Assembly (NCBI GenBank): GCA_019358855.1
Contig: JAHHII010000003.1
Location: 124,001-188,000, forward strand
Direction: 5' to 3'
DNA length: 64,000 nucleotides
Source: Timaviella obliquedivisa GSE-PSE-MK23-08B
GTDB lineage: Bacteria > Cyanobacteriota > Cyanobacteriia > Elainellales > Elainellaceae
How positions within the stretch are numbered: position 1 is the stretch's first letter; the number at the start of each line of letters is the position of its first letter. Shown one piece after another: positions 1 to 64,000 of the stretch. Under the pieces are notes generated by a model. That model was given only the letters and a program-made list of their open reading frames with translations, was not told where the DNA came from and did not search any database. A program made the position numbers and the translations under genes.

Positions 1-480
1 GCCATCCAACGGTTGCTGATGATTTACTGGCGAGTGGCTAGCTTGCTCGCCATCACGGTTTATCTCCTGATTGGCAGCCACCCTATTGGTTTTATTACAG
101 GGTTCCTTGCTAAAATCCTCATCCCGCTAGGTCTCTGGTTTTGGGTTGACTTAAATGAAGAAATTTCTGACCAGTTCCAAACTCCGCTCAAGCTAACCTT
201 CACCTCTTGGCGGTGGGCAGTTAGCCTCTACTGCGGACTAGGCGCGATCGCCAGTCTCCCTTTTCTCAAATGTGGCTTTGCAATAGATGCATTTAGAACC
301 GAATTCTGCCAAGCTTGGCTCTATCCTCCTTTCAGCTTCCGAGAGATCTTCCATCCTACTACTAAGCCCGAATTTCTTGGCTTCTTGGGCATTGTTGCCC
401 TGATTGTTTACATCCTCTATCTCGGCTATTTTGTGGTGTTTCGCCTCGGCAAGCAGGGGCGATCGGCAGCAGAGCTTTAA
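1..480 (+). CDS. Conserved cyanobacterial membrane protein, 5' end outside the window
   Basis: The reading frame is open to the left edge; a TTG at 13 and an ATG at 19 are internal or alternative starts, so the true start probably lies upstream. The visible 155-160 residues hold about four hydrophobic segments (near the N-terminus, then around LWFWVDL, AVSLYCGLGAIASLPFL and FLGIVALIVYILYLGYFVVF), which makes it an integral membrane protein. It resembles uncharacterised cyanobacterial membrane proteins (possibly the DUF3177 type, from memory and not checked). The next gene starts 3 bases after the stop, so the two are probably co-transcribed. No catalytic motif is visible and no function can be given. 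Confidence 0.7.
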   Translation, partial: AIQRLLMIYWRVASLLAITVYLLIGSHPIGFITGFLAKILIPLGLWFWVDLNEEISDQFQTPLKLTFTSWRWAVSLYCGLGAIASLPFLKCGFAIDAFRTEFCQAWLYPPFSFREIFHPTTKPEFLGFLGIVALIVYILYLGYFVVFRLGKQGRSAAEL

Positions 481-483
481 CCC

Positions 484-786
484 ATGAGCGACTCCATTGG
501 TTATCGTTTAGAGCAATATACCCTCAAACAACGTCCTCCAGAGGTTCTGCTGGTCACTGTAGAAATTGAGGGTGAGCCTGATCAAATTGCCATTTTCAAA
601 GGGTTCTCTAGCTCTCTCATGCGCCCGACTGCGTTTGATCCAGATTTGCCTGTCTTACCCGAAAACGCTGCGATTCTGACTCTCGATCGCCTCGTTGCTC
701 CTTACAATCCCCAGTCTCCTCAATACATTCAGCAAGGATTGACCTGGGAAATGATGCAAGAACTGCTTCAGGCGATCGGGGTCTAA
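484..786 (+). CDS. Small conserved cyanobacterial protein of unknown function
   Basis: A 100-residue soluble protein beginning MSDSIGYRLEQYTLKQRPPE, with no signal peptide or membrane segment. The middle reads like a short mixed alpha/beta domain (VLLVTVEIEG then IAIFKGFSSSL) followed by a proline-rich stretch and a C-terminal helix (TWEMMQELLQAIGV). It starts 3 bases after the stop of the upstream membrane protein gene, which suggests translational coupling and a shared role. I recognise it only as a cyanobacterial conserved protein and cannot assign a function. Confidence 0.75.
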   Translation: MSDSIGYRLEQYTLKQRPPEVLLVTVEIEGEPDQIAIFKGFSSSLMRPTAFDPDLPVLPENAAILTLDRLVAPYNPQSPQYIQQGLTWEMMQELLQAIGV

Positions 787-989
787 AAAATCCTCACTCA
801 ACCCTTCACTAACTTCCGGAAAAGCAAAATCCATTGCTGTAGTTAAACCTGACTTTTTTTCAAAAAAAGAGTAGTCTATTTGCACAACCTAACCTGAAGC
901 GGGTTCTGTAATCTAGGCTTTGATTAAGCTGTCAATGCTTGTGCTATGCTCCGCTGATCGGTGTGATGTGTGTATGGAGTGATTTAGTT

Positions 990-2414
990 ATGGTGGCAGT
1001 TCCCGTATCGTCCGATAGACCTTTCTCTCGCATTTCTAAACCCCAATGGGGCGCGATCGCTCTCCCTAATACTCGGCTCTTTGGCACCGATGGTATTCGA
1101 GGTCGCGTAGGCGACTTGCTAACCGCGCCCCTTGCCTTACAAGTTGGGTTTTGGGCAGGACAAGTTCTCCAATCTCACCGTTCTGGCATCGTAATTTTAG
1201 GACAAGATTCCCGTAACTCTAGCGACATGCTGACCATGGCACTTTCAGCAGGGCTGACCGCCGCAGGGCTAGAGGTCTGGAACCTGGGTTTGTGTCCTAC
1301 TCCCACTGTCGCCCACCTCACGAGCACAACTGAAGCGATCGGCGGCATTATGGTTTCTGCCAGCCATAACCCTCCCGAAGACAATGGCATCAAATTCTTT
1401 GGCGAAAATGGCAACAAGCTCTCCACAGAAGTTCAGGCTCAAATTGAAGCTGCTCTTCGTGGCGAGTTAGACCTAGCGCCCATCAATAGTTCAGGACGCT
1501 GTTACCATCGTCCTGAACTTGTCCGCCAGTACGTGCAGTTTCTCCAAGAGCCGCTCCTGCCTGAGATTAATCTCAAAGGCATGAAAGTTGTCTTAGATTT
1601 AGCCTGGGGGGCTGCTGTTCAAGTTGCGCCGCTTGTGTTCAGCCAAATGGGCGCTGAAGTGATTTGCCTGCATGATCGAGCCGATGGCGATCGCATCAAT
1701 GTTCATTGTGGCTCCACTCATCTTGACTCTCTCAAAGCCGCAGTCCTGGAACACAGAGCCGATATTGGCTTTGGCTTTGATGGCGATGCCGATCGCGTCA
1801 TGGCGGTTGATGCTCAGGGTCGTACCGTCGATGGTGACTATATTCTCTACCTTTGGGGCGCTGCCTTGCGCCGCACCTGTCAACTTCCCCACGACATCAT
1901 TATCTCAACCGTCATGGCAAACCTTGGCTTTGAGCGAGCCTGGCAAAACCTCGGCGGTACCCTCATTCGTACCGATGTCGGTGATCAATATGTTCATGCT
2001 GAAATGCTGCGCCAGGGTGCAAAGCTCGGCGGAGAGCAATCTGGGCATATCCTTTGTCCTCATTACGGCGTTTCAGGCGATGGTATCCTCACGGCTCTTC
2101 ACCTGACTGCCTTAGTATTGCGCTCTGGCACATCGCTCTCTGATTTGATTGAGCAAAGCTTCCAAACCTATCCTCAGGTTCTCAGAAATGTGCGAGTCGA
2201 AGACCGCGATCGCCGTCTTAATTGGCGACATGACGAAACCTTGCAAAGCGCGATCGCTCAAGCCGAATCTGCGATGGGTGATCAGGGCAGAATTCTAGTC
2301 AGAGCCTCTGGTACCGAGCCTGTCATCCGCATCATGGTCGAAGCAAGTACCAATGAATTGACCTGCTACTGGACAGAAAATTTAGTTTTAGCTGTACAAA
2401 ATTACGCAGCTTAG
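990..2414 (+). CDS. glmM: Phosphoglucosamine mutase GlmM
   Basis: Converts glucosamine-6-phosphate to glucosamine-1-phosphate on the way to UDP-GlcNAc for peptidoglycan and lipopolysaccharide. The family hallmarks are all present: FGTDGIRG near the N-terminus, the phosphoserine loop [12 protein letters not shown] with the active serine near residue 125, the magnesium loop FDGDADR near residues 263-269, the sugar-binding GEQSGHI, and the C-terminal phosphate-binding [15 protein letters not shown]. The frame extends upstream to a TTG at 939 and an ATG at 966. I prefer ATG 990 because GGAG lies about 11 bases before it and the protein then has a normal length (474 residues). A strong stem-loop terminator follows. 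No glmS or glmU is nearby. Confidence 0.96.
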
Positions 2415-2436
2415 GATAATTAAAAAATAAATTTTT

Positions 2437-2475
2437 AGAAGCTGAGGCTATTTGAGAACCTCAGCTTCTTTGTGT
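2437..2475 (+). terminator. Rho-independent terminator after glmM
   Basis: Perfect 11-bp stem AGAAGCTGAGG (2437-2447) and CCTCAGCTTCT (2459-2469) with an 11-base loop, followed by a short T-rich run. It begins 22 bases after the glmM stop and ends that transcript before thrC. Confidence 0.85.
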
Positions 2476-2485
2476 GTAAGGCTTT

Positions 2486-2520
2486 CAAACATACCCGACT
2501 TTTTTTATCGGGTATGTTTG
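2486..2520. repeat. Perfect 13-bp inverted repeat in the thrC leader
   Basis: CAAACATACCCGA (2486-2498) pairs exactly with TCGGGTATGTTTG (2508-2520) around the loop CTTTTTTTA. It lies 59 bases upstream of the thrC start and directly behind the glmM terminator. The T tract is in the loop, not after the stem, so it is not a standard terminator on the plus strand. It could be an operator, an attenuator arm or an RNA-stability hairpin. Confidence 0.6.
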
Positions 2521-2579
2521 ACGAGGATTTATGCCCGTGTTACTATCCTGTTCATTAACGACGAGAGAGTATTCAAGTC

Positions 2580-3893
2580 ATGACTCAGGCAGCCATAAAC
2601 CCTACCCATTCCGCCGTCCACTCCGCCACAACCTTTACTGGATTGAAATGTAAAGAATGTGGTAGCGAGTATGAAGCCAAAGCAATCCACGTCTGCGAAC
2701 TCTGCTTTGGCCCTCTAGAGGTTGCCTATGACTACGATCGCCTCAGGCAAATTGTTACCCGCGAAACCATTCAAGCTGGGCCCCATTCTATCTGGCGCTA
2801 TCGCCCCTTTCTACCCGTCACCTCACAAAATCCCATTGATGTCGGTACTGGCATGACTCCGCTCGTACAGGCTAATCGTCTGGCTCGTCAACTCGGCATC
2901 AAACGTCTCTTTATTAAAAATGATGCTGTTAATATGCCAACCCTTAGCTTCAAAGACCGCGTTGTTTCAGTGGCTCTTACCCGCGCCCGTGAACTTGGCT
3001 TCACCACAGTTTCCTGCGCTAGCACTGGAAACTTGGCAAACTCTACCGCGGCGATCGCTGCTCACGCCGGACTTGACTGCTGCGTCTTCATTCCCTCAGA
3101 CCTAGAAGCCGGAAAAGTCATGGGCACTCTCATCTACGGCCCGACAGTTATGGCAGTTCATGGCAACTACGACCAAGTTAATCGCCTCTGCTCTGAGGTT
3201 GCCAATAGCCACGGTTGGGGCTTCGTCAACATCAACCTTCGCCCCTACTATTCTGAAGGTTCTAAAACTCTAGGGTTTGAAGTTGCAGAACAATTGGGCT
3301 GGCAACTCCCTGATCACATTGTGGCTCCCTTGGCTTCCGGCTCCTTGTTTACCAAAATCTACAAAGGCTTCCAAGAGTTTGTCAAAGTGGGTTTAGTGGA
3401 TGATAAACCTGTCCGCTTTAGCGGTGCCCAAGCTGAAGGCTGTTCGCCGATTGCTAAAGCGTTTAAAGAAAATCAAGACTTTATCACCCCGGTCAAACCC
3501 AACACGATCGCCAAATCTATTGCGATCGGCAATCCTGCGGACGGCATCTATGCTGTAGACATTGCCCGGAAAACGAACGGCAACATCGAATCTGTCAACG
3601 ATGCTGAGATCGTAGAGGCGATCAAGCTGCTTGCGGAAACCGAAGGCATCTTTACCGAAACGGCAGGAGGCACCACGATCGCTGTCCTCAAAAAGCTAGT
3701 CGAAGCTGGCAAAATTGATCCTGAAGAAACCACTGTTGTCTACATCACAGGCAATGGCTTAAAAACTCAAGAAGCAGTTCAAGGTTGCATCGGAGAACCT
3801 TTCACTATTGAACCTAAACTTGATGCCTTCGAGCGTGCCCTAGAGCGTTCCAGAACTCTAGGTCGGCTAGAATGGCAGCAAGTGATGGTTTAG
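2580..3893 (+). CDS. thrC: Threonine synthase ThrC
   Basis: Pyridoxal-phosphate enzyme of 437 residues that converts O-phosphohomoserine to threonine. An N-terminal zinc-ribbon-like segment (CKECG at about residue 20 and CELCFGPL at about residue 38) precedes the fold type II PLP domain. The PLP lysine is in the motif LSFKDRVVS and the phosphate-binding loop is in SCASTGNLANSTAA. The ATG at 2580 fits the usual length of the cyanobacterial enzyme. A MoaD/ThiS-like carrier protein is encoded 51 bases downstream on the same strand. That pairing suggests a shared transcript, although the usual threonine synthase reaction needs no sulfur carrier. Confidence 0.95.
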   Translation: MTQAAINPTHSAVHSATTFTGLKCKECGSEYEAKAIHVCELCFGPLEVAYDYDRLRQIVTRETIQAGPHSIWRYRPFLPVTSQNPIDVGTGMTPLVQANRLARQLGIKRLFIKNDAVNMPTLSFKDRVVSVALTRARELGFTTVSCASTGNLANSTAAIAAHAGLDCCVFIPSDLEAGKVMGTLIYGPTVMAVHGNYDQVNRLCSEVANSHGWGFVNINLRPYYSEGSKTLGFEVAEQLGWQLPDHIVAPLASGSLFTKIYKGFQEFVKVGLVDDKPVRFSGAQAEGCSPIAKAFKENQDFITPVKPNTIAKSIAIGNPADGIYAVDIARKTNGNIESVNDAEIVEAIKLLAETEGIFTETAGGTTIAVLKKLVEAGKIDPEETTVVYITGNGLKTQEAVQGCIGEPFTIEPKLDAFERALERSRTLGRLEWQQVMV

Positions 3894-3944
3894 GCTCAGT
3901 CCTATTACTTCGTTCTTTTTCCTAATCTTTATTTTTTCTAGAAC

Positions 3945-4220
3945 ATGGCAGTTAAAGTTCTCGTTCCAACTCCCCTTCAAAAGCTAACCCAAGACCAAGC
4001 TACCCTAGAGTGCGAAGGTAACAGCATTGCCGAGCTAATAGAGTCTCTTGAGCAAAGCTTCCCTGGTATCAAAGCGCGTCTTTGTGATGAACAAGGTCAG
4101 TTGCGTCGTTTCATCAACTTCTATGTCAACAGCGAAGATATTCGCTTTTTAGAAGGTCAAAACACTCCTCTCACCACAGGGGACGAAGTAAGTATTGTTC
4201 CCGCAGTGGCGGGCGGCTGA
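3945..4220 (+). CDS. MoaD/ThiS-family ubiquitin-like sulfur carrier protein
   Basis: A 91-residue beta-grasp protein ending in the diglycine that MoaD, ThiS and CysO proteins use for adenylation and thiocarboxylate formation ([10 protein letters not shown] at the C-terminus). The middle contains the usual [14 protein letters not shown] and the [11 protein letters not shown] strand-turn-strand. It is longer than typical MoaD or ThiS (65-80 residues) and closer to CysO/90-residue carriers. It lies directly after thrC. In Mycobacterium CysO feeds sulfur to a PLP enzyme for cysteine synthesis, and in Wolinella a similar carrier feeds homocysteine synthesis. A link to the ThrC-type PLP enzyme here is inference only. 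No activating enzyme (MoeB/ThiF) is in the window. Confidence 0.88.
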
Positions 4221-4255
4221 GAGACGGCTACGTTAAACATTCCTAAAGGCTAATC

Positions 4256-4296
4256 AAAAGCGTTACGTTCACTTTGTAGGAACGTAACGCTTTTTC
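4256..4296. terminator. Bidirectional terminator between the thrC unit and the SBP-TRIC gene
   Basis: AAAAGCGTTACGTTC (4256-4270) and GAACGTAACGCTTTTT (4280-4295) form a long perfect stem around a 9-base loop. A T run follows on the plus strand and an A run precedes it, so it can act for both converging transcripts. Confidence 0.9.
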
Positions 4297-4319
4297 ATTA
4301 ATATTCTTGCGCTTACTGG

Positions 4320-5966
4320 CTATTCTCTAACTTCGCTCCCAGTCTCACCAGTTTCGTAGGCAGGCACTTGAAAGCGAGCATCATCTCTTTTAGATTGACT
4401 CGGTTGGTAGGAAAATAAAGGCATCTTCAGCCTTAGAAAAATTGCAATTACCCGTGTCACAAACGAGCCTGCAATAATGACCATAACTGCCTTGAAAATT
4501 TCGTCGGGGTAATAGTTTAACTGGCTAGAATACCAAATAATAAACATTGAGAAAATGAAACCCCAAATAATTGCAATGATTGGGTAAAAAGAGCCCTTGA
4601 GTGATGGATTATTTGGATCGGCTCTCACCATATCGCGGATAATGCCACCGCCAGCGCTGGTGATGGCTGCAAAAATAGGCCCCCATAACCAAAGCGGAGA
4701 ACTTTGAGTTTCGAGGGCTACAATCACCCCAATAATCGACAGTGTAGATAGACCCAACGTATCTAAAAGTTCAATCACTGCATTGAATGTCTTGGCACTG
4801 AGTGAAGGCGTGTTGCTTTGAACCTGAGAAGTGTTTTTCCTGATCTTATCGTTCCAAAAACCGATTAATTGAATCAGCACGTATCCTACCAAAACTGTAA
4901 TAATCACCGCCATCATATAAGTGGGCGCTTTCATTAAGCCTAGTGTAGTTCGTCCGGCAATCATATCCCGCAACACTCCCCCGCCAACTCCGGGCAAAGC
5001 CGCCAACACCAAAGCCCCAAAGAGATCGTAGCCTTCGCGGTTTGCCATTACTAGCCCTGAAACTGCAAACGAAATTACTCCAGTTAGTTCTACAAAGAAG
5101 TACCATTTTTGTCCTGTAGTAAAGCCTAACAAGACTGGGAATAAATATTGCTGAACTAGCTTATTGTATTGACCGTTATCTTTCAATTTCGTAATGCTGG
5201 CATTAAACTGCTCAACTAGCTCAGGTGTAACTTGCTTGGATTTTTTACTGAAAAGAATGTAGTAAGGGAGTTCGCTAATGCGAAGAGGATACTCTTCGGC
5301 AATATCTTGGAACTGCTGCTTGTAGGAAATGTCTGCACCGACAATTTGATCAATGAGAAACCCATCAACCTGCTTACGAGCAAGCAAATTAAAAAGCTCT
5401 GCATCGGTTTCAGCTTTAACAATTTTGCTTTCATTATCGGAATCTTTAATATAGGCATCAATCTCCTTCTGACCGTAAGAGTATCCGTCTACAACGCCAA
5501 GACGAAAAGATTTCTCGTGAAACATCTTCAGTACATCGGCAGCATTCTTTAAGCTATATTGCTCTGACGCTCCTTGAGGAACAAAAAGTACATTAACAGA
5601 CCTCCGAAACTCTTTGGAGTAATAGCCAAAAGCCTCTCTTTCTGGTCGCTTTGAAGCTGAGATAATGATGTCTTTCTTTCCTTTTTTAAGATCATCCAAT
5701 AGCTTGTTCCAGCTAGTTTCACCTTCATACAAAACACTGTAACCAATGTTAGAGAACGCTAAGTTTGCTAAGCGAGTATCTAGCCCGTTGACTGACTTTG
5801 TTCCCCCACTTTCTTCTTCATAAATGAAGGGTCGCCAACCGTAAGATGCTGTTTTTAGAGTTGAATGATGATCGACTTGAGCAACAGCAGGGTGTGCCCC
5901 TAAAATACAAATTAAACTCCAAGTGGCGATCGCCAGCCACACCAACCATTTTTTCTGTACCCGCAT
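4320..5966 (-). CDS. Fusion of a periplasmic solute-binding domain with a TRIC-type cation channel
   Basis: A 548-residue protein with three parts. Residues 1-29 are a signal peptide (hydrophobic WLAIATWSLICILGAHPAVAQ). Residues about 36-275 are a type 3 solute-binding domain, the class that binds amino acids, including a KRPEREAFGYYSKEF stretch equivalent to the ligand-carboxylate arginine region. Residues about 285-515 are a TRIC/UPF0126 channel with both diagnostic repeats, GGGVLRDMI (about 328) and GGGIIRDMV (about 440), and about seven membrane helices. Bacterial TRIC proteins are normally about 200 residues with no ligand domain. TRIC proteins have an external N-terminus, which suits a periplasmic receptor domain. 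It is transcribed alone, divergent from the EctC-like gene, and ends at a shared terminator. Family membership of both halves is clear; gating by a bound ligand is inference. Confidence 0.92.
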   Translation of the reverse strand: MRVQKKWLVWLAIATWSLICILGAHPAVAQVDHHSTLKTASYGWRPFIYEEESGGTKSVNGLDTRLANLAFSNIGYSVLYEGETSWNKLLDDLKKGKKDIIISASKRPEREAFGYYSKEFRRSVNVLFVPQGASEQYSLKNAADVLKMFHEKSFRLGVVDGYSYGQKEIDAYIKDSDNESKIVKAETDAELFNLLARKQVDGFLIDQIVGADISYKQQFQDIAEEYPLRISELPYYILFSKKSKQVTPELVEQFNASITKLKDNGQYNKLVQQYLFPVLLGFTTGQKWYFFVELTGVISFAVSGLVMANREGYDLFGALVLAALPGVGGGVLRDMIAGRTTLGLMKAPTYMMAVIITVLVGYVLIQLIGFWNDKIRKNTSQVQSNTPSLSAKTFNAVIELLDTLGLSTLSIIGVIVALETQSSPLWLWGPIFAAITSAGGGIIRDMVRADPNNPSLKGSFYPIIAIIWGFIFSMFIIWYSSQLNYYPDEIFKAVMVIIAGSFVTRVIAIFLRLKMPLFSYQPSQSKRDDARFQVPAYETGETGSEVRE

Positions 5967-6295
5967 AATTCAGACTCCAAAGCGCTTAGCGTCTAAGGTG
6001 CCCTCAAATCAAGCCAGAAAAACATTTCTTTTAATAACCGTATCGCTTGCTACGTTTTCAGAAGAGTTGATTTTTAAGCTCATAATCCTGGGAGGATATC
6101 TTCCTCAATCTGAAGACAGTTTTACATTAAATTCAGTAAATTCCACAGCTATTAGAACTAGGTATGTATTAATTCTTCCGCACTCATGACGATGAATTCA
6201 GCCGTTTATTAAGAATATAAAACGTTATAGATGCGAAACATTACTAGAGATTAGTAGCGATCGCTACGCTTATTTACTTAATTAGGGAAGTCATC
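5967..6295. other. Divergent intergenic region with no gene seen
   Basis: 329 bases of AT-rich sequence between the start codons of the SBP-TRIC gene (minus) and the EctC-like gene (plus), so it must hold both promoters. An AGGGAAG ribosome site lies at about 6284-6290, before the ATG at 6296. I found no convincing operator, and a short open frame here (5923-6189) is low-complexity and not supported. Confidence 0.5.
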
Positions 6296-6670
6296 ATGAT
6301 CTATACAAATTTAGAAGATGTAGTTGGCAGCGAACGTGATGTTGCTTGGGGAAACGGTCAAAGTCGCCGTTTTCTAGTTGAACAAGACGGAATGGGATAC
6401 TCCTTAACCGATACCGTTATTAACGCTGGCACAGAATCTTTGCTGGAATATAAGAACCATATGGAGACTTGTTACTGCATTGAAGGCGAAGGCGAAGTCG
6501 AAACGAACGGTGTTGTTTACTCCATTAAGCCTGGTTCAATGTACGCACTGAACCGAAACGACAAACATTATTTGCGTGCCAAAACAACGATGCGCTTGGT
6601 CTGTGTATTCAACCCACCTCTCAAAGGCTACGAATCCCACAGCCTTACAGGACAAGCATCCTGCTACTAG
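6296..6670 (+). CDS. Ectoine-synthase-like cupin (EctC family), without ectA/ectB
   Basis: A 124-residue cupin very like ectoine synthase: CIEGEGEVE, IKPGSMYAL and ND-KHYLRA match the family in order. The residues that correspond to the iron ligands of characterised EctC enzymes (Glu57, Tyr83 and His91 by my count here) are kept. EctC closes N-gamma-acetyl-diaminobutyrate into ectoine, but EctA and EctB are absent from the window. Instead the next gene is a PP-loop ATPase 41 bases on. Orphan EctC proteins are known elsewhere. The substrate here could be an imported ectoine precursor or a different molecule. AGGGAAG precedes the ATG. The protein family is secure; the reaction is not. Confidence 0.85.
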   Translation: MIYTNLEDVVGSERDVAWGNGQSRRFLVEQDGMGYSLTDTVINAGTESLLEYKNHMETCYCIEGEGEVETNGVVYSIKPGSMYALNRNDKHYLRAKTTMRLVCVFNPPLKGYESHSLTGQASCY

Positions 6671-6711
6671 TTCTTTCCTAATTTCAACAGCTATCGCCCT
6701 TGTCTGTGCCT

Positions 6712-8193
6712 ATGTCGGACGAGGGCTATCCTTTCCCGCTATTTAACATTTTAGAAATGCTAATCACCGATCGCCCAATGTCTACTAGTTCGCAGGTTGC
6801 CAGCCCCCAGCCAGTTTTTTCTTCCGTGGATGATCCATCCCAGTCGGCACTAACAGTCCGTGTTAATGCTCTAGAAGTGTATAGGCATCATCTTGAAATT
6901 TCCTACCAAATTGGACAATGCGCTTTCACAACCAAAGTTTTTTATCATGATGTGGATCTTGAAGCCCTAGCGGTACGGTATTCTGCTCAGTTTATGCGTC
7001 AGGTTTATTGCCACATTGCTTTGGTAGAAGGACTGAAGTATTGCTCTGTTTTTCCCGAAATTTATGATGTAACGGCGATCGCCGATGGCTTATCTGTGGC
7101 TTCTCTAGAGTTCTTTAGCCGTACTTACAACGCAGCATACACCCAGAACAAATACGAAAATCAAATCAGTAACTATAATGGACCTCTTCTCTACTTTGAA
7201 TCTATTTTAGGAACGCTACAACCCATCACGTTTAAAGGCAATAATCCCACTGTCTTAACTGGAAATGGCGGCGGTAAAGATAGCTTTCTCTCTATGAAAA
7301 TACTAGAAGAGGCAACCATTCCTTTTGCCGCATTTCAATGGGCGCGGTCAGAGTATGGTCGCTTTGAATATCAGCATGACCTCAGCGCTAAAATTTATCA
7401 GCATGTTCAACCCCAAACGGTTCATCGCGTCTCTATCCATGATGACTTTACCGATGGCGTTTACATGCAACTCTACTTCCCCCACCTCAAGCCACCCTTT
7501 ACCCTCGGTACGCCAGAATGTATTTTTGCGGCGCTGCCAATTTTGCTAGATCAAGAATATTGCTACCTATCGTTTGGTAATGAAAAGAGTTCTGATACTG
7601 GCAATTTTTACTGGGCTGAGCTAGGGCAAGAGGTTAACCATCAGTGGATTAAAACCTATGAAGCAGAGTGTATTTTTGAAGCCTTCGTCCGAGAGCATTT
7701 CATTACAAACCACCAATATTTCAGCTTGCTCAAGCCTCTTTACGATTATCGAATTTTCAAAAATCTAGCTCGTTATCCTCAAGCATTGCCCGACCTCCAC
7801 TCTTGCAACATTGACAAACCTTGGTGCAAAAAGTGCGCTAAATGCGCCTATGTTTGGCTTAACTACCTGGCAAACTTTGACACCTCAGTCATTAATGCTT
7901 TGTTTCACACCAACCCCTTCGACTCTTCAGACCTGCATCTTTATTATCGCCAAATGCTAGGGCTAGAAGAGCATAATGCGTTTGAATGTGTAGGTCATAT
8001 TCATGAGTCTAGAATTGCGATGCAGAAGTGCGCGCAGAAGGGGCTTACGGGTAAAGTGATGGCAATGTTTGAAACAGATGTGCAGGCTCAGGTATTGCAA
8101 AATTGGGAAGAACTTGAGCAAAAGTATGATCAGGTTTATTCAGAACATAATATTCCTGATCATATTTTTGAACGGGTTAAGGCTTTCTTGTAG
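6712..8193 (+). CDS. PP-loop (GGGKDS) ATPase superfamily protein, possibly MurL-like
   Basis: About 493 residues. The motif LTGNGGGKDSFLSMKIL (about residues 185-200) is the pyrophosphate loop of N-type/PP-ATPases, which activate substrates as adenylates. A cysteine cluster follows near the C-terminal third (C-N-I-D-KPWCKKCAKCAYVW), as in some metal-binding members. The layout, an N-terminal domain then a GGGKDS domain, recalls MurL, the ATP-dependent UDP-MurNAc-L-Ala-L-Glu epimerase of Xanthomonas, but I cannot confirm that without alignment. Starts at TTG 6700, ATG 6712, ATG 6757 and ATG 6778 are all possible; none has a clear ribosome site. It follows the EctC-like gene on the same strand, which suggests an operon and a joint pathway. 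Confidence 0.75.
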   Translation: MSDEGYPFPLFNILEMLITDRPMSTSSQVASPQPVFSSVDDPSQSALTVRVNALEVYRHHLEISYQIGQCAFTTKVFYHDVDLEALAVRYSAQFMRQVYCHIALVEGLKYCSVFPEIYDVTAIADGLSVASLEFFSRTYNAAYTQNKYENQISNYNGPLLYFESILGTLQPITFKGNNPTVLTGNGGGKDSFLSMKILEEATIPFAAFQWARSEYGRFEYQHDLSAKIYQHVQPQTVHRVSIHDDFTDGVYMQLYFPHLKPPFTLGTPECIFAALPILLDQEYCYLSFGNEKSSDTGNFYWAELGQEVNHQWIKTYEAECIFEAFVREHFITNHQYFSLLKPLYDYRIFKNLARYPQALPDLHSCNIDKPWCKKCAKCAYVWLNYLANFDTSVINALFHTNPFDSSDLHLYYRQMLGLEEHNAFECVGHIHESRIAMQKCAQKGLTGKVMAMFETDVQAQVLQNWEELEQKYDQVYSEHNIPDHIFERVKAFL

Positions 8194-8236
8194 CTTTATT
8201 CTGTATCAGTTTTATTCATTGGGTTTGATTAATTCA

Positions 8237-8258
8237 GGGGGCGATCGCCTCCTTTTTT
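8237..8258 (+). terminator. Terminator built on a HIP1 palindrome
   Basis: GGGGGC (8237-8242) pairs with GCCTCC (8247-8252) around the tetraloop GATC, followed by six T. The HIP1 core GCGATCGC forms the top of the hairpin. It ends the EctC-like/PP-loop transcript. Confidence 0.65.
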
Positions 8259-8383
8259 GTTTTGCCTAGTTTTTTGTTTTGCCTCCTTTTTTGCATATTT
8301 TTTTGCAGAACTGGACTTTCGACTAATAGCCCTCCCTCTCAACCTAGTGCATTTTTAAGAGAACTCCCATTCTCTGCTTCTCC

Positions 8384-9787
8384 ATGGTTTCTATCCGTAC
8401 TGTAGTCCCCATTATTATTTCTGCACAAATTGCGCTTGCGGTTGGTTTAACAGGATTGATCTCGTACATCAATGGGCAAAAGGCAGTGAACGACGTTGCC
8501 TCTCAGTTGCGCGCACAGTTGGCAATTCGCATTGATAGCCATGTGAGTGCGTATTTGGTGACTCCCCAGTTAGTATTGGGCACGATGGCAAACCAGTTTA
8601 AGTTAGGTCTGTTGTCGCCTCAAAATGTCATGGAACCCAGTAACCTTCGCCAGGTGGAACGTTACTTAGGACAACAAAGCTATTTATTTGATTCAGTTAG
8701 CTATCTTCTAGTTGCCAACGAGCAAGGCGACTACGTAGGCATTGAAAAATCCGATCAAGGAAAACGCACGATCGATTTGGCAGACAGTGGCGGAGCCTTT
8801 AGAACCTATGGAATTGGCAATGAGGGAAGTCATGCTCAACTGATTAAACAGGCAGGTCAGTATGATCCGCGCGATCGCCCCTACTATAAAACAGCCGTAA
8901 AAACAGGCAAACAAAGCTGGACTGAAGTTTACAACGCCTTTGGTTACGAAAACCGTCCTACCATCACGGCTTCCCAGCCTATCTATCGTCAGCTTAGTAA
9001 CGGACAGAAAGGTGAACTATTGGGAGTTGTTGGAGTAGACCTCATTCTCTCGCAGATTAGTCAATTTCTAAGCGAGTTAGAAATTAGCAAGTCGGGGATG
9101 GCATTTATTATCGAGCCTTCGGGACAGTTAGTGGCAACCTCAACTGGGGAACCGGTTATTACCCAAGATGCTAGTAAAAAAAATCATCGGGTGATGGCAA
9201 CCAATAGCAAAACTGCCTTAATTCGAGGTACAGCAGAGTATCTTCAGAAGCACTACGGGAGCTTTAAGATCGATCAATCTGCCCAGCTAGTGGATTCTAT
9301 TGGCGGCAAACGAAATTTTGTAGAAGTGCGATCGTTCAAGCAATTTGACTTGCAATGGCTCGTCATAGTCGTTATTCCTGAATCTGATTTTATGGCAAAG
9401 ATTCAAGAAAACTCGCGCACTACCTTTTTGCTATGTTTAGGCTCTTTAGTGGTTGCTTCTATTGTGGGGCTGCTAACTGCCCGCCGCCTCACCCGCCCTA
9501 TTTTGACTCTTAGTTCAGCAGCCACTGCAATTGAAGCCGAAACTTATACACCTGAATTACTAGCAACTGAAATTAAGCGTAAGGATGAATTCGGTCAACT
9601 GGCTCGAATTTTTTATGCAATGGCAGAACAAGTTAGAACGCGATCGGGAGATTTGCGAGATAAAATTCGGCAATTAGAAGTAGAGGTCGATCAGACCAAA
9701 CAAGGATCTACAAATCACGATACAAATGATGCTCTAATGATTCGAGAATTACTAGAAAGAGCCAGAGAAATCCGTCATGGACAATAA
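8384..9787 (+). CDS. Membrane receptor with double Cache and HAMP domains, no output domain
   Basis: 467 residues. A membrane helix at residues 6-28 is followed by a long periplasmic region (about 30-345) with the hallmarks of a double Cache sensor (DPRDRPYYKTAVKTGKQSWTEVY and GVVGVDLILSQISQFL). A second membrane helix lies at about 345-370, then a HAMP domain (RRLTRPILTLSSAATAIEAE to DEFGQLARIFYAMAEQV). After that comes only a short coiled coil ending MIRELLERAREIRHGQ. There is no histidine kinase, cyclase, GGDEF or chemotaxis domain, and the stop is followed by an unrelated gene on the other strand. It may signal through a partner or be a shortened receptor. The start at ATG 8384 directly precedes the first helix. 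Confidence 0.88.
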   Translation: MVSIRTVVPIIISAQIALAVGLTGLISYINGQKAVNDVASQLRAQLAIRIDSHVSAYLVTPQLVLGTMANQFKLGLLSPQNVMEPSNLRQVERYLGQQSYLFDSVSYLLVANEQGDYVGIEKSDQGKRTIDLADSGGAFRTYGIGNEGSHAQLIKQAGQYDPRDRPYYKTAVKTGKQSWTEVYNAFGYENRPTITASQPIYRQLSNGQKGELLGVVGVDLILSQISQFLSELEISKSGMAFIIEPSGQLVATSTGEPVITQDASKKNHRVMATNSKTALIRGTAEYLQKHYGSFKIDQSAQLVDSIGGKRNFVEVRSFKQFDLQWLVIVVIPESDFMAKIQENSRTTFLLCLGSLVVASIVGLLTARRLTRPILTLSSAATAIEAETYTPELLATEIKRKDEFGQLARIFYAMAEQVRTRSGDLRDKIRQLEVEVDQTKQGSTNHDTNDALMIRELLERAREIRHGQ

Positions 9788-9828
9788 CGATACTCTGAAT
9801 GATTCGTGAACAGATGTGGAAACTTATT

Positions 9829-10353
9829 TTAACTCGCAGGCTCTAAAGATTTAGCCTCAGACATTTCTATTGCCCTCTGTACAACTAACACCGAACAAGG
9901 GGCATGATGCACTACGTAGTTGCTAACACTACCCATCATTACCTCGGTCAGTCCTTGATGCCCGCGCCGACCCAGAACGATGAGATCTGCACCCCAGCTT
10001 TGAGCCAACTCACAAATTCCAGCCCCTGGTGTGCCAACGAGGCAAGTCAATTCAGTCACAATTCCCTGGGCGATCGCTTGCTGCTGATAGGGTTGTAACC
10101 AAGCGATCGCTTTGTCTCGCTCTTGCTGAATTTTTTCCTGCTGAACCCGCCTCAAAATTCCATAGGTATCTAGGTCAGCGATCGTGCCAAGCCCCATAAA
10201 TGAACCTGTTGGCAGTTCAGCATCCATTCGCAGCGCATGAACCAGCATAAGTGAACCTTTGCCTCTGGCTTTAACTTCGCTCATGGCTTGTTCAAACACA
10301 GCAGATGCTTGCAATGAACGATCAAGAGCGACTAAAACTTTTTGAAAACTCAT
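9829..10353 (-). CDS. Universal stress protein, UspA family
   Basis: 174 residues, single Usp domain. It begins MSFQKVLVALDRSLQASAVF with the usual aspartate in the first strand. The ATP-binding signature GRRGHQGLTEVMMGSVSNYV fits the G-2x-G-9x-G(S/T) rule, so this is an ATP-binding type. The frame continues upstream to 10425, but GGGAG about 9 bases before the ATG at 10353 sets the start. It lies 81 bases downstream of the recF stop on the same strand and may be read from the same transcript. Confidence 0.92.
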   Translation of the reverse strand: MSFQKVLVALDRSLQASAVFEQAMSEVKARGKGSLMLVHALRMDAELPTGSFMGLGTIADLDTYGILRRVQQEKIQQERDKAIAWLQPYQQQAIAQGIVTELTCLVGTPGAGICELAQSWGADLIVLGRRGHQGLTEVMMGSVSNYVVHHAPCSVLVVQRAIEMSEAKSLEPAS

Positions 10354-10434
10354 ATATGAGATCTCCCACTTGTGTTGCGTGATGGGGAATACCTTTATCC
10401 TACACCGCGACTTAGGGGTTTGCATTATGAGAGC

Positions 10435-11544
10435 CTACTGCCGCACAATTTGTCCTCCCTGCACTGTCAAAATTTGAGAAGATTTTAGCCACAGTGCATC
10501 AAATGAACCCAGGTGAGTCGTCGTAATTAAGGTTTGAAATCGATCTTGAATGGTTTCCAATAGCTTATTTTGGCGTGTTAAATCTAACTCCGCCAGCACG
10601 TCATCTAACAACAACAGCGGCGGCTCTCCTACCACTGCCTCAATCAACTTCAATTCTGCCAACTTTAACGCCAATACCAACGTTCGCTGCTGTCCTTGAG
10701 AACCATATTGCCGCGCCGGAGTGCCATTAATCATAAACTCTACCTCGTCTCGGTGCGGACCCACCAACGTTGTCCCTTGGTGCTGCTCTGCGATCGCCCG
10801 TAGCTGTAACCGTTCCAAAAAAGCCTGCTGCACCACCAGCGGGTCATCTTCCTCAGTCCCGACATTGGGCGCATAATGAACCTCTAAGCTCTCAGCACTG
10901 CTGCTAATTGCCTGGTGCCAAGTCTGGGCTAAAGGCGCTAACCGTCGCACTACCCGCGATCGCCGCCGAATTACCCGTGCCCCGATCGATGCCAACTGTG
11001 CATCCCAAATTGCTAATTGCGTCAAATCTTTCCCGGCTTCACCCTGCTTCAAAAATGCGTTGCGCTGCCGCAAAACCGTGTTGTACTGCTGCAAAATGTA
11101 GGCATAAACAGGTTCCAATTGCATCAATAATGTATCTAACCAATTTCGTCGTTCTCCTGGCCCACCCCGCACCAAATCCAAATCTAAGCTGGAAAACTGC
11201 ACTGCATTAAGCAAGCCTAAGAAATCCAACTGTCGTCGCAATGCTTCCCCATTTAAGCTGACGGTTCGCCGCCCATTGCTGCGTAGCGTGATCATCATAT
11301 CGCTTGAACCTGCATCGCGTGCCAAGACTGCCGCAATTTGTCCGACAGGTTCTCCCTCCAACACCAACTCCCGATCGCGCATTGCCCGATGCGATCGCAA
11401 GGTTGCCAACAGTTCCACTGCCTCTAGCAAATTCGACTTGCCTTGCGCATTGTCTCCCACCAAAATTGTTTTGGGCGCCAAAAATTCTACCCATTGCTCT
11501 CGGTAATTGCGAAATTGCTTGAGCTGGAGAGACTGGAGATACAT
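10435..11544 (-). CDS. recF: DNA replication and repair protein RecF
   Basis: 369 residues, full length for RecF, an SMC-like ATPase that helps load RecA at gapped DNA and stalled forks. The N-terminus has [14 protein letters not shown], the family opening, followed by the Walker A motif [18 protein letters not shown]. The ABC-type signature region [19 protein letters not shown] and Walker [14 protein letters not shown] are near the C-terminus. It is not next to dnaA-dnaN or gyrB here, which is usual for cyanobacteria. The universal stress gene follows it. Confidence 0.97.
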
Positions 11545-11618
11545 GGGTAAGGGCAGACGATAAACAATAGATATTCCTACCGTTTATACCACCCTGGCGA
11601 TAGGCGATGGGACAGGCT

Positions 11619-14459
11619 CTAGATTTTGCGCTGGAATGCTCGCGATTCCTGCTGCCCTAAGCTCAATGTTTCTTCCTGAGTGCTAGAGTGCCAATCTTGT
11701 TCGGCGTTGGCATTAGCACTCAAGAAGAAGTTAATCAGCGTCTCAAATTCAGAGCGGTCTGTTCCGACAGTCGGAAGACCATTGGCTTTAGAGGGAGCGG
11801 TTGCTTGTACTAATTGGTTCATTAAGTCGGAGGTTTTGAGAGACACCGCAATATTGCTGATGGCTGTATTTTCTACAGTAGCTTCGCTGGCGTGACTGGG
11901 AGCCACTGCGCTGGTCTCTTCGACTAAAGCGACATTGACCTCACCAAAAGGATTGGCTGATGCTTGAGGTTGAGGCGGGGAAATCTCTTCCTCTGTTAAA
12001 GGATAAGAGGCCGCTGCCTGTTTGGCTTTGGCAAGACTTCTCAGAGCTTTCTGGGCATTGGTTAAGTTATGCTGCGCCTCGAACAAATCGGCAGCCGTTT
12101 CCAGATGGGCGATCGCCCCTTGATAGTTCCGCAGCTTTTGCCAGTTTAAGCCCCGATAGTAGTAGGCAACGGCAGCGTCAGGAGCCAGTCGAATCGCTTC
12201 ACCGTAATCAGCAACGGCTTCTGCATATTTTTCTAGTTTTTGCCACGCCATGCCCCGGTAGAAATAGGCGATCGCGCAAGTTGAATTAAATTGAATGGCA
12301 AAGCTAAAGTCACTAATAGCACCCGCTTGATCATGCTGCTCATAGCGGATGAAGCCCCGATTGCAATAAGCCGAAACTTGATGAGGGGCATGGTGAATCG
12401 ATTGAGTAAAATCATCGATCGCGCTTTCTAAGTCACCGTTATCGTAATGCACTAGCCCTCGGTAGTTGTAGGTTATGGCATCGTCGGGGTTGAGCTTCAG
12501 AATTTGACCATAGTCGGCGATCGCGCCTTGTTTATCGCCCAAGTCATGACGAGTGACAGCCCGGTTCCAGTGCGCCACTAAATCATCCAAGGCAAGCTGA
12601 GGGGTTTCAAAACAACTCACTAGCCGCTGAATCACTTCAGGATCTTTGGTGCGGAGCTTAAGCTGTAGCTCGGAGAATGCGCTGTTCGTTCTCAGGGCAT
12701 CAGCGATTCCCAAGACAGCAAAGCTGTCATCGGAAACCAGAAAGTTTTCGCTAGTGCCCAAGATCTTAAATTGGAAATTTTGAGGATAAGCTTTCTTAAG
12801 CTTGAGCAGTTTGTGAAGCGACTCTTGAACATTGGGCTTCTGGCTCTGTGTCATCCAGCCTCGGCGGACTTTGCTCAAGAATCGTTCGTCGTGGCGATCG
12901 CTTAACTGACACCAACCTATGTCGAGTTGCTTACCTTGGCTCAGGAAAACCTCAAGCTTAGTCAGTAAGGTTTCATCAAGGTCACTTTGTCCAGCCCAAG
13001 GAAAAATTAAAATCAACCGCTGCTGCGTCCGTTCCAAGGCTTCATCTAAGACGGCACGACTGCCTGCCAAGATGCCCTGCTCATCCGGATCAGGTTGGTC
13101 ACCGTTCAAGTCAAACAACAGTTCATATTGGGGCTGACTGGGCAATGCTTGCAACTGTTGATTGATCAACTGCATTTCTTGCTCTAGGACTTCTTGAATG
13201 CGCGCCTTAAACTCTAGGCTAGATTCGGGTGGAGGAATGCGCCCCGACAGTTCTTGAAGCTGACCCTGAATAGCGACGACATCTAGCGTTTGGGGGAGTT
13301 GGCTGACTTGCTCCCGAAGCTGTTTTTGCTGGCGGGCGAGGTGCTCGGTAAATTCTTGGATGGTGCTAAGCTGCGATCGCAGGTTGTTCAAATAATCAGC
13401 AGCCATCCCTCGGATTTCAGGATAAATCTGAGCCGCATTTGGAGAAATAACCGTAAAGTCAAATCCGGACTGCTGAATCTGGGCTGCAAACATTGCTTCG
13501 AGTTCAGCCGCCGTTAAGGGTGGCTGAGGCTCAACGGTAGAGCGATTCAACGTTGAGCCACCGATAGTCGAGCCACTGATAGTCGAGCCACTGATAGTCG
13601 AGCCATTATCATGAGTTGCAAGCTTACTTTTGCCCGCACTCACTTCCAAGGTTTCTACCGACTGCCGCAGAGATTCCTGCTGCTGCTGCAAATCTTTCAT
13701 CTCACTGATCATGCTGACTAGATCCCGTTTGGGAACTAAATCGGCAATCATCCGAATTAATTCACTAACTTCTTGGCGAAGGGAGCTTAGGTCGAAGGAG
13801 GGAGAAAGTTTGCTGATGCGGCGATCGAGCCTCGTAATTTCTGCATTGAGCGCAGTGAAATTTGGTTTGATTTGAGAAGTCAGATCATCAAGGTTCCCTA
13901 AAATGTCAGATACTTCTGCCTTCAGTTGATCTAGCTCGGTGCGCACATGCTTCGGTTGAGAGAGTTGACCCAGAGCATTAAGCTGTTCAGAAATTTGAGT
14001 AACGCTTTCTGTTAAGTGACCGTAACGACCATTGAGTTGATTTAAGTCCTGACGCAAACTATGAATACTTTGCTGTTCTAAAACATTGAACCGTTCCTGC
14101 ATTTCCTGCTGAACCGCAGTAATTTCTCCATAGAGTGCTTCAGCAACTTCTCGGTCTTTACGAAGCAAGCCTTTTTTGAGAATATGAATGGCTTCAGGAG
14201 CAGGCATTGCCACAACTTTCTGGTTAAGCTGTTCAACCTGATGCGTTAAGCGTTGATCGAGTTCTGCAAATGTAGAAGTCTTGTTTTGCTCTGCTTCTTG
14301 CTCGTAGCGGCGGCGGTTGACTAAGCCTAATGCGACCAGCAGCGAGAGCGGAGTTGTGGTAAACAACATCTCTTTCAGTAAAAGAGATGCGACTGAACCT
14401 ACCCCTAACCCCACCAGCGATGCATTTTCAAGAGCATCTAACCAAGAATATTTCTTCAT
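11619..14459 (-). CDS. Large coiled-coil protein with degenerate PLD-like domain and TPR repeats
   Basis: 946 residues in four blocks. Residues 1-50 contain one hydrophobic, probably membrane-inserting, region. Residues about 50-430 are coiled coil rich in Q, E and L, interrupted at about residues 287-310 by a serine/threonine repeat (GSTIS units). Residues about 455-620 look like a phospholipase-D-fold domain in which the usual HxK motif is lost (FKILGTSENFLVSDDSFAVLG). Residues about 625-780 hold at least four TPR repeats (for example AITYNYRGLVHYDNGDLESA and AVAYYYRGLNWQKLRNYQGA), then a low-complexity tail. Multi-domain scaffolds of this kind are common in cyanobacteria; no enzyme activity is supported. 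Confidence 0.85.
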   Translation of the reverse strand: MKKYSWLDALENASLVGLGVGSVASLLLKEMLFTTTPLSLLVALGLVNRRRYEQEAEQNKTSTFAELDQRLTHQVEQLNQKVVAMPAPEAIHILKKGLLRKDREVAEALYGEITAVQQEMQERFNVLEQQSIHSLRQDLNQLNGRYGHLTESVTQISEQLNALGQLSQPKHVRTELDQLKAEVSDILGNLDDLTSQIKPNFTALNAEITRLDRRISKLSPSFDLSSLRQEVSELIRMIADLVPKRDLVSMISEMKDLQQQQESLRQSVETLEVSAGKSKLATHDNGSTISGSTISGSTIGGSTLNRSTVEPQPPLTAAELEAMFAAQIQQSGFDFTVISPNAAQIYPEIRGMAADYLNNLRSQLSTIQEFTEHLARQQKQLREQVSQLPQTLDVVAIQGQLQELSGRIPPPESSLEFKARIQEVLEQEMQLINQQLQALPSQPQYELLFDLNGDQPDPDEQGILAGSRAVLDEALERTQQRLILIFPWAGQSDLDETLLTKLEVFLSQGKQLDIGWCQLSDRHDERFLSKVRRGWMTQSQKPNVQESLHKLLKLKKAYPQNFQFKILGTSENFLVSDDSFAVLGIADALRTNSAFSELQLKLRTKDPEVIQRLVSCFETPQLALDDLVAHWNRAVTRHDLGDKQGAIADYGQILKLNPDDAITYNYRGLVHYDNGDLESAIDDFTQSIHHAPHQVSAYCNRGFIRYEQHDQAGAISDFSFAIQFNSTCAIAYFYRGMAWQKLEKYAEAVADYGEAIRLAPDAAVAYYYRGLNWQKLRNYQGAIAHLETAADLFEAQHNLTNAQKALRSLAKAKQAAASYPLTEEEISPPQPQASANPFGEVNVALVEETSAVAPSHASEATVENTAISNIAVSLKTSDLMNQLVQATAPSKANGLPTVGTDRSEFETLINFFLSANANAEQDWHSSTQEETLSLGQQESRAFQRKI
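13557..13611 (-). repeat. 15-bp tandem repeats inside the coiled-coil/TPR gene
   Basis: About three to four copies of a 15-bp unit (GATAGTCGAGCCACT and close variants on the plus strand) encode the GSTIS repeats of the protein. Near-identical units in tandem suggest recent expansion by slippage and possible length variation between strains. Confidence 0.7.
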
Positions 14460-14734
14460 AAAAGTTACTTTATAGATGCGGTAGTGAATCTCAGACCACA
14501 GCGTTTAATGAATTGCGACTACCGGGAGTGAAGATAGTCTTCTGAAAAAGAAGGGGCATTTCCTAGTTATTCATGAGTTTTGCATGACAATCAGGACAAC
14601 CTTTTAAGATTCTTCTAGAAGCCCTTTTCTGGGTCGCAGTGCTTGCGGAATGGACAATCATTAACTACGCAACTGAGGAGAAAGATTCCGAACGAAAGTA
14701 GCATTTTATACTTGCATAAACCATCTGTACGGTG

Positions 14735-15400
14735 TTATAGCTTTTCTTGAATCCAGGCGCGGAAGACCCGGAGGGCAGCAGATAAGCTCATGGAGTCACT
14801 TTGCTCAAGAAATTCAAGAATACGATCGCCCGATAATCCTGGAAAAGTACTGCTGTGACTTTGGGAAAGATAGCGATCGCTCTGTAAGCCGTAGATTAAT
14901 AACTTGCCTTTCAAAACGTCTTCGCCTGCTGTGGTAATGTAGCGCCAGACTTCAGGAATGGCGAGGCTGGCGTAAAGAGGCAGTTTGTCGAGTTTACTTT
15001 GAGTGAGGGCAACTTCAACGAGAAGATTGGGAACAGGATCTTGAGGTATGTAGATCTCAGGTTTATGGGGGAGGGAAGGAGTCGAGAAGTAGTAGCAAGC
15101 GTCAGGTTCGGTGGCACAGAGAAGGTCTGGGCTTTTGAGCATGACAGGAGCGATCGCTTCTACAGGTTGCTTTAATTCGTCGGCAATAATTAAGACAAGG
15201 GACTCTAACAGTTTGTGGCAGCGATCGTGCTCGGCGACAGGAGTCATCATTTCTAGCTTGCCTCGCATATAGGTAAGGCGAACCAGGCGATCGACCCCTA
15301 ACTCAATGACAAGCTGCTCAAATTGCTCCCAACTGACATTAGGAAGAAGGACGCGTTGTTCGTTAGGGGGACGATCTTTAGGCATGAATAAACTCTGCAT
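14735..15400 (-). CDS. Uma2-family (DUF820) PD-(D/E)XK nuclease-like protein
   Basis: 221 residues with the Uma2/DUF820 fold: an N-terminal YMRGKLEMMTPVAEHD block, then EPDACYYF, then PNLLVEVALTQSKLDKLPLYASLAIPEVW, where the aspartate, the E-V pair and the lysine/tyrosine match the restriction-endonuclease-like core. Cyanobacteria carry many paralogues of this family, their cellular role is unknown, and they are often near mobile or accessory genes. It stands alone here, 275 bases upstream of the TPR gene. The ATG at 15400 gives the normal length, although an ATG six codons later is possible. Confidence 0.88.
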   Translation of the reverse strand: MQSLFMPKDRPPNEQRVLLPNVSWEQFEQLVIELGVDRLVRLTYMRGKLEMMTPVAEHDRCHKLLESLVLIIADELKQPVEAIAPVMLKSPDLLCATEPDACYYFSTPSLPHKPEIYIPQDPVPNLLVEVALTQSKLDKLPLYASLAIPEVWRYITTAGEDVLKGKLLIYGLQSDRYLSQSHSSTFPGLSGDRILEFLEQSDSMSLSAALRVFRAWIQEKL

Positions 15401-15507
15401 CTTAAGTCAACCCGTTAGCGTTTGTTGAAGAATTGGCGATCGCAAAAATTAGACAGAGACGGGGATGCTACTCTGATTATCTTTTATTTCTAGGAGGTGT
15501 CTTTGCG

Positions 15508-16452
15508 TTAGCTTTCGCTTGTTTCTACTCGGCTAGTAGATTTTTCCGATCGTCCGCGCCACCAGGCTAGGGAGGTACTGGCAATGAAGATGCTGGAATA
15601 GGCTCCGGCAACAAAGCCAACAATCAGCGCTAAGGCAAAGTATTTAAGCGTTTCTCCACCTAAAAAGAAGATAGCGGTCAGAGGAAACAGAGTGGTGAGT
15701 GTGGTGTTAATGGAGCGGGTGAGAGTTTGGTTAACGGCGGTATCAACAATTTCATCAATGGAGCGATCGCCATCGATTTTCATAGTTTCGCGGATGCGAT
15801 CGTAAATAACGACCGTGTCATTGACCGAGAACCCCACGATTGTCAGCAGCGCCACAATGAATAAGCTGTCTACTTCAATGCCAAACAGCAGCCCCAAAAT
15901 TGCAAAAATGCCAATGGTGATGAACACATCATGCAGCAGTGCCACAATAGCAAACACGGCGTAATCGAACTGGAACCGAAGGCTAAGGTAGCCTAGAATT
16001 CCTGCAAAGGAAAGCAGGAGAGCCAACAAACCTGATGTGAAAATTTGTCGCCCCAGGGTGGCTCCTACAGAGTCAATTTGGCTTGTCGTGAAGGTACCAA
16101 CCTTTTCGGTAAGAGCCGCTACAAGCTTGGTACGTTGGTCAACATCTAAACTAGAAGTGCGAATGGTCAGGGCTTGTTCTTCATTGCCTACAACCTGAAT
16201 GCTGCTGCCTGCCAAGCCCTGCGTTTCCATAACGGCTCGAACGATCGCTGGGTCGATCGGTCGATCGCAGTTGTTAGGCTGGGTGCAGTCGAGTTCGAGT
16301 TGAAGCCGCGTGCCACCCACAAAGTCGAGGCTGGGGCGAAGAGGAGCATTGATTTGCTGCCAATTGATGAACATGGCAATGATGCCCGCCAAAAGGACGA
16401 CAGCGGAGATTGCCCACCAGAGCGATCGCTGTTTAATGACTTCGAGCTTCAT
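15508..16452 (-). CDS. secF: Protein translocase subunit SecF
   Basis: 314 residues, six predicted membrane helices and one periplasmic domain. SecF with SecD uses the proton gradient to help pull exported proteins through SecYEG. The P1 domain sequence [16 protein letters not shown] and the conserved [15 protein letters not shown] in helix 4 region are diagnostic. The start ATG at 16452 overlaps the secD stop in an ATGA arrangement and has GGAG upstream, so translation is probably coupled to secD; a longer frame to 16500 is not needed. Confidence 0.96.
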
Positions 16453-17888
16453 GAGGTTTTCTCCGCCTGAATAGATGAGGGCAAGTTGGGGGAGAACCAA
16501 TGGGGTTTCCGAAGGCTGGGAATAGTCAGGACGTAGAGCAACAGCGTCCGGCTACAAGTTAACGCTGTAAACATGCTGACCCCAATTCCTAACGCCAGGG
16601 TTAGCGCAAATCCTTTGACCAAACCTGTGCCTAGCCAAAACAGAGCCGCACAGGCAATTAGGGTCGTCACGTTGCCATCTAAAATGCTGGAGAAAGCACG
16701 ATAAAAGCCCGACTCGACTGAACGGTAAAGGGTTTTACCCGCCTGCAATTCTTCTCGGGTGCGTTCAAAAATTAGCACGTTTGCATCTACTGCCATGCCA
16801 ATGCTAAGCAAAAACCCAGCGACTCCAGGTAGGGTCAACGTTACGCCCAACAGGTTAAAAATTGCTAGGGTAAAAAGGGCATATAGGAGCAGGGAAATAT
16901 CGGCAATAAACCCAGGTAACCGGTAATAAAACACCATAAAGATGAGAACTAGCGCTAACCCTAGGGCACCCGCGTAAATGCTGCTTTGGATACTGTCTCG
17001 TCCTAAGGATGCGCCAATCGTGCGGTTCTCTTCAACCCTTACAGGAACAGGCAACGCACCGCCGCGAAGCTGAACGGATAAGTCGTTGGCTTCTTTCGTT
17101 GCAAAGTTTCCAGAGATACTGGCGTTTCCTCCTGTAATGCCGCTGGCAGCGTATTTAACATCGACACGAGGGGCACTGAGGAGGCGATCGTCTAGAAAGA
17201 TGCCGAGGCTACGTCCTGTTCCGGCAACATTTTTAGTTAGGTTAGCAAAGCCTTCGGCTCCTTGCGCATTGAATTTCAGCACAACTTCCCAAGCATCGCC
17301 GCCAATGGGCGCAGGGTAAGCTGTTTCGAGGCTGTCGCCAGTGAGAGGCGTTTTGTCAAACAGTCGAGATATTGCTTGATTGCTGGCATCAATTTCTGCT
17401 TGTTTCGTGGCGATCGCGGCTGCATCTCCAGTTTTCTTCAGCGTTTCTAGCTCTAACCGCTTTGCCGTTAAAACATTAAACTCAACGGTCAACTCAGCTT
17501 CTGTCCCTTGTCGCTGTTCTCGAAAGTCTAGCTGGGCGGTGCCACCCAAAACCCGCTCTGCCTGCTCTGGGTCGCTGACTCCGGGTAATTGGATAGAGAT
17601 TTGATCGGATCCAACCGTCTGTACCAATGCTTCTGAAACGCCTAGACCGTTAATTCGATTTTCGATGACGCGCTGAACCGCTTCGAGCTTTTCAGGAGTA
17701 ATTGTAGGAACAGCTGCCGTAGGAAGCACCCGCAGCGTTAGCTGAGACCCTCCCTGTAAGTCCAGTCCGAGTCGTACAGGAAATTGCACAATCACCACAA
17801 TTGCGGCGATCGCCAAGACCAATATCAAAGCCAATAAAGAACGCTGTCTGCCCATGCTGTCTGCCCAAATATGTAGCCGCTGCAACAT
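16449..17888 (-). CDS. secD: Protein translocase subunit SecD
   Basis: 479 residues. Membrane helix 1 is followed by [14 protein letters not shown], the family marker, then a large periplasmic domain (about residues 50-290) and five more membrane helices with [18 protein letters not shown]. Works with SecF in proton-driven protein export across the inner and probably the thylakoid membrane. The secF start overlaps its stop. Confidence 0.97.
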
Positions 17889-18055
17889 CAGCTATGATAG
17901 CTGGATTTTTGGGCACAGATCTTCAACCGCGTTCAAAATTATCACCCTCAGCCCGCAAGGAAACGGGGCAAGCACTGCTCACCCCGTCTAGGTAATCACT
18001 AGGAAGTCGTTAGATATAGGTCAAATGCACACCTGAATTAGCTAACCAGCTAGCT

Positions 18056-18583
18056 TTAGAATCTGTAAGCAGCACCGACTTGAACGCTTACGGGAGTTTT
18101 GTCGCTGTTGGCAACGCCATCAATCGCCACTTTTACATCACTGTAAAGCGCAATGTTGCGTTGAACTGCGGTTTCAACCCCAGCGGTCAGGACAGCAGCA
18201 TTTTGGTTACCCAATGCAGAGGTCGTGCCCTCATCAGTTGCGAAAGAGTAGCCGCCACCTAAGTAGATGTTGGTGTTAGGAGCCACGCCCAAGTCATAAG
18301 TCACGGTAGGAACTAGGTTAACGTTGTTGCTCGTGATCAAAGCTGCGCCTCGCAGTGAAACAGGCGCTTGGGGAAGGGCATACCGACCTTGCACGTTACC
18401 CCCAAAGTTAGCGTCGTTGTTACCGACTTCACCACCCAAACCAACCGTTGCGCCACCGCCCAAGTAGCTACCTGTCATACCGCGAGCAGTCTGAGCAGAG
18501 GCGCTATTAGCCATCAATAGAGCAGGCGCAACAACTAAAACAGACAAAACGGACATTGCAGCAGATTTTACTGAGAATTTCAT
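18056..18583 (-). CDS. Small outer-membrane beta-barrel-like protein with signal peptide
   Basis: 175 residues. A clear signal peptide (MKFSVKSAAMSVLSVLVVAP then cleavage near NSASAQ) leads into glycine-rich alternating strands (YLGGGATVGLGGEV, NIYLGGGYSFATDEG, NAAVLTAGVETAVQ) and a terminal phenylalanine (VQVGAAYRF), the usual outer-membrane assembly signal. The size fits an eight-stranded OmpA/OmpW-like barrel. It is transcribed alone. The spacing suggests a long 5' leader. No specific family is recognised, and a function cannot be assigned. Confidence 0.82.
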   Translation of the reverse strand: MKFSVKSAAMSVLSVLVVAPALLMANSASAQTARGMTGSYLGGGATVGLGGEVGNNDANFGGNVQGRYALPQAPVSLRGAALITSNNVNLVPTVTYDLGVAPNTNIYLGGGYSFATDEGTTSALGNQNAAVLTAGVETAVQRNIALYSDVKVAIDGVANSDKTPVSVQVGAAYRF

Positions 18584-19106
18584 GATGAGTAACCTTGTTG
18601 AGTTTCTAGTATTTTGTGAACTGTTTTTAGAGATTTTTCTTACTAACCTAACCCTTGTTGATGAGACAGGTATTTGTTAGAAGAACTAGTAGAAAACGAC
18701 TTGAACTTTACTCCTAAGCTTTGTTTTTGAAGAGTGGTTCGTAAGATTTCAGCCTTGAGGCGAATGTGTCTTATTTCTGTCATCTACATCAGTGTGTTAG
18801 TTAATTCCAATCTAATGTGGGTGGTGATAACCGAATTCCTACACTCCATTCAACTCGCTGCTTAGAAGCTTGTTTCGTTCGTTTTCTTTACCTCTTTTTC
18901 TCTATGTTTCAGTTATAGCGCTGTCCAGTAAGGGATGTATTAAATGTGTACTCTTTTGCAACTGTCATAGATGGCGGAACTTGAACTTGAATAGTTTTAA
19001 AGGTTTTTCTAATAGTTTTAAGTGCAGTAGTTTGAAGTTGAAAAACTCATAAAGTTAATTTACTCTGTTCTGACAAAGTAAGATATAGAAGGAATTAGTA
19101 GACGTA
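18584..19106. other. Gene-free region upstream of the beta-barrel gene
   Basis: About 520 AT-rich bases between the start of the outer-membrane protein gene and a terminator. Outer-membrane genes often have long regulated leaders. I see no coding potential, no conserved RNA motif and no repeat that stands out; a short plus-strand frame at 18870-19052 is low-complexity. Confidence 0.4.
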
Positions 19107-19133
19107 AAAGAGCGTGATTTGTTCCATCACGCT
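19107..19133 (-). terminator. Terminator downstream of the PNPOx-like gene
   Basis: AGCGTGAT (19111-19118) and ATCACGCT (19126-19133) form a perfect 8-bp stem around a 7-base loop, with CTTTTAC following on the minus strand. It lies about 190 bases after the stop of the minus-strand gene at 19320. Confidence 0.65.
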
Positions 19134-19319
19134 AAAAGAATGTTTGAGAAGAAGTGCAGTGATCTAAAGGCGCATACAATCGAGCAAAAAAGTTCTTAGA
19201 CTTGCCAAAAAAAGTCGTCTGAATGTCATGCTTTGACACTTTATTGTCACATTGGCAACTTTGTAACCAGCTTTTCAACGAAGCTGAAAATATCTGTTGT
19301 TCCCTATTCTTTTGTAGTC

Positions 19320-19880
19320 TTACTCTTTTGAAGATTGAGCGATCGCGCTCCACAAGCCATCAATGCTGATACGATTTTTCTGCTGATGGTAGGCTGCCAA
19401 ACCTGCTTCCCCTTTCTTTTCTGCCCAGTCTACCAACTGCGATCGCGACCCCTGATGCTCATAGAGCGGAACTCCATGTCCGCAGGAAGTTTGTACCCGA
19501 TCGATGTCTGCGGTAATAATTTGTCGAACGCCAGGAATGGCTGGAAATTGAGTAAGCAAGCCCTCCCATTCCGCAGCATTGGGGAGTAATGTTTGTCCAG
19601 TACCATAGAGCCGCAAAATACTAGGCGCACCTTGAAAAGCACAAAACATTAGCGTAATTCTTCCGTTCTCTTGCAAGTGAGCCGAAGTTTCGTTGCCGCT
19701 TCCAGTCAAATCTAAATAGGCAACCCGGTTCGGAGAGAGGACTCGGAAACAATCTAAACCCTTAGGCGAAATGTTGACATGTCCGGTTTCACTGAGCGGA
19801 GCGGTGGCAACGAAGAATAAATGCTGCTGCTTAATGAATTGCTGCAACTCAGGAGTAATGTGGTCAAAGACTTTAGCCAT
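19320..19880 (-). CDS. Pyridoxamine 5'-phosphate oxidase-family flavin protein
   Basis: 186 residues with the split-barrel flavin-binding fold. N-terminal FFVATAPLSETGHVNISPKG and the following YLDLTGSGNETSAHLQENG and ITLMFCAFQGAPSILRLYG match proteins annotated as PNPOx family, which bind FMN or F420 and whose substrates are mostly unknown. It is distinct from the true PdxH, which has a different C-terminus. The ATG at 19880 is the only sensible start. It stands alone between two gene-free regions. Confidence 0.88.
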   Translation of the reverse strand: MAKVFDHITPELQQFIKQQHLFFVATAPLSETGHVNISPKGLDCFRVLSPNRVAYLDLTGSGNETSAHLQENGRITLMFCAFQGAPSILRLYGTGQTLLPNAAEWEGLLTQFPAIPGVRQIITADIDRVQTSCGHGVPLYEHQGSRSQLVDWAEKKGEAGLAAYHQQKNRISIDGLWSAIAQSSKE

Positions 19881-20238
19881 AGGATTCGGTACGAGGGTGC
19901 AAAATTGGGAACTGCTGAATGAAAGGATGAATCTGCTCCTTTCCTTGATGAGAGGGACTTTGACTCAGAGCCATACTTTCTATGCAGTAATGCTCTGAAT
20001 TGACTGCTGAGTTAGTTACTGTTGAGCTAACTACTGCTTAAAAGTAATTACCCGTCTGCATATGACTTACAATAGAACATTAGTTCTACTATTTACGTTC
20101 TACTCCTAGAGTTTTACTGTTTAGGTTCAAATATTGCTTAGGGTCAAACATCTCCCTAGTCCGTATTTTTTCGATATAACTCTATTTTGAAGAATGCTTT
20201 CTTGCCCATCTCTCTTACAACTCTTAAGAACAACTCCC
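19881..20238. other. Intergenic region with a MITE end remnant
   Basis: About 360 bases without a gene between two divergent genes. Bases 19908-19933 (GGGAACTGCTGAATGAAAGG and following) match the left end of the two IS903-like MITEs in this window at most positions, and the pyrimidine-rich and GAGAGGG sequence after it also resembles their interior. No right end is visible. The remainder is AT-rich. Confidence 0.5.
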
Positions 20239-20751
20239 ATGGTTAAGTACACGCTTAAAGAAGATCCCGAAGTGGCGATCGAAGTGCCAGGTAAAGATTC
20301 GGCGAAGTCCCGCGACAAAGCCATGGATAAGCTCATGAAGCTGCTGAACGAAGAAAAATTGAACACCAACCTAGAGGATGGGTTTGGTCCCGATGAATTT
20401 ATTGAAATTCGGGAACCTTCTACGAACGGTAATTCGCCTGAAGACGATGAAATTGTGGAAGCCGTCCAGACTTTGAACAACTTCGCCACCCTTAAACTCA
20501 AAACCCAGGAGTCGAAGCAAGAGGCGCTAGAAATCCGGGCTTTAGTCGATTTATTGTTCTCCGATGACCCGATTTCTGAAGACGAGGTGACTAAGCTTAA
20601 AGAGGGCTTTAAAGTGCTGAAAACATTTGCCCAAGCCAATATTAAGTACCGCGAAGCTAAGTCTCAGGCAGAAACCGCTAGGAGTACGCTCGATCGCGCA
20701 CTCACCTCTAATACCAGCACCCGTGCTAAGGATTCACGTAAAGATTTATGA
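20239..20751 (+). CDS. Conserved cyanobacterial hypothetical protein
   Basis: 170 residues beginning MVKYTLKEDPEVAIEVPGKD. It is charged, soluble and mostly helical, with an acidic central region (IREPSTNGNSPEDDEIVEAV) and a basic, serine/threonine-rich tail. No signal peptide, membrane helix or enzyme motif is seen. The frame runs upstream to 20194, but the added residues are unlike the rest, so I chose the ATG at 20239. I do not recognise a function. Confidence 0.75.
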   Translation: MVKYTLKEDPEVAIEVPGKDSAKSRDKAMDKLMKLLNEEKLNTNLEDGFGPDEFIEIREPSTNGNSPEDDEIVEAVQTLNNFATLKLKTQESKQEALEIRALVDLLFSDDPISEDEVTKLKEGFKVLKTFAQANIKYREAKSQAETARSTLDRALTSNTSTRAKDSRKDL

Positions 20752-20831
20752 CAGTCAGGAACTTTCAGGAACCGTTCTAATCCCCAGGGGTCTAAATCAT
20801 AGTCCACCTGCTTTGTATCCGATAGTGGCTT

Positions 20832-21437
20832 ATGAACGTATTACCTCTCCTGGCAGTCCTTTCCCTAGGGACAGCAACCTCTAGTGCTTCCTGGACGACA
20901 AACCCAAGTTTAAGGTTCCAGCCCGCATTACAAATTGCACAGTCGGGTCGGGCTGAGGCAATCTGCACCTCTGAAGTCCGCGATCGCGGCTTACGCGTGG
21001 TGAATATTTTAGAAACCAATGATCACTCTGGCGGAACTGAAGTGATTATGCGGGTTACGCGGAGCGGTAATGACTATACGGTAGGATGTGACTACAGCGC
21101 CTCTTCTCGCAATGTGGAGTTGTATCGCATTGAAGATGGTCGCCGCGATCGCGATGATCGTTTTGAGAGTGATGATGATGACTCGGACGATCGCTTCTAT
21201 CGAGGCGATCGCAATAGAAGCGATCGGGTGAGCGATCGGCAGGATGCCGAAAACATTGCCAGAGAAGCCGTAGGGGATCAGTTAGACATTGACGACCCCT
21301 ATTCTGACATCGTTGAGATTGACGACATTGAGCGCAATAATCAAACCTGGATTGTAGAAGGCGAAGCGAATGGAGCACCTTTCCGAGTCCGAATTCGCTC
21401 TAATGACGCTTCTATTGAAGACTTCCAGCTGTATTAA
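20832..21437 (+). CDS. Exported hypothetical protein with Asp/Arg-rich region encoded by HIP1 motifs
   Basis: 201 residues. The N-terminus (MNVLPLLAVLSLGTATSSAS) looks like a signal peptide. Residues about 45-100 form a compact domain with two cysteines (ICTSEVRDRG and VGCDYSAS). Residues about 104-138 are almost only D, R, S and E (DGRRDRDDRFESDDDDSDDR), encoded by repeated CGATCG/GCGATCGC motifs. The last 60 residues (DAENIAREAVGDQ to IEDFQLY) look like a PepSY-like small domain (inference). It begins 80 bases after the previous gene, and a MITE begins 28 bases after its stop. Confidence 0.75.
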   Translation: MNVLPLLAVLSLGTATSSASWTTNPSLRFQPALQIAQSGRAEAICTSEVRDRGLRVVNILETNDHSGGTEVIMRVTRSGNDYTVGCDYSASSRNVELYRIEDGRRDRDDRFESDDDDSDDRFYRGDRNRSDRVSDRQDAENIAREAVGDQLDIDDPYSDIVEIDDIERNNQTWIVEGEANGAPFRVRIRSNDASIEDFQLY

Positions 21438-21465
21438 AGAATTAAAGAGTTCTGTAAAGAGTTCT

Positions 21466-21646
21466 GGCACTGCTGAATGAAATTATGAATCAATTCAAAA
21501 CCCCTTTTCTGTAGGAGAAGGATTGGGGGTTAGATCGCTCTCGCTGCATTGGCGACCTAATCTAACCCCTAGCCCGTTCCCCACAAGCAGGGGAACCGGA
21601 AAAAAGGCAGAGAATCCAGATTTTCAGACTTTCATTCAGCAACGCC
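21466..21646. mobile_element. IS903-like MITE, copy 1
   Basis: A 181-bp non-coding element. The left end GGCACTGCTGAATGAAA (21466-21482) is an inverted repeat of the right end TTTCATTCAGCAACGCC (21630-21646), 15 of 17 bases. Interior sequence CTAACCCCTAGCCC and a GGGGAAC block is shared with the copy at 27576. Flanking 9-mers (AAGAGTTCT and AAAAGGGAT) no longer match, so the target duplication has decayed. There is no transposase gene. Confidence 0.78.
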
Positions 21647-21715
21647 AAAAGGGATAGGCATTTTGCCTACCCCTTTAAAGTTTCAGTTCTGCAAGAATTT
21701 TAGAAACCAGCAGCC

Positions 21716-22228
21716 CTAAATATCCTGTTCGCTCAATTCACGGGTGATGTAATCGAAGGGTTGATCGATAAAAGAAGCATATTCATCAATCCCTGCCAAT
21801 GCCACCTTATCTCTAACCACATCCTTCATAATTTGGATGCCCATTACAGTTGGCGCGATCGGCACACCCAAAGAATTGTAGGTTTCCCGCAACCCTTGGA
21901 GCACACGCTCGTTCAGCACATCCATGTTGCCTGCAACCAACGCATAGCTGGCATAGCGAAGATAGTAGTCCATATCTCGCAAACAAGCGGCATAGCGACG
22001 AGTCGTGTAGGCGTTGCCTCCCGGACGAATTAACTCAGGGACATCTTCAAAAAGCTGTAAGCCTGCCTGTTTCACAATGGCGGCAGCATTCCCATTAATC
22101 ACGGCGGCGGCTTGAACTCGCGCCATGCCCGTGTTGAAATAGGACTTCAAGGTATCGAGAGCATCCCGATCTAGATATCGACCTGTGTTGTCGTAGTTTT
22201 TAATTAGACTGGTTACCGCGTCCCGCAT
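21716..22228 (-). CDS. apcF: Phycobilisome core beta-18 subunit ApcF (allophycocyanin beta-like)
   Basis: 170 residues of the phycobilin lyase-independent globin-like family. The N-terminus RDAVTSLIKNYDNTGRYLDR and the long ELIRPGGNAYTTRRYAACLR region are closer to ApcF than to ApcB, which begins MQDAITSVI. The chromophore cysteine is in RRYAACLRDMDYYLRYA, so a phycocyanobilin can be attached. ApcF sits in the basal cylinders of the core next to the linker ApcE and helps pass energy to photosystem II. It is monocistronic, as is usual for apcF, and transcribed away from glnA. Confidence 0.94.
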   Translation of the reverse strand: MRDAVTSLIKNYDNTGRYLDRDALDTLKSYFNTGMARVQAAAVINGNAAAIVKQAGLQLFEDVPELIRPGGNAYTTRRYAACLRDMDYYLRYASYALVAGNMDVLNERVLQGLRETYNSLGVPIAPTVMGIQIMKDVVRDKVALAGIDEYASFIDQPFDYITRELSEQDI

Positions 22229-22562
22229 GAGGTCTCGTCTCCCAATGTGCTGTCTATAGTTGGTTTATGATTCGCCCTTCAGTTTATCACGGTGCGTTTC
22301 TCAGAATTGACTTGAAAGCGCTGATGGGCAAGGTTCAGGGCGTTAAGTTTAGTAACGAAGAATGTACAACTTTGTCTACGAACAACGCTGCCAAACCTTC
22401 CAGAGGCAATTCAATAGACTCAACTAAATCCTTGCAAGTGCAACTGAGCCAGAGTTTTTAGGGAGAGTTCTTAGGACGACTTATGAGCACGTTGCTTGAC
22501 AGACACCGCCGGGGTCGCGCTGCCCATAATCTTCTAAATCTAAACCGAGGAAGGCTAGTTTT
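22229..22562. other. Intergenic region between apcF and the glnA promoter
   Basis: About 330 bases carrying the divergent apcF promoter on the minus strand and DNA upstream of the glnA NtcA site. A 64-residue plus-strand frame at 22267-22461 has no recognisable features and is not called. No small RNA motif was identified. Confidence 0.4.
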
Positions 22563-22604
22563 GTATTTCTTGATACAAAATACTGCAAGCCCTGTTTCTA
22601 GGAT
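22563..22604 (+). promoter_or_regulatory. NtcA-activated glnA promoter
   Basis: GTA (22563-22565), eight bases, TAC (22574-22576) is the exact NtcA palindrome GTA-N8-TAC. Exactly 22 bases after it comes TAGGAT (22599-22604), a TA-N3-T -10 box, which is the class II NtcA arrangement. It implies a 5' leader of about 175 bases and induction of glnA under nitrogen limitation. Confidence 0.92.
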
Positions 22605-22785
22605 GATTTAGAATCTGGAGATTTATTTGAAGTATGTATCCTCACTAACTGTCAATAGACCTAACGTCTGAGATGCAGCAGCAATGCCGACTCGACATCG
22701 TTAGAGTTCGTTCCTCGGTAGCTGGACTCACAGCTTCTTGCCCCAATCAACTCAGAGATAAGCCTACAGGATTAAGGAGTAGTTC

Positions 22786-24207
22786 ATGGCTGAAACAGCA
22801 CAAGAAATTTTAAACATGATTGATGAGCAGGGCATCGAACTCATCGACCTAAAATTTGTAGATCTATATGGCATTTGGCAACACTGCACCTTTCACAAAA
22901 GTCTTATTGACGCAGAGTCCTTTGTGAACACAGGCGGCGTGGCATTTGATGGTTCTAGCATCCGCGGCTGGAAAGCCATTAATAACTCCGACATGGCAAT
23001 GGTGCCCGACCCCACCACCGCCTGGATCGACCCCTTTATGGCAGAACCAACCCTCAGCATGGTCTGCACCATTGTTGATCCACGCACCAGCCAAATGTAT
23101 GAGCGCGACCCGCGATCGATCGCTCAAAAAGCCGTCGATTACCTGATCTCCACTGGCATTGGCGACACTGTATTTTGCGGCCCCGAACCCGAATTTTTCA
23201 TTTTTGATGACATCCGCTTTGGGCAATCAGGTCACGAAAGCTACTACTTCATCGACTCTGATGAAGGCGGCTGGAACACGGGTAAAGATGGCGGCAACTT
23301 GGGTTACAAAATTACCAAGAAGCGCGGTTACTTCCCGGTTGCGCCCTCTGACATGCTGCAAGATATCCGCACCGAAATGTTGCTGACTATGGCAAAGTGC
23401 GGCGTGCCCATTGAAAAGCACCACCACGAAGTCGCTGGCGGTGGTCAGTGTGAGTTGGGCATTCGGTTCTCGGATTTGGTTCATGCTGCTGATTACGTCA
23501 TGACCTACAAATATGTGGTCAAAAACGTCGCCCGCAAGTATGGCAAAACCGCAACCTTTATGCCTAAGCCCATCCATGATGACAACGGCACAGGAATGCA
23601 CAGCCATATGTCCCTTTGGAAAGATGGTCAGCCTTTGTTTGCAGGAGATCAGTACGCTGGACTTAGTCAAACCGCCCTCTGGTTCATTGGTGGGTTGATT
23701 AAACACGCTCCCTCAATTCTGGCATTCACTAACCCTACCACCAACTCTTACAAGCGTTTGGTGCCTGGATTTGAGGCTCCGGTTAACCTGGCGTATTCAG
23801 CCGGAAACCGCTCAGCATCGATCCGCATTCCGCTCTCGGGTGCCAACCCCAAGGCAAAGCGCCTAGAATTCCGTTGTCCGGATGCTTCCAGCAATCCTTA
23901 TCTAACCTTCTCAGCAATGCTGTGCGCGGGTCTAGACGGCATCAAAAACCAAATTGATCCCGGTGAGCCGCTTGATGTAGACATTTACGAATTGTCTCCT
24001 GAAGAGTTGGCCAAGGTGCCCAAAGCTCCAGCAACTTTGCAGGAAGCCTTAAGCAACCTGGAACGGGATCATGACTTCTTGACGGCTGGAGGAGTGTTCC
24101 CTGAGGACTTTATTTACAACTGGGTTTCTCTCAAAATGGATACGGAAGTGAAGCCTTTGAGCAAGTTGCCGCATCCGCTTGAGTTTGAAATGTATTACGA
24201 CTGCTAA
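22786..24207 (+). CDS. glnA: Glutamine synthetase type I
   Basis: 473 residues, the standard GSI length. Makes glutamine from glutamate, ammonia and ATP, the entry point of nitrogen in cyanobacteria. Signature motifs are present: [25 protein letters not shown], and [20 protein letters not shown]. The tyrosine of the adenylylation loop is present ([12 protein letters not shown]), but cyanobacteria regulate this enzyme with small inactivating factors rather than adenylylation. AAGGAG lies 8-13 bases before the ATG. Controlled by the NtcA promoter at 22563 and ended by a strong terminator. Confidence 0.98.
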
Positions 24208-24305
24208 TCAGGGGTTAGGACGGTAATGGGTGGGGGCGACCCTGGCGGTATCTGCAAAGCAGCACGCTCTAATCATCCTCTTAAATCCATCTAAAAAACA
24301 GAAAG

Positions 24306-24337
24306 GGAGACATACAGATTTGTGTGTCTCCTTTTTT
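24306..24337 (+). terminator. Terminator after glnA
   Basis: An 11-bp stem GGAGACATACA (24306-24316) and TGTGTGTCTCC (24321-24331), one G-T pair, with a 4-base loop and six T. It lies 99 bases after the glnA stop. Confidence 0.92.
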
Positions 24338-24833
24338 GAAGCAGCATTCTAGCTCTTCAGTCTATGTCTCGCTATTGTTTCGATTGATAAGGAGGCTGTA
24401 GTTGAATGTTAGAGATGATTAACTTTCACATTAGTAATGAGCTTATTTGAAGGGAAATTTAAGATTTATTGATCAATGAATCGTGTAATTCCTTAGAAGA
24501 GGAAAACTTTATTCGCAATAGCTGCTCAAATCTGTACTGATATAAATTACTAAGACACTTAAGCCAAGTTCCAAGTTTCGTCCGAGTATTCGACTGAAAT
24601 CAGTTCTATTTGTAGAATCCTGTGTGGCTAAACTTTGAATAATGAGTTAGATTTTGTGATGCATGATGCTGAATAGTGGCAGTGTAAGCATTTAAGTTTG
24701 ATTCCCGTTTAAAGAGTTCCTAGATTAAAAGAATTTAGAATCTTGTTAACACTTTGTAGCCAGCAGTAACCGTTTTAATGGTTTATTTAAGTGCATAGCG
24801 CTACATCTTCATCCTTTCACGCTAAAAGATTTC
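24338..24833. other. Gene-free AT-rich region upstream of the GH57-like gene
   Basis: About 500 bases with no coding frame of note and stops in all frames. It must contain the promoter of the gene at 24834. No repeat or known RNA element was recognised. Confidence 0.4.
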
Positions 24834-27413
24834 ATGACTCTTCTCAACTCCGATCGCCCGTCAGTATCCGAGGAATTTGAACAATCTGAAGGGATAGCTC
24901 TAGATGAAATCGCTTCAGAAAGCTCCGCATCCACCGATCCCCTCAAGCCTGATCCCCTCAAAACAGCGACAGGGGTTTATGTGACAGTCCACGGGCATTT
25001 CTACCAACCACCCCGCGAAAATCCATATCTCAATGCCGTCGAACGCCAGCCTAGTGCCGCGCCTTGCCACGATTGGAACGAGCGTGTTCATCAGGAATGC
25101 TATCGCCCTAATGCGTTCGCTCGCGTTCTCAACAACGAAGGCGAGGTCGTGGGGATCGTCAACAACTTTGAGTATCTCAGCTTTAATATTGGTCCGACCC
25201 TGATGAGTTGGATGGAACGCCATGATGTAGAGACATATCAACGAATTTTAGAAGCCGATCGCCATAGCTGCGAACGGTTAAATGGACATGGCAACGCCAT
25301 CGCCCAGGTCTACAATCACATCATTATGCCCCTCGCCAACGAGCGCGACAAATATACTCAAATTCGCTGGGGCAAAGCTGACTTTTGCAAACGCTTTGGG
25401 CGCAATCCTGAAGGGATGTGGCTAGCGGAAACCGCTGTCGATTACCCGACGCTAGAAGCCTTGATTGCAGAGGATATTCGCTTCATTATTTTGGCACCGT
25501 CCCAAGCTCAGCGCTGTCGTCCCTTAGATGATCATTCTCCATGGCTAGAAGTGGGTGGTGGGCAAATTGATCCGGTTCGTCCCTATCGCTGCTACCTGCC
25601 TGGACGAGACAAATACATTGATATTTTCTTTTATGATGGCCCGATTTCGCGGGATATGGGCTTTAATGATGTGCTTCTCAGTTCTGGGCATTTTGCCGGA
25701 CGAGTTAGCACAGCCGTTCGGGCAGATCATCAGCCCTCGCAGTTAATTTCAGTGGCTACGGATGGCGAAACCTTTGGGCATCACAAAAAAGGTAGCGAAA
25801 AGGCTTTAGCCTACGCCCTGGTCAAGGAGTTTCCCAAACGGGGCTGGACAGTGACTAATTACGCCCATTACCTTTGCCTCAGTGCCCCCACCTGGGAGGT
25901 AGAACTCAAGCCCGTCACAGCTTGGAGTTGCTCCCATGGAGTCGATCGCTGGCAACACGACTGCGGCTGTGGCGGTGGCGGCGGCTGGCACTTACAATGG
26001 CGCAGACCCCTGCGCGATAGCCTGGATTGGCTACGAGATCAGCTTGTCAAAGTTTACGAAGAGACTGCTCCCAAGTTTTTCCGTGATCCGTGGAAAGCGC
26101 GGGATGAGTACGTGCAGGTCATTCTCGATCGTACTCCCACTCACATTCACCAGTTCTTGACCAAACATCAAACCCATCGGCTGACATCGACAGAAAAAGT
26201 AGATGCACTCCAGCTTTTAGAAATGCAGCGCCATACCCTGCTAATGTACACAAGCTGCGGCTGGTTTTTTGAAGAAATTTCTCGTCCAGAAGGCACCCAG
26301 ATCCTCCGCTATGCTGCTCGTGCTCTGGAGCTAGCAGGTGATGTCTCTGGCATCCAGCTTGAGAAAGGCTTTATCAAACGTTTGGCGATCGCTCCTAGCA
26401 ACGTCGAGCAGTTCCAAACGGGTGCAGAAGTTTACCGTCAACTGGTTGCGCCATCCGTGGTCAGCCTAGAGCAAGTGGCAGCCCATTATGCCTTAACCTC
26501 CTTATTCACTCCCTATTCCCGCGAACAGCAAATCTATTGCTATACCGTTCATCAGCAGGATTATCAACTTCAACGCTTGGGCAATCTCACCTTAGCCGTT
26601 GGGCAAATTCAGATCAGGTCAGACATTACTAGATCCAGCACTAGCATGGCGTTTGCAGTGCTGCATTTGGGCGGCTGGGATTTTCACTGCTGCATTCAAC
26701 TTTTCAAAGGACGACGGGTCTATAGCCAAACGAGAGACAATTTGTTTGAAGCGATGCAGCAAGCCAGCGCCGCTCAAACGATTTTGGCAATGAACAAGGC
26801 GTTTGGAGATCAATCCTACAGTTTGCAAAACCTGTTTGCTGAGGAGCGTCATCGCCTGATGAATTTACTTAGCCAGGAAACTCTGATGCGCCTGGATCAA
26901 CTGTATACTCAGGTTTACCGCGATAACTATGGCGTACTGATGGCGTTCCATCGAGATCAACTAGAGGTGCCCCAAGAACTCCAGGTGGCGGCTGAGATTG
27001 CTATTACGCAACGGGCGATCGCCGCCCTACAATCTCTCGAACGAGAAGCCAGCGATTTTCCGCCCAGCAACCCGCAACTCTGCCTCAGCTACTTGGCAGA
27101 CTTGGAAGCGATCGCCATTGAAGCCCAGCAACTTCACTGCCAACTCAAGCTCCCTCAAATCTCGGCAACTTTGGAACGTCTAATTGTCTCCTGGCTATGG
27201 AATTTGCTCAACAGCCCTAATCCTCAAACCGTTGAGGCAGATGCTCTCTGGGTTCAGCGGCTCATCGATTTGGGTCAGCAGCTTCACTTACATCTGCGCC
27301 TGGATGATGCCCAAGAGCTTTATTACAAGCATTTGCATGAGCAAGATTCGATGGTGCGAAGTTCGGCGGCACTACTGGAACTGGGGAAAGGGTTGGCGAT
27401 CGGGGTGGGGTAA
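24834..27413 (+). CDS. GH57-like glycoside hydrolase with DUF3536 domain
   Basis: 859 residues. The catalytic-type barrel starts at about residue 48 with YVTVHGHFYQPPRENPY, the GH57 opening. GMWLAETAVDYPTLEALI (about residue 198) corresponds to the region of the catalytic nucleophile in GH57, and TDGETFGHHKKGSEKALAY (about residue 308) to the metal/active-site region. The C-terminal 450 residues form the DUF3536 domain. GH57 enzymes act on alpha-glucans (amylase, branching enzyme, glucanotransferase), so a role in glycogen metabolism is plausible, but the DUF3536 group is uncharacterised. It is transcribed alone. The first 45 residues are a polar, probably disordered, extension. Confidence 0.9.
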   Translation: MTLLNSDRPSVSEEFEQSEGIALDEIASESSASTDPLKPDPLKTATGVYVTVHGHFYQPPRENPYLNAVERQPSAAPCHDWNERVHQECYRPNAFARVLNNEGEVVGIVNNFEYLSFNIGPTLMSWMERHDVETYQRILEADRHSCERLNGHGNAIAQVYNHIIMPLANERDKYTQIRWGKADFCKRFGRNPEGMWLAETAVDYPTLEALIAEDIRFIILAPSQAQRCRPLDDHSPWLEVGGGQIDPVRPYRCYLPGRDKYIDIFFYDGPISRDMGFNDVLLSSGHFAGRVSTAVRADHQPSQLISVATDGETFGHHKKGSEKALAYALVKEFPKRGWTVTNYAHYLCLSAPTWEVELKPVTAWSCSHGVDRWQHDCGCGGGGGWHLQWRRPLRDSLDWLRDQLVKVYEETAPKFFRDPWKARDEYVQVILDRTPTHIHQFLTKHQTHRLTSTEKVDALQLLEMQRHTLLMYTSCGWFFEEISRPEGTQILRYAARALELAGDVSGIQLEKGFIKRLAIAPSNVEQFQTGAEVYRQLVAPSVVSLEQVAAHYALTSLFTPYSREQQIYCYTVHQQDYQLQRLGNLTLAVGQIQIRSDITRSSTSMAFAVLHLGGWDFHCCIQLFKGRRVYSQTRDNLFEAMQQASAAQTILAMNKAFGDQSYSLQNLFAEERHRLMNLLSQETLMRLDQLYTQVYRDNYGVLMAFHRDQLEVPQELQVAAEIAITQRAIAALQSLEREASDFPPSNPQLCLSYLADLEAIAIEAQQLHCQLKLPQISATLERLIVSWLWNLLNSPNPQTVEADALWVQRLIDLGQQLHLHLRLDDAQELYYKHLHEQDSMVRSSAALLELGKGLAIGVG

Positions 27414-27575
27414 GTTGGGTCAGGGCAGGTTGGGGTTGGGAACCATAAAGTTTGGTCGGGTGAGCCGCTAAGGCTATGAGCCATGTCAGCAAGCTAATTC
27501 CGGACAACGTTGTCACAGGCGTTGTAACAACAGTCGTTCTTTCTTCTGCTGAAATCCTCAAACCTAGCTGATGTT

Positions 27576-27734
27576 GGCATTGCTGAATCAAAATATGAAT
27601 CCTTCAAAGTCCCTTCCCTTTAAGAGAGAGATTTAGGGAGAGGTCTGTCTCGCTGCGTTGTCGAAACCTAACCCCTAGCCCCTTCCCTGCGAGGGCAGGG
27701 GAACATGATTTTCATATCGCAATTTAGCAGCGCC
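27576..27734. mobile_element. IS903-like MITE, copy 2, with intact 9-bp target duplication
   Basis: A 159-bp non-coding element bounded by GGCATTGCTGAATC on the left and the inverted GGCGCTGCTAAATT on the right. It is flanked by perfect 9-bp direct repeats GCTGATGTT (27567-27575 and 27735-27743). The 5'-GGC ends, the TTGCTGAAT-type terminal repeat and 9-bp duplication fit the IS903 group of the IS5 family, whose ends are GGCTTTGTTGAATAAATC. The interior shares the CTAACCCCTAGCC block with copy 1. It is a MITE that needs a transposase supplied elsewhere. Confidence 0.88.
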
Positions 27735-27743
27735 GCTGATGTT

Positions 27744-27980
27744 TTATACGATATGTACACTAGCAATAATCGTTCAATATTTGCACGGAACAAATTAAGA
27801 CCGTTTATAGAATCTGAAGTGTGCAAACGTAAAGTTATTCAGCTTCCGAGCGATCGCAATGTGGTGGAAGCTACGTATTTAATAGTTAAGGAGAGGGTAG
27901 ATTCAGCAAGCCCTGTTTGAGTCTTAAAATACCTATTCAATAGGTTTGGCGATCGCCTCATTAGTACCAATCTGCGATCG
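27744..27980. other. Remaining spacer after the MITE
   Basis: Together with the MITE this forms a 567-base gene-free stretch (27414-27980). A 71-residue plus-strand frame begins inside the MITE (27705-27920) and has no recognisable domain, so it is not called. Confidence 0.4.
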
Positions 27981-28352
27981 TCAATCCCGGAGCCCTAGGA
28001 ATTCCCTCACATTGTGAGTCACGAGTGTCGCCTGAAGTGCTATGGCTGTCCCAGCAATCAAAACGTCGAGTGAGCCAATAGGCATTCCTTGTTGTTCTAA
28101 GTGGGCACGAATTTTTGCAGATGCAACAGCCCCCTCTAGGTCAAAAGGAACAACAGTAGTTTGGTTCAAAAGTTGTTGAACCTGTTGGATACGTTTTTCA
28201 GAAGAACTCGACTTTACGATGCCAACCTGTAATTCAAAGAAAACGATCGCGGGAACAAAGATGAGTTGGGGAAGAACCCTAGCTAAGTTCTGTGTCACCT
28301 GCCCTTGTCCTTTGAAGTGGTAAATCAGGGTATTTGTATCTAAAACAAACAA
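27981..28352 (-). CDS. PIN-domain toxin, VapC type
   Basis: 123 residues with the acidic PIN residues in place: MFVLDTNTLIYHFKG (Asp5), PAIVFFELQVGI (Glu), GSLDVLIAGTAIA (Asp) and the final TLVTHNVREFLGL. VapC toxins are ribonucleases, usually aimed at tRNA or rRNA, and are held in check by a cognate antitoxin. The antitoxin gene lies 24 bases upstream on the same strand. Complete, no sign of decay. Confidence 0.92.
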   Translation of the reverse strand: MFVLDTNTLIYHFKGQGQVTQNLARVLPQLIFVPAIVFFELQVGIVKSSSSEKRIQQVQQLLNQTTVVPFDLEGAVASAKIRAHLEQQGMPIGSLDVLIAGTAIALQATLVTHNVREFLGLRD

Positions 28353-28376
28353 CTACAGACTCTCACAGGGGATGTC

Positions 28377-28601
28377 TTATCCTGATTCAGCCCTGATTTC
28401 TTCTAGGGTAAGGAAGTCATCTTTCCAAACTCCAGAAAGAGAATACACTAACTCTGACCACTCTGCTAAATCGACAGGGGCGTTGGGCTGGTTAGGGTCT
28501 ACGTGTTTGGCATGGATAGACTCGGCAAAAGTCAGGACTTCACTAGCTTGCTCCTGAGGCAGAGATTTGACAAGGGCGTAAATCCTTTCAGCGATCGTCA
28601 T
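28377..28601 (-). CDS. VapB-like antitoxin (DUF2281-type)
   Basis: 74 residues. The N-terminus MTIAERIYALVKSLPQEQAS is the helical segment found in this antitoxin group, and the C-terminal half (LAEWSELVYSLSGVWKDDFL) is the toxin-wrapping tail. It precedes the PIN toxin by 24 bases, the normal antitoxin-first order, so the two form one operon that probably regulates itself. Confidence 0.85.
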   Translation of the reverse strand: MTIAERIYALVKSLPQEQASEVLTFAESIHAKHVDPNQPNAPVDLAEWSELVYSLSGVWKDDFLTLEEIRAESG

Positions 28602-28698
28602 AGTTTTAATGCTAGAGGAGATGTCGATTTAGTCTCATTTTAGCGATCGCACTTCTGCTCAATACCAATCTGCAAATACTAATCTACAGATGAAATGT

Positions 28699-28983
28699 TC
28701 AGCCCTTTTTGTAAACATCGCCTCGATTCCCAATACTATAAATCTCAATCTGACAAACCTCTATGTCTATCGTGAAAATCAGACGAACTTTGCCAACTCG
28801 AAGCCGATAAAAGCCTTCCCAATCACCTTTCATTTGTTTAATGTCGAGTTCTGTAAACGGAATCAGGCTTTGTGTTTCAACAGCCGTCAGCAATTGATTC
28901 AGCTTTTCCTGAATGCGGCTGATTGTTTCGGGGTCAGCTTTTTCGAGGAATTTGATTGCCTGCTTACGAAACCGGATTGCCAT
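28699..28983 (-). CDS. RelE/ParE-family toxin
   Basis: 94 residues, MAIRFRKQAIKFLEKADPET followed by the core strands WEGFYRLRVGKVRLIFTID and IEIYSIGNRGDVYKK. This is the RelE fold; the YRLRVGKVRLIF and final GNRGDVY match the RelE group, whose members cleave mRNA on the ribosome. Its start overlaps the upstream antitoxin by 20 bases, so translation is coupled. Confidence 0.93.
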   Translation of the reverse strand: MAIRFRKQAIKFLEKADPETISRIQEKLNQLLTAVETQSLIPFTELDIKQMKGDWEGFYRLRVGKVRLIFTIDIEVCQIEIYSIGNRGDVYKKG

Positions 28984-29188
28984 GCTTCACCCACTCTGTC
29001 ATATCAACGGCTTCGTCTTCAGAGTAGTCAGCAGGCGAACCGAACTCGGCTTCCAGTTCCGCTTGCTCAGCATCATCAACATAGGGCATCAAAATTTTGC
29101 AGAGCGTCAATCGCTCCTCTCGCAAAACCTCTCGCATCGTCTCTTTAATGAGCAGTTTGAGTTCCTGAATTTCCACGGTTTTCCTCAT
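28964..29188 (-). CDS. Antitoxin partner of the RelE/ParE toxin
   Basis: 74 residues from the ATG at 29188 (MRKTVEIQELKLLIKETMRE), with a basic helical N-terminus and an acidic C-terminus (PADYSEDEAVDMTEWVKHG). It overlaps the toxin start by 20 bases. I do not recognise its antitoxin family, but size, charge and position make the role clear. The longer frame to 29224 starts at a weaker codon. Confidence 0.85.
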   Translation of the reverse strand: MRKTVEIQELKLLIKETMREVLREERLTLCKILMPYVDDAEQAELEAEFGSPADYSEDEAVDMTEWVKHGNPVS

Positions 29189-29237
29189 TAAGATTACGCT
29201 TCGTAAATTCTTACAACCTACCACTCACCCCTCCGAA

Positions 29238-31247
29238 TCAAGCCACCGACTTACTCATCTCAGTCAGACGAATCATATCTTGCCGAGGATCAGCATAAGT
29301 TACCTTTACATCTAACCGTTCACCCACTTCCATTGGACGGCTAAAATGCATGGCAATTTCTAAACCTAACTCTTCTAATAGCACCAAACCCAAATTCTCG
29401 TGTTCCCGCAACCAGCGCAACACCAGCGACTCCCAAATTTCTTCGGGTCGTCGCCGCAAATACTCCAACGCCCAATAGCGATTGGTTTGGCGCTCCACTA
29501 GCATCGACTCATAGGCAGTGTTGCTAATCACCTGAATTAACTCTTTAATTGATTCCATTGAGAAAGGCAACGCCTCGCCTCGCAAGTGCGCTTTGATCTG
29601 AAAATGCGCCAGCAGGTCAGCATACCGCCGAATTGGGGATGTTACTTGCGTGTAGGTATCTAACCCCAAGCTGGCATGGCGAACGGGTGTGATACTAACT
29701 TCGCTGCGGGGCATACAGCGGCGAATTGCACAGTCTCGGACGAAGCCAGCCGGGAGTTGTAGTAGCTCTCCTTCGGGCGGCAGTTCTGGCTGGGGTTGAC
29801 CCCGGAAGGGCAGCGGCAAACTGTGAGCTTCGCCGTAGCGCCCTGCCACTTCTCCCGCCAAAATCATCATCTCTGCTACCAGCGATCGCGAAACAGAATC
29901 TTCTAAAACTTCGATCGTAATTTCGTCATCCTTCACCTTAATCGACGATTCGGGCATGTGAATGCTGATTGCCCCTTGAGCCTGCCGCCAACTCGATCGC
30001 CGTTTTGACCAAGTGGCGATCGCCTCTAACTCTGGTTCTGCCTGCACGCCTAGCTGCAAAATTTCATCAACATCTTCATAGGTCAAACGATAGGTTGGCT
30101 TGACCAAACTCACCTGAATTTGGTAGTCTTCCACTCCCCCCATTTCATCTAAAATCACCCCAAAACTGAGCGCCGAACAGACCTTTCCCTGAGTCAAGCT
30201 CATGGGCCCAGTCGCTAACTCTGGGGGAAACATCGGAATCATACCTGTAGGCAAATAGATGGTAGTGCAGCGACGACGTGCCTCTAAATCCAGGTCATCA
30301 CCCGGTTCGACCCAACGGCTAGGATCAGCAATGTGTATCCAGAGCCGCTGTCGTCCGTCTGGCAAAGATTCAACGCTCAGTCCATCATCAATTTCGCGGG
30401 TGCTTTCGTCATCAATGGTATAAACCTTGAGGTGAGTGAGGTCTAACCGATTGGGGTGAGCATCAGGCGGCGGCGACGAGAGATGGGATGCGGACATTTC
30501 GGATGCCTTACTAGAGAACTGAATCGGCACTTGGCTGCGTCGCAGGAATAGATTTTCGTGAGGACTCCAAAGCCCCAGCGCCACCAGGAGTTGCAGCGCT
30601 GCTTCAGCAGTTTCTGGTCGCCCTAAGGAGGTCAGCAGTTCTAAGGCAGGCGTTCGATGAGTCGCCTCGTCTCCCAAAAGCGCAAATCGCTCCAGAGCAT
30701 CTAGCCGGACACGATCGCTACTCTGCCATTCCACCGACTCGCCCTCTAGAGCTTGCCTAATGCGGTTGAGGAAGTTTTGTCCCTCCTGCAAGCGCTGCGT
30801 CTCAACGTTAGCCTGATGCTTGAGTTCTGCGACCTGAGCAGAAGAACGCGGTTCGTAGCGATCGCCCTTCTGTTTAAAGTAAAGCTTATCCTCTGACAAA
30901 AGACAGTATGCGGCATAACAAAAGACTGGTGTCTTCTGGGAGAACAGCAGCATCGCCATACCGGCTGGGTCAACCGACTCGCCATCTAAAATTTCCCAAG
31001 CGACTTCTAAACTGTCGGGGTCGAGGTAGGACTGAGTTTCTTGCCAGAACCCGGTAATTTCTTTTGGGGTATAGCTCTGACCTGTAACGGTGTAAGTAAC
31101 CTGCCGAGAGTGGAGAGTATGAGGATGCGATCGCTCGTCAATGGCAATCCAGTTCTTTTTCCCCTCAGGGCGATCGATAACCGCTAAGCGACGACGATCT
31201 GAGGCATCGCCCTGTAGCTTGAACTCAACTAAAGTTCCCTTCTCCAT
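29238..31247 (-). CDS. RNase II/RNase R-family exoribonuclease
   Basis: 669 residues. The RNB catalytic domain (about 265-590) carries the metal-binding motif IDDESTREIDDGLSVE, followed by IHIADPSRWVEPGDDLD and IYLPTGMIPMFPPELA. The C-terminal DVKVTYADPRQDMIRL is part of the S1-like fold. It degrades RNA 3' to 5'. It is shorter than E. coli RNase R and matches the shorter cyanobacterial type. It lies in the same direction as rpmG and rpsR, 169 bases downstream of rpsR, a conserved arrangement. Confidence 0.94.
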   Translation of the reverse strand: MEKGTLVEFKLQGDASDRRRLAVIDRPEGKKNWIAIDERSHPHTLHSRQVTYTVTGQSYTPKEITGFWQETQSYLDPDSLEVAWEILDGESVDPAGMAMLLFSQKTPVFCYAAYCLLSEDKLYFKQKGDRYEPRSSAQVAELKHQANVETQRLQEGQNFLNRIRQALEGESVEWQSSDRVRLDALERFALLGDEATHRTPALELLTSLGRPETAEAALQLLVALGLWSPHENLFLRRSQVPIQFSSKASEMSASHLSSPPPDAHPNRLDLTHLKVYTIDDESTREIDDGLSVESLPDGRQRLWIHIADPSRWVEPGDDLDLEARRRCTTIYLPTGMIPMFPPELATGPMSLTQGKVCSALSFGVILDEMGGVEDYQIQVSLVKPTYRLTYEDVDEILQLGVQAEPELEAIATWSKRRSSWRQAQGAISIHMPESSIKVKDDEITIEVLEDSVSRSLVAEMMILAGEVAGRYGEAHSLPLPFRGQPQPELPPEGELLQLPAGFVRDCAIRRCMPRSEVSITPVRHASLGLDTYTQVTSPIRRYADLLAHFQIKAHLRGEALPFSMESIKELIQVISNTAYESMLVERQTNRYWALEYLRRRPEEIWESLVLRWLREHENLGLVLLEELGLEIAMHFSRPMEVGERLDVKVTYADPRQDMIRLTEMSKSVA

Positions 31248-31362
31248 GAAAGTATTGATGGCTATGAGGTTAGGTAATTTATGCCCTATAACGGCATGTC
31301 GCTATTATGAGGCTTAAAGTTCCCTCTGCTCATCACCTCATCGCATCAAATTGCTACAAATT

Positions 31363-31398
31363 GTTGATTTTTCTGAACAGCACTCCAGAAAAATCAAC
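31363..31398. repeat. Perfect 13-bp inverted repeat between rpsR and the RNase gene
   Basis: GTTGATTTTTCTG (31363-31375) and CAGAAAAATCAAC (31386-31398) around a 10-base loop, 18 bases past the rpsR stop. There is no T tract after the stem on the minus strand, so it may be an RNA processing or stabilising hairpin that separates the ribosomal protein message from the RNase message. Confidence 0.65.
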
Positions 31399-31416
31399 GT
31401 TTGCAGAGTTTAAGCA

Positions 31417-31632
31417 CTAGCCTTCTTGGTTTACAAAGGGCAAGAGCGCCAGAATTCGGGCGCGTTTGATTGCTTCAGTTAAATCACGCTGTTGCTTAGC
31501 GGTTAAACCTGTAATGCGCCGAGGCAAGATTTTACCGCGCTCGGTAATGAATTTTCTAAGCAAGTCCACATCTTTGTAATCAATGGGTTCTTCGGGCTTG
31601 AGGGGAGAAACGCGACGACGAAAATATGCCAT
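31417..31632 (-). CDS. rpsR: 30S ribosomal protein S18
   Basis: 71 residues, [20 protein letters not shown] then [20 protein letters not shown], which is diagnostic for bS18. Binds the platform of the small subunit next to S6. It follows rpmG by 31 bases in the usual cyanobacterial order rpmG-rpsR-RNase. Confidence 0.97.
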
Positions 31633-31663
31633 AGGTCTTTACTGGAATGATTGAAAGTGAAAA

Positions 31664-31852
31664 TTACTTAATTTCTTTATGAACTACATGCTTATTGCAG
31701 TGACGGCAGAACTTTTTCAGCTCTAACCGCGCCGTGGTGTTACGACGGTTCTTTTGCGTGGTGTAGCGGGAAACTCCTGCTGAACGCTTGTCGGGGTTGG
31801 TGCGGCACTCAGTGCACTCCAACGTAATAATAATTCGTACGCCCTTCGCCAT
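31664..31852 (-). CDS. rpmG: 50S ribosomal protein L33
   Basis: 62 residues, [20 protein letters not shown] with two CxxC pairs (C13/C16 and C49/C52 region [10 protein letters not shown]) that bind zinc, so this is the zinc form of bL33. Begins the rpmG-rpsR operon. Confidence 0.97.
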
Positions 31853-32063
31853 AACTCTATACTTTTACTTTTAGGGACAGTTAGACACAGTCTCTAATTA
31901 TTTCACAGTATTGAGAAAATGACGAATTATCTTTTGTATTATTTCCTGCTCTACAGCCAAAGACCCTGATACCCAAGCTTCTCATACTCAATATCAGATA
32001 CTAAAGCCGTGGATACCAAAGAATCATATAATCCTAACCGACCTTATCCCTTCTCTTTTTCCT

Positions 32064-32897
32064 ATGCCCCTCGAATGGCAGACTGCTAAAACCTACGAAG
32101 ATATCCTTTATCAAAAAGCCGATGGCATTGCCAAAATTACGATCAATCGTCCCCATAAGCGCAATGCTTTCCGCCCTAAGACGGTGTTTGAACTTTACGA
32201 TGCGTTTGCTAATGCTCGAGAGGATCAGCGCATTGGGGTAGTTCTGCTGACTGGAGCAGGGCCGCATACCGATGGCAAATATGCATTTTGTGCGGGCGGA
32301 GATCAGTCAGTGCGGGGGCAGGCAGGATATGTAGATGAGGAGGGCGTGCCTCGGCTGAATGTGTTGGATTTACAGCGATTGATTCGCTCTATGCCCAAGG
32401 TGGTTATTGCGCTGGTGGCGGGGTATGCGATCGGTGGAGGACATGTTTTACATTTGCTATGCGATTTGTCGATCGCGGCTGATAACGCCATTTTTGGACA
32501 GACGGGCCCTAAGGTCGGTAGCTTTGACGGTGGCTTTGGGGCGAGTTATTTGGCACGGGTGGTCGGGCAGAAGAAGGCACGCGAAATTTGGTTCCTTTGT
32601 CGGCAATACGATGCCCAGCAGGCATTAGAGATGGGTTTGGTCAACTGCGTGGTGCCGATCGCCCAGCTAGAGGCTGAAGGCATTCAATGGGCGCAGGAAG
32701 TTTTAGAGAAAAGCCCGATCGCCATTCGTTGCTTGAAGTCGGCGTTTAATGCCGATTGTGATGGGCAGGCGGGGCTGCAAGAACTGGCGGGTAACGCGAC
32801 ATTGCTTTATTACATGACGGAAGAAGGATCGGAAGGGAAACAAGCATTTTTAGAAAAGCGGCAGCCTGATTTTCGGCAGTATCCTTGGTTGCCCTAA
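32064..32897 (+). CDS. menB: 1,4-dihydroxy-2-naphthoyl-CoA synthase MenB
   Basis: 277 residues of the crotonase fold. Closes the naphthoquinone ring from o-succinylbenzoyl-CoA; in cyanobacteria the product becomes phylloquinone for photosystem I. The oxyanion-hole stretches [11 protein letters not shown] and [20 protein letters not shown] and the catalytic-region [14 protein letters not shown] are all present. It is a single gene, with no other men genes in the window. Confidence 0.96.
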
Positions 32898-33006
32898 GCC
32901 ACAAAACTACCCGCTGGGGTAATCAACATCACCCAGATTCACGGGCTAATCTCAGATTGTTATCCAAAGAGAGCATCTTTAGAATTTCAATCCAGAGGAT
33001 TAACCT

Positions 33007-33885
33007 ATGCCAGTCATTACCCTTCGTCCTATTGTCCAAATTGGTAGCCAGGGAGATGCCGTTGAAGAATTGCAAATTCTGCTAAACCAGCGCCTTGGCA
33101 ACCAACTCATTTTTCGATCGCTGGTGCCTTTAGTAGTTGATGGAGAGTTCGGCGATCGCACCAACGCTGCCGTTCTGACTTACCAAGAACACTATGCCCT
33201 GAACACAGATGGAGTCGTGGGTCATCAGACTTGGACATCACTTTTGCAAATTCCCTTTCCTGATAGTGAAGGACATTGGGCAGCAAATTACATCACTGTC
33301 CTCGCCAACATGGGGATTGCCCAGGGTAATGATCTGGGCAATTTTAGTCCTAATACCCTGATTACTCGGGGACAATTTGCCCAACTCATCGTGGCAGCTT
33401 TCGATCGCATTTTGACCAACATTCGTCCAGCAATTCGGTTTCGAGATGTGCCCATGTCCGCTCGTCCTGCGATTGTTCGTGCCTACGAGACGGGCATCTT
33501 ATCGGGGTTCGACGATGACACTTTTCGTCCTGAGGATGGTATTCGTCGGCAAGATGTTTTAGTCGCGCTAGCGCGAGTTCTAGGCACCCGCAGAGACGGT
33601 GGCTCTGGCGTACTCAATCGGTACGAAGATGCTGAGACTATTTCTGACTACGCTCTACTTCCGGTTGAACTGGCTACGCTTCACGAAATTGTTGTGAATT
33701 ATCCCAACGTCAATCGCTTAAACCCAAAGGCGGCAGCAACACGAGGTGAAGTTGCTGCAATTTTAGAGCGGGCGATCGTCCTCTATGTGCGGCGGCAAGC
33801 AGAGTTTGGCAATCCGGTTAATTTAGGGTATCAAGTTCCTAAAGAACCGATCAATTCTCCGTTTGTTGTGATTGTTAGTATTTAG
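33007..33885 (+). CDS. Peptidoglycan-binding domain plus SLH domains, surface protein
   Basis: 292 residues. Residues about 10-78 are a PG_binding_1 domain (GSQGDAVEELQILLNQR to DGVVGHQTWTSLLQ). Residues about 85-270 are SLH domains (DSEGHWAANYITVLANMGIA, FRDVPMSARPAIVRAYETGI and the RLNPKAAATRGEVAAILERA repeat). No signal peptide is seen at the annotated start, so export is unclear. The combination of two cell-wall-binding modules and no enzyme suggests a structural or anchoring role. Confidence 0.88.
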   Translation: MPVITLRPIVQIGSQGDAVEELQILLNQRLGNQLIFRSLVPLVVDGEFGDRTNAAVLTYQEHYALNTDGVVGHQTWTSLLQIPFPDSEGHWAANYITVLANMGIAQGNDLGNFSPNTLITRGQFAQLIVAAFDRILTNIRPAIRFRDVPMSARPAIVRAYETGILSGFDDDTFRPEDGIRRQDVLVALARVLGTRRDGGSGVLNRYEDAETISDYALLPVELATLHEIVVNYPNVNRLNPKAAATRGEVAAILERAIVLYVRRQAEFGNPVNLGYQVPKEPINSPFVVIVSI

Positions 33886-33967
33886 TTACGGTAGCGTAAA
33901 AAGTTTTAGATAGAAATATGATGTTTTCATGCTTTAGTTCATCCCTGTGGCTGAGAGGACTTGTGTT

Positions 33968-34600
33968 ATGAAATGTGTTTCAAAGGTGTTAACAGGCGGA
34001 GTCGCGATCGCTTCCCTATCGTTCCTCGCACCTTCCCATTCTGCTGCTCCTGTCGTTCCAAGTGCTCGTATTGTTAGCAATGGAACGCAGTTAGAGTTGC
34101 AATGGTCGGGCAGAAAAACGACGATCGCTGCTAGTTCACTCAACGCCCAAATTATAGAAGGGGTTGATTGTACTCAGGGCGCGATCGCGCCACGCCAAAC
34201 TTTATCAGGTCAAAGGTTTTTTGGCAATCGGGCACTTTCCATCGATCCGTTAACGGGCAATGTGGCGGTAGGAGTTGTGCTTCAAGATTGCTTTGATACC
34301 TTTACCAGTGCCGTATTTGTCATTGATCCCCAGTCCCCTGGCACTTATGCCATCTACCGCGTGCCAGTACCGGGAACGACGGCGCTACCGGATGAGTTTT
34401 CCACCTTTCCCCTCAATGCCATTCTTAGAGTTCGGTATCTAGATGGCGATTTGCTGATTAAACAAGGTTCAACTGCCGTTAGCAGTGAGGCGCTATTAGT
34501 CTTTACACCAGGAACGACTCCCGCAGGGCAATATGCAGGCTGTGTCGTCACTCGGCAAGATGAAGGGCGCAGCCTTTGCCCAGAGCGTTCTGGCAATTAG
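33968..34600 (+). CDS. Exported hypothetical protein
   Basis: 210 residues. MKCVSKVLTGGVAIASLSFL followed by a small-residue region is a signal peptide. The mature part is beta-rich with four cysteines (VDCTQG, QDCFDT, YAGCVV, SLCPER), which could form disulfides. AGGA about 9 bases before the ATG at 33968 decides the start; the frame reaches up to a GTG at 33947. No family is recognised. It lies 42 bases before the M28 peptidase on the same strand. Confidence 0.75.
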   Translation: MKCVSKVLTGGVAIASLSFLAPSHSAAPVVPSARIVSNGTQLELQWSGRKTTIAASSLNAQIIEGVDCTQGAIAPRQTLSGQRFFGNRALSIDPLTGNVAVGVVLQDCFDTFTSAVFVIDPQSPGTYAIYRVPVPGTTALPDEFSTFPLNAILRVRYLDGDLLIKQGSTAVSSEALLVFTPGTTPAGQYAGCVVTRQDEGRSLCPERSGN

Positions 34601-34642
34601 TGGTATCTTTCAAGTTGCGGAGATGCAATTTGAAGGAGTTCC

Positions 34643-35665
34643 ATGAAGCGATGGATCTGGCTGGGGCTATTTGTTTCGACGATTCTAGCGGTTTGGGTCA
34701 GTTGGCAGCGATCGCCCTTATTTCAATCAACCCAATCTCAATCAACTCACTCTCAATCAGGGCACTCTCAATCCGGCAGCAATGCCCAACTCATGCAACA
34801 GGTGCGACCTGCCCCTATGCCCACCGTCGATTCTCAACGGCTGCTGACCGATTTAGAATCACTAACTTTTAACCGCTATGCTCAGGCAGATCGGGAAAAG
34901 GCAAGGCGCTACATTCTTCGGGCATTGCAAGATGCGGGCTGGACGGTGCAAGAGATGCCCTTTGAGCTTAGTGCCACTAGCGGAGTTAACGTTTATGCTG
35001 AGCGAACAGGCAGTGACCCGACCGCAGGAGCAATTTTACTGGGAGCACATTACGATTCGGTCGAGCGATCGCCCGGAGCCGACGATAACGCTACCAGTTT
35101 AGCGACCGTTTTGGAAGCCGCCCGTTTGCTTAGTGCGGCTACGCCCCGCACCCTGAAGCTAGTCTTTTTCGACCTTGAAGAAGTTGGTCTGTTGGGCAGC
35201 CAAGCTTTTATCGACGAGCCGGATCAGCAGGACAACCTTAAAGGCGCAGTCATTCTCGATATGGTCGGCTACGCTTGCTACCAGGCAGGGTGCCAGTCTT
35301 ATCCACCTATGCTGCCCATCACGCCGCCCACCGATCGCGGTGATTTTTTGGCAGTCATTGGTAACCAGGGGCATCCGGCGCTGATTAATAGCTTTACCCA
35401 AAGCACGCGCCCCACATTGCCCCAAGTCTTAACCTTAGAAATTCCCACCTTTGGAAACTTCACCCCCGACTTAGTGCGAAGTGACCATGCCCCCTTTTGG
35501 AAGAACGGGCTGGGAGCCGTACTAGTGACAGATACCGCTAATTTTAGAAATCCTCACTACCATCAACCGACTGACACCCTAGAAACCATCGATCGCGAAT
35601 TTTTTCTTGGGTCTGCCCAAGTTATTGTTAATGCCGTGACAGCTTTGTTGCAAGGGAGCGATTGA
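34643..35665 (+). CDS. M28-family zinc aminopeptidase-like protein, membrane-anchored
   Basis: 340 residues. An N-terminal hydrophobic helix (WIWLGLFVSTILAVWVSW) anchors it, and a low-complexity Q/S/T linker (residues about 28-50) follows. The two-zinc M28 site is complete: GAHYDSVE, GADDNATSLA, FFDLEEVGLLGS, DMVGY, SDHAPFW and a last histidine in NPHYHQPTDT. It should act outside the cytoplasm on peptides. It follows the exported protein by 42 bases. Confidence 0.93.
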   Translation: MKRWIWLGLFVSTILAVWVSWQRSPLFQSTQSQSTHSQSGHSQSGSNAQLMQQVRPAPMPTVDSQRLLTDLESLTFNRYAQADREKARRYILRALQDAGWTVQEMPFELSATSGVNVYAERTGSDPTAGAILLGAHYDSVERSPGADDNATSLATVLEAARLLSAATPRTLKLVFFDLEEVGLLGSQAFIDEPDQQDNLKGAVILDMVGYACYQAGCQSYPPMLPITPPTDRGDFLAVIGNQGHPALINSFTQSTRPTLPQVLTLEIPTFGNFTPDLVRSDHAPFWKNGLGAVLVTDTANFRNPHYHQPTDTLETIDREFFLGSAQVIVNAVTALLQGSD

Positions 35666-35704
35666 TGGGATCATAAAAGATGCTGAGGTTGAAAGGAAAA
35701 AATC

Positions 35705-36520
35705 ATGGCATCTTCAGAAGTCTTGAGTTTAGCCAAGCAGGGTGACCCGGCGGCGATCGCCAGCTTAATGAACCAAGTGACAAAGCCCTTGGGCATCTCG
35801 GTACGGGTAAAGAATCAAGATCACTGTCTGCATCTTCTCTTTGAAGGAGAGTCTACTCCGGAACAGCCTATCGCTGTTTCATTTGTTCGTTCTAGCATAG
35901 AGGTTCTCAAAATTCATTCGCTCAAAACCATCATGGTTTACGGTCGGCAGAAGAACAGCCATCATCATGCTTGGCACGAGGTCATACAAAGCCAGTTCTA
36001 CGTTGAACCCGTTCTAACTACGCCAGATAGCGCCGATCGCGATCTCTCAACTCCAGAACAGGCTGAAGCCAGCCTTTTTGATTCTGAAGTAGAAATATCT
36101 GAAACAGAAGTACCTGATACAGAACCTATTCTCCCTTTGTCTCAAAACTTACTGACAGAGGTTACCTCAACCCAAGTTGCTCTTATTCCTATGGATACAT
36201 CCTCACTTGTTCTCCGCCCTAGCTCAGCCCTTGCAGAAACTTCAGGTAATCCGGATTACCTGAAACGTCCTGAAGCGATCGTGTTCATTTTTGTGACGAC
36301 CCTATTTGTTTTTTGGGAGACTTATCTGTCGCTGCTCGATGAATTTGCCCCAAACAATAGCCTCTCTTGCCGTCAACTTTCCCAGCGGCTCGGCGTTAGC
36401 AAAAGCACGGTGCGCCAACGTAAACGACAGGCTGGTTTTAGCGAATGGTCAAAAAGCCTAGACCCTGAAGACGTGGCTTGGCGTTATCAAGGTGGGGGCC
36501 TCTATTGCCCTAAGGAATAA
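35705..36520 (+). CDS. Helix-turn-helix protein with possible membrane segment
   Basis: 271 residues. The N-terminal 90 residues form a conserved-looking domain (SEVLSLAKQGDPAAIASLMN) found in several cyanobacterial proteins of unknown function. Then comes an acidic, variable linker, a hydrophobic segment (AIVFIFVTTLFVFWETYLSL, about residues 197-216), and a C-terminal helix-turn-helix (SCRQLSQRLGVSKSTVRQRKRQ). If the hydrophobic part spans the membrane, this is a membrane-bound DNA-binding protein; it could also be a buried core. Not recognised further. Confidence 0.7.
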   Translation: MASSEVLSLAKQGDPAAIASLMNQVTKPLGISVRVKNQDHCLHLLFEGESTPEQPIAVSFVRSSIEVLKIHSLKTIMVYGRQKNSHHHAWHEVIQSQFYVEPVLTTPDSADRDLSTPEQAEASLFDSEVEISETEVPDTEPILPLSQNLLTEVTSTQVALIPMDTSSLVLRPSSALAETSGNPDYLKRPEAIVFIFVTTLFVFWETYLSLLDEFAPNNSLSCRQLSQRLGVSKSTVRQRKRQAGFSEWSKSLDPEDVAWRYQGGGLYCPKE

Positions 36521-36525
36521 CCTAA

Positions 36526-36561
36526 GTTAAGACTTAAGATTTAGTTAAGACTTAAGATTTT
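36526..36561. repeat. Two 18-bp tandem repeats upstream of the RTX lipase gene
   Basis: GTTAAGACTTAAGATTTA (36526-36543) is followed at once by GTTAAGACTTAAGATTTT (36544-36561), 17 of 18 identical. They lie 132 bases before the start codon at 36693. On the minus strand they carry repeated CTTAA motifs, which recall Pho boxes, but the spacing is not the canonical one. Confidence 0.8.
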
Positions 36562-36692
36562 AGAAGAAAGAAAGCAATCTGAAATTTAAGAATCTTGATT
36601 TTTTCCAACTAAATAAAAGTACACCATTCTTCAACGTCTGTTGCTTTTAAATAACTTTACGATAGGAGCGGAAATACCAGAGAGATACAGCA

Positions 36693-38102
36693 ATGACCCC
36701 TTTAGCTCCAATTTATGAGATTTTGGCGAAAGAAATAATAAACGGGTTCGACAAACCTGAGTTTAGCTTGCTGTCTAACGTTTTTTTGACAATTTCAGGT
36801 TACAAAATTGATCAGGTTTTTAATGATCCTGCGACCGGATTTCAGGCGCTTGGGCTAACCTCGTTAATAGCAGAGAAACCGCCAGTTCTAATTTTTCGTG
36901 CCGCAGATGAACCCATTGATGATATTGCTAATGCTGATCTGCGAAGCATTGGGTTTAATCAGTTTTTGGCAAACCGAGAAGCGATCGCCACTTGGCTCGC
37001 TAAGTTTAGCGGTGCCACCCTCAAGCCTGACCTGATTGGACACAGCATGGGCGGGGCGATCGCTCAACTCGCTGCTGCTGATCTGACTAATCAAATCGGT
37101 AACCTCGTCACCTTTAACTCGCCTGGTGTTAACAACCCAATAGTAGAGCAGTATCAACAAAAGGGCATTGCTAAAAACATTACCCATTACATTGTTAGCG
37201 GCGATTTAGTGAGCTTGGGTGGGCAAGGTTACTTACCTGGTTCAGTTGTGCTGCAAACCTACACTGACGGCACCACCGTAGAGCCAATTTTTGCCCTAGA
37301 TAAACACATCCAACTCGCAGCAGGCAGACGACTTCTCAGCACGCCGCCCCCTGGTTATACTCAAACCAACATTACTGTTCAAGAATTAAGTAACGCGGGT
37401 TTCAACTTTAATCAAGAAACCGATTTTAGAGAGTTTATCGCAGCTTATCAAGCTACACCCAACAACGTTGCCAATGCTCTAACTTCCAGGGGCAGCGTTG
37501 AAGCTTTACGAGTTTCTCCAGGATTCTCCTTCCTCGGTTTGATTTCGGGAGCACGGGCAGCCGTGGCACTTGAGCAGCCAAATATTTTGGTGGGCGATCG
37601 GCGAGACAACATTGCTAATGGAAAAGAAAGCGATGATCAAATGTTGGGCAAAGGCGGTAATGATCAACTCCGAGGGGGTGCGGGTGACGATTTAATATCT
37701 GGGAACGGCGGCAACGATAGATTAATTGGGGATGAAGGAAACGACATTTTAATCGGAGGAGGTGGACACGATCGCCTCGTAGGCGTGAACGCTCAGGCTA
37801 ATGCCCCTGGACAAGGGGAACGCGATCAGCTTCGCGGGGGTGGCGATCGAGATGTGTTCGTGTTGGGAGATAGAAATCAGGCTTACTATGATGACGGTAG
37901 AAGGAGAGATTTTGCATTGATTTTAGACTTGCAAGCGATCGACAAAATTCAACTAAATGGCACCCGTCGTGACTATCGTTTACAAGATATCAACCTGGGA
38001 ACAGGAATTTTTCTTAGCCAGGGCGTAAGACTAGAGCTAGTGGGCGTTGTTCAGAATGAAGCAAACTTAAGCTTAAATAGCAATCAATTTCGGTTTGTAT
38101 AG
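36693..38102 (+). CDS. Secreted lipase-like alpha/beta-hydrolase with RTX calcium repeats
   Basis: 469 residues. The N-terminal half has the lipase nucleophile elbow GHSMGGAIAQLAAADL (about residue 114). The segment at about residues 305-365 has RTX nonapeptides (GGNDQLRGGAGDDLISGNGG), which bind calcium and mark type I secretion, and no signal peptide is present, consistent with that route. No secretion ABC transporter is adjacent. The last 100 residues are a beta-rich tail with the probable C-terminal export signal. Confidence 0.88.
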   Translation: MTPLAPIYEILAKEIINGFDKPEFSLLSNVFLTISGYKIDQVFNDPATGFQALGLTSLIAEKPPVLIFRAADEPIDDIANADLRSIGFNQFLANREAIATWLAKFSGATLKPDLIGHSMGGAIAQLAAADLTNQIGNLVTFNSPGVNNPIVEQYQQKGIAKNITHYIVSGDLVSLGGQGYLPGSVVLQTYTDGTTVEPIFALDKHIQLAAGRRLLSTPPPGYTQTNITVQELSNAGFNFNQETDFREFIAAYQATPNNVANALTSRGSVEALRVSPGFSFLGLISGARAAVALEQPNILVGDRRDNIANGKESDDQMLGKGGNDQLRGGAGDDLISGNGGNDRLIGDEGNDILIGGGGHDRLVGVNAQANAPGQGERDQLRGGGDRDVFVLGDRNQAYYDDGRRRDFALILDLQAIDKIQLNGTRRDYRLQDINLGTGIFLSQGVRLELVGVVQNEANLSLNSNQFRFV

Positions 38103-38267
38103 TTGAGTCATGCAGCCTAGCCATGTAGATTACAGGTCTGCCAGTTTCGTCGCTTGCAGACCTGCTCAAGAAATTATCTTTTTTCTCTTTCTCAATTCTC
38201 ACCCCACATCTGTCAAAAATCGCTAGGATCTAGAACGTAGACCCCGCTACACAGCCACCCAGCCACC

Positions 38268-40328
38268 ATGACAGATTTCGACATTCAAGCTCCCTACGAA
38301 CCTGCCGGAGATCAACCTAAAGCCATCTCTAAACTCATTAAAAATACCAGAGCGGGCGATCGCTTCCAAACTCTTCTAGGAGCGACGGGCACGGGTAAAA
38401 CCCACACGATTGCCCGTGTCATTCAAAATATTGGTAAACCTACTTTAGTTCTGGCTCATAACAAAACCCTGGCAGCACAGCTATGCAACGAGTTTCGAGA
38501 ATTTTTTCCTGATAACGCCGTCGAATATTTTATTAGTTATTACGACTATTACCAACCCGAAGCGTACATTCCAGTTACCGATACCTACATTGCCAAAACA
38601 GCATCCATTAACGAAGAAATTGATATGCTGCGCCACTCGGCAACGCGATCGCTATTCGAGCGCAAAGACGTGATTGTCGTTGCCTCTATTAGCTGCATTT
38701 ATGGTTTAGGAATTCCCTCAGAATACCTTAACGCTGCCCTACCGTTCAGAGTTGGGAAAGAAGTTGATCAGCGGCAAGTACTTCGAGATCTCGCCTCAGT
38801 ACAATACGAACGGAACGATCTTGACCTGGGACGGGGAAAGTTTCGAGTTAAAGGCGATGTTCTAGAAATTGGTCCGGCATACGAAGACCGAATTATTCGG
38901 ATAGAATTCTTTGGAGACCAAATTGACGCTATTCGGTATATCGATCCGATTACAGGCGCAACGCTTCAAAGTATGGACGCTGTAAATATCTATCCAGCCC
39001 GTCACTTTGTTACGCCAGAAGATCGCTTAGAGGAATCTTGTAATGCCATTGAGCAAGAACTGCGCGATCGCCTCGAAGAGATGGAAAAAGACAACAAGCT
39101 TTTAGAGGCACAGCGCCTAGAGCAACGCACCCGCTATGACCTGGAGATGCTGCGCGAAGTCGGGTATTGCAACGGCGTTGAGAACTACGCTCGTCATCTT
39201 GCCGGACGCACCGCTGGCGCACCCCCAGAATGCTTAATCGATTATTTTCCTGATGATTGGCTGTTGGTGGTTGACGAATCGCACGTCACAATTCCACAGA
39301 TTAGGGGCATGTATAACGGCGATCGCTCTCGAAAAATGACGCTAATTGATCACGGCTTTCGTCTGCCCAGCGCCGCCGACAACCGCCCCCTCAAATCAGA
39401 AGAATTTTGGGAAAAAGTGAACCAGTGTATTTTCGTTTCAGCGACTCCAGGCATTTGGGAGCTAGAGCAATCGGGCGGTAAACTAGACACTGTTGGCGAG
39501 AAGCAAATCTACGTTCCTGGCACCGGAAGAGTGATTGAACAAATCATCCGACCGACAGGCGTTCTGGATCCAGAGATTTTTGTTCGACCCACTGAAGGAC
39601 AAATCGATGATCTATTGGGAGAGATTCTGACACGAGCAGAAATTAACGAGCGAACGTTAGTAACCACGCTAACCAAACGTATGGCGGAAGATTTAACGGA
39701 ATACTTTCAAGAACGATCTGTAAAAGTCCGTTACCTTCACTCCGAGATTAACTCAATTGAACGAATCGAGATTCTTCAAGATTTGCGCAACGGAGATTTT
39801 GACGTTCTGATTGGGGTAAACCTATTGCGGGAAGGCTTAGACTTACCCGAAGTCTCGCTAGTTGCCATTTTAGATGCTGATAAAGAAGGCTTCCTGCGCG
39901 CAGAGCGATCGCTGATTCAAACGATTGGTCGAGCCGCCCGCCATGTCCAGGGTAAAGCCATTCTCTACGGCGATAACCTGACCGACAGTATGGCAAAAGC
40001 CATCAGCGAAACCGAACGCCGTCGCGCCATCCAAATGGCTTACAACGAAAAACACGGCATTACACCCACTTCCATTATCCGCCGCACATCAAATTCTATT
40101 CTGGCGTTTTTGGATGTATCTCGCCGCTTGAGCGCCCATGAGCTAGAAGAAGTTTACGAGCATTCCTATGATTTACCATTGGAAAATATCCCTAGCTTAA
40201 TTGTGCAATTGGAAGCACAAATGAAAGAAGCTGCAAAAAAAATGGAGTTTGAAGAAGCGGCAAAATTCCGCGATCGCATTAAACATTTGCGCGATCGTTT
40301 AGTGGGGAAACGCGCGAATCAGGTTTAA
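38268..40328 (+). CDS. uvrB: Excinuclease ABC subunit B
   Basis: 686 residues. Walker [15 protein letters not shown] near residue 40, the damage-probing beta-hairpin [12 protein letters not shown], helicase motifs ([10 protein letters not shown]) and the C-terminal UVR motif ([20 protein letters not shown]) that contacts UvrC are all there. It verifies lesions in nucleotide-excision repair. The gene is single, with uvrA and uvrC elsewhere. The ATG at 38268 gives the usual start. Confidence 0.98.
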
Positions 40329-40448
40329 GTCGGAGGCACAACAGCTTTGATTTGTCGACTTTCGGCAGGTTTGGGCGAATGGCAAGGCGTTCATAAGGAT
40401 GTCTTTAAAGAAAGTTAGCTTGGCAGCATGATTTGCTCCCATAGCTTA

Positions 40449-41597
40449 TTATTCAAGCAAATCCTGAAATCGCTGATCGTCTCGAATGCGATCGAAATCA
40501 CTGTCGGTTTTTACCATTTCTCGGTAGCTGGGGTCAAGGGCGATCGCTTGTTGAAGGTGGGCGATCGCTGCCTCTATATCTGCTTGTAATGCATAACAGC
40601 AAGCTTTACCGTAAACGGCATTTGCAGTATTGGGTTCAATCTCCAGAACACGGTTGAAGGAAACAAGTGCATCTTCAATGCGCCCCAGATTGCCTAATCC
40701 TAGTCCCCGAATATACCAAACTCCGTATGAGTTGGGCTTAATCTCTAGAGTACGGTCATAGGAGGCGATCGCCTCCTCATTGCGTCCTAGTTTGGCTAGT
40801 GCCAGCCCTCGAATGAACCAATTAAGAGAATTGATAGGATTGAGTTCAAGCGCTCGATCGAACGATGCGACCATTGCTTCAAAATTGCCATCACGATACC
40901 AAATCAATCCTTGTTCTTGCCAGAGAACAGATTTAATTTCAGAAGATATACAATCTTCATCAATCAGAGATTGTATATCTCGCAGGTAATCCATGCGCTC
41001 TTGATACGTTAGGTTAACGTACGCTTCAGATCTCCTTGCTAAGAGACGAGAGAATTCTCGCTCAACGTCCTCCTTCTCCTGCGGAAATTCAAACAAACCC
41101 GATCGCCAATCAAAGAAATCGGGCGATCGTAGCATGAAATATTTCAATGCGAATAATGGTACTAAGAACACAATAGCAAACGGGAAATCATCGCGGAAGC
41201 GTTCGCGCTGTAAGTTTAGATGCCCCAAGATGCGCGGAACTGTATCGCGCTTGTAGTAATCTCCTTGTCCACCAAATCCTGGCTGGATGTAAGGTTCTAG
41301 CGATTTTTCAATGCCAGAAATAAATAGAACGTCAATCTCATTTCTGTTGGGCAACTGACTAATTATTTTATACAAATTGCCGTCTTCAACGGGAAGTTCT
41401 AACGTTAGTCGCTCTATTTTTTTCTTCAGCAAATCTTGTTGTAATCGCTCAATTAACTTGTTCCGTTCGCCTTCAACACAGCGCACAAAAAATAGCCCAA
41501 AGTCCTCTGTCCGTTGCAGCGCCCGATAAAAGGAGCGATAAATTTCGTCTGCATCGCTCGACAGATCTTGATCCCACTCACTCAGGCTATTCTGCAT
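40449..41597 (-). CDS. TPR protein with N-terminal domain resembling a P-loop-less NTPase
   Basis: 382 residues. The N-terminal half (about 1-220) is globular with alternating strands such as DFGLFFVRCVEGERNKL and EIDVLFISGIEKSL, laid out like an AAA/STAND core but without a Walker A motif. The C-terminal half has at least four TPR repeats (GLIWYRDGNFEAMVASFDRA, GLALAKLGRNEEAIASYDRT and others). It starts 32 bases after the ATPase gene stop, on the same strand, so the two are one operon and probably one complex. Function unknown. Confidence 0.8.
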   Translation of the reverse strand: MQNSLSEWDQDLSSDADEIYRSFYRALQRTEDFGLFFVRCVEGERNKLIERLQQDLLKKKIERLTLELPVEDGNLYKIISQLPNRNEIDVLFISGIEKSLEPYIQPGFGGQGDYYKRDTVPRILGHLNLQRERFRDDFPFAIVFLVPLFALKYFMLRSPDFFDWRSGLFEFPQEKEDVEREFSRLLARRSEAYVNLTYQERMDYLRDIQSLIDEDCISSEIKSVLWQEQGLIWYRDGNFEAMVASFDRALELNPINSLNWFIRGLALAKLGRNEEAIASYDRTLEIKPNSYGVWYIRGLGLGNLGRIEDALVSFNRVLEIEPNTANAVYGKACCYALQADIEAAIAHLQQAIALDPSYREMVKTDSDFDRIRDDQRFQDLLE

Positions 41598-41629
41598 CAG
41601 ATGCCTCTAGTTGCTGATAAATCGGTGCC

Positions 41630-42979
41630 CTACTCTCCCGTAGAGACTTGCTTTAGCGCACTTTGAAACCGCTCTACTCCGAAAATCAATGGATGGATAT
41701 CATGCCATTTTACTTCTTCCTCCTCTTCATTTAAACACCAGTACTCCAAAATACAGCGCTGAAACAACAGTTTCCGATGCTCATCATTATTGATAATTAT
41801 CTTGTCTAGATGTACCCGCGCCAGCAATACCCAGTCAGGCTCGTCAATGGTGCGGCGATAGGTGTCTCGCAATCCTGACAATGCCCGCTTCACTGCCCGA
41901 TTCCGAATCGGCAGTGTCTCCGTATGTTGCAGCGTCTCCTTCATGAGAGTCATCAAATTTCGCACATGCCCACCACTCATCAAGCACAACTGCTCGACCG
42001 CCGTCATTTCCTCAAACACATCCACCAAATCCAAACTCTGATCCGCCGCCCTAAACCGCCGCTGAATAATGTCTTTCATCACCTCAATGCCCTTCGGGCA
42101 AGGCTGACCATCGGGCGTTTTTACCATCACCATCGGCAACACCTCCACAGGCTTATAGCGATCTGCCATTGCCATCGCATGAGACAAATACACCAACGAG
42201 ATTGGCACGGTATAAATCAAATGACAATCTAGCGCCTTTAGGTCATCGCTATGAGTGACAAAGATTTGCTCATAGTTGCTGCGCCGAGAATCGGGGTCAA
42301 ACTTTTCCACCACCCGATCGAGGTTGTCGGCAATTAATACAAGGCGATCGCTCGGTTCTCCATTCAGTGCATCTCGAATCAACTGGTTCAAAATATCAAT
42401 CAGCGAATCCGCATCTAACTCAACTTGGCGGCGAATTTGTTGGCGTTTGGCAGTGTTGGTTTTAATCGTAGTGGAAAGTTTGCCCAAACCTAAGTCTGGC
42501 GTTTCATAGGCAAATTCTTCTAGACTGAGTTCAGTTAAACCAAGGTCATGGAGCGATCGCCACAGTTTATCCGACCAAGTTTGCAACCGTCCCATGGTTG
42601 TCTTCTCATCCGGCTTGGCAGGCTTCAACTCCTTAATCAACTGCCGCGCACAGGCAATCAACACATCGCCATACTCCGTATCCTCCGGTTCCAAATCTTC
42701 ATCATCCACCGCAAAATACACCACCCGATACTGGTTATCCTCCAAAAATTGCTTCAACCGCAGCAGTTCCGTCGATTTTCCCCCACCCGTATGCCCTGAA
42801 TAAAGCTGACAGGTAACCCTTTCTGAGCGCAAAATCTCCCGCCCCAAGCCCTTCAACACGTCCTCATCGCCCCGCACCGATTGACAATCCACCCACTCCG
42901 GATCATTTGCCTGCAACTGACGAAACGGGTCAAACGCAGTATAAAGCCGTTTCATAAAAGCCTGATCGAACTGAGCCAT
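41630..42979 (-). CDS. AAA/STAND-like P-loop ATPase
   Basis: 449 residues. Walker A is GHTGGGKSTELLRL near residue 61; Walker B is LVLIADNLDRV near residue 220. A sensor-like region follows (HLIYTVPISLVYL). The rest is helical with an acidic EEEEEV segment near the end. There is no recognisable effector domain. The TPR gene directly downstream may be its partner. Similar ATPase/TPR pairs are seen in bacterial defence and signalling loci, but that link is inference. Confidence 0.85.
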   Translation of the reverse strand: MAQFDQAFMKRLYTAFDPFRQLQANDPEWVDCQSVRGDEDVLKGLGREILRSERVTCQLYSGHTGGGKSTELLRLKQFLEDNQYRVVYFAVDDEDLEPEDTEYGDVLIACARQLIKELKPAKPDEKTTMGRLQTWSDKLWRSLHDLGLTELSLEEFAYETPDLGLGKLSTTIKTNTAKRQQIRRQVELDADSLIDILNQLIRDALNGEPSDRLVLIADNLDRVVEKFDPDSRRSNYEQIFVTHSDDLKALDCHLIYTVPISLVYLSHAMAMADRYKPVEVLPMVMVKTPDGQPCPKGIEVMKDIIQRRFRAADQSLDLVDVFEEMTAVEQLCLMSGGHVRNLMTLMKETLQHTETLPIRNRAVKRALSGLRDTYRRTIDEPDWVLLARVHLDKIIINNDEHRKLLFQRCILEYWCLNEEEEEVKWHDIHPLIFGVERFQSALKQVSTGE

Positions 42980-43096
42980 ATCGCTGCTGCCAGTCTTGGG
43001 TGAAGAACACCCGCCATTCTAACAGCCCAGTCCAGCTAATTAATGATGGATTATATCCGGCGAGGTGTTAGGCGCAGCGCAACAAAGCCAAACTAA

Positions 43097-43324
43097 TTAT
43101 GCTTCGATTCCAACCTGCACATGTCCGTCTACCACGCGCACCAGAAAGACCGCGACACGTACCGTCTCATCATCAAAACATTCGCCCGTAATCAAATTAA
43201 AGTTTTGTTTGTAAATCGGAGAAGCTACTTTAGAACGCCCTGCCGATCGCCCAAAATACTGCGAGAAAGCACATAACCTTTCAACCTCCTCTCTCGCTTG
43301 TAGGGCGATTCTATAGTTCATCAC
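43097..43324 (-). pseudogene. Decayed NirD-like (nitrite reductase small subunit, Rieske-type) gene
   Basis: The last 43 residues of this frame (VASPIYKQNFNLITGECFDD and the tail ending VDGHVQVGIEA) match the C-terminus of NirD, the small subunit of assimilatory nitrite reductase. The preceding NirD segment is found in a different frame of the same strand: 43225-43278 translates as GYVLSRSILGDRQGVLK, which fits directly before VASPIYKQNF. So there is one frameshift near 43228, and the N-terminal part is missing. No nirB/nirA is adjacent. A sequencing error could explain the shift, but not the missing N-terminus. Confidence 0.78.
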
Positions 43325-43401
43325 TGGTCATCTGTTGAGCCATCGTGGTCATGACGATCGCCTCCCATTTCTTCCATCCCTAATCCATCTCTAATTCATT
43401 C

Positions 43402-44898
43402 TTAATTCATTCCACTGCCCAAAATAAACAGTCCAATCATGGTGACGCTATTCCAAAGACTGTGCAGCATAATGGATGACAATAACCCGCGCGATCGCGT
43501 GTACACAAACCCTAAAATTGCCCCCAGCACAGTTAGCGGCAAAATCTCTGAAAGGCTGAGGTGAGCGGTTGCAAAGATGAGACTGCTGAGGGCGATCGCT
43601 CCACCCACTGGGAAATACCGCGTTAGAGAAGGCAGCAAAAAGCCTCGAAACAAAATCTCTTCAAACACTGGAGCGGCGATCGCTGCTGTGAAAAAGAACA
43701 TTCCCAATGCCACCGGATCGCCCTCTTCCAAGACAATTTGCAACAGCGGATTGCTGCCCCCCTGCCCCTGCCAAATTTGTTGGTTCAGCACTGAAACCAA
43801 CAGCATCAGCGGCAAAGCCACAAAGTAACCCCCCAAGCCCCAGGCAAACCAGTTGCGCTTTCCCCCTGGGCGAAACCAGCCCTCAGGCAAGGGCAAATGC
43901 TGCTTAATGGAAAGATACAAAATTGTCAGGGCAGAAGTCGCCATGAGTACGTAATAAATCAACGTATTAACCGCGCTTGCGCGTCCGCCAAACGCTGAAA
44001 AATCTATGCCTAATGATTTGATTAACAACGGCAATGCAATCTGTCCTGAGAAGAAGAACCCTATCATTAATACCTGTAAAATCGTTTCCCAAGTCCAGGG
44101 AACTTCCCAAGCCAGCAACGGATCGAGCGATCGCCGCCGCACCCACTGCACCGCAAATCCAATTAACAAAAATATGCCAATGATGCCGCCTACTGCAGGC
44201 AGTGCCCCCACGATCGCCAATTTCACCAAAGTCTCTTGAGCATTCACCTGCGCATTTGCCTGCAAGGGCACTAACGCATCCGTTCGTTGTTGCAGTTGGT
44301 AAAGCCGAGTCAGCCCTTGATCCTGAAACCAGCCTTCTAAATGCTTTTGAATTTGTGGCTCGGCATTGGGCAAAAGTTGCGGCGGCTCACTCCACAGCCC
44401 AGCCAGCACCCCAGCGGTAGCAGCCAAAGAGGAATCTTCGGCTTGAGTCGCAACTGCATCCCAGGTTTTGAGCGCTGTGGAAATTTGATTTTCCTTGACT
44501 TGAAGCAACCCAATTCTGAGGTCAAGCTGGTGAATTAAATCCTGTTGTTGTTGGCTAGCTTTGACCAGTTGCTTCTGTGGATCGGTCAGGGACGGTGGAA
44601 CCAGCTGAGCCTGAAATTTATCTAGGTTAGTTTGCGCCGATTTCCGCACCTCTTGATAGGCTTCGAGCGCTGTCTTGAAAGGATTTTCACCCAAGAGATT
44701 TTTGCGCACCGCCGTCAATTGCGAACCCGACAAGCTTTTAGGATTTAGCTCGGTGGCACGCAGCACCAGATCGGTCTGATATAGTTCAATGCGATCGCTA
44801 ATCTGCGGTTCGCTCAAACTTGCAAACAAGGAGCTTCCCAATAAAACGACCACCGTCACGGTGATCAGGCTCAAAATAATTCGTTTCAGGTTATTCAC
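43402..44898 (-). CDS. CPBP-family intramembrane metalloprotease (CAAX protease-like)
   Basis: 498 residues. The protease core is in the C-terminal 280 residues, with multiple membrane helices and the motif EEILFRGFLLPSL (glutamate pair and arginine), plus FATAHL and HSLWN histidines. The N-terminal 220 residues are one signal-anchor helix and a helical soluble domain (DKFQAQLVPPSLTDPQKQLV region) that is cyanobacterium-specific. The family cleaves within the membrane, but the substrate is unknown. Confidence 0.92.
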   Translation of the reverse strand: MNNLKRIILSLITVTVVVLLGSSLFASLSEPQISDRIELYQTDLVLRATELNPKSLSGSQLTAVRKNLLGENPFKTALEAYQEVRKSAQTNLDKFQAQLVPPSLTDPQKQLVKASQQQQDLIHQLDLRIGLLQVKENQISTALKTWDAVATQAEDSSLAATAGVLAGLWSEPPQLLPNAEPQIQKHLEGWFQDQGLTRLYQLQQRTDALVPLQANAQVNAQETLVKLAIVGALPAVGGIIGIFLLIGFAVQWVRRRSLDPLLAWEVPWTWETILQVLMIGFFFSGQIALPLLIKSLGIDFSAFGGRASAVNTLIYYVLMATSALTILYLSIKQHLPLPEGWFRPGGKRNWFAWGLGGYFVALPLMLLVSVLNQQIWQGQGGSNPLLQIVLEEGDPVALGMFFFTAAIAAPVFEEILFRGFLLPSLTRYFPVGGAIALSSLIFATAHLSLSEILPLTVLGAILGFVYTRSRGLLSSIMLHSLWNSVTMIGLFILGSGMN

Positions 44899-45100
44899 GG
44901 CACTTAGACTTCATAGAAAACTTCAGGAAATGTTTAAATCAACACGTCCGCCTCTGGCATTATCGCATCGTCCATCGTTGTAGCGTATTTAGCATCTGCC
45001 TAGCACTTCCTGTCATCTTGCGATCGCCATTCTGACACTCAATGCTGTGACCCAAACGGGGTAAAATGCTGATGCTTTGTGATGCAGGGAGGGTACAGTC

Positions 45101-46456
45101 CTGGCTACTCGCGTAATTTTAGTTCGGCACGGTGAAAGCACCTACAACGCTCAACGCAGAGTGCAAGGGCACTGCGATGAATCGACACTGACCGAAGCGG
45201 GTCAACTTGGGGCTTCCCAGGCAGGCGTTGCTCTTCAAGATTTACAGTTCGATGCGATCTATTGCAGCCCCTTCCAAAGGGCACGGGAAACGGCTGACTT
45301 GATTTTAGCCAGTCTCAATCACAAAGCTCCCTCCGAGCTACAGATTACCAAAAACCTCCGAGAAATTAGCCTGCCCCTCTGGGAAGGGCTGAGCTTTCAA
45401 GAAGTTGAGGAGAAGTTTCCAGAGCTTTACGAGTGCTGGCGCGATCGCCCCCACGAGTTGCAAATGCCGCTTGTCACTTCAGAAGGCACCCAAACCTTCT
45501 ACCCAGTTGTTGCCTTGTACGAGCAAGCCCAAAGGTTTTGGCAAGAAATCCTACCCAAACACCCTGGACAAACCATTTTAGCGATCGCCCACAGCGGTAT
45601 TAATCGTTGTTTGATCAGCGCCGCAATGGATTTGGGCATAACCGGATACAAAGTACTCTATCAATCTAACTGCGGTATCAGTGTCCTCAACTTTTCAGGC
45701 GAACTGGGCGCACCCGTTCAACTCGAATCTATTAATCTCACGGCTCATTTAGGTCATCCCCTACCCCCCATTCGTAGAGGGCAGCGTGGCCCTCGCTTCC
45801 TGCTAGTGCGCCACGGCGAAACCGACTGGAACCGACAGCAGCGGTTCCAAGGTCAAATTGATGTGCCACTCAACGAAAACGGTAAAATCCAATCGGCACA
45901 AGCCGCAGCCTTTCTTAAAAACTTTCAGATCGACCGAGCCGTCACCAGTCCAATGCTGCGCCCCAAAGAAACTGCCGAAATCATCTTGCAGTATCATCCC
46001 CAGGTTACCCTCGAATTCAACGACAACTTGGTCGAAATCAGCCATGGACTCTGGGAAGGCAAACTAGAGTCAGAAATTGAACAAGAGTTTCCGGGCGAAC
46101 TTGCCCAGTGGCAAAACTATCCCGAAACTGTGCAAATGCCCGAAGGCGAGAACCTGCAACAGGTCTGGGAACGGGCGATCGCCGCATGGACTCACATCCT
46201 TGCCACTACTCCTGCCAACCCCGATGGACAAGTTACAACTGTCCTTGTCACCGCCCATGATGCTGTTAATAAAGCCATCCTTTGCTACCTCGCGGGGCAA
46301 TCTCCTGAAAAGTTCTGGACTTTTAAGCAGGGCAACGGAGCCGTCAGTGTCATCGACTACCCCGATGGTGCAACGGGCAGATGCGTCATCCAAGCCATGA
46401 ACATTACTACCCATCAGGGCAGCATCCTCGACAAAACCGCCGCTGGCGCTCTATGA
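45101..46456 (+). CDS. Two-domain histidine phosphatase, apparent CTG start
   Basis: 451 residues, two copies of the histidine phosphatase domain. The first has ATRVILVRHGESTYN at its N-terminus, with the catalytic histidine; the second has LLVRHGETDWNRQQRFQGQ at about residue 235. A start at GTG 45161 would delete the first catalytic RHGE. The frame is open only back to a TGA at 45080 and holds no ATG, GTG or TTG before the domain. CTG 45101 is preceded by AGGGAGGG (45086-45093), seven bases away, so CTG is the best start. Substrate (phosphosugar, phosphoserine or other) is unknown. The dihydroorotase-like gene follows by 43 bases. Confidence 0.9.
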   Translation: MATRVILVRHGESTYNAQRRVQGHCDESTLTEAGQLGASQAGVALQDLQFDAIYCSPFQRARETADLILASLNHKAPSELQITKNLREISLPLWEGLSFQEVEEKFPELYECWRDRPHELQMPLVTSEGTQTFYPVVALYEQAQRFWQEILPKHPGQTILAIAHSGINRCLISAAMDLGITGYKVLYQSNCGISVLNFSGELGAPVQLESINLTAHLGHPLPPIRRGQRGPRFLLVRHGETDWNRQQRFQGQIDVPLNENGKIQSAQAAAFLKNFQIDRAVTSPMLRPKETAEIILQYHPQVTLEFNDNLVEISHGLWEGKLESEIEQEFPGELAQWQNYPETVQMPEGENLQQVWERAIAAWTHILATTPANPDGQVTTVLVTAHDAVNKAILCYLAGQSPEKFWTFKQGNGAVSVIDYPDGATGRCVIQAMNITTHQGSILDKTAAGAL

Positions 46457-46499
46457 ACGAGGTGCTTACGTTTAGCCCGACCGACCTGCCACGATTCCC

Positions 46500-47768
46500 A
46501 TGACCTCTATCCTTCTCAGCCAAGCCCGCGTCCTCAATCCTGTTTACGACACTGACCAAATTGCCGACGTTCTTATTACTGATGGCATTATTACCGCAGT
46601 CGAAGCGCCTATCCTCGATCGCCCCGAAGATACTCAAGTTATCGACTGCACTGGACTAGTACTTGGGCCCGGACTGGTCGATCTGTACAGCCATTCTGGA
46701 GAACCTGGATTTGAAGAGCGTGAGACTTTAGACTCCCTCCTCAAAGCCGCGATCGTCGGAGGGTTTACCCGCCTAACGCTCCTCCCCGACACTCACCCCG
46801 CCCTCGATCATCCTGCCCAACTTGAATGGATGCGCACCCAAGTTTGCTCCTGTTCCTCTGTCCAAGTCGAGTATTGGGGCGCACTGACGCTGGGCACCCA
46901 AGGGCAGCAAATGGCTGAGCTAGCAGAACTTGCAGACGGTGGAGTAATTGGCTTTGCCGATGGTAGACCTCTGGCTAATCCAGCCTTAGTGAGACGATCG
47001 CTGGAATACGCTCAGCCTTTCAACAAACCAATCGCCTTCTGGTGCTGCGACCCCGATCTCACTAGTAATGGCGTAGTCCGTGAAGGCATTGCCGCCCTGC
47101 GCCTGGGCTTACCCAACAGTCCTGCGATCGCTGAAACCACAGCCTTAGCTGCACTCCTAGAATGTGTAGCCGATATTCAATTGCCCATCCATATCATGCG
47201 CGTTTCTACAGCCCGTAGCGTTGAGCTAATTCAGGCAGCAAAAGCGCGCGGTTTGTCCATCACCGCCAGCACCACCTGGCTGCATTTGCTATTAAACGTC
47301 AATGACATTCGCGGCTACCATACGAGCCTGCGTGTCGAGCCACCCCTTGGCAATCCGTCCGACCAAGCCGCCCTCATTCAAGGATTTAAGGATGGCGTGC
47401 TGGATGCAATCGCCATTGACCATACGCCTTATACCTACGAAGAAAAAACCGTCGCCTTTGCTGAATCGCCCCCCGGTGCCATTGGGCTAGAACTCGCATT
47501 GCCGCTGCTTTGGCAAGCCTTCGTAACCTCCGCAGACTGGACAGCATTAGCACTTTGGCGTAGCCTGAGTACCCATCCGGCGCTTTGTTTACAGCAAAAT
47601 CCTGGCGCGATCGCTCCGGGTCTATCTGCCGAGATGACTCTTTTTGACCCGCAACAGGTTTGGCAAGTCACCCCTGCAAGCTTGCAATCTCAGTCCTACA
47701 ACACCTTTTGGTTAGGACAAGAAATCATCGGGAAGGTGGTGAAGACTTGGCAAACAGGAAAAAAGTAA
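46500..47768 (+). CDS. Dihydroorotase-like protein lacking zinc ligands
   Basis: 422 residues of the amidohydrolase fold, similar to PyrC throughout. The usual metal motif D-x-HxHxRxPG is replaced by VDLYSHSGEPGFEE, and the usual TPHHL is TTWLHL, so the first metal histidines are missing. The later aspartate motif is AIDHTPYTYEEK. This fits the inactive pseudo-dihydroorotase type, which in Pseudomonas holds aspartate transcarbamoylase together. An active PyrC should exist elsewhere in the genome. It follows the phosphatase gene in the same direction. Confidence 0.9.
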   Translation: MTSILLSQARVLNPVYDTDQIADVLITDGIITAVEAPILDRPEDTQVIDCTGLVLGPGLVDLYSHSGEPGFEERETLDSLLKAAIVGGFTRLTLLPDTHPALDHPAQLEWMRTQVCSCSSVQVEYWGALTLGTQGQQMAELAELADGGVIGFADGRPLANPALVRRSLEYAQPFNKPIAFWCCDPDLTSNGVVREGIAALRLGLPNSPAIAETTALAALLECVADIQLPIHIMRVSTARSVELIQAAKARGLSITASTTWLHLLLNVNDIRGYHTSLRVEPPLGNPSDQAALIQGFKDGVLDAIAIDHTPYTYEEKTVAFAESPPGAIGLELALPLLWQAFVTSADWTALALWRSLSTHPALCLQQNPGAIAPGLSAEMTLFDPQQVWQVTPASLQSQSYNTFWLGQEIIGKVVKTWQTGKK

Positions 47769-48026
47769 GAGACGCTTATTCTAGGATTGAGAAACTTACA
47801 TTACTCTGAACTTATATCTATCTGAACTGACATCTATCTAGCGATCGATCGCCGCCTATGGTAGCCTGAAACGTCTGTGCTATGAAGCTTCATTAAGTTT
47901 TAGGTTCACATTAAAGGTTATTCGGTTACATCTACTGGGTTGCACTGTGATCGCAGTTGCGAGATCATGACCGTGGGTTCGTGGCAACATTCGAGGCAAA
48001 AGTCCCTGATTAACCAGAGGTTTAAG

Positions 48027-50198
48027 ATGGAGTTTTGGGAATTTCTATTGCAGAAAGAGGGCGATCGCTCCTGGTTACCGTTGGAGTCTCCCAACGTCGA
48101 AATTTTAGAAGGACGGTACCGCGTCGTTGCTCGTTCTAGTCGTCCTAACACCATCCTCGAAATTAAAATTACACAGCAAGACCTTGACGAAGTGCCTCCT
48201 GTTCGCCGCATTCAAAAGCGTTCTGCTAAAACAAATCCCCAGGGATTAGTGGTAATCATGCCCTTCACCCGTTTGCAGCCCGGAGACTGGGAACTCCGTT
48301 GCACAGGCGATTTAATGGACGACATGCTGGGCAAGGGCTGGAGCCAAATGGTGCAGTTGCAGGTGTCGTCTGTCGATCTCGACTCTAGCTGGCACGATGA
48401 CGAACCCATTGAGGTTGACTTGGCGAGGGCAGAAGCCGTAGCCCCCGACTCAGCCCCTAGCTCGGTACTAGAGGCAGATAGCCCACCTGAGGTTTCAGTG
48501 CCGCTGATTGAGTTGCCTGTTGCACCGATCGCCGCTTCAGAGCTTCCCGTAGAAAATTCTCCGGTATTGGCAGAATTGGCAGAAGCTCCCAAGATAGCTA
48601 ATATCGACGAATCGCATCCCATCCAGCCTATACAAGAACAGCTAGTGCCGTCCGCAGAAGCGACGATCGAGATTCCTGCTGTCGTAGAAAGCCAACCCTT
48701 GCGTTTAATCCTCACTCAGGATACTTGGGTGATTCAGCGCCATCAACCCCTGACAATCACAGGAACGATCGCTGCTCTAAAAGAATCATCTGACTCCGTT
48801 CCTATTCAAGGGCAACTCCATCTTCGCCTCTTCGATCCGCAGAACTCTCAGATATTGTTTGCGCAGCATTATCAAGTTCCAGAAAATCAGCCGTTGCCCA
48901 TTCCCTTTGCCTGCGAGTTGTCCTTGCCCGTCAGTTCAACTTACCTGGTGCTGGGAGAATTAACCCTTTACGGCATTGCTCAGTCTGAATTGCCGCCTGT
49001 CTTAGCGACTCAATCTTTCAATGTAACGACCGAGTTACACGAATTGCTTGAAGCGATCGCCAACAATTTCTCCAACCCAGATTTAGCACTCCCCTCTCAA
49101 GCCACTGTCCCCAAAGAACCAGAGCCTGCCAAAATTGACCTTTCATTCTTCAACATTCCACCTGTTACTCAAACGCTACTGAAGTTCCAATCTTCAGAAC
49201 AAAATTTATTGCCGCCCCAGTTGTATCCCACTCATCCTACAAATCATTCTGCAAAAGTTCGCCAGCTAGATCTACCGTCCTTTGCTGTCAGCGATGCCGT
49301 GAATGGAAGTCATCCTGCTGCTGAACCCGATGAAACAGCACAATCCCAAGAAACGATAGTTCTTGACTCCGCCGTGATTACCGAAATCGTTGCCAATCTT
49401 TCCAACTCTGCAAAAGCCGATGCTGCGGATTTAGAGGATCGACCCGCTGCAACAACTTCCACAGAAATCCCTCTTGCTCAAGTAACCGCGATCGCCCCGG
49501 CAGCCAAAGAACCCGTTCCCCCCGACCGTATAGATGAACTTATTGGCGATTGGGACGAAGACTGGGAAATTGCTGCTGACGGCACGCTCAATTGGCGACA
49601 ACTCCAGCCGAAGAAACCTGCTTCTCCAGAAGACCGGGCGTTCCAGTCGCTTAATCTACAGAATCGTTTCATCAACCGCCTCCAAACCCTAGCAACCGAC
49701 CCTGAGATATCAGACTGGCTGCGCGAACCCGCCGCCATTGTTCGAGCCAATCCGATTGACCAAGAAATTGTGGTGGATGATGACGAGCTTGATCAGCCAC
49801 CGTCTGACCCAGCTTTTAGTAGATTTCAGGCTGCCGAGCCTGTTCCTGTTCCACAGGTAGAAGTTCCACCCGGCGAACTCATTGCCGGACAGATGATTAA
49901 CATCACGGTGAAGCTGCCAAAATCTGCGACGCGAGTTTACGCCAAGCTATGGGTACGCGATCGCCATCTCCGCGTCCTCATTGAGGGTCCACGCTGGTTA
50001 GTTGACTTCAAACCTAATGGATTCGGTGCCCTCAAAGCGCAAACCACAATCACTCTACCTCTAGGCTGTATGGAAGTGCAGTTTGAAGCGATCGCGATTG
50101 AAATGACTAGCCAAAGCGAAAGTCAAAAAGCTGTCGTTTGCCGCTCCGTTATTTCACCCGAACTTTCCGCATTATCGCGAGAAGAATTAGAGGGGTAA
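48027..50198 (+). CDS. Large cyanobacterial protein of unknown function, acidic middle
   Basis: 723 residues from the ATG at 48027, which has AGAGG seven bases upstream; the frame extends to 47940 but the added residues look unrelated. The N-terminal 110 residues form a conserved domain (FWEFLLQKEGDRSWLPLESP). The middle is acidic and proline/alanine/serine-rich, probably disordered. A beta-rich stretch near 600-720 ends in an immunoglobulin-like domain (ELIAGQMINITVKLPKSATR). No signal peptide or catalytic motif. Not recognised. Confidence 0.8.
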   Translation: MEFWEFLLQKEGDRSWLPLESPNVEILEGRYRVVARSSRPNTILEIKITQQDLDEVPPVRRIQKRSAKTNPQGLVVIMPFTRLQPGDWELRCTGDLMDDMLGKGWSQMVQLQVSSVDLDSSWHDDEPIEVDLARAEAVAPDSAPSSVLEADSPPEVSVPLIELPVAPIAASELPVENSPVLAELAEAPKIANIDESHPIQPIQEQLVPSAEATIEIPAVVESQPLRLILTQDTWVIQRHQPLTITGTIAALKESSDSVPIQGQLHLRLFDPQNSQILFAQHYQVPENQPLPIPFACELSLPVSSTYLVLGELTLYGIAQSELPPVLATQSFNVTTELHELLEAIANNFSNPDLALPSQATVPKEPEPAKIDLSFFNIPPVTQTLLKFQSSEQNLLPPQLYPTHPTNHSAKVRQLDLPSFAVSDAVNGSHPAAEPDETAQSQETIVLDSAVITEIVANLSNSAKADAADLEDRPAATTSTEIPLAQVTAIAPAAKEPVPPDRIDELIGDWDEDWEIAADGTLNWRQLQPKKPASPEDRAFQSLNLQNRFINRLQTLATDPEISDWLREPAAIVRANPIDQEIVVDDDELDQPPSDPAFSRFQAAEPVPVPQVEVPPGELIAGQMINITVKLPKSATRVYAKLWVRDRHLRVLIEGPRWLVDFKPNGFGALKAQTTITLPLGCMEVQFEAIAIEMTSQSESQKAVVCRSVISPELSALSREELEG

Positions 50199-50297
50199 GC
50201 AGCACAGTTGTTAAAATTTCTTAGCACTTAAACATTCAGTCCCCCATTCGCAGTAAATTTGGCTCTATCCGCTGTGTTATCGAGGAGACTCCAATAC

Positions 50298-50414
50298 ATG
50301 ACAGCTTCACTCTTGCCTTCTATTTTCGTACCCCTTACAGGGATCATCATGCCCGCTGTGGCAATGGCATTTTTATTCCTTTACATTGAGCGGGAAGATG
50401 CCGACGGCATTTAA
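50298..50414 (+). CDS. psaI: Photosystem I subunit VIII (PsaI)
   Basis: 38 residues, one membrane helix: [20 protein letters not shown] then [14 protein letters not shown]. Binds next to PsaL and supports trimer formation. It precedes psaL by 51 bases, the normal cyanobacterial order. Confidence 0.95.
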
Positions 50415-50465
50415 ACCACTCTTTTTTGGCGATAAACAAAAGCAATTTTTTGGAGAACAATCAAC

Positions 50466-50948
50466 ATGACCGCAGAAGTTGTTTCATCGGGTGGAGATCC
50501 TCAAACAGGAAACCTCGCCACCCCCATTAATTCCTCTGATTTTACTAAAGCCCTTATCAATAACCTACCTGCCTACCGCGCAGGTCTTTCTGCCCAGCGC
50601 AGAGGTCTGGAAATTGGCATGGCACACGGCTACTTGCTCTATGGGCCTTTCACCTTATTAGGGCCCTACCGCAACTCTAGCGTGGCAGACATGGCAGGGC
50701 TAATTTTCTCAGTAGGTCTTGTGGTAATTCTCACGATTTGTCTGTCCATCTATGCAGGTTCAAAGCCCAACGGCCCAATTAGCACTCTGACTACTCCCAA
50801 GGCTCCTGCCGAGTTGGCAACTCCTGAAGGTTGGAACGAGTTTGCAAGCAGCTTCCTCGTTGGCGGTGTGGGTGGAGCAGCAGTCGCGTTCTTGCTGTTC
50901 ACTGTCATTAGCTCTGGGCTAATTGATGGGTTAGGTAACTTGGTATAA
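50466..50948 (+). CDS. psaL: Photosystem I reaction centre subunit XI (PsaL)
   Basis: 160 residues with three membrane helices. LEIGMAHGYLLYGPFTLLGP is the conserved chlorophyll-binding region. PsaL holds the PSI trimer together. GGAG lies about 12 bases before the ATG, and the gene ends at a strong terminator shared with the opposing psb operon. Confidence 0.97.
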   Translation: MTAEVVSSGGDPQTGNLATPINSSDFTKALINNLPAYRAGLSAQRRGLEIGMAHGYLLYGPFTLLGPYRNSSVADMAGLIFSVGLVVILTICLSIYAGSKPNGPISTLTTPKAPAELATPEGWNEFASSFLVGGVGGAAVAFLLFTVISSGLIDGLGNLV

Positions 50949-50971
50949 GTCGGTATAAGTCCACTCAAAAC

Positions 50972-51006
50972 AAGCCCCCAACTTCTAGTAGAAGTTGGGG
51001 GCTTTT
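50972..51006. terminator. Bidirectional terminator between psaL and psbJ
   Basis: AAGCCCCCAACTTCTA (50972-50987) pairs perfectly with TAGAAGTTGGGGGCTT (50989-51004) around a single base, so the loop must use the last pairs. TTTT follows on the plus strand, and GTTTT on the minus strand. It serves psaI-psaL and psbEFLJ. Confidence 0.92.
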
Positions 51007-51034
51007 CTAATATAAATATCTAGATTAATGAACT

Positions 51035-51154
51035 CTAGATTGATGAACCTAGCCCTGCGTAGGCTCCATAAAAGAAGATCCCTACTACAACCAAAACGCC
51101 CGTCACAGCAACGGTTCCAACCAGCCAAAGCGGAATTCTACCGGATTGAAACAT
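51035..51154 (-). CDS. psbJ: Photosystem II subunit PsbJ
   Basis: 39 residues, [20 protein letters not shown] followed by one helix and [10 protein letters not shown]. Last gene of psbEFLJ. It affects QA/QB function and PSII assembly. Confidence 0.95.
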
Positions 51155-51217
51155 AGTTTTTTAACCTCCTAACTCACGGCTTAAGTCAACACAGCGAAAC
51201 AGTGTAAATAAGATCGA

Positions 51218-51346
51218 TTAATTGAAGAAATAGCTGGAGAACAAAATTCCCAGAACAAAAATCAACAGCAAACCCAAGTAAAGCGAAGTCCGGTTTAGTT
51301 CTACGGGCTGCTTATTGGGATTCTCAGGACGATTAATAGGTGCCAC
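51218..51346 (-). CDS. psbL: Photosystem II subunit PsbL
   Basis: 42 residues from GTG 51346 ([20 protein letters not shown], then one helix ending [10 protein letters not shown]). GGAGAGA lies about 6 bases before the GTG. No ATG is available in the frame at a sensible position, so the GTG start is well supported; the protein is about three residues longer at the N-terminus than common PsbL. Confidence 0.94.
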
Positions 51347-51357
51347 AGAACTCTCTC

Positions 51358-51492
51358 CTAACGTTGAATAAACTGCATTCCTGCGATCGCGCCAATGAAG
51401 AAAACAGAAGGAACCGCGAGGGTATGAACCGCGATCCAACGAACGGTAAAAATGGGGTAAGAAACAGGTTGATTGGGATTATTACTTGTCAT
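51358..51492 (-). CDS. psbF: Cytochrome b559 beta subunit (PsbF)
   Basis: 44 residues, [20 protein letters not shown] with the heme-ligand histidine in [12 protein letters not shown]. With PsbE it binds the cytochrome b559 heme of photosystem II. Confidence 0.96.
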
Positions 51493-51506
51493 AGTTATCC
51501 TGGTAT

Positions 51507-51758
51507 CTAATTCGCTTTCAAAAAATCATCAATCTGCGTTTTCGCTTCGCCCCGATCTTGGACGATTGGTGGAACAGTCCGAGAATCAGTGAAGTACTGA
51601 TTAGGTCTAGGAGTTCCGAACACATCATACGCCAAGCCGGTTTGCACAAACAGCCAACCCGCAATAAACAAAGCCGGAATGGTAATGCTGTGAATTACCC
51701 AATAGCGGATGCTAGTTACAATATCTGAAAATGGTCTTTCGCCAGTAGTACCTGCCAT
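51507..51758 (-). CDS. psbE: Cytochrome b559 alpha subunit (PsbE)
   Basis: 83 residues, [20 protein letters not shown] with the heme-ligand histidine, one membrane helix, and a lumenal tail ([19 protein letters not shown]). AGAGGAGA lies before the ATG. First gene of psbEFLJ. Confidence 0.97.
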
Positions 51759-51826
51759 TATTCTCCTCTCTTAGAAGTCAACAACAATCATGTTCTTTTA
51801 TCATACAGTGCCTTGAGAATCACAGC

Positions 51827-52828
51827 TTAAGCGGCTTGTCGATATCTCAATAATGTGCCACGCTGCCCCAGAATAAACCCTTTTTCAGGGTTTAGAAAAA
51901 TGATCTTATAGAGGTTAGAAGGAACGTTTTCTACTTCTCTATCTTTGTTCCAAGTTTTACCGCTGTCGTAGCTTACGAGTAAGTTGCCGCTACCGCCCGA
52001 AACCCAAATTTCTTCAGGGGTACGATAGGCTACATCTAAGAGTCCCCAACTGGTTGCAAACTCAGGAGTGATCTCTTCCGACCAACCGCTTTCGCTCTCA
52101 GGATCCGTGAACTGTAAAATGCCGCCCCGTGCCAATAGCCAAAGCCGACCATCTTTGCCAAAGCCCATATTCTGCAATCTGCGGGAGCTATTGCGTAAAA
52201 CTTGCTGCCAGGCATCGTTGCCCGGTTGCCAAACGGAGTAAAAGCTGCCCCGCGAAGAAACCGCAACGTATTTGCCATCAGGCGATCGCACCATGTTGCG
52301 CACCACGCCTACTGCCTCTTCGACCAATGCCTGCCAAGTCTTACCGCTATCTGTTGTTCGATAAATCGCGCCAACATCGGTCGTCATTTCAGCAGACTTT
52401 TCGCCCAGCGCGCTAATCGCATAGGGTGCGCCCGGAAGCTTTTCGCTAAGAGGAACCCGTTCCCAGTTCTGACCACCGTCGGTTGTGTGCAGCAGAATGC
52501 TAGGCTGTCCCAACACCCAACCTTCCTGCCCCGAAAAGCTGACAGACAGGAAGCCCGCCCGTTCAGCGCCCAGATCCAGACCTCGCAATTCCCAGGTCTG
52601 CCCCCCATCAGTGGTTTCTAAAAGCGTCGATCGCTGACCGACTAGCCAACCGTGGTTAGGATCGTCGGTGAATGCAACATCTGAGAGGGTTGCCTCAGTC
52701 GGCAAGCTAATTACTTCCCACGGGTTAGGAGTAATAGCAGGCAAAAACGCCTTAGCGCAACCACTACAGAGCAGCACGACAGACAACACAATCAGAATTT
52801 GCTTAACTGGCTTGAAAATAGGGTGCAT
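51827..52828 (-). CDS. ycf48: Photosystem II assembly factor Ycf48/HCF136
   Basis: 333 residues. A lipoprotein signal peptide (VVLLCSGC, lipobox with Cys23) is followed by a seven-bladed beta-propeller of repeated W-x-x-x-L and TTDGGQTWE motifs. It helps assemble the D1-containing reaction-centre complex. It sits directly upstream of psbEFLJ and downstream of rubA, a conserved cyanobacterial cluster. Confidence 0.96.
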   Translation of the reverse strand: MHPIFKPVKQILIVLSVVLLCSGCAKAFLPAITPNPWEVISLPTEATLSDVAFTDDPNHGWLVGQRSTLLETTDGGQTWELRGLDLGAERAGFLSVSFSGQEGWVLGQPSILLHTTDGGQNWERVPLSEKLPGAPYAISALGEKSAEMTTDVGAIYRTTDSGKTWQALVEEAVGVVRNMVRSPDGKYVAVSSRGSFYSVWQPGNDAWQQVLRNSSRRLQNMGFGKDGRLWLLARGGILQFTDPESESGWSEEITPEFATSWGLLDVAYRTPEEIWVSGGSGNLLVSYDSGKTWNKDREVENVPSNLYKIIFLNPEKGFILGQRGTLLRYRQAA

Positions 52829-52895
52829 TAGATTTACGAACAGTAGCTCTTATTTTGATGGTTAACAATCAGACATAACGGAGTCAGAACGGCTC

Positions 52896-53276
52896 CTACT
52901 TCAAACCATAGAGGCTGAGGAAAAGGAGAAAAAATGCGCCCAAAGCTCCAAAAATTAAGATGTTTTTTTGCCCAGGAGTCATCGTGTTCACTCCTAATCC
53001 GTAGCGCAGGTTTTCTTTGAATCCTGAAGGATTTCCAGCGGGACCAATATTGCTAAATCTTTCTTTACGGACACCGCACACCGGGCAACGCCAAGTTTCA
53101 GGAAGAACTTCAAATGCAGTACCGCTCGCGATCTTCCCGGTACTATCTCCTTTCACAGGCTCATAAGTGTAGCCACAAGCCCCACATTCAAAGCGATCGA
53201 GAGTTTTAGGGTCAATCACTTCCGGCTCAGACGTTTCTGTCCCGATTGGGGGCGCTTCCAAATCATCCAGGCTCAT
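52896..53276 (-). CDS. rubA: Membrane-anchored rubredoxin RubA
   Basis: 126 residues. The rubredoxin centre has two CxxC motifs, FECGACGYTYEPVKGD and TWRCPVCGVRKERF, which bind one iron. The last helix (NILIFGALGAFFLLFLSLYG) anchors it in the membrane. Required for photosystem II (and in some species PSI) assembly. ATG 53276 is chosen because GGAG is eight bases before it; a GTG lies three codons upstream. Confidence 0.95.
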   Translation of the reverse strand: MSLDDLEAPPIGTETSEPEVIDPKTLDRFECGACGYTYEPVKGDSTGKIASGTAFEVLPETWRCPVCGVRKERFSNIGPAGNPSGFKENLRYGLGVNTMTPGQKNILIFGALGAFFLLFLSLYGLK

Positions 53277-53401
53277 TGGTGGCACTCCAATTTGAATTAC
53301 AAATTAATCTAGTCACGAGCAAGCAGAGAAATCTTAAAATCTATGTTAAAGATTATGACATAGACGGTTGCCTCTATCAGAAAACGTCAGAGAGACAAGT
53401 T

Positions 53402-53872
53402 TTATCGTTTACTCTCGTTGGAGGGTTTGACAAAGTTAACCAGTAGCAGAAAAAAGATGCCGATGTTAATGCAAACATCTGCCACATTAAAAACTGGAAA
53501 CTGAATCAGCCGAAAGTCCAAAAAGTCAACCACTGCCCCTGCTAAAAAGCGATCGATGCCATTGCCCAATGCCCCTGCCAAAATAAAGCCATAGCCCATT
53601 TGCTCCATCTTGCTGAGGTTTGGGCTAAACACTACTAAAGCAATCAGCCCCAGGCTCACTAACAAAGAAAGCCAACGCAGCCATACCCCTTGCCCAGCAA
53701 ATAGGCTAAACGCTGCGCCTTTGTTAGTCACATAGGTTAAGTGAAAAACGCCTTTCCAGAGGGGCAAAGACTGCTCTAGCTCGAAGGTTTGCTTAATCAC
53801 AAATTTGGTTACTTGGTCTAGGATTAGCCCCAAGAGAGCAACTACCCAGAAAGTTTGATTCTTAAAATTCAT
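53402..53872 (-). CDS. lspA: Lipoprotein signal peptidase LspA
   Basis: 156 residues, four membrane helices. Catalytic aspartates are in GALGNGIDRF and FNVADVCINIG. Cleaves prolipoproteins, a class that includes Ycf48 next door. The frame continues upstream to 54043 inside bioY, but homologues begin at MNFKNQTFWVV. Its start lies 35 bases after the bioY stop. Confidence 0.95.
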   Translation of the reverse strand: MNFKNQTFWVVALLGLILDQVTKFVIKQTFELEQSLPLWKGVFHLTYVTNKGAAFSLFAGQGVWLRWLSLLVSLGLIALVVFSPNLSKMEQMGYGFILAGALGNGIDRFLAGAVVDFLDFRLIQFPVFNVADVCINIGIFFLLLVNFVKPSNESKR

Positions 53873-53907
53873 CTTGTATGCATGAGACAACTGAGGAGGA
53901 AATCGCC

Positions 53908-54582
53908 TCAATAAAACATTACATGGCGCAGGGCAAAGGAAACAACAGCGACCGCACAAATTACCGCTAGTTGACCTGGCAGAGGGGAAAGAGAATAGGT
54001 GAGCAAGCTTTGAGGCAACGACGTTGCGCCTACAACAGCCCAATTAAAGGAATTGGCGATCGCCAAATAACTCATGCCCACGGTATGAATGCTGAGCAAC
54101 CCCATCAAACAACTCAACGCCAAATGCTCCAGCTTGACTGGCAGCCGAAACGCTAAAAATCCACAAATCCAGGCACCCGGAATAAACCCTAGCAAGTACC
54201 CAAACCGAGGATTGAGAACATAATCAACTCCCCCACCCTGAGTAAAGACATTGAACCAGGTTAGACCCAAGAGTAAATAAGCAACTTGCGAAATCGCTGC
54301 CGCATTTTTGCCCCCCAAGCATCCCACCAACAGCACCGCCCCAACTTGGCAAGTTACCCCTAACGAGTAAGCCTCTACCGTGCCATTCTGTATCCAACTC
54401 CAGGGAGGGCTGGGCACAAAGGCTTCCAGCAAAGTTCCACCAATGGTCAAAATCAGACCAATAATTGCCCAAAGGATTTCAGCAGCGGGTGGAACTTTCA
54501 CGGCAGGAAGGGTTGGAAGGGAAAGGGGTTGCAACCGTGGGAGCAGAGATTGAAAAATTGTCGTTTTGAGCTTTCTTACCAT
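53908..54582 (-). CDS. bioY: Biotin transporter substrate-binding subunit BioY
   Basis: 224 residues, six membrane helices, ECF-type S component. The signature GGVDYVLNPRFGYLLGFIPG and LLGLTWFNVFTQGGG stretches identify it. It takes up biotin together with an ECF ATPase module or alone. The start ATG at 54582 has GGGAG 11 bases upstream; a GTG at 54624 is possible. Followed by lspA on the same strand. Confidence 0.93.
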   Translation of the reverse strand: MVRKLKTTIFQSLLPRLQPLSLPTLPAVKVPPAAEILWAIIGLILTIGGTLLEAFVPSPPWSWIQNGTVEAYSLGVTCQVGAVLLVGCLGGKNAAAISQVAYLLLGLTWFNVFTQGGGVDYVLNPRFGYLLGFIPGAWICGFLAFRLPVKLEHLALSCLMGLLSIHTVGMSYLAIANSFNWAVVGATSLPQSLLTYSLSPLPGQLAVICAVAVVSFALRHVMFY

Positions 54583-54665
54583 TAAATTTGCGGCTCCCTG
54601 TTTCACCCCAAGAATTATACTCACTCCTCATAAAATGGCTCAGAGAAATGATCTAGGAAGAAGCG

Positions 54666-55619
54666 CTAACAAACTGCCATCAGTTCTTCAACCCGCTTCG
54701 GAATCTCATGCACTAAGAAATCGTAAGCCATGCTGGTACTAGGAAAAATCGATCGCGCCTCTTGCAATAAGTCATCTAGCACGATCGCATTTCCTGGGGC
54801 ATACCGAGGGCTAAAGTGGGTCATAATCAGATGCTTTGCCTGTGCCTCTAATGCCACTTGTGCCGCCATGGTTGAGGTCGAGTGCAGTCTTTGATAGGCT
54901 AACTCTGCATCCTGGTGGGCAAAAGTTGCTTCATGCACCAGCACATCAGCATCTTGCGCCAGGGCGATCGCATTTTCACAAAAAACGGTGTCGGTGCAGT
55001 AAACAAACTTCCGTCCAACCTGGGTTTCACCGCACAGGTCAGCCCCATTAACCTGCCGACCATCGGGCAAAGTAACTGCCTCGCCGCGCTTCAGCTTGCC
55101 GTACAGAGGTCCCGACGGAATGCCCAGCGCCGCCGCTTGTTCCACATCAAACCGTCCGGGGCGATCGTGCTCTGCCACCCGATAGCCAAACGCCGGAACG
55201 CGATGGGTCAGCGCTTCACAACTCACCGTGAATTCGTGGTCTTCAAAGACGATTCCAGGCTGGACAGTATGCACTTTAATGGGATAGGAGAAATGGGTTT
55301 GAGAATAGCGTCCACACGCTCTCAGGTACTCGTCTAATTTGGGCGGCCCATACACATCAATGCGGCTAGGGTTTCCAGCTAGTCCGCAGCTTGCCAGTAA
55401 GCCCATCAACCCATAGGTATGATCGCCATGCATGTGGGTGACGAAGATCCGGGTGATCTGGCTAATTTTAATGTCACTGCGTAGAATTTGGTGCTGGGTG
55501 CCCTCGCCACAGTCAAACAGCCAGGTTTCGGCGCGTTGGGGTATACGCAGAGCAATACTAGAGACGTTCCGCGATCGCGTGGGTACGCCTGAACTGGTTC
55601 CTAGAAACGTGATTTGCAA
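54666..55619 (-). CDS. rnz: Ribonuclease Z
   Basis: 317 residues of the metallo-beta-lactamase fold. The zinc motif [13 protein letters not shown] and later [15 protein letters not shown] and [10 protein letters not shown] are present. Removes the 3' trailer of pre-t[23 protein letters not shown] at the start is standard for the family. Confidence 0.97.
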
Positions 55620-55895
55620 GGTTCGAGAATCCTACAAAGCTTTCAACCTCTCTATATTAGACCGATCGCCTCCAGAAACATATCTACACAACTAAGGTGT
55701 CCTCAAATCTCAACCCATGGGGAAACCTACAAAAGCTTTGAAACGTCAGAGCAAAAAGTGCTTAGTTGTTCATTTCTTCTTTAAACTCTCACGATATTTG
55801 CCTTAGGATAATCCAGGGCTGAAAATACCCCGATCTTGAAAAATTCCTTTGAAAGTCTTTAAAGCGTTCTCTAAGTGTGCAAGGAATTGATTCTC

Positions 55896-57113
55896 ATGAC
55901 ATCGAAAGTCTGTGCCGAAGCTCCGTCGATTGCACTTCGGCAGTTCTCCTGGGTTCTTCACCTTGGCAAAAAGTCGTGGTGGATGGCATTGTTAATTTGG
56001 CTCATTGCCGCTCCCGCTCATGCTGCTGCCCTAGAACTGCGCGTTGCCGTTGAGCGAGATGCCAGCCAGGTTAAAGTGGGTAGCTCAACCGATGCCGTCT
56101 TAAGAGATGTGGCGACGGACAAAGAAATCTCTCAGATTCCAGCCATGAACGCGATTGTGGCAGAGCCAAAAGCAGGGCTGGTGGCGTTCAGTCAGTTTCA
56201 AGCCGGGGCAATTTGGGTAGAACCTAGCAACGGCGGCTACGTTTTTGTGGGTGACAAGTGGTATCGCGGACGGGTGTTGGTGGTGCCTACAGACGGCGGA
56301 CTGACCGCAGTTAATTATGTGGATCTTGATCATTATCTCTATAGCGTGGTGGGCGGAGAAATGGGGTCGCGTTTCCCTATGGAAGCGCTGCGGGCACAGG
56401 CGATCGCCGCTCGTACTTACGCGCTTTACCAACGCCAAACCAGTGCCAACGATGTGTTTGATGTGGGTGACACAACTCAATGGCAGTACTACGATGGGCT
56501 AGATCTAGAAACTGCCGAAACGAGAGCCGCCGTCGATTCTACCCAAGACATCGTTTTGACCTACAACAGTCAAATCATTAACGCTGTCTTTAGTGCTTGT
56601 TCAGGCGGACGCACCCAAAACTCTGAAGATGTTTGGACTAGTGCATTGCCTTATCTGCGGGGTGTAGAAGACTATGACTTGACGGTTACTCAAGCTTTAG
56701 CAAGCTGCCAATGGACAATGGATGTTTCAGCCCAAAAGCTGAAGCAAGCTGTGTCTAATATTGGCGACATTAAAGGCTATACGGCTGAACCTTCCTCAAA
56801 CGGTAAGATTGCTCAAATTAAGTTTATTGGCACTAGTGGCGATCGCACCCTGACAGGCAATCAGCTTAGAGAAGCCTTAGGGCTAAGGGGGATTCCCTCA
56901 CAAGTTGCAGTGACTCAAACTCAGCCCGTTGCGAGTGCAGGAAATCCACCCGTGGTACCTTCCGCGTTTCGGTTTAGTGGTGGTGGCTATGGTCACGGCA
57001 TTGGGCTAAGTCAGTGGGGTGCTTTTGGGATGGCGCAGATGGGTAAAAACTACGCGGAAATTTTGCTGCATTACTACACTGGGGTGAAGTTGGCGAAGCT
57101 AGAGGTTAACTAG
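55896..57113 (+). CDS. SpoIID/LytB-domain protein, probable lytic transglycosylase-type
   Basis: 405 residues. A hydrophobic N-terminal segment (WWMALLIWLIAAPAHAAALE, about residues 30-50) is a signal peptide or anchor. The SpoIID domain (about residues 140-400) includes YSVVGGEMGSRFPMEALRAQ and the C-terminal GGGYGHGIGLSQWGAFGMAQ. SpoIID enzymes cut denuded peptidoglycan glycan strands. ATG 55896 is chosen with AGGA nine bases upstream; the frame extends to a GTG at 55875. Confidence 0.9.
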   Translation: MTSKVCAEAPSIALRQFSWVLHLGKKSWWMALLIWLIAAPAHAAALELRVAVERDASQVKVGSSTDAVLRDVATDKEISQIPAMNAIVAEPKAGLVAFSQFQAGAIWVEPSNGGYVFVGDKWYRGRVLVVPTDGGLTAVNYVDLDHYLYSVVGGEMGSRFPMEALRAQAIAARTYALYQRQTSANDVFDVGDTTQWQYYDGLDLETAETRAAVDSTQDIVLTYNSQIINAVFSACSGGRTQNSEDVWTSALPYLRGVEDYDLTVTQALASCQWTMDVSAQKLKQAVSNIGDIKGYTAEPSSNGKIAQIKFIGTSGDRTLTGNQLREALGLRGIPSQVAVTQTQPVASAGNPPVVPSAFRFSGGGYGHGIGLSQWGAFGMAQMGKNYAEILLHYYTGVKLAKLEVN

Positions 57114-57165
57114 AAGGATGAAGTGAGCCGCGATCGCCCATTGCTGGCTGAGCTAAACTGAGGAC

Positions 57166-58878
57166 ATGACCTCCGAGATTAAAGCCCTACCGACCGAAGT
57201 CATTCACCTCATGGCGGCTGGAGAAGTGATTGACTCCTTAGCGGCGGTGGTTCGAGAACTGGCGGAAAACGCTCTGGATGCAGGCGCAACCCGAATTAGC
57301 ATTGGGCTATGGCTCGATCAATGGCGGGTTCGTGTTGCCGACAATGGCAAAAGCATGGCGATCGCGGATCTGCACCAAGCCGCCATGCCCCATAGCACTA
57401 GCAAAATTCAACGCAAAAGCGATCTTTGGCAGATCTCTAGCCTGGGCTTCCGAGGTGAAGCGCTGCATAGCCTCGCTCAACTTTCTGACCTAGAAATTTG
57501 TAGCCGCCCTAACAAAAAAGATGAAGGCTGGCATGTCGCTTACAATCACCAAGGCAACCCGGTTGAGGTCAAAACTCTGGCGATCGCTCCTGGCACGATC
57601 GTCACTGCTAGTCAAATCTTCGGTAATTGGCTCCCTCGCCGCCAAAGCGTGCCTCCTTCAACACAACAGTTACGCACCATTCAACTTACCGTGCAGCATC
57701 TGGCACTCTGCCATCCTCACGTTACTTGGCAAGTCGAGCAGAGCGATCGCCCCTGGTTTGTTCTGTGGGCAAGCCCCTCTCCACAGCAAATTTTGCCGCA
57801 AATTCTACGGGAAGTAGAAAGCACCGACCTGAGAGAAATCAGTCTTGTGGATCAACCCAATGAGGCAGATTTGCTTTCCTTGCCTGATCAAGCTCCAGGA
57901 ATTTATCTGCTGCTAGGCTTACCCGATCGCTGCCATCGCCATCGCCCCGACTGGGTAAAGGTTGCAGTCAATGGTCGCGTCGTCAAAGTCCCTGAACTAG
58001 AGCAAACTATCTTTAGTAGTCTACGGCGCACTCTTCCCCGCGATCGCCATCCCGTTTGCTTTGTCCATCTTCAGGTTCCAACCGAGCAAATAGACTGGAA
58101 TCGCCATCCTGCTAAAACCGAGATTTATTTACAAAATTTGGCAGACTGGCAAGAGCAAATTAGTCAAGCGATCGCCCAGACTCTTCAGCTTAGCTCTAGC
58201 ATTCCTGACTCTCTCTACACTTCACGAGTCAGTACCCTGATTAAAGCCGCCGAAGCTCAAGGAAACTATGGTGTCAATTCGAGCACGAGTCAATCGGCTA
58301 CAGATAGTTCTACAGGTAGTTTTACAGAGAGTTCAGTTGCAGCTTTTAGAGCGATCGCACAAGTCCGGCAAATGTATATTTTGGTCGAGCATTCTAGCGG
58401 CATGTGGCTTGTAGAACAGCATATTGCCCACGAAAGAGTCCTGTATGAGGAATTGCGCGATCGCTGGCAGCTAGTTCCTGTAGAACCACCCGTCACACTC
58501 AGCCAACTTTCCGCAGCGCAGATCCAACAGCTTGAACGCATTGGCATTCTCGTTGAACCCTTTGGTGAACAGCTTTGGGCAGCCCGCACTGTCCCTCTCT
58601 CCCTTGCACAACGCCAAGACTGCGCCGATGCTTTAGTAGAACTGAGCCAAGGCGGAGATTTAGAATCTGCTCTGGTTGCTACTGCCTGCCGCACCGCCAT
58701 TCGCAATGGCACACCGCTTTCCCTATCCGAGATGCAAAACTTAATCGAGCAGTGGCAAGCTACCCGCAACCCACGCACCTGTCCCCACGGTCGTCCAATT
58801 TATCTGCCCTTAGAAGAATCCAGCTTATCGCGGTTTTTCCGGCGGCATTGGGTAGTGGGTAAGAGCCACGGGATTTAG
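57166..58878 (+). CDS. mutL: DNA mismatch repair protein MutL
   Basis: 570 residues. The GHL ATPase domain has MAAGEVIDSLAAVVRELAEN, ADNGKSMAIADL and SLGFRGEALHSLAQL. The C-terminal domain has EQHIAHERVLYEEL and NPRTCPHGRPIYLPL, which match the endonuclease-type MutL metal site (QHxxxE and CPHGRP). The second glycine of the usual DNGxGI is serine (DNGKSM), an unusual substitution. MutS is elsewhere. Confidence 0.94.
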   Translation: MTSEIKALPTEVIHLMAAGEVIDSLAAVVRELAENALDAGATRISIGLWLDQWRVRVADNGKSMAIADLHQAAMPHSTSKIQRKSDLWQISSLGFRGEALHSLAQLSDLEICSRPNKKDEGWHVAYNHQGNPVEVKTLAIAPGTIVTASQIFGNWLPRRQSVPPSTQQLRTIQLTVQHLALCHPHVTWQVEQSDRPWFVLWASPSPQQILPQILREVESTDLREISLVDQPNEADLLSLPDQAPGIYLLLGLPDRCHRHRPDWVKVAVNGRVVKVPELEQTIFSSLRRTLPRDRHPVCFVHLQVPTEQIDWNRHPAKTEIYLQNLADWQEQISQAIAQTLQLSSSIPDSLYTSRVSTLIKAAEAQGNYGVNSSTSQSATDSSTGSFTESSVAAFRAIAQVRQMYILVEHSSGMWLVEQHIAHERVLYEELRDRWQLVPVEPPVTLSQLSAAQIQQLERIGILVEPFGEQLWAARTVPLSLAQRQDCADALVELSQGGDLESALVATACRTAIRNGTPLSLSEMQNLIEQWQATRNPRTCPHGRPIYLPLEESSLSRFFRRHWVVGKSHGI

Positions 58879-58883
58879 ACGGG

Positions 58884-59156
58884 CTAGACACTAGTAGGGG
58901 CGATCGCTGTTAACTCAAAGCAATAATTCTCAATCACCGGGTTCGACAAAAGCTGATCACACATTACGTCAAGCTGCTGCCGAGCCGCCATCTCATCTGT
59001 GGCTTGCAGCTTCACCTCAATGTACTTACCAATGCGAACCTGCTCCACATTGTCATAGCCCATGTGCTTCAAGCCAGCCTGAACCGCCGTTCCTGCTGGG
59101 TCAAGCACCGAAGCACGAAGCGTAACGTAGATACGAGCGTGATAGTTTTGAGACAT
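58884..59156 (-). CDS. purS: Phosphoribosylformylglycinamidine synthase subunit PurS
   Basis: 90 residues beginning MSQNYHARIYVTLRASVLDP. PurS bridges PurL and PurQ in purine biosynthesis. The core includes GLKHMGYDNVEQVRIGKYIE. The start ATG at 59156 is the family start; the frame reaches 59198. purQ, often next to purS, is not adjacent: the downstream neighbour is mutL, convergent, 5 bases away. Confidence 0.95.
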   Translation of the reverse strand: MSQNYHARIYVTLRASVLDPAGTAVQAGLKHMGYDNVEQVRIGKYIEVKLQATDEMAARQQLDVMCDQLLSNPVIENYCFELTAIAPTSV

Positions 59157-59282
59157 GGGTGATAACAGCGGCAATAAGAGACGGAATAACATGGACAATT
59201 CTAAAGCAAAATCTTAAGCAAAACTGACAGGCGATCGACCGATTAAAATAGACAAAAAGCCAGGATAGACTGCTGCATTGTC

Positions 59283-59669
59283 ATGAAAACCCAAAGAACT
59301 CGGAGCCAGGAACGCATTCTTACATTGCTAAAAAGCTTAAAGCAAGCAATTTCTGCTCAAGATATTTATATTAAACTGCGCGAGGGCAAAGACAGTATGG
59401 GGCTTGCCACTGTTTACCGCTCGTTGGAAACATTGAAGCTAGAGGGCGTAGTGCAGGTCAGAACAGTAGCTAATGGGGAATCGCTCTATAGCACTGTTAA
59501 GGAAGATAAGCATCATCTCACTTGCTTACAATGTGGCGCATCCATTCCCATTCACGAATGTCCTGTTCATGAGTTAGAGAACCAGCTTCACCAATCCCAT
59601 CAGTTCAAGATTTTCTACCACACTCTAGAGTTTTTTGGGCTTTGTGAAGCCTGTCAGGTTGTGCCTTAA
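59283..59669 (+). CDS. Fur-family metal-responsive repressor, possibly Zur
   Basis: 128 residues. A winged-helix N-terminal half (RSQERILTLLKSLKQAISAQ, GLATVYRSLETLKLEG) binds DNA. The C-terminal half has the structural zinc pairs CLQCG and CEAC and the metal-sensing histidines (HHLTCLQC, HSFSHQF-like region HQSHQFKIFYH). The ECPVHELE stretch and the short length point to the Zur (zinc) branch rather than FurA or PerR, but this needs alignment. The gene is divergent from purS. Confidence 0.88.
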   Translation: MKTQRTRSQERILTLLKSLKQAISAQDIYIKLREGKDSMGLATVYRSLETLKLEGVVQVRTVANGESLYSTVKEDKHHLTCLQCGASIPIHECPVHELENQLHQSHQFKIFYHTLEFFGLCEACQVVP

Positions 59670-59788
59670 ATATTGTGCCTTAGATCAGGAAGTATTCATG
59701 TTCCACCGCAAGATCTGGAACGTTTCGACTTGTCATTGGGCATTGGGCATGAATTAATAGCAGGTGACCTTTAGAAAAATCGGGCGAT

Positions 59789-60502
59789 ATGAAAGGGTTA
59801 CTGGACAAGGCAGCCAAAAAAATTGAGAGTATGGTGCCGGAATACTCGGTGATTGGAGAATCTATCTTTTTTGATAAGTCACAGTTTCCTTGGGCAGATG
59901 AGTTAGAGGCGAATTGGAAAGTGATTCGTCAAGAGCTAGATCGAGTTTTGGAATATGCAGATTCGTTGCCCAATTTCCAAGATATTTCTCCTCGGCAAAC
60001 CCGGATCGCCAATGATAATCTTTGGAAGACTTTCTTCTTCTATGGCTTTGGGTTTAAGGCGCAGAAGAACTGCGATCGCTGCCCTGAAACTACGAAGCTG
60101 CTCAGCAAGATTCCAGGTCTCAAAGTTGCGTTTTTCTCTATCCTTGCTCCTGGCAAACATATTCCTGAACACCGAGGCAAACACAAAGGACTCATTCGCT
60201 ACCACCTAGCGCTAAAAGTTCCTGAACCGAGAGAGGCTTGCCGCATTCGTTTAGCCGATCAGATTGCTTACTGGGAAGAAGGAAAGAGTCTGATTTTTGA
60301 TGACACTTATTACCACGAGGTTTGGAACGATACCAATGATTATCGAGTGGTGCTATTCCTCGATATTGCTCGTCCGCTCCGGTTTCCGTTGTCGTTGGTT
60401 AACTGGCTGGTCAATAGCGCGATCGCCTTTTCTCCGATCGTGCAAGTCGCTAAGGGCAATCAAGAGAGTTGGGAGAAACAGTTTGAGGAATTGTTGAAGT
60501 AG
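59789..60502 (+). CDS. Aspartyl/asparaginyl beta-hydroxylase-family dioxygenase
   Basis: 237 residues, cupin-fold iron and 2-oxoglutarate-dependent oxygenase of the family that includes LpxO and aspartyl hydroxylase. The conserved PGKHIPEHRGKHKGLIRYHL and IFDDTYYHEVWNDTNDYRVV give the histidines and arginine of the iron/2-oxoglutarate site. No signal peptide at the start, but a hydrophobic segment lies near residue 205 (FPLSLVNWLVNSAIAF). Substrate unknown. Confidence 0.88.
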   Translation: MKGLLDKAAKKIESMVPEYSVIGESIFFDKSQFPWADELEANWKVIRQELDRVLEYADSLPNFQDISPRQTRIANDNLWKTFFFYGFGFKAQKNCDRCPETTKLLSKIPGLKVAFFSILAPGKHIPEHRGKHKGLIRYHLALKVPEPREACRIRLADQIAYWEEGKSLIFDDTYYHEVWNDTNDYRVVLFLDIARPLRFPLSLVNWLVNSAIAFSPIVQVAKGNQESWEKQFEELLK

Positions 60503-60582
60503 GAACTCAGCAGTTGTTGCCAGATTGAGTCGCCCCATTAAGCTATTAATAATATGTTCTCAATCACGCGCTAGGTAAGGGT

Positions 60583-61016
<434 letters not shown>

Positions 61017-61083
61017 TTACATTCCTGTTCAATGCTCTTTGAGTACAGCGGGAATGCATCCTTTGCAATCCTAAATGCGATCG

Positions 61084-61611
61084 CTATTCCAGTCTAAAGA
61101 AATGGACTTTACCAGCGCGATCGCCCGCCACTAGGGTTTTGGCGTCGGGTGCAACAGCGCAGCAGTAGAAAAGGGATATCCCCAATGAAGTTAGCAATGC
61201 TCTGTCCCTTTTATAGATCCCAAAGCTTTAAAGTCTGATCATATGATGCAGAGAGAATTTGCTTGCCATTGGGCATCACTGCCACAGCCATGATACTGAT
61301 ATTTCCCTCTATAGCGTGGAGCACTATGCCTTGCTCAAGATCCCAGAGAATTATGACACCGTCCTCTGATGAAGAGAGGGCGCTCTTGCCATCAGGCAGC
61401 ACTGCTACAGATAAGGCTATATCGTTATGTTCCTGCCATATTTGAAGCATCACGCCTTGCTCAAGATCCCAGAGAATTAGAGTTGTGTCAGCCGAAGCAG
61501 AAAGAGCACGCTTGCCATCAGGTGATGTTGCCACAGAACTGATCCAATCGCTATGTCCCTTTGAAGTCTGGAGCACTATACCTTGCTCAAGATCCCAGAT
61601 TTTTAGAGTTT
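61084..61611 (-). pseudogene. C-terminal remnant of a WD40 (NACHT-WD40-like) protein, frameshifted
   Basis: Three WD40 repeats (GHSDWISSVATSPDGKRALS, then two more ending LWDLEQG) are read from 61611 to about 61211, where the frame stops after LKLWDL. A +1 shift there opens RDRALLTSLGISLFYCCAVA, then PDAKTLVAGDRAGKVHFFRL and a stop at 61084. That tail is the standard C-terminus of cyanobacterial NACHT/NB-ARC-WD40 proteins. The 5' end breaks at about 61615, at a palindromic repeat, so the bulk of the protein is gone. Confidence 0.82.
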
Positions 61612-61615
61612 TATG

Positions 61616-61682
61616 AATTCAAAATGCAAAGTTCAACGTTCAAAAAACCCATTTTGAATTGATCATTTTGAACTTTGCATTC
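61616..61682. repeat. Palindromic repeat at the WD40 remnant boundary
   Basis: AATGCAAAGTTCAA (61623-61636) is an exact inverted copy of TTGAACTTTGCATT (61668-61681), with a second inner inverted pair TTCAAAA (61639-61645) and TTTTGAA (61652-61658). Short AT-rich palindromes of this kind are scattered in cyanobacterial genomes. It marks the break of the WD40 gene. Confidence 0.7.
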
Positions 61683-62350
61683 CTCCCCCCTCCTCCTGGG
61701 AACGCTAAAACCACGGTTTCTTAATCCAGAAAACCATTATTTTCCACACAAGCGCACCATCATCATGTAATAAGACTTTAACCAACGACACTGCTCCCGC
61801 AAACGCAACCCCAACCAACGGCACAACTGCCCCTCACGACAGCGCAACGATCGCCTCCATAACTTCCGCTGCCTCAATCACCGATCGCGATCGCGATACG
61901 GCTCTATCCCTCATCGCCCAGTTACGAGAACAACTCCCAATGCTGCAAGACTTGACAGCAGAAACGCGCAAATCTTTGTCAGGGATGGGCGACAAGAACC
62001 GAGCTTTTGCAGGAAAAGTTCTGGATGTAATTTCCCAAAACTCCGACTTCTTACCGCGAGCGTTCGAGGTTGAGCAATTGCGCCAAGACCTAGCCACCTT
62101 CGATCGCCTCTCCACAATTCAAATGGGGCTAACCCAACTCCACGACTTAATTGATGCCACTCTGATTGCAACAGGTAGCGATGCTTATGCCCAGGCTCTT
62201 GAGGCGTATCGCTATGCCAAAGCCAGTGGTCAGGGTGCCAGTCTAGAAGCAATGATGGCAGACATGAGTCAACACTTTGCCCGTAAGCCAAAGAAGTCGA
62301 AGGAAGCAGAACCAGCAGGGGTACAACCAAAAATGACAGCGGGTTTATAG
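61683..62350 (+). CDS. Conserved hypothetical protein, apparently 5'-truncated
   Basis: From ATG 61940 it reads 136 residues (MLQDLTAETRKSLSGMGDKN), but the same frame continues upstream without a stop to about 61710, adding a T/A/P-rich N-terminus and REQLP directly before MLQD, which looks like part of the family. No ATG, GTG or TTG exists in the upstream part. The family is known from many bacteria as a protein of unknown function with a helical core (FEVEQLRQDLATFDRLSTIQ). Its true start may have been lost at the palindromic repeat. Confidence 0.55.
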
Positions 62351-62563
62351 CTAAAATTTGGGAAGGTTTCACTCATAGAGCGATCGCTTCCGCAACAAAA
62401 CACTCCTGAGTTTGTAAAAGATGTGAATGCGATCGCTTTAAGAGTGCTGTGTTGGGCAATTAGAAAAGGTCATGATCACAATGGAAGTGCTCAATCGGGC
62501 GATTGTAGGGGTCTGATTCACAATTGCAAAGGTAAGGATTCCATTTTTTATGATCTCACCCGC

Positions 62564-63745
62564 CTATCCCATCCTTTTCTGAGGATTCTCGATCAAGCTA
62601 ACAAAACTCGCAACCATCGCCAGACCTGCGGTTGCATAGAAAACGGTAGGCAACCCTGCATAGTTCCAAACAAGTCCTAATAGCACTGGAGAAATAAACT
62701 GCCCCAAAGAGTTACACCCAGTCCCGATCGCCAACACGCTAGTTCTCAGTTCTGGCGGCGATTCGATCGCGAGAGCATCGTAAAGATTAGGGGTGATAAT
62801 GCCAAACCCAACGCCAAAAAGAACGGCAGCAGGAATGATCAGGTAAAGCTGAGTGAGAACAGGAATGGTCGCTAGCGTCATCGCCATGAAGCTAAAGCCT
62901 AACGCGATCGCCCTGGCTTGCCCCAATTGTCGAGAAACCTGACTCGCCCCAAAAGCCGATACTAAAACAACTCCGACCAACCGAACTGCCAGAACAAACC
63001 CATTAAGCTGAGGGTCAGCCCCGATCGCCTCTTTAAGATACAAAGGCGTATAGATCACTACAGCGTAGACAATCGCGGCTGCCACCATAATAAATAAATA
63101 GAGCCGCAAAACGTTAGGTTGAACCAAAACTCTCCGCAATTTCTTCGTATCGCCTTCAATGACCGAGGAAGATCGCGTTGATTTTTTCAGAAAAACAGCA
63201 GCCACGATCGCCATGGGCAACCCCAGACCATAGATGTAAAAAGCGTGTTGCCAGTGAGTTTGCCCGACCCATCCGCTTAGCAGAGGACAGACGATCGCCG
63301 AAGTCGCCATAGCACTGGTGGCATAGCCCAAAATACGAGTCCTTGCTTCACCATCGTACATACTGCCCAAAAAACCAATCGTTGCTGCCGCAACGCCACC
63401 ACTGGCAACGCCCAGTATCGCCCGACTCAGAATTAAAGCCGAAAAATTAGTCAGGAAAGCCGGCGCAGTTCCAGCGATCGCATACAGCAGCAAACAGGGC
63501 AGCATGACTCTGAGCTTGCCAACTCGGTCTGCCAAAATTCCAAACAACGGCGTAGAAAGGGCGCTGGTCAGAGCATGAGTGCTGACCAACATACCCACCC
63601 ATTGAGGATCTAGCACCAGTTCCAGCTTCATTTCAGGCAACACCGTTGGCACAACACCCCCCGACATCGTGGTTAGCCAACCAGTAGCGAGTAGAATCAA
63701 AAATTGGTAAAACCGTTCTTGCTTAACGGGTTGTAAAGTTATCAA
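62564..63745 (-). CDS. MFS transporter
   Basis: 393 residues, 12 predicted membrane helices. The motif LFGILADRVGKLRVML between helices 2 and 3 is the major facilitator signature. It resembles the DHA/AraJ-like efflux branch, but no substrate can be assigned. An 18-bp palindrome sits 36 bases upstream of its ATG. Confidence 0.9.
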   Translation of the reverse strand: MITLQPVKQERFYQFLILLATGWLTTMSGGVVPTVLPEMKLELVLDPQWVGMLVSTHALTSALSTPLFGILADRVGKLRVMLPCLLLYAIAGTAPAFLTNFSALILSRAILGVASGGVAAATIGFLGSMYDGEARTRILGYATSAMATSAIVCPLLSGWVGQTHWQHAFYIYGLGLPMAIVAAVFLKKSTRSSSVIEGDTKKLRRVLVQPNVLRLYLFIMVAAAIVYAVVIYTPLYLKEAIGADPQLNGFVLAVRLVGVVLVSAFGASQVSRQLGQARAIALGFSFMAMTLATIPVLTQLYLIIPAAVLFGVGFGIITPNLYDALAIESPPELRTSVLAIGTGCNSLGQFISPVLLGLVWNYAGLPTVFYATAGLAMVASFVSLIENPQKRMG

Positions 63746-63780
63746 GGGAGTCCTTCGTGGAATGCAATAGACAGGTGCAA

Positions 63781-63798
63781 CTTAGATTTAAATCTAAG
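63781..63798. promoter_or_regulatory. 18-bp perfect palindrome upstream of the MFS gene
   Basis: CTTAGATTTAAATCTAAG is its own reverse complement and lies 36-53 bases before the MFS start codon, in the expected promoter region. It has the form of an operator for a dimeric regulator such as TetR or MarR. No regulator gene is adjacent. Confidence 0.5.
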
Positions 63799-63828
63799 CT
63801 TATTTTGAGTTTCTACGGGCTGACAGCA

Positions 63829-63850
63829 GGTGCAGTTTAGGAACTGCACC
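63829..63850. repeat. Hairpin-forming inverted repeat
   Basis: GGTGCAGTT (63829-63837) and AACTGCACC (63842-63850) around TAGG. It lies beyond the MFS promoter palindrome; no gene is supported between it and the right edge. Confidence 0.55.
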
Positions 63851-64000
63851 TTGACCTTGCTCAAGTGCCCCTTGCTCAACTGCCATCCGATAGGGAAGGT
63901 TAGTTTCCCCTCAGAACCTCTGTTTGTGACTGCCAGAACCCTGGCTGCCAGAACCTTAAGTGCCAGGAGCAAAACCTGCACATTAGGGCTTGTCAAGCCC

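Follow-up and report, generated by a model that had tools for sequence, protein, structure and literature searches.

Introduction

The question raised by this locus is what a bacterial TRIC pore does when a solute-binding protein domain (SBP) is built into the same polypeptide. The function of bacterial TRIC/UPF0126 proteins is disputed: in bilayers they are ion channels, whereas in mutant libraries they emerge as genes for glycine use. A natural SBP-TRIC fusion makes it testable, in one purified protein, whether a ligand gates ions or itself passes through. Such a fusion is encoded in the 64-kb stretch of Timaviella DNA analysed here (the window). Our literature search, itself incomplete, found no published description of an SBP-TRIC fusion, and entries with this architecture may already exist in public databases.

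A binding domain and a complete TRIC domain in one frame

The gene runs on the minus strand from an ATG at 5966 to a stop that ends at 4320 and encodes 548 aa without an internal stop. The original prediction had proposed a signal peptide, a type 3 SBP and a complete TRIC in a single protein, and this layout is confirmed, with the following features.

4320..5966, minus strand: SBP-TRIC fusion gene, with signal peptide (residues ~1-29), SBP (~31-279), TRIC (288-516) and a basic cytoplasmic tail
5127..5870, minus strand: type 3 solute-binding domain, residues 33-280 (about 31-280), from Pfam, structure match and alignment
4419..5105, minus strand: TRIC/UPF0126 domain, residues 288-516, with two GGGxxRD-type repeats, from Pfam, structure match and alignment
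5103..5144, minus strand: SBP/TRIC junction, residues 275-288, LFPVLLGFTTGQKW, from model and alignment

In Pfam, SBP_bac_3 matches residues 43-275 (5.6e-14, 52.5 bits against a cut-off of 26.4) and the Gly_transporter/TRIC family PF03458 matches as two repeats from residue 291 (5.9e-25, 87.4 bits against a curated cut-off of 23.5). Both of the GGGxxRD-type repeats expected from the earlier reading are there, as GGGVLRD at 328-334 and as GGIIRD ending at 445, after A438-G439, such that the glycine-kink motif GGxxRD is found in both TM2 and TM5. Besides a signal peptide, the hydrophobicity profile contains seven hydrophobic segments in the TRIC part, with the largest basic loops on the cytoplasmic side. 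From the signal peptide and seven helices the binding domain is predicted to lie outside and the C-terminus inside, in agreement with the periplasmic placement proposed originally.

Prediction of the monomer with AlphaFold2, a check that had been suggested with the initial reading, recovered both folds (mean pLDDT 76.9, alignment of eight sequences), the SBP fold at ~31-279 and the TRIC fold at 288-516. In the model a helix at 266-284 is followed by two residues and then by TM1 (287-311), and the C-terminal helix of the SBP thus leads almost straight into TM1. The PDB matches of the fusion by phmmer are solved TRICs and glutamine-type SBPs. When the model was compared with solved structures by VIA-align, the SBP half matched amino-acid SBPs with Z scores of 22-24 (1wdn, 23.1; the Nostoc GluR0 ligand core 2pyy, 22.9; EhuB with ectoine, 2q88, 22.2) and also the AvGluR1 ligand core, and the TRIC half matched solved TRICs with Z scores of ~22-23 (CpTRIC 5wuf, 22.9 over 192 residues, rmsd 2.2). 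Judged by fold and motif alike, the protein is both a TRIC and a type 3 SBP.

The residues expected to matter in each half are conserved. Arg110 and Asp206, the alpha-amino-acid signature, are invariant in 10/10 aligned SBP3 fusions, and Y42, W44, Y162 and Y164 of the binding domain do not vary among these ten either. By alignment to the LAO/GluR0 roles, we take R110 to be the position of the ligand carboxylate and D206 that of the ligand amine. In the pore domain, the cytoplasmic lock D99-R139-D140-Y155 (SaTRIC numbering) is kept as D402, R444, D445 and Y461, and the pore phenylalanine F20 as F300. The position of the other pore phenylalanine, F106 (F104 in SsTRIC), is occupied by Leu409; the pair is typical of TRICs, not strictly defining. 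Leucine occurs at this position only in the four genomes that carry the enzyme genes described below (the cassette), with phenylalanine in 16/16 stand-alone TRICs and F or Y in the non-cassette fusions. In SsTRIC, F104A is a gain-of-function mutation with reduced K/Na selectivity (PMC5401562). Between the end of the SBP and TM1 there are no indels across the ten SBP3 fusions, as would be expected if the binding domain and the pore were mechanically coupled.

Likenesses to known systems

Stand-alone TRICs (CpTRIC 5wuf, SsTRIC 5wtr, E. coli YadS and YicG) share the fold with the fusion over 192-195 residues, together with the GGGxxRD-type motif in both repeats, the seven helices and the gate-lock residues. 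They differ in being about 210 aa long, in lacking an SBP and in keeping the pore phenylalanine where the fusion has Leu409. That bacterial TRICs are normally single-domain, as had been assumed at the outset, agrees both with the 16 stand-alone proteins compared and with the literature (PMC5477506).

Among solved structures, the GlnPQ-type ABC importers (6h30, 4kqp) are nearest in sequence to the binding domain, and they too have an SBP and a membrane transporter fused in cis; unlike these, the fusion has a TRIC pore and neither ABC permease nor ATPase. GluR0 and the ionotropic glutamate receptors also carry an external amino-acid domain of the type 3 SBP fold covalently on a membrane pore, but that pore is of an unrelated family, central and shared. 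In GluR0 the K+ pore interrupts the ligand domain, and there is a single central pore. The SBP of the fusion is contiguous (31-279), N-terminal and joined to TM1, and in a TRIC trimer every protomer has its own pore (PMC5477506). The comparison with GluR0 that was made at first is thus sound for the binding domain, which is akin to the GluR0 ligand core, and loose for the pore arrangement, which differs. By architecture the fusion is not a GluR0-type receptor, although it may work like one. Few pores are known to carry an SBP-type ligand domain, and the fusion would extend their number by an unrelated pore.

Fused TRICs in other genomes

A search for this domain order across genomes found homologues of the fusion, at 28-90% identity, in other Leptolyngbyaceae, in Synechococcus/Cyanobium, in a Desulfonema MAG and in two proteobacterial MAGs. 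The SBP3 fusion was found in 5/386 cyanobacterial genomes, namely its own and four of the Synechococcus/Cyanobium family (33-36%). In its own order, three of 36 genomes carry it (its own; G417, locus L030, 90%; G414, 76%), and where the TRIC region matched elsewhere in this order, it was mostly to stand-alone TRICs in open frames of about 205-300 aa. A scan of named genomes with two peptide patterns, which makes the distribution a lower bound, added fusions from the Desulfonema limicola MAG (L031, 57%), the 'Proteobacteria bacterium Glo_12' MAG (41%) and an alphaproteobacterial MAG (30%) that carries a second SBP-TRIC fusion; the loci with the fused frame include L032, L036 and L116. An assembly error at the joint, the doubt attached to the original prediction, is rejected, as the frame is uninterrupted and the same fusion recurs in independent assemblies from several phyla.

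None of the nine fusion-bearing genomes searched, several of which are incomplete MAGs, yielded a stand-alone TRIC, and every TRIC match in these nine sits in a frame of >500 aa; the Timaviella genome has no second TRIC besides the fusion. A plasmid-borne fusion was not found by tblastn in PLSDB at 1e-10.

A second kind of binding domain, of the NMT1/THI5 type, is joined to TRIC in two Synechococcus genomes, where the fusion overlaps the start of a thiO-like gene (glycine oxidase family, by eye).

L008:367-2157: NMT1/THI5-TRIC fusion, Synechococcus
L027:358-2157: NMT1/THI5-TRIC fusion, Synechococcus

In a tree of the TRIC domain, whose root is unknown and whose long branches limit its reading, the SBP3 and NMT1 fused TRICs share one side of a 100/99 branch, opposite the 16 stand-alone TRICs, which include E. 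coli YadS and YicG. Four residues, W288, P325, V358 and W428, are present in 13/13 fused TRICs and in 0/16 stand-alone ones, and A438 is present in 12/13 and 0/16, respectively. The W428 position is the periplasmic start of TM5, which makes this residue a candidate contact to the binding domain. SBP-fused TRICs form a conserved, previously unnamed pore lineage, in which the binding domain probably controls or feeds its own pore.

Two enzyme genes next to the fusion

Divergent from the fusion gene are two genes for putative enzymes.

6296..6670, plus strand: orphan EctC-like cupin (ectoine synthase family, PF06339), divergent from the fusion
6700..8193, plus strand: MurL-like ATP-dependent enzyme with a GNGGGKDS motif, directly behind the EctC-like gene

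The MurL-like protein matches the MurL model over its C-terminal half only and, with 114.6 bits, stays far below the NCBIfam equivalog cut-off of 700. The EctC-like protein keeps the Fe ligands and has G for Trp21 and T for Asn38, with a Trp three residues earlier; Trp21 and Asn38 are substrate contacts of EctC (PMC6344544). In the Timaviella genome there is no match to EctA and none to EctB over the equivalog cut-off, which a protein of the control genome G010 exceeds. Given this, and the changed substrate positions of EctC, a genuine ectoine pathway was rejected. With Fe ligands kept and Trp21/Asn38 lost, the protein resembles the orphan EctC class, the role of which is recorded as unknown (PMC6344544, PMC5924519).

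The same neighbourhood recurs. The ectC-like, fusion and murL-like genes are also found at L030 and in G414, and in the Desulfonema MAG (L031) they share one strand, with ectC first, then the fusion and then murL, and short gaps between them. Identity between the window and this MAG is 58.5% for the fusion, 73.5% for the EctC-like and 60.5% for the MurL-like protein, of which the nearest other cyanobacterial copies are only 45-48% identical. This pattern fits a transfer of the three-gene set as a unit between lineages or, alternatively, a mis-binned MAG contig. Since the same three genes are clustered in the Desulfonema MAG, the two enzymes may make the ligand of the fusion as a small product derived from an amino acid; this link comes from four genomes, three of them from one family. 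MurL uses ATP, probably for activation of the alpha-carboxylate (PMC8788868), and we infer that the EctC-like and MurL-like enzymes together produce a modified amino acid of small size, which the fusion senses or moves. As the fusions at L032, at L036 and in Synechococcus lack EctC and MurL neighbours, a ligand derived from the cassette would not be general.

Elsewhere the two enzymes keep different company. Whereas the Timaviella orphan EctC stands beside SBP-TRIC and a MurL-like gene, the nearest plasmid copies examined are in other, mostly biosynthetic, contexts: in six neighbourhoods they adjoin PKS/NRPS, fatty-acid/Trp-type or other genes, with no TRIC. The MurL-like relatives in other cyanobacteria adjoin DUF427, EgtD-like (by eye) and radical SAM genes, not ectC. 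The SBP-TRIC cassette gives a first context lead for the orphan EctC enzymes.

EctC-like genes from two other cyanobacterial genomes (L064:7477-7881, L065:7048-7452 and L066:7254-7649) were also observed. The first two lie in clusters judged by eye to be PKS-like, which also contain EamA transporter genes and, again by eye, Rieske-type genes, and at L066 an EamA gene is directly upstream of the EctC-like gene. EamA beside EctC-like genes in these two cyanobacteria may be a parallel for a transport partner.

Discussion

Our preferred reading, to which we give a probability of about 0.45, is that the fusion belongs to a distinct TRIC/UPF0126 lineage whose pores always work with a periplasmic binding domain attached, and acts as an SBP-fed solute pore. 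An amino-acid-type ligand would bind at Arg110/Asp206 of the periplasmic domain, and closure of the cleft would be transmitted by the helix 266-284 straight to the pore-lining TM1. In the trimer each binding domain would serve the pore of its own protomer, and the pore would take up or release the captured solute, as a facilitator. In the cassette lineage the EctC-like and MurL-like enzymes could make or consume this solute, which would then be a small amino acid that is cyclic or modified.

Three observations incline us to a fed pore over a gated cation channel. According to PMC12173739, which cites earlier work, UPF0126 genes matter for the use of glycine in 11 bacteria and have been proposed as glycine transporters. 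The NMT1-TRIC fusion sits with a thiO-like gene. In E. coli the TRIC gene yadS lies 37 bases behind btuF on the same strand (L117, NC_000913 177001-178462), a periplasmic binding protein gene directly followed by an unfused TRIC. We also count in its favour the EctC-like/EamA neighbours and the restriction of Leu409 to the four cassette genomes. Against it, both SaTRIC and SsTRIC, once purified, are permeable to K+ and Na+ (PMC5477506, PMC5401562); the SsTRIC authors considered prokaryotic TRICs more likely to be regulators of membrane potential than metabolite transporters (PMC5401562). The kept lock residues likewise count against it, and a passive pore with a binding domain alone has no concentrating power. 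On balance, we regard a solute permease fed by the SBP as no less likely than a ligand-gated potassium channel.

The nearest rival is a ligand-gated monovalent cation channel, in which a periplasmic ligand, perhaps osmolyte-like, opens the TRIC pore for K+/Na+ and shifts membrane potential or turgor. TRICs have been recorded as K+/Na+ channels in which each protomer has a pore of its own (PMC5477506, PMC5401562); all the lock residues are kept in the fusion, the binding domain matches the GluR0 and AvGluR1 ligand cores, and SsTRIC F104A, at the position of Leu409, is a gain-of-function change. Nevertheless, the glycine phenotype reported for UPF0126 genes speaks against it, an NMT1-type fusion beside a thiO-like gene suits uptake better than electrical signalling, and no voltage or K+ gene context was seen. 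We therefore treat such a channel as a tentative, though serious, candidate.

The fusions may represent a receptor-coupled TRIC family, in which swappable periplasmic domains (amino-acid or NMT1/THI5 type) would each control their own trimer pore, independently of the glutamate-receptor and Cys-loop plans, and in which the window lineage would sense or move a self-made compound derived from EctC/MurL. We offer this generalisation as speculation that might well prove wrong.

Alternatively, the domains may be merely tethered, with a TRIC that works as the stand-alone ones do and an SBP that serves in chemosensing or delivers solute to a different transporter. Reuse of SBPs as sensors is common, and a gene for a Cache-HAMP protein (8384-9787) lies nearby in the cyanobacterial loci. 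However, the indel-free junction, the fusion-specific residues at the periplasmic mouth and the separate pore lineage imply co-evolution of domain and pore, and there are no adjacent ABC permease genes, all of which makes mere tethering improbable. Finally, a chance or erroneous fusion without function, which its rarity in cyanobacteria (the SBP3 form in five of 386 genomes) might suggest, is refuted by conserved homologues from independent assemblies of several phyla with invariant ligand and gate residues, and we find it scarcely credible.

Other features near the fusion

Control by a riboswitch was rejected: the 64-kb window gave no Rfam match at the gathering threshold, and an Rfam scan of the related loci returned only tRNAs and one PhotoRC-I element. 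A defence system was rejected, as the four genes gave no PADLOC match. The dCache and HAMP protein encoded at 8384-9787 on the plus strand, adjoining the MurL-like gene, has no output domain by Pfam; its gene adjoins that of the MurL-like enzyme in L030 and G414 too and is absent from L031. At 3945-4220 on the plus strand, directly behind a threonine synthase gene (by eye), is a gene for a ThiS/MoaD-family protein of 91 aa with a GG end. In the Desulfonema MAG, a gene on the plus strand (L031:19-2715), cut by the contig end and two genes upstream of SBP-TRIC with the EctC-like gene between them, joins a Peripla_BP_6/ANF-receptor-type binding domain to an MscS channel domain (PF00924, 1.1e-14) in one protein.
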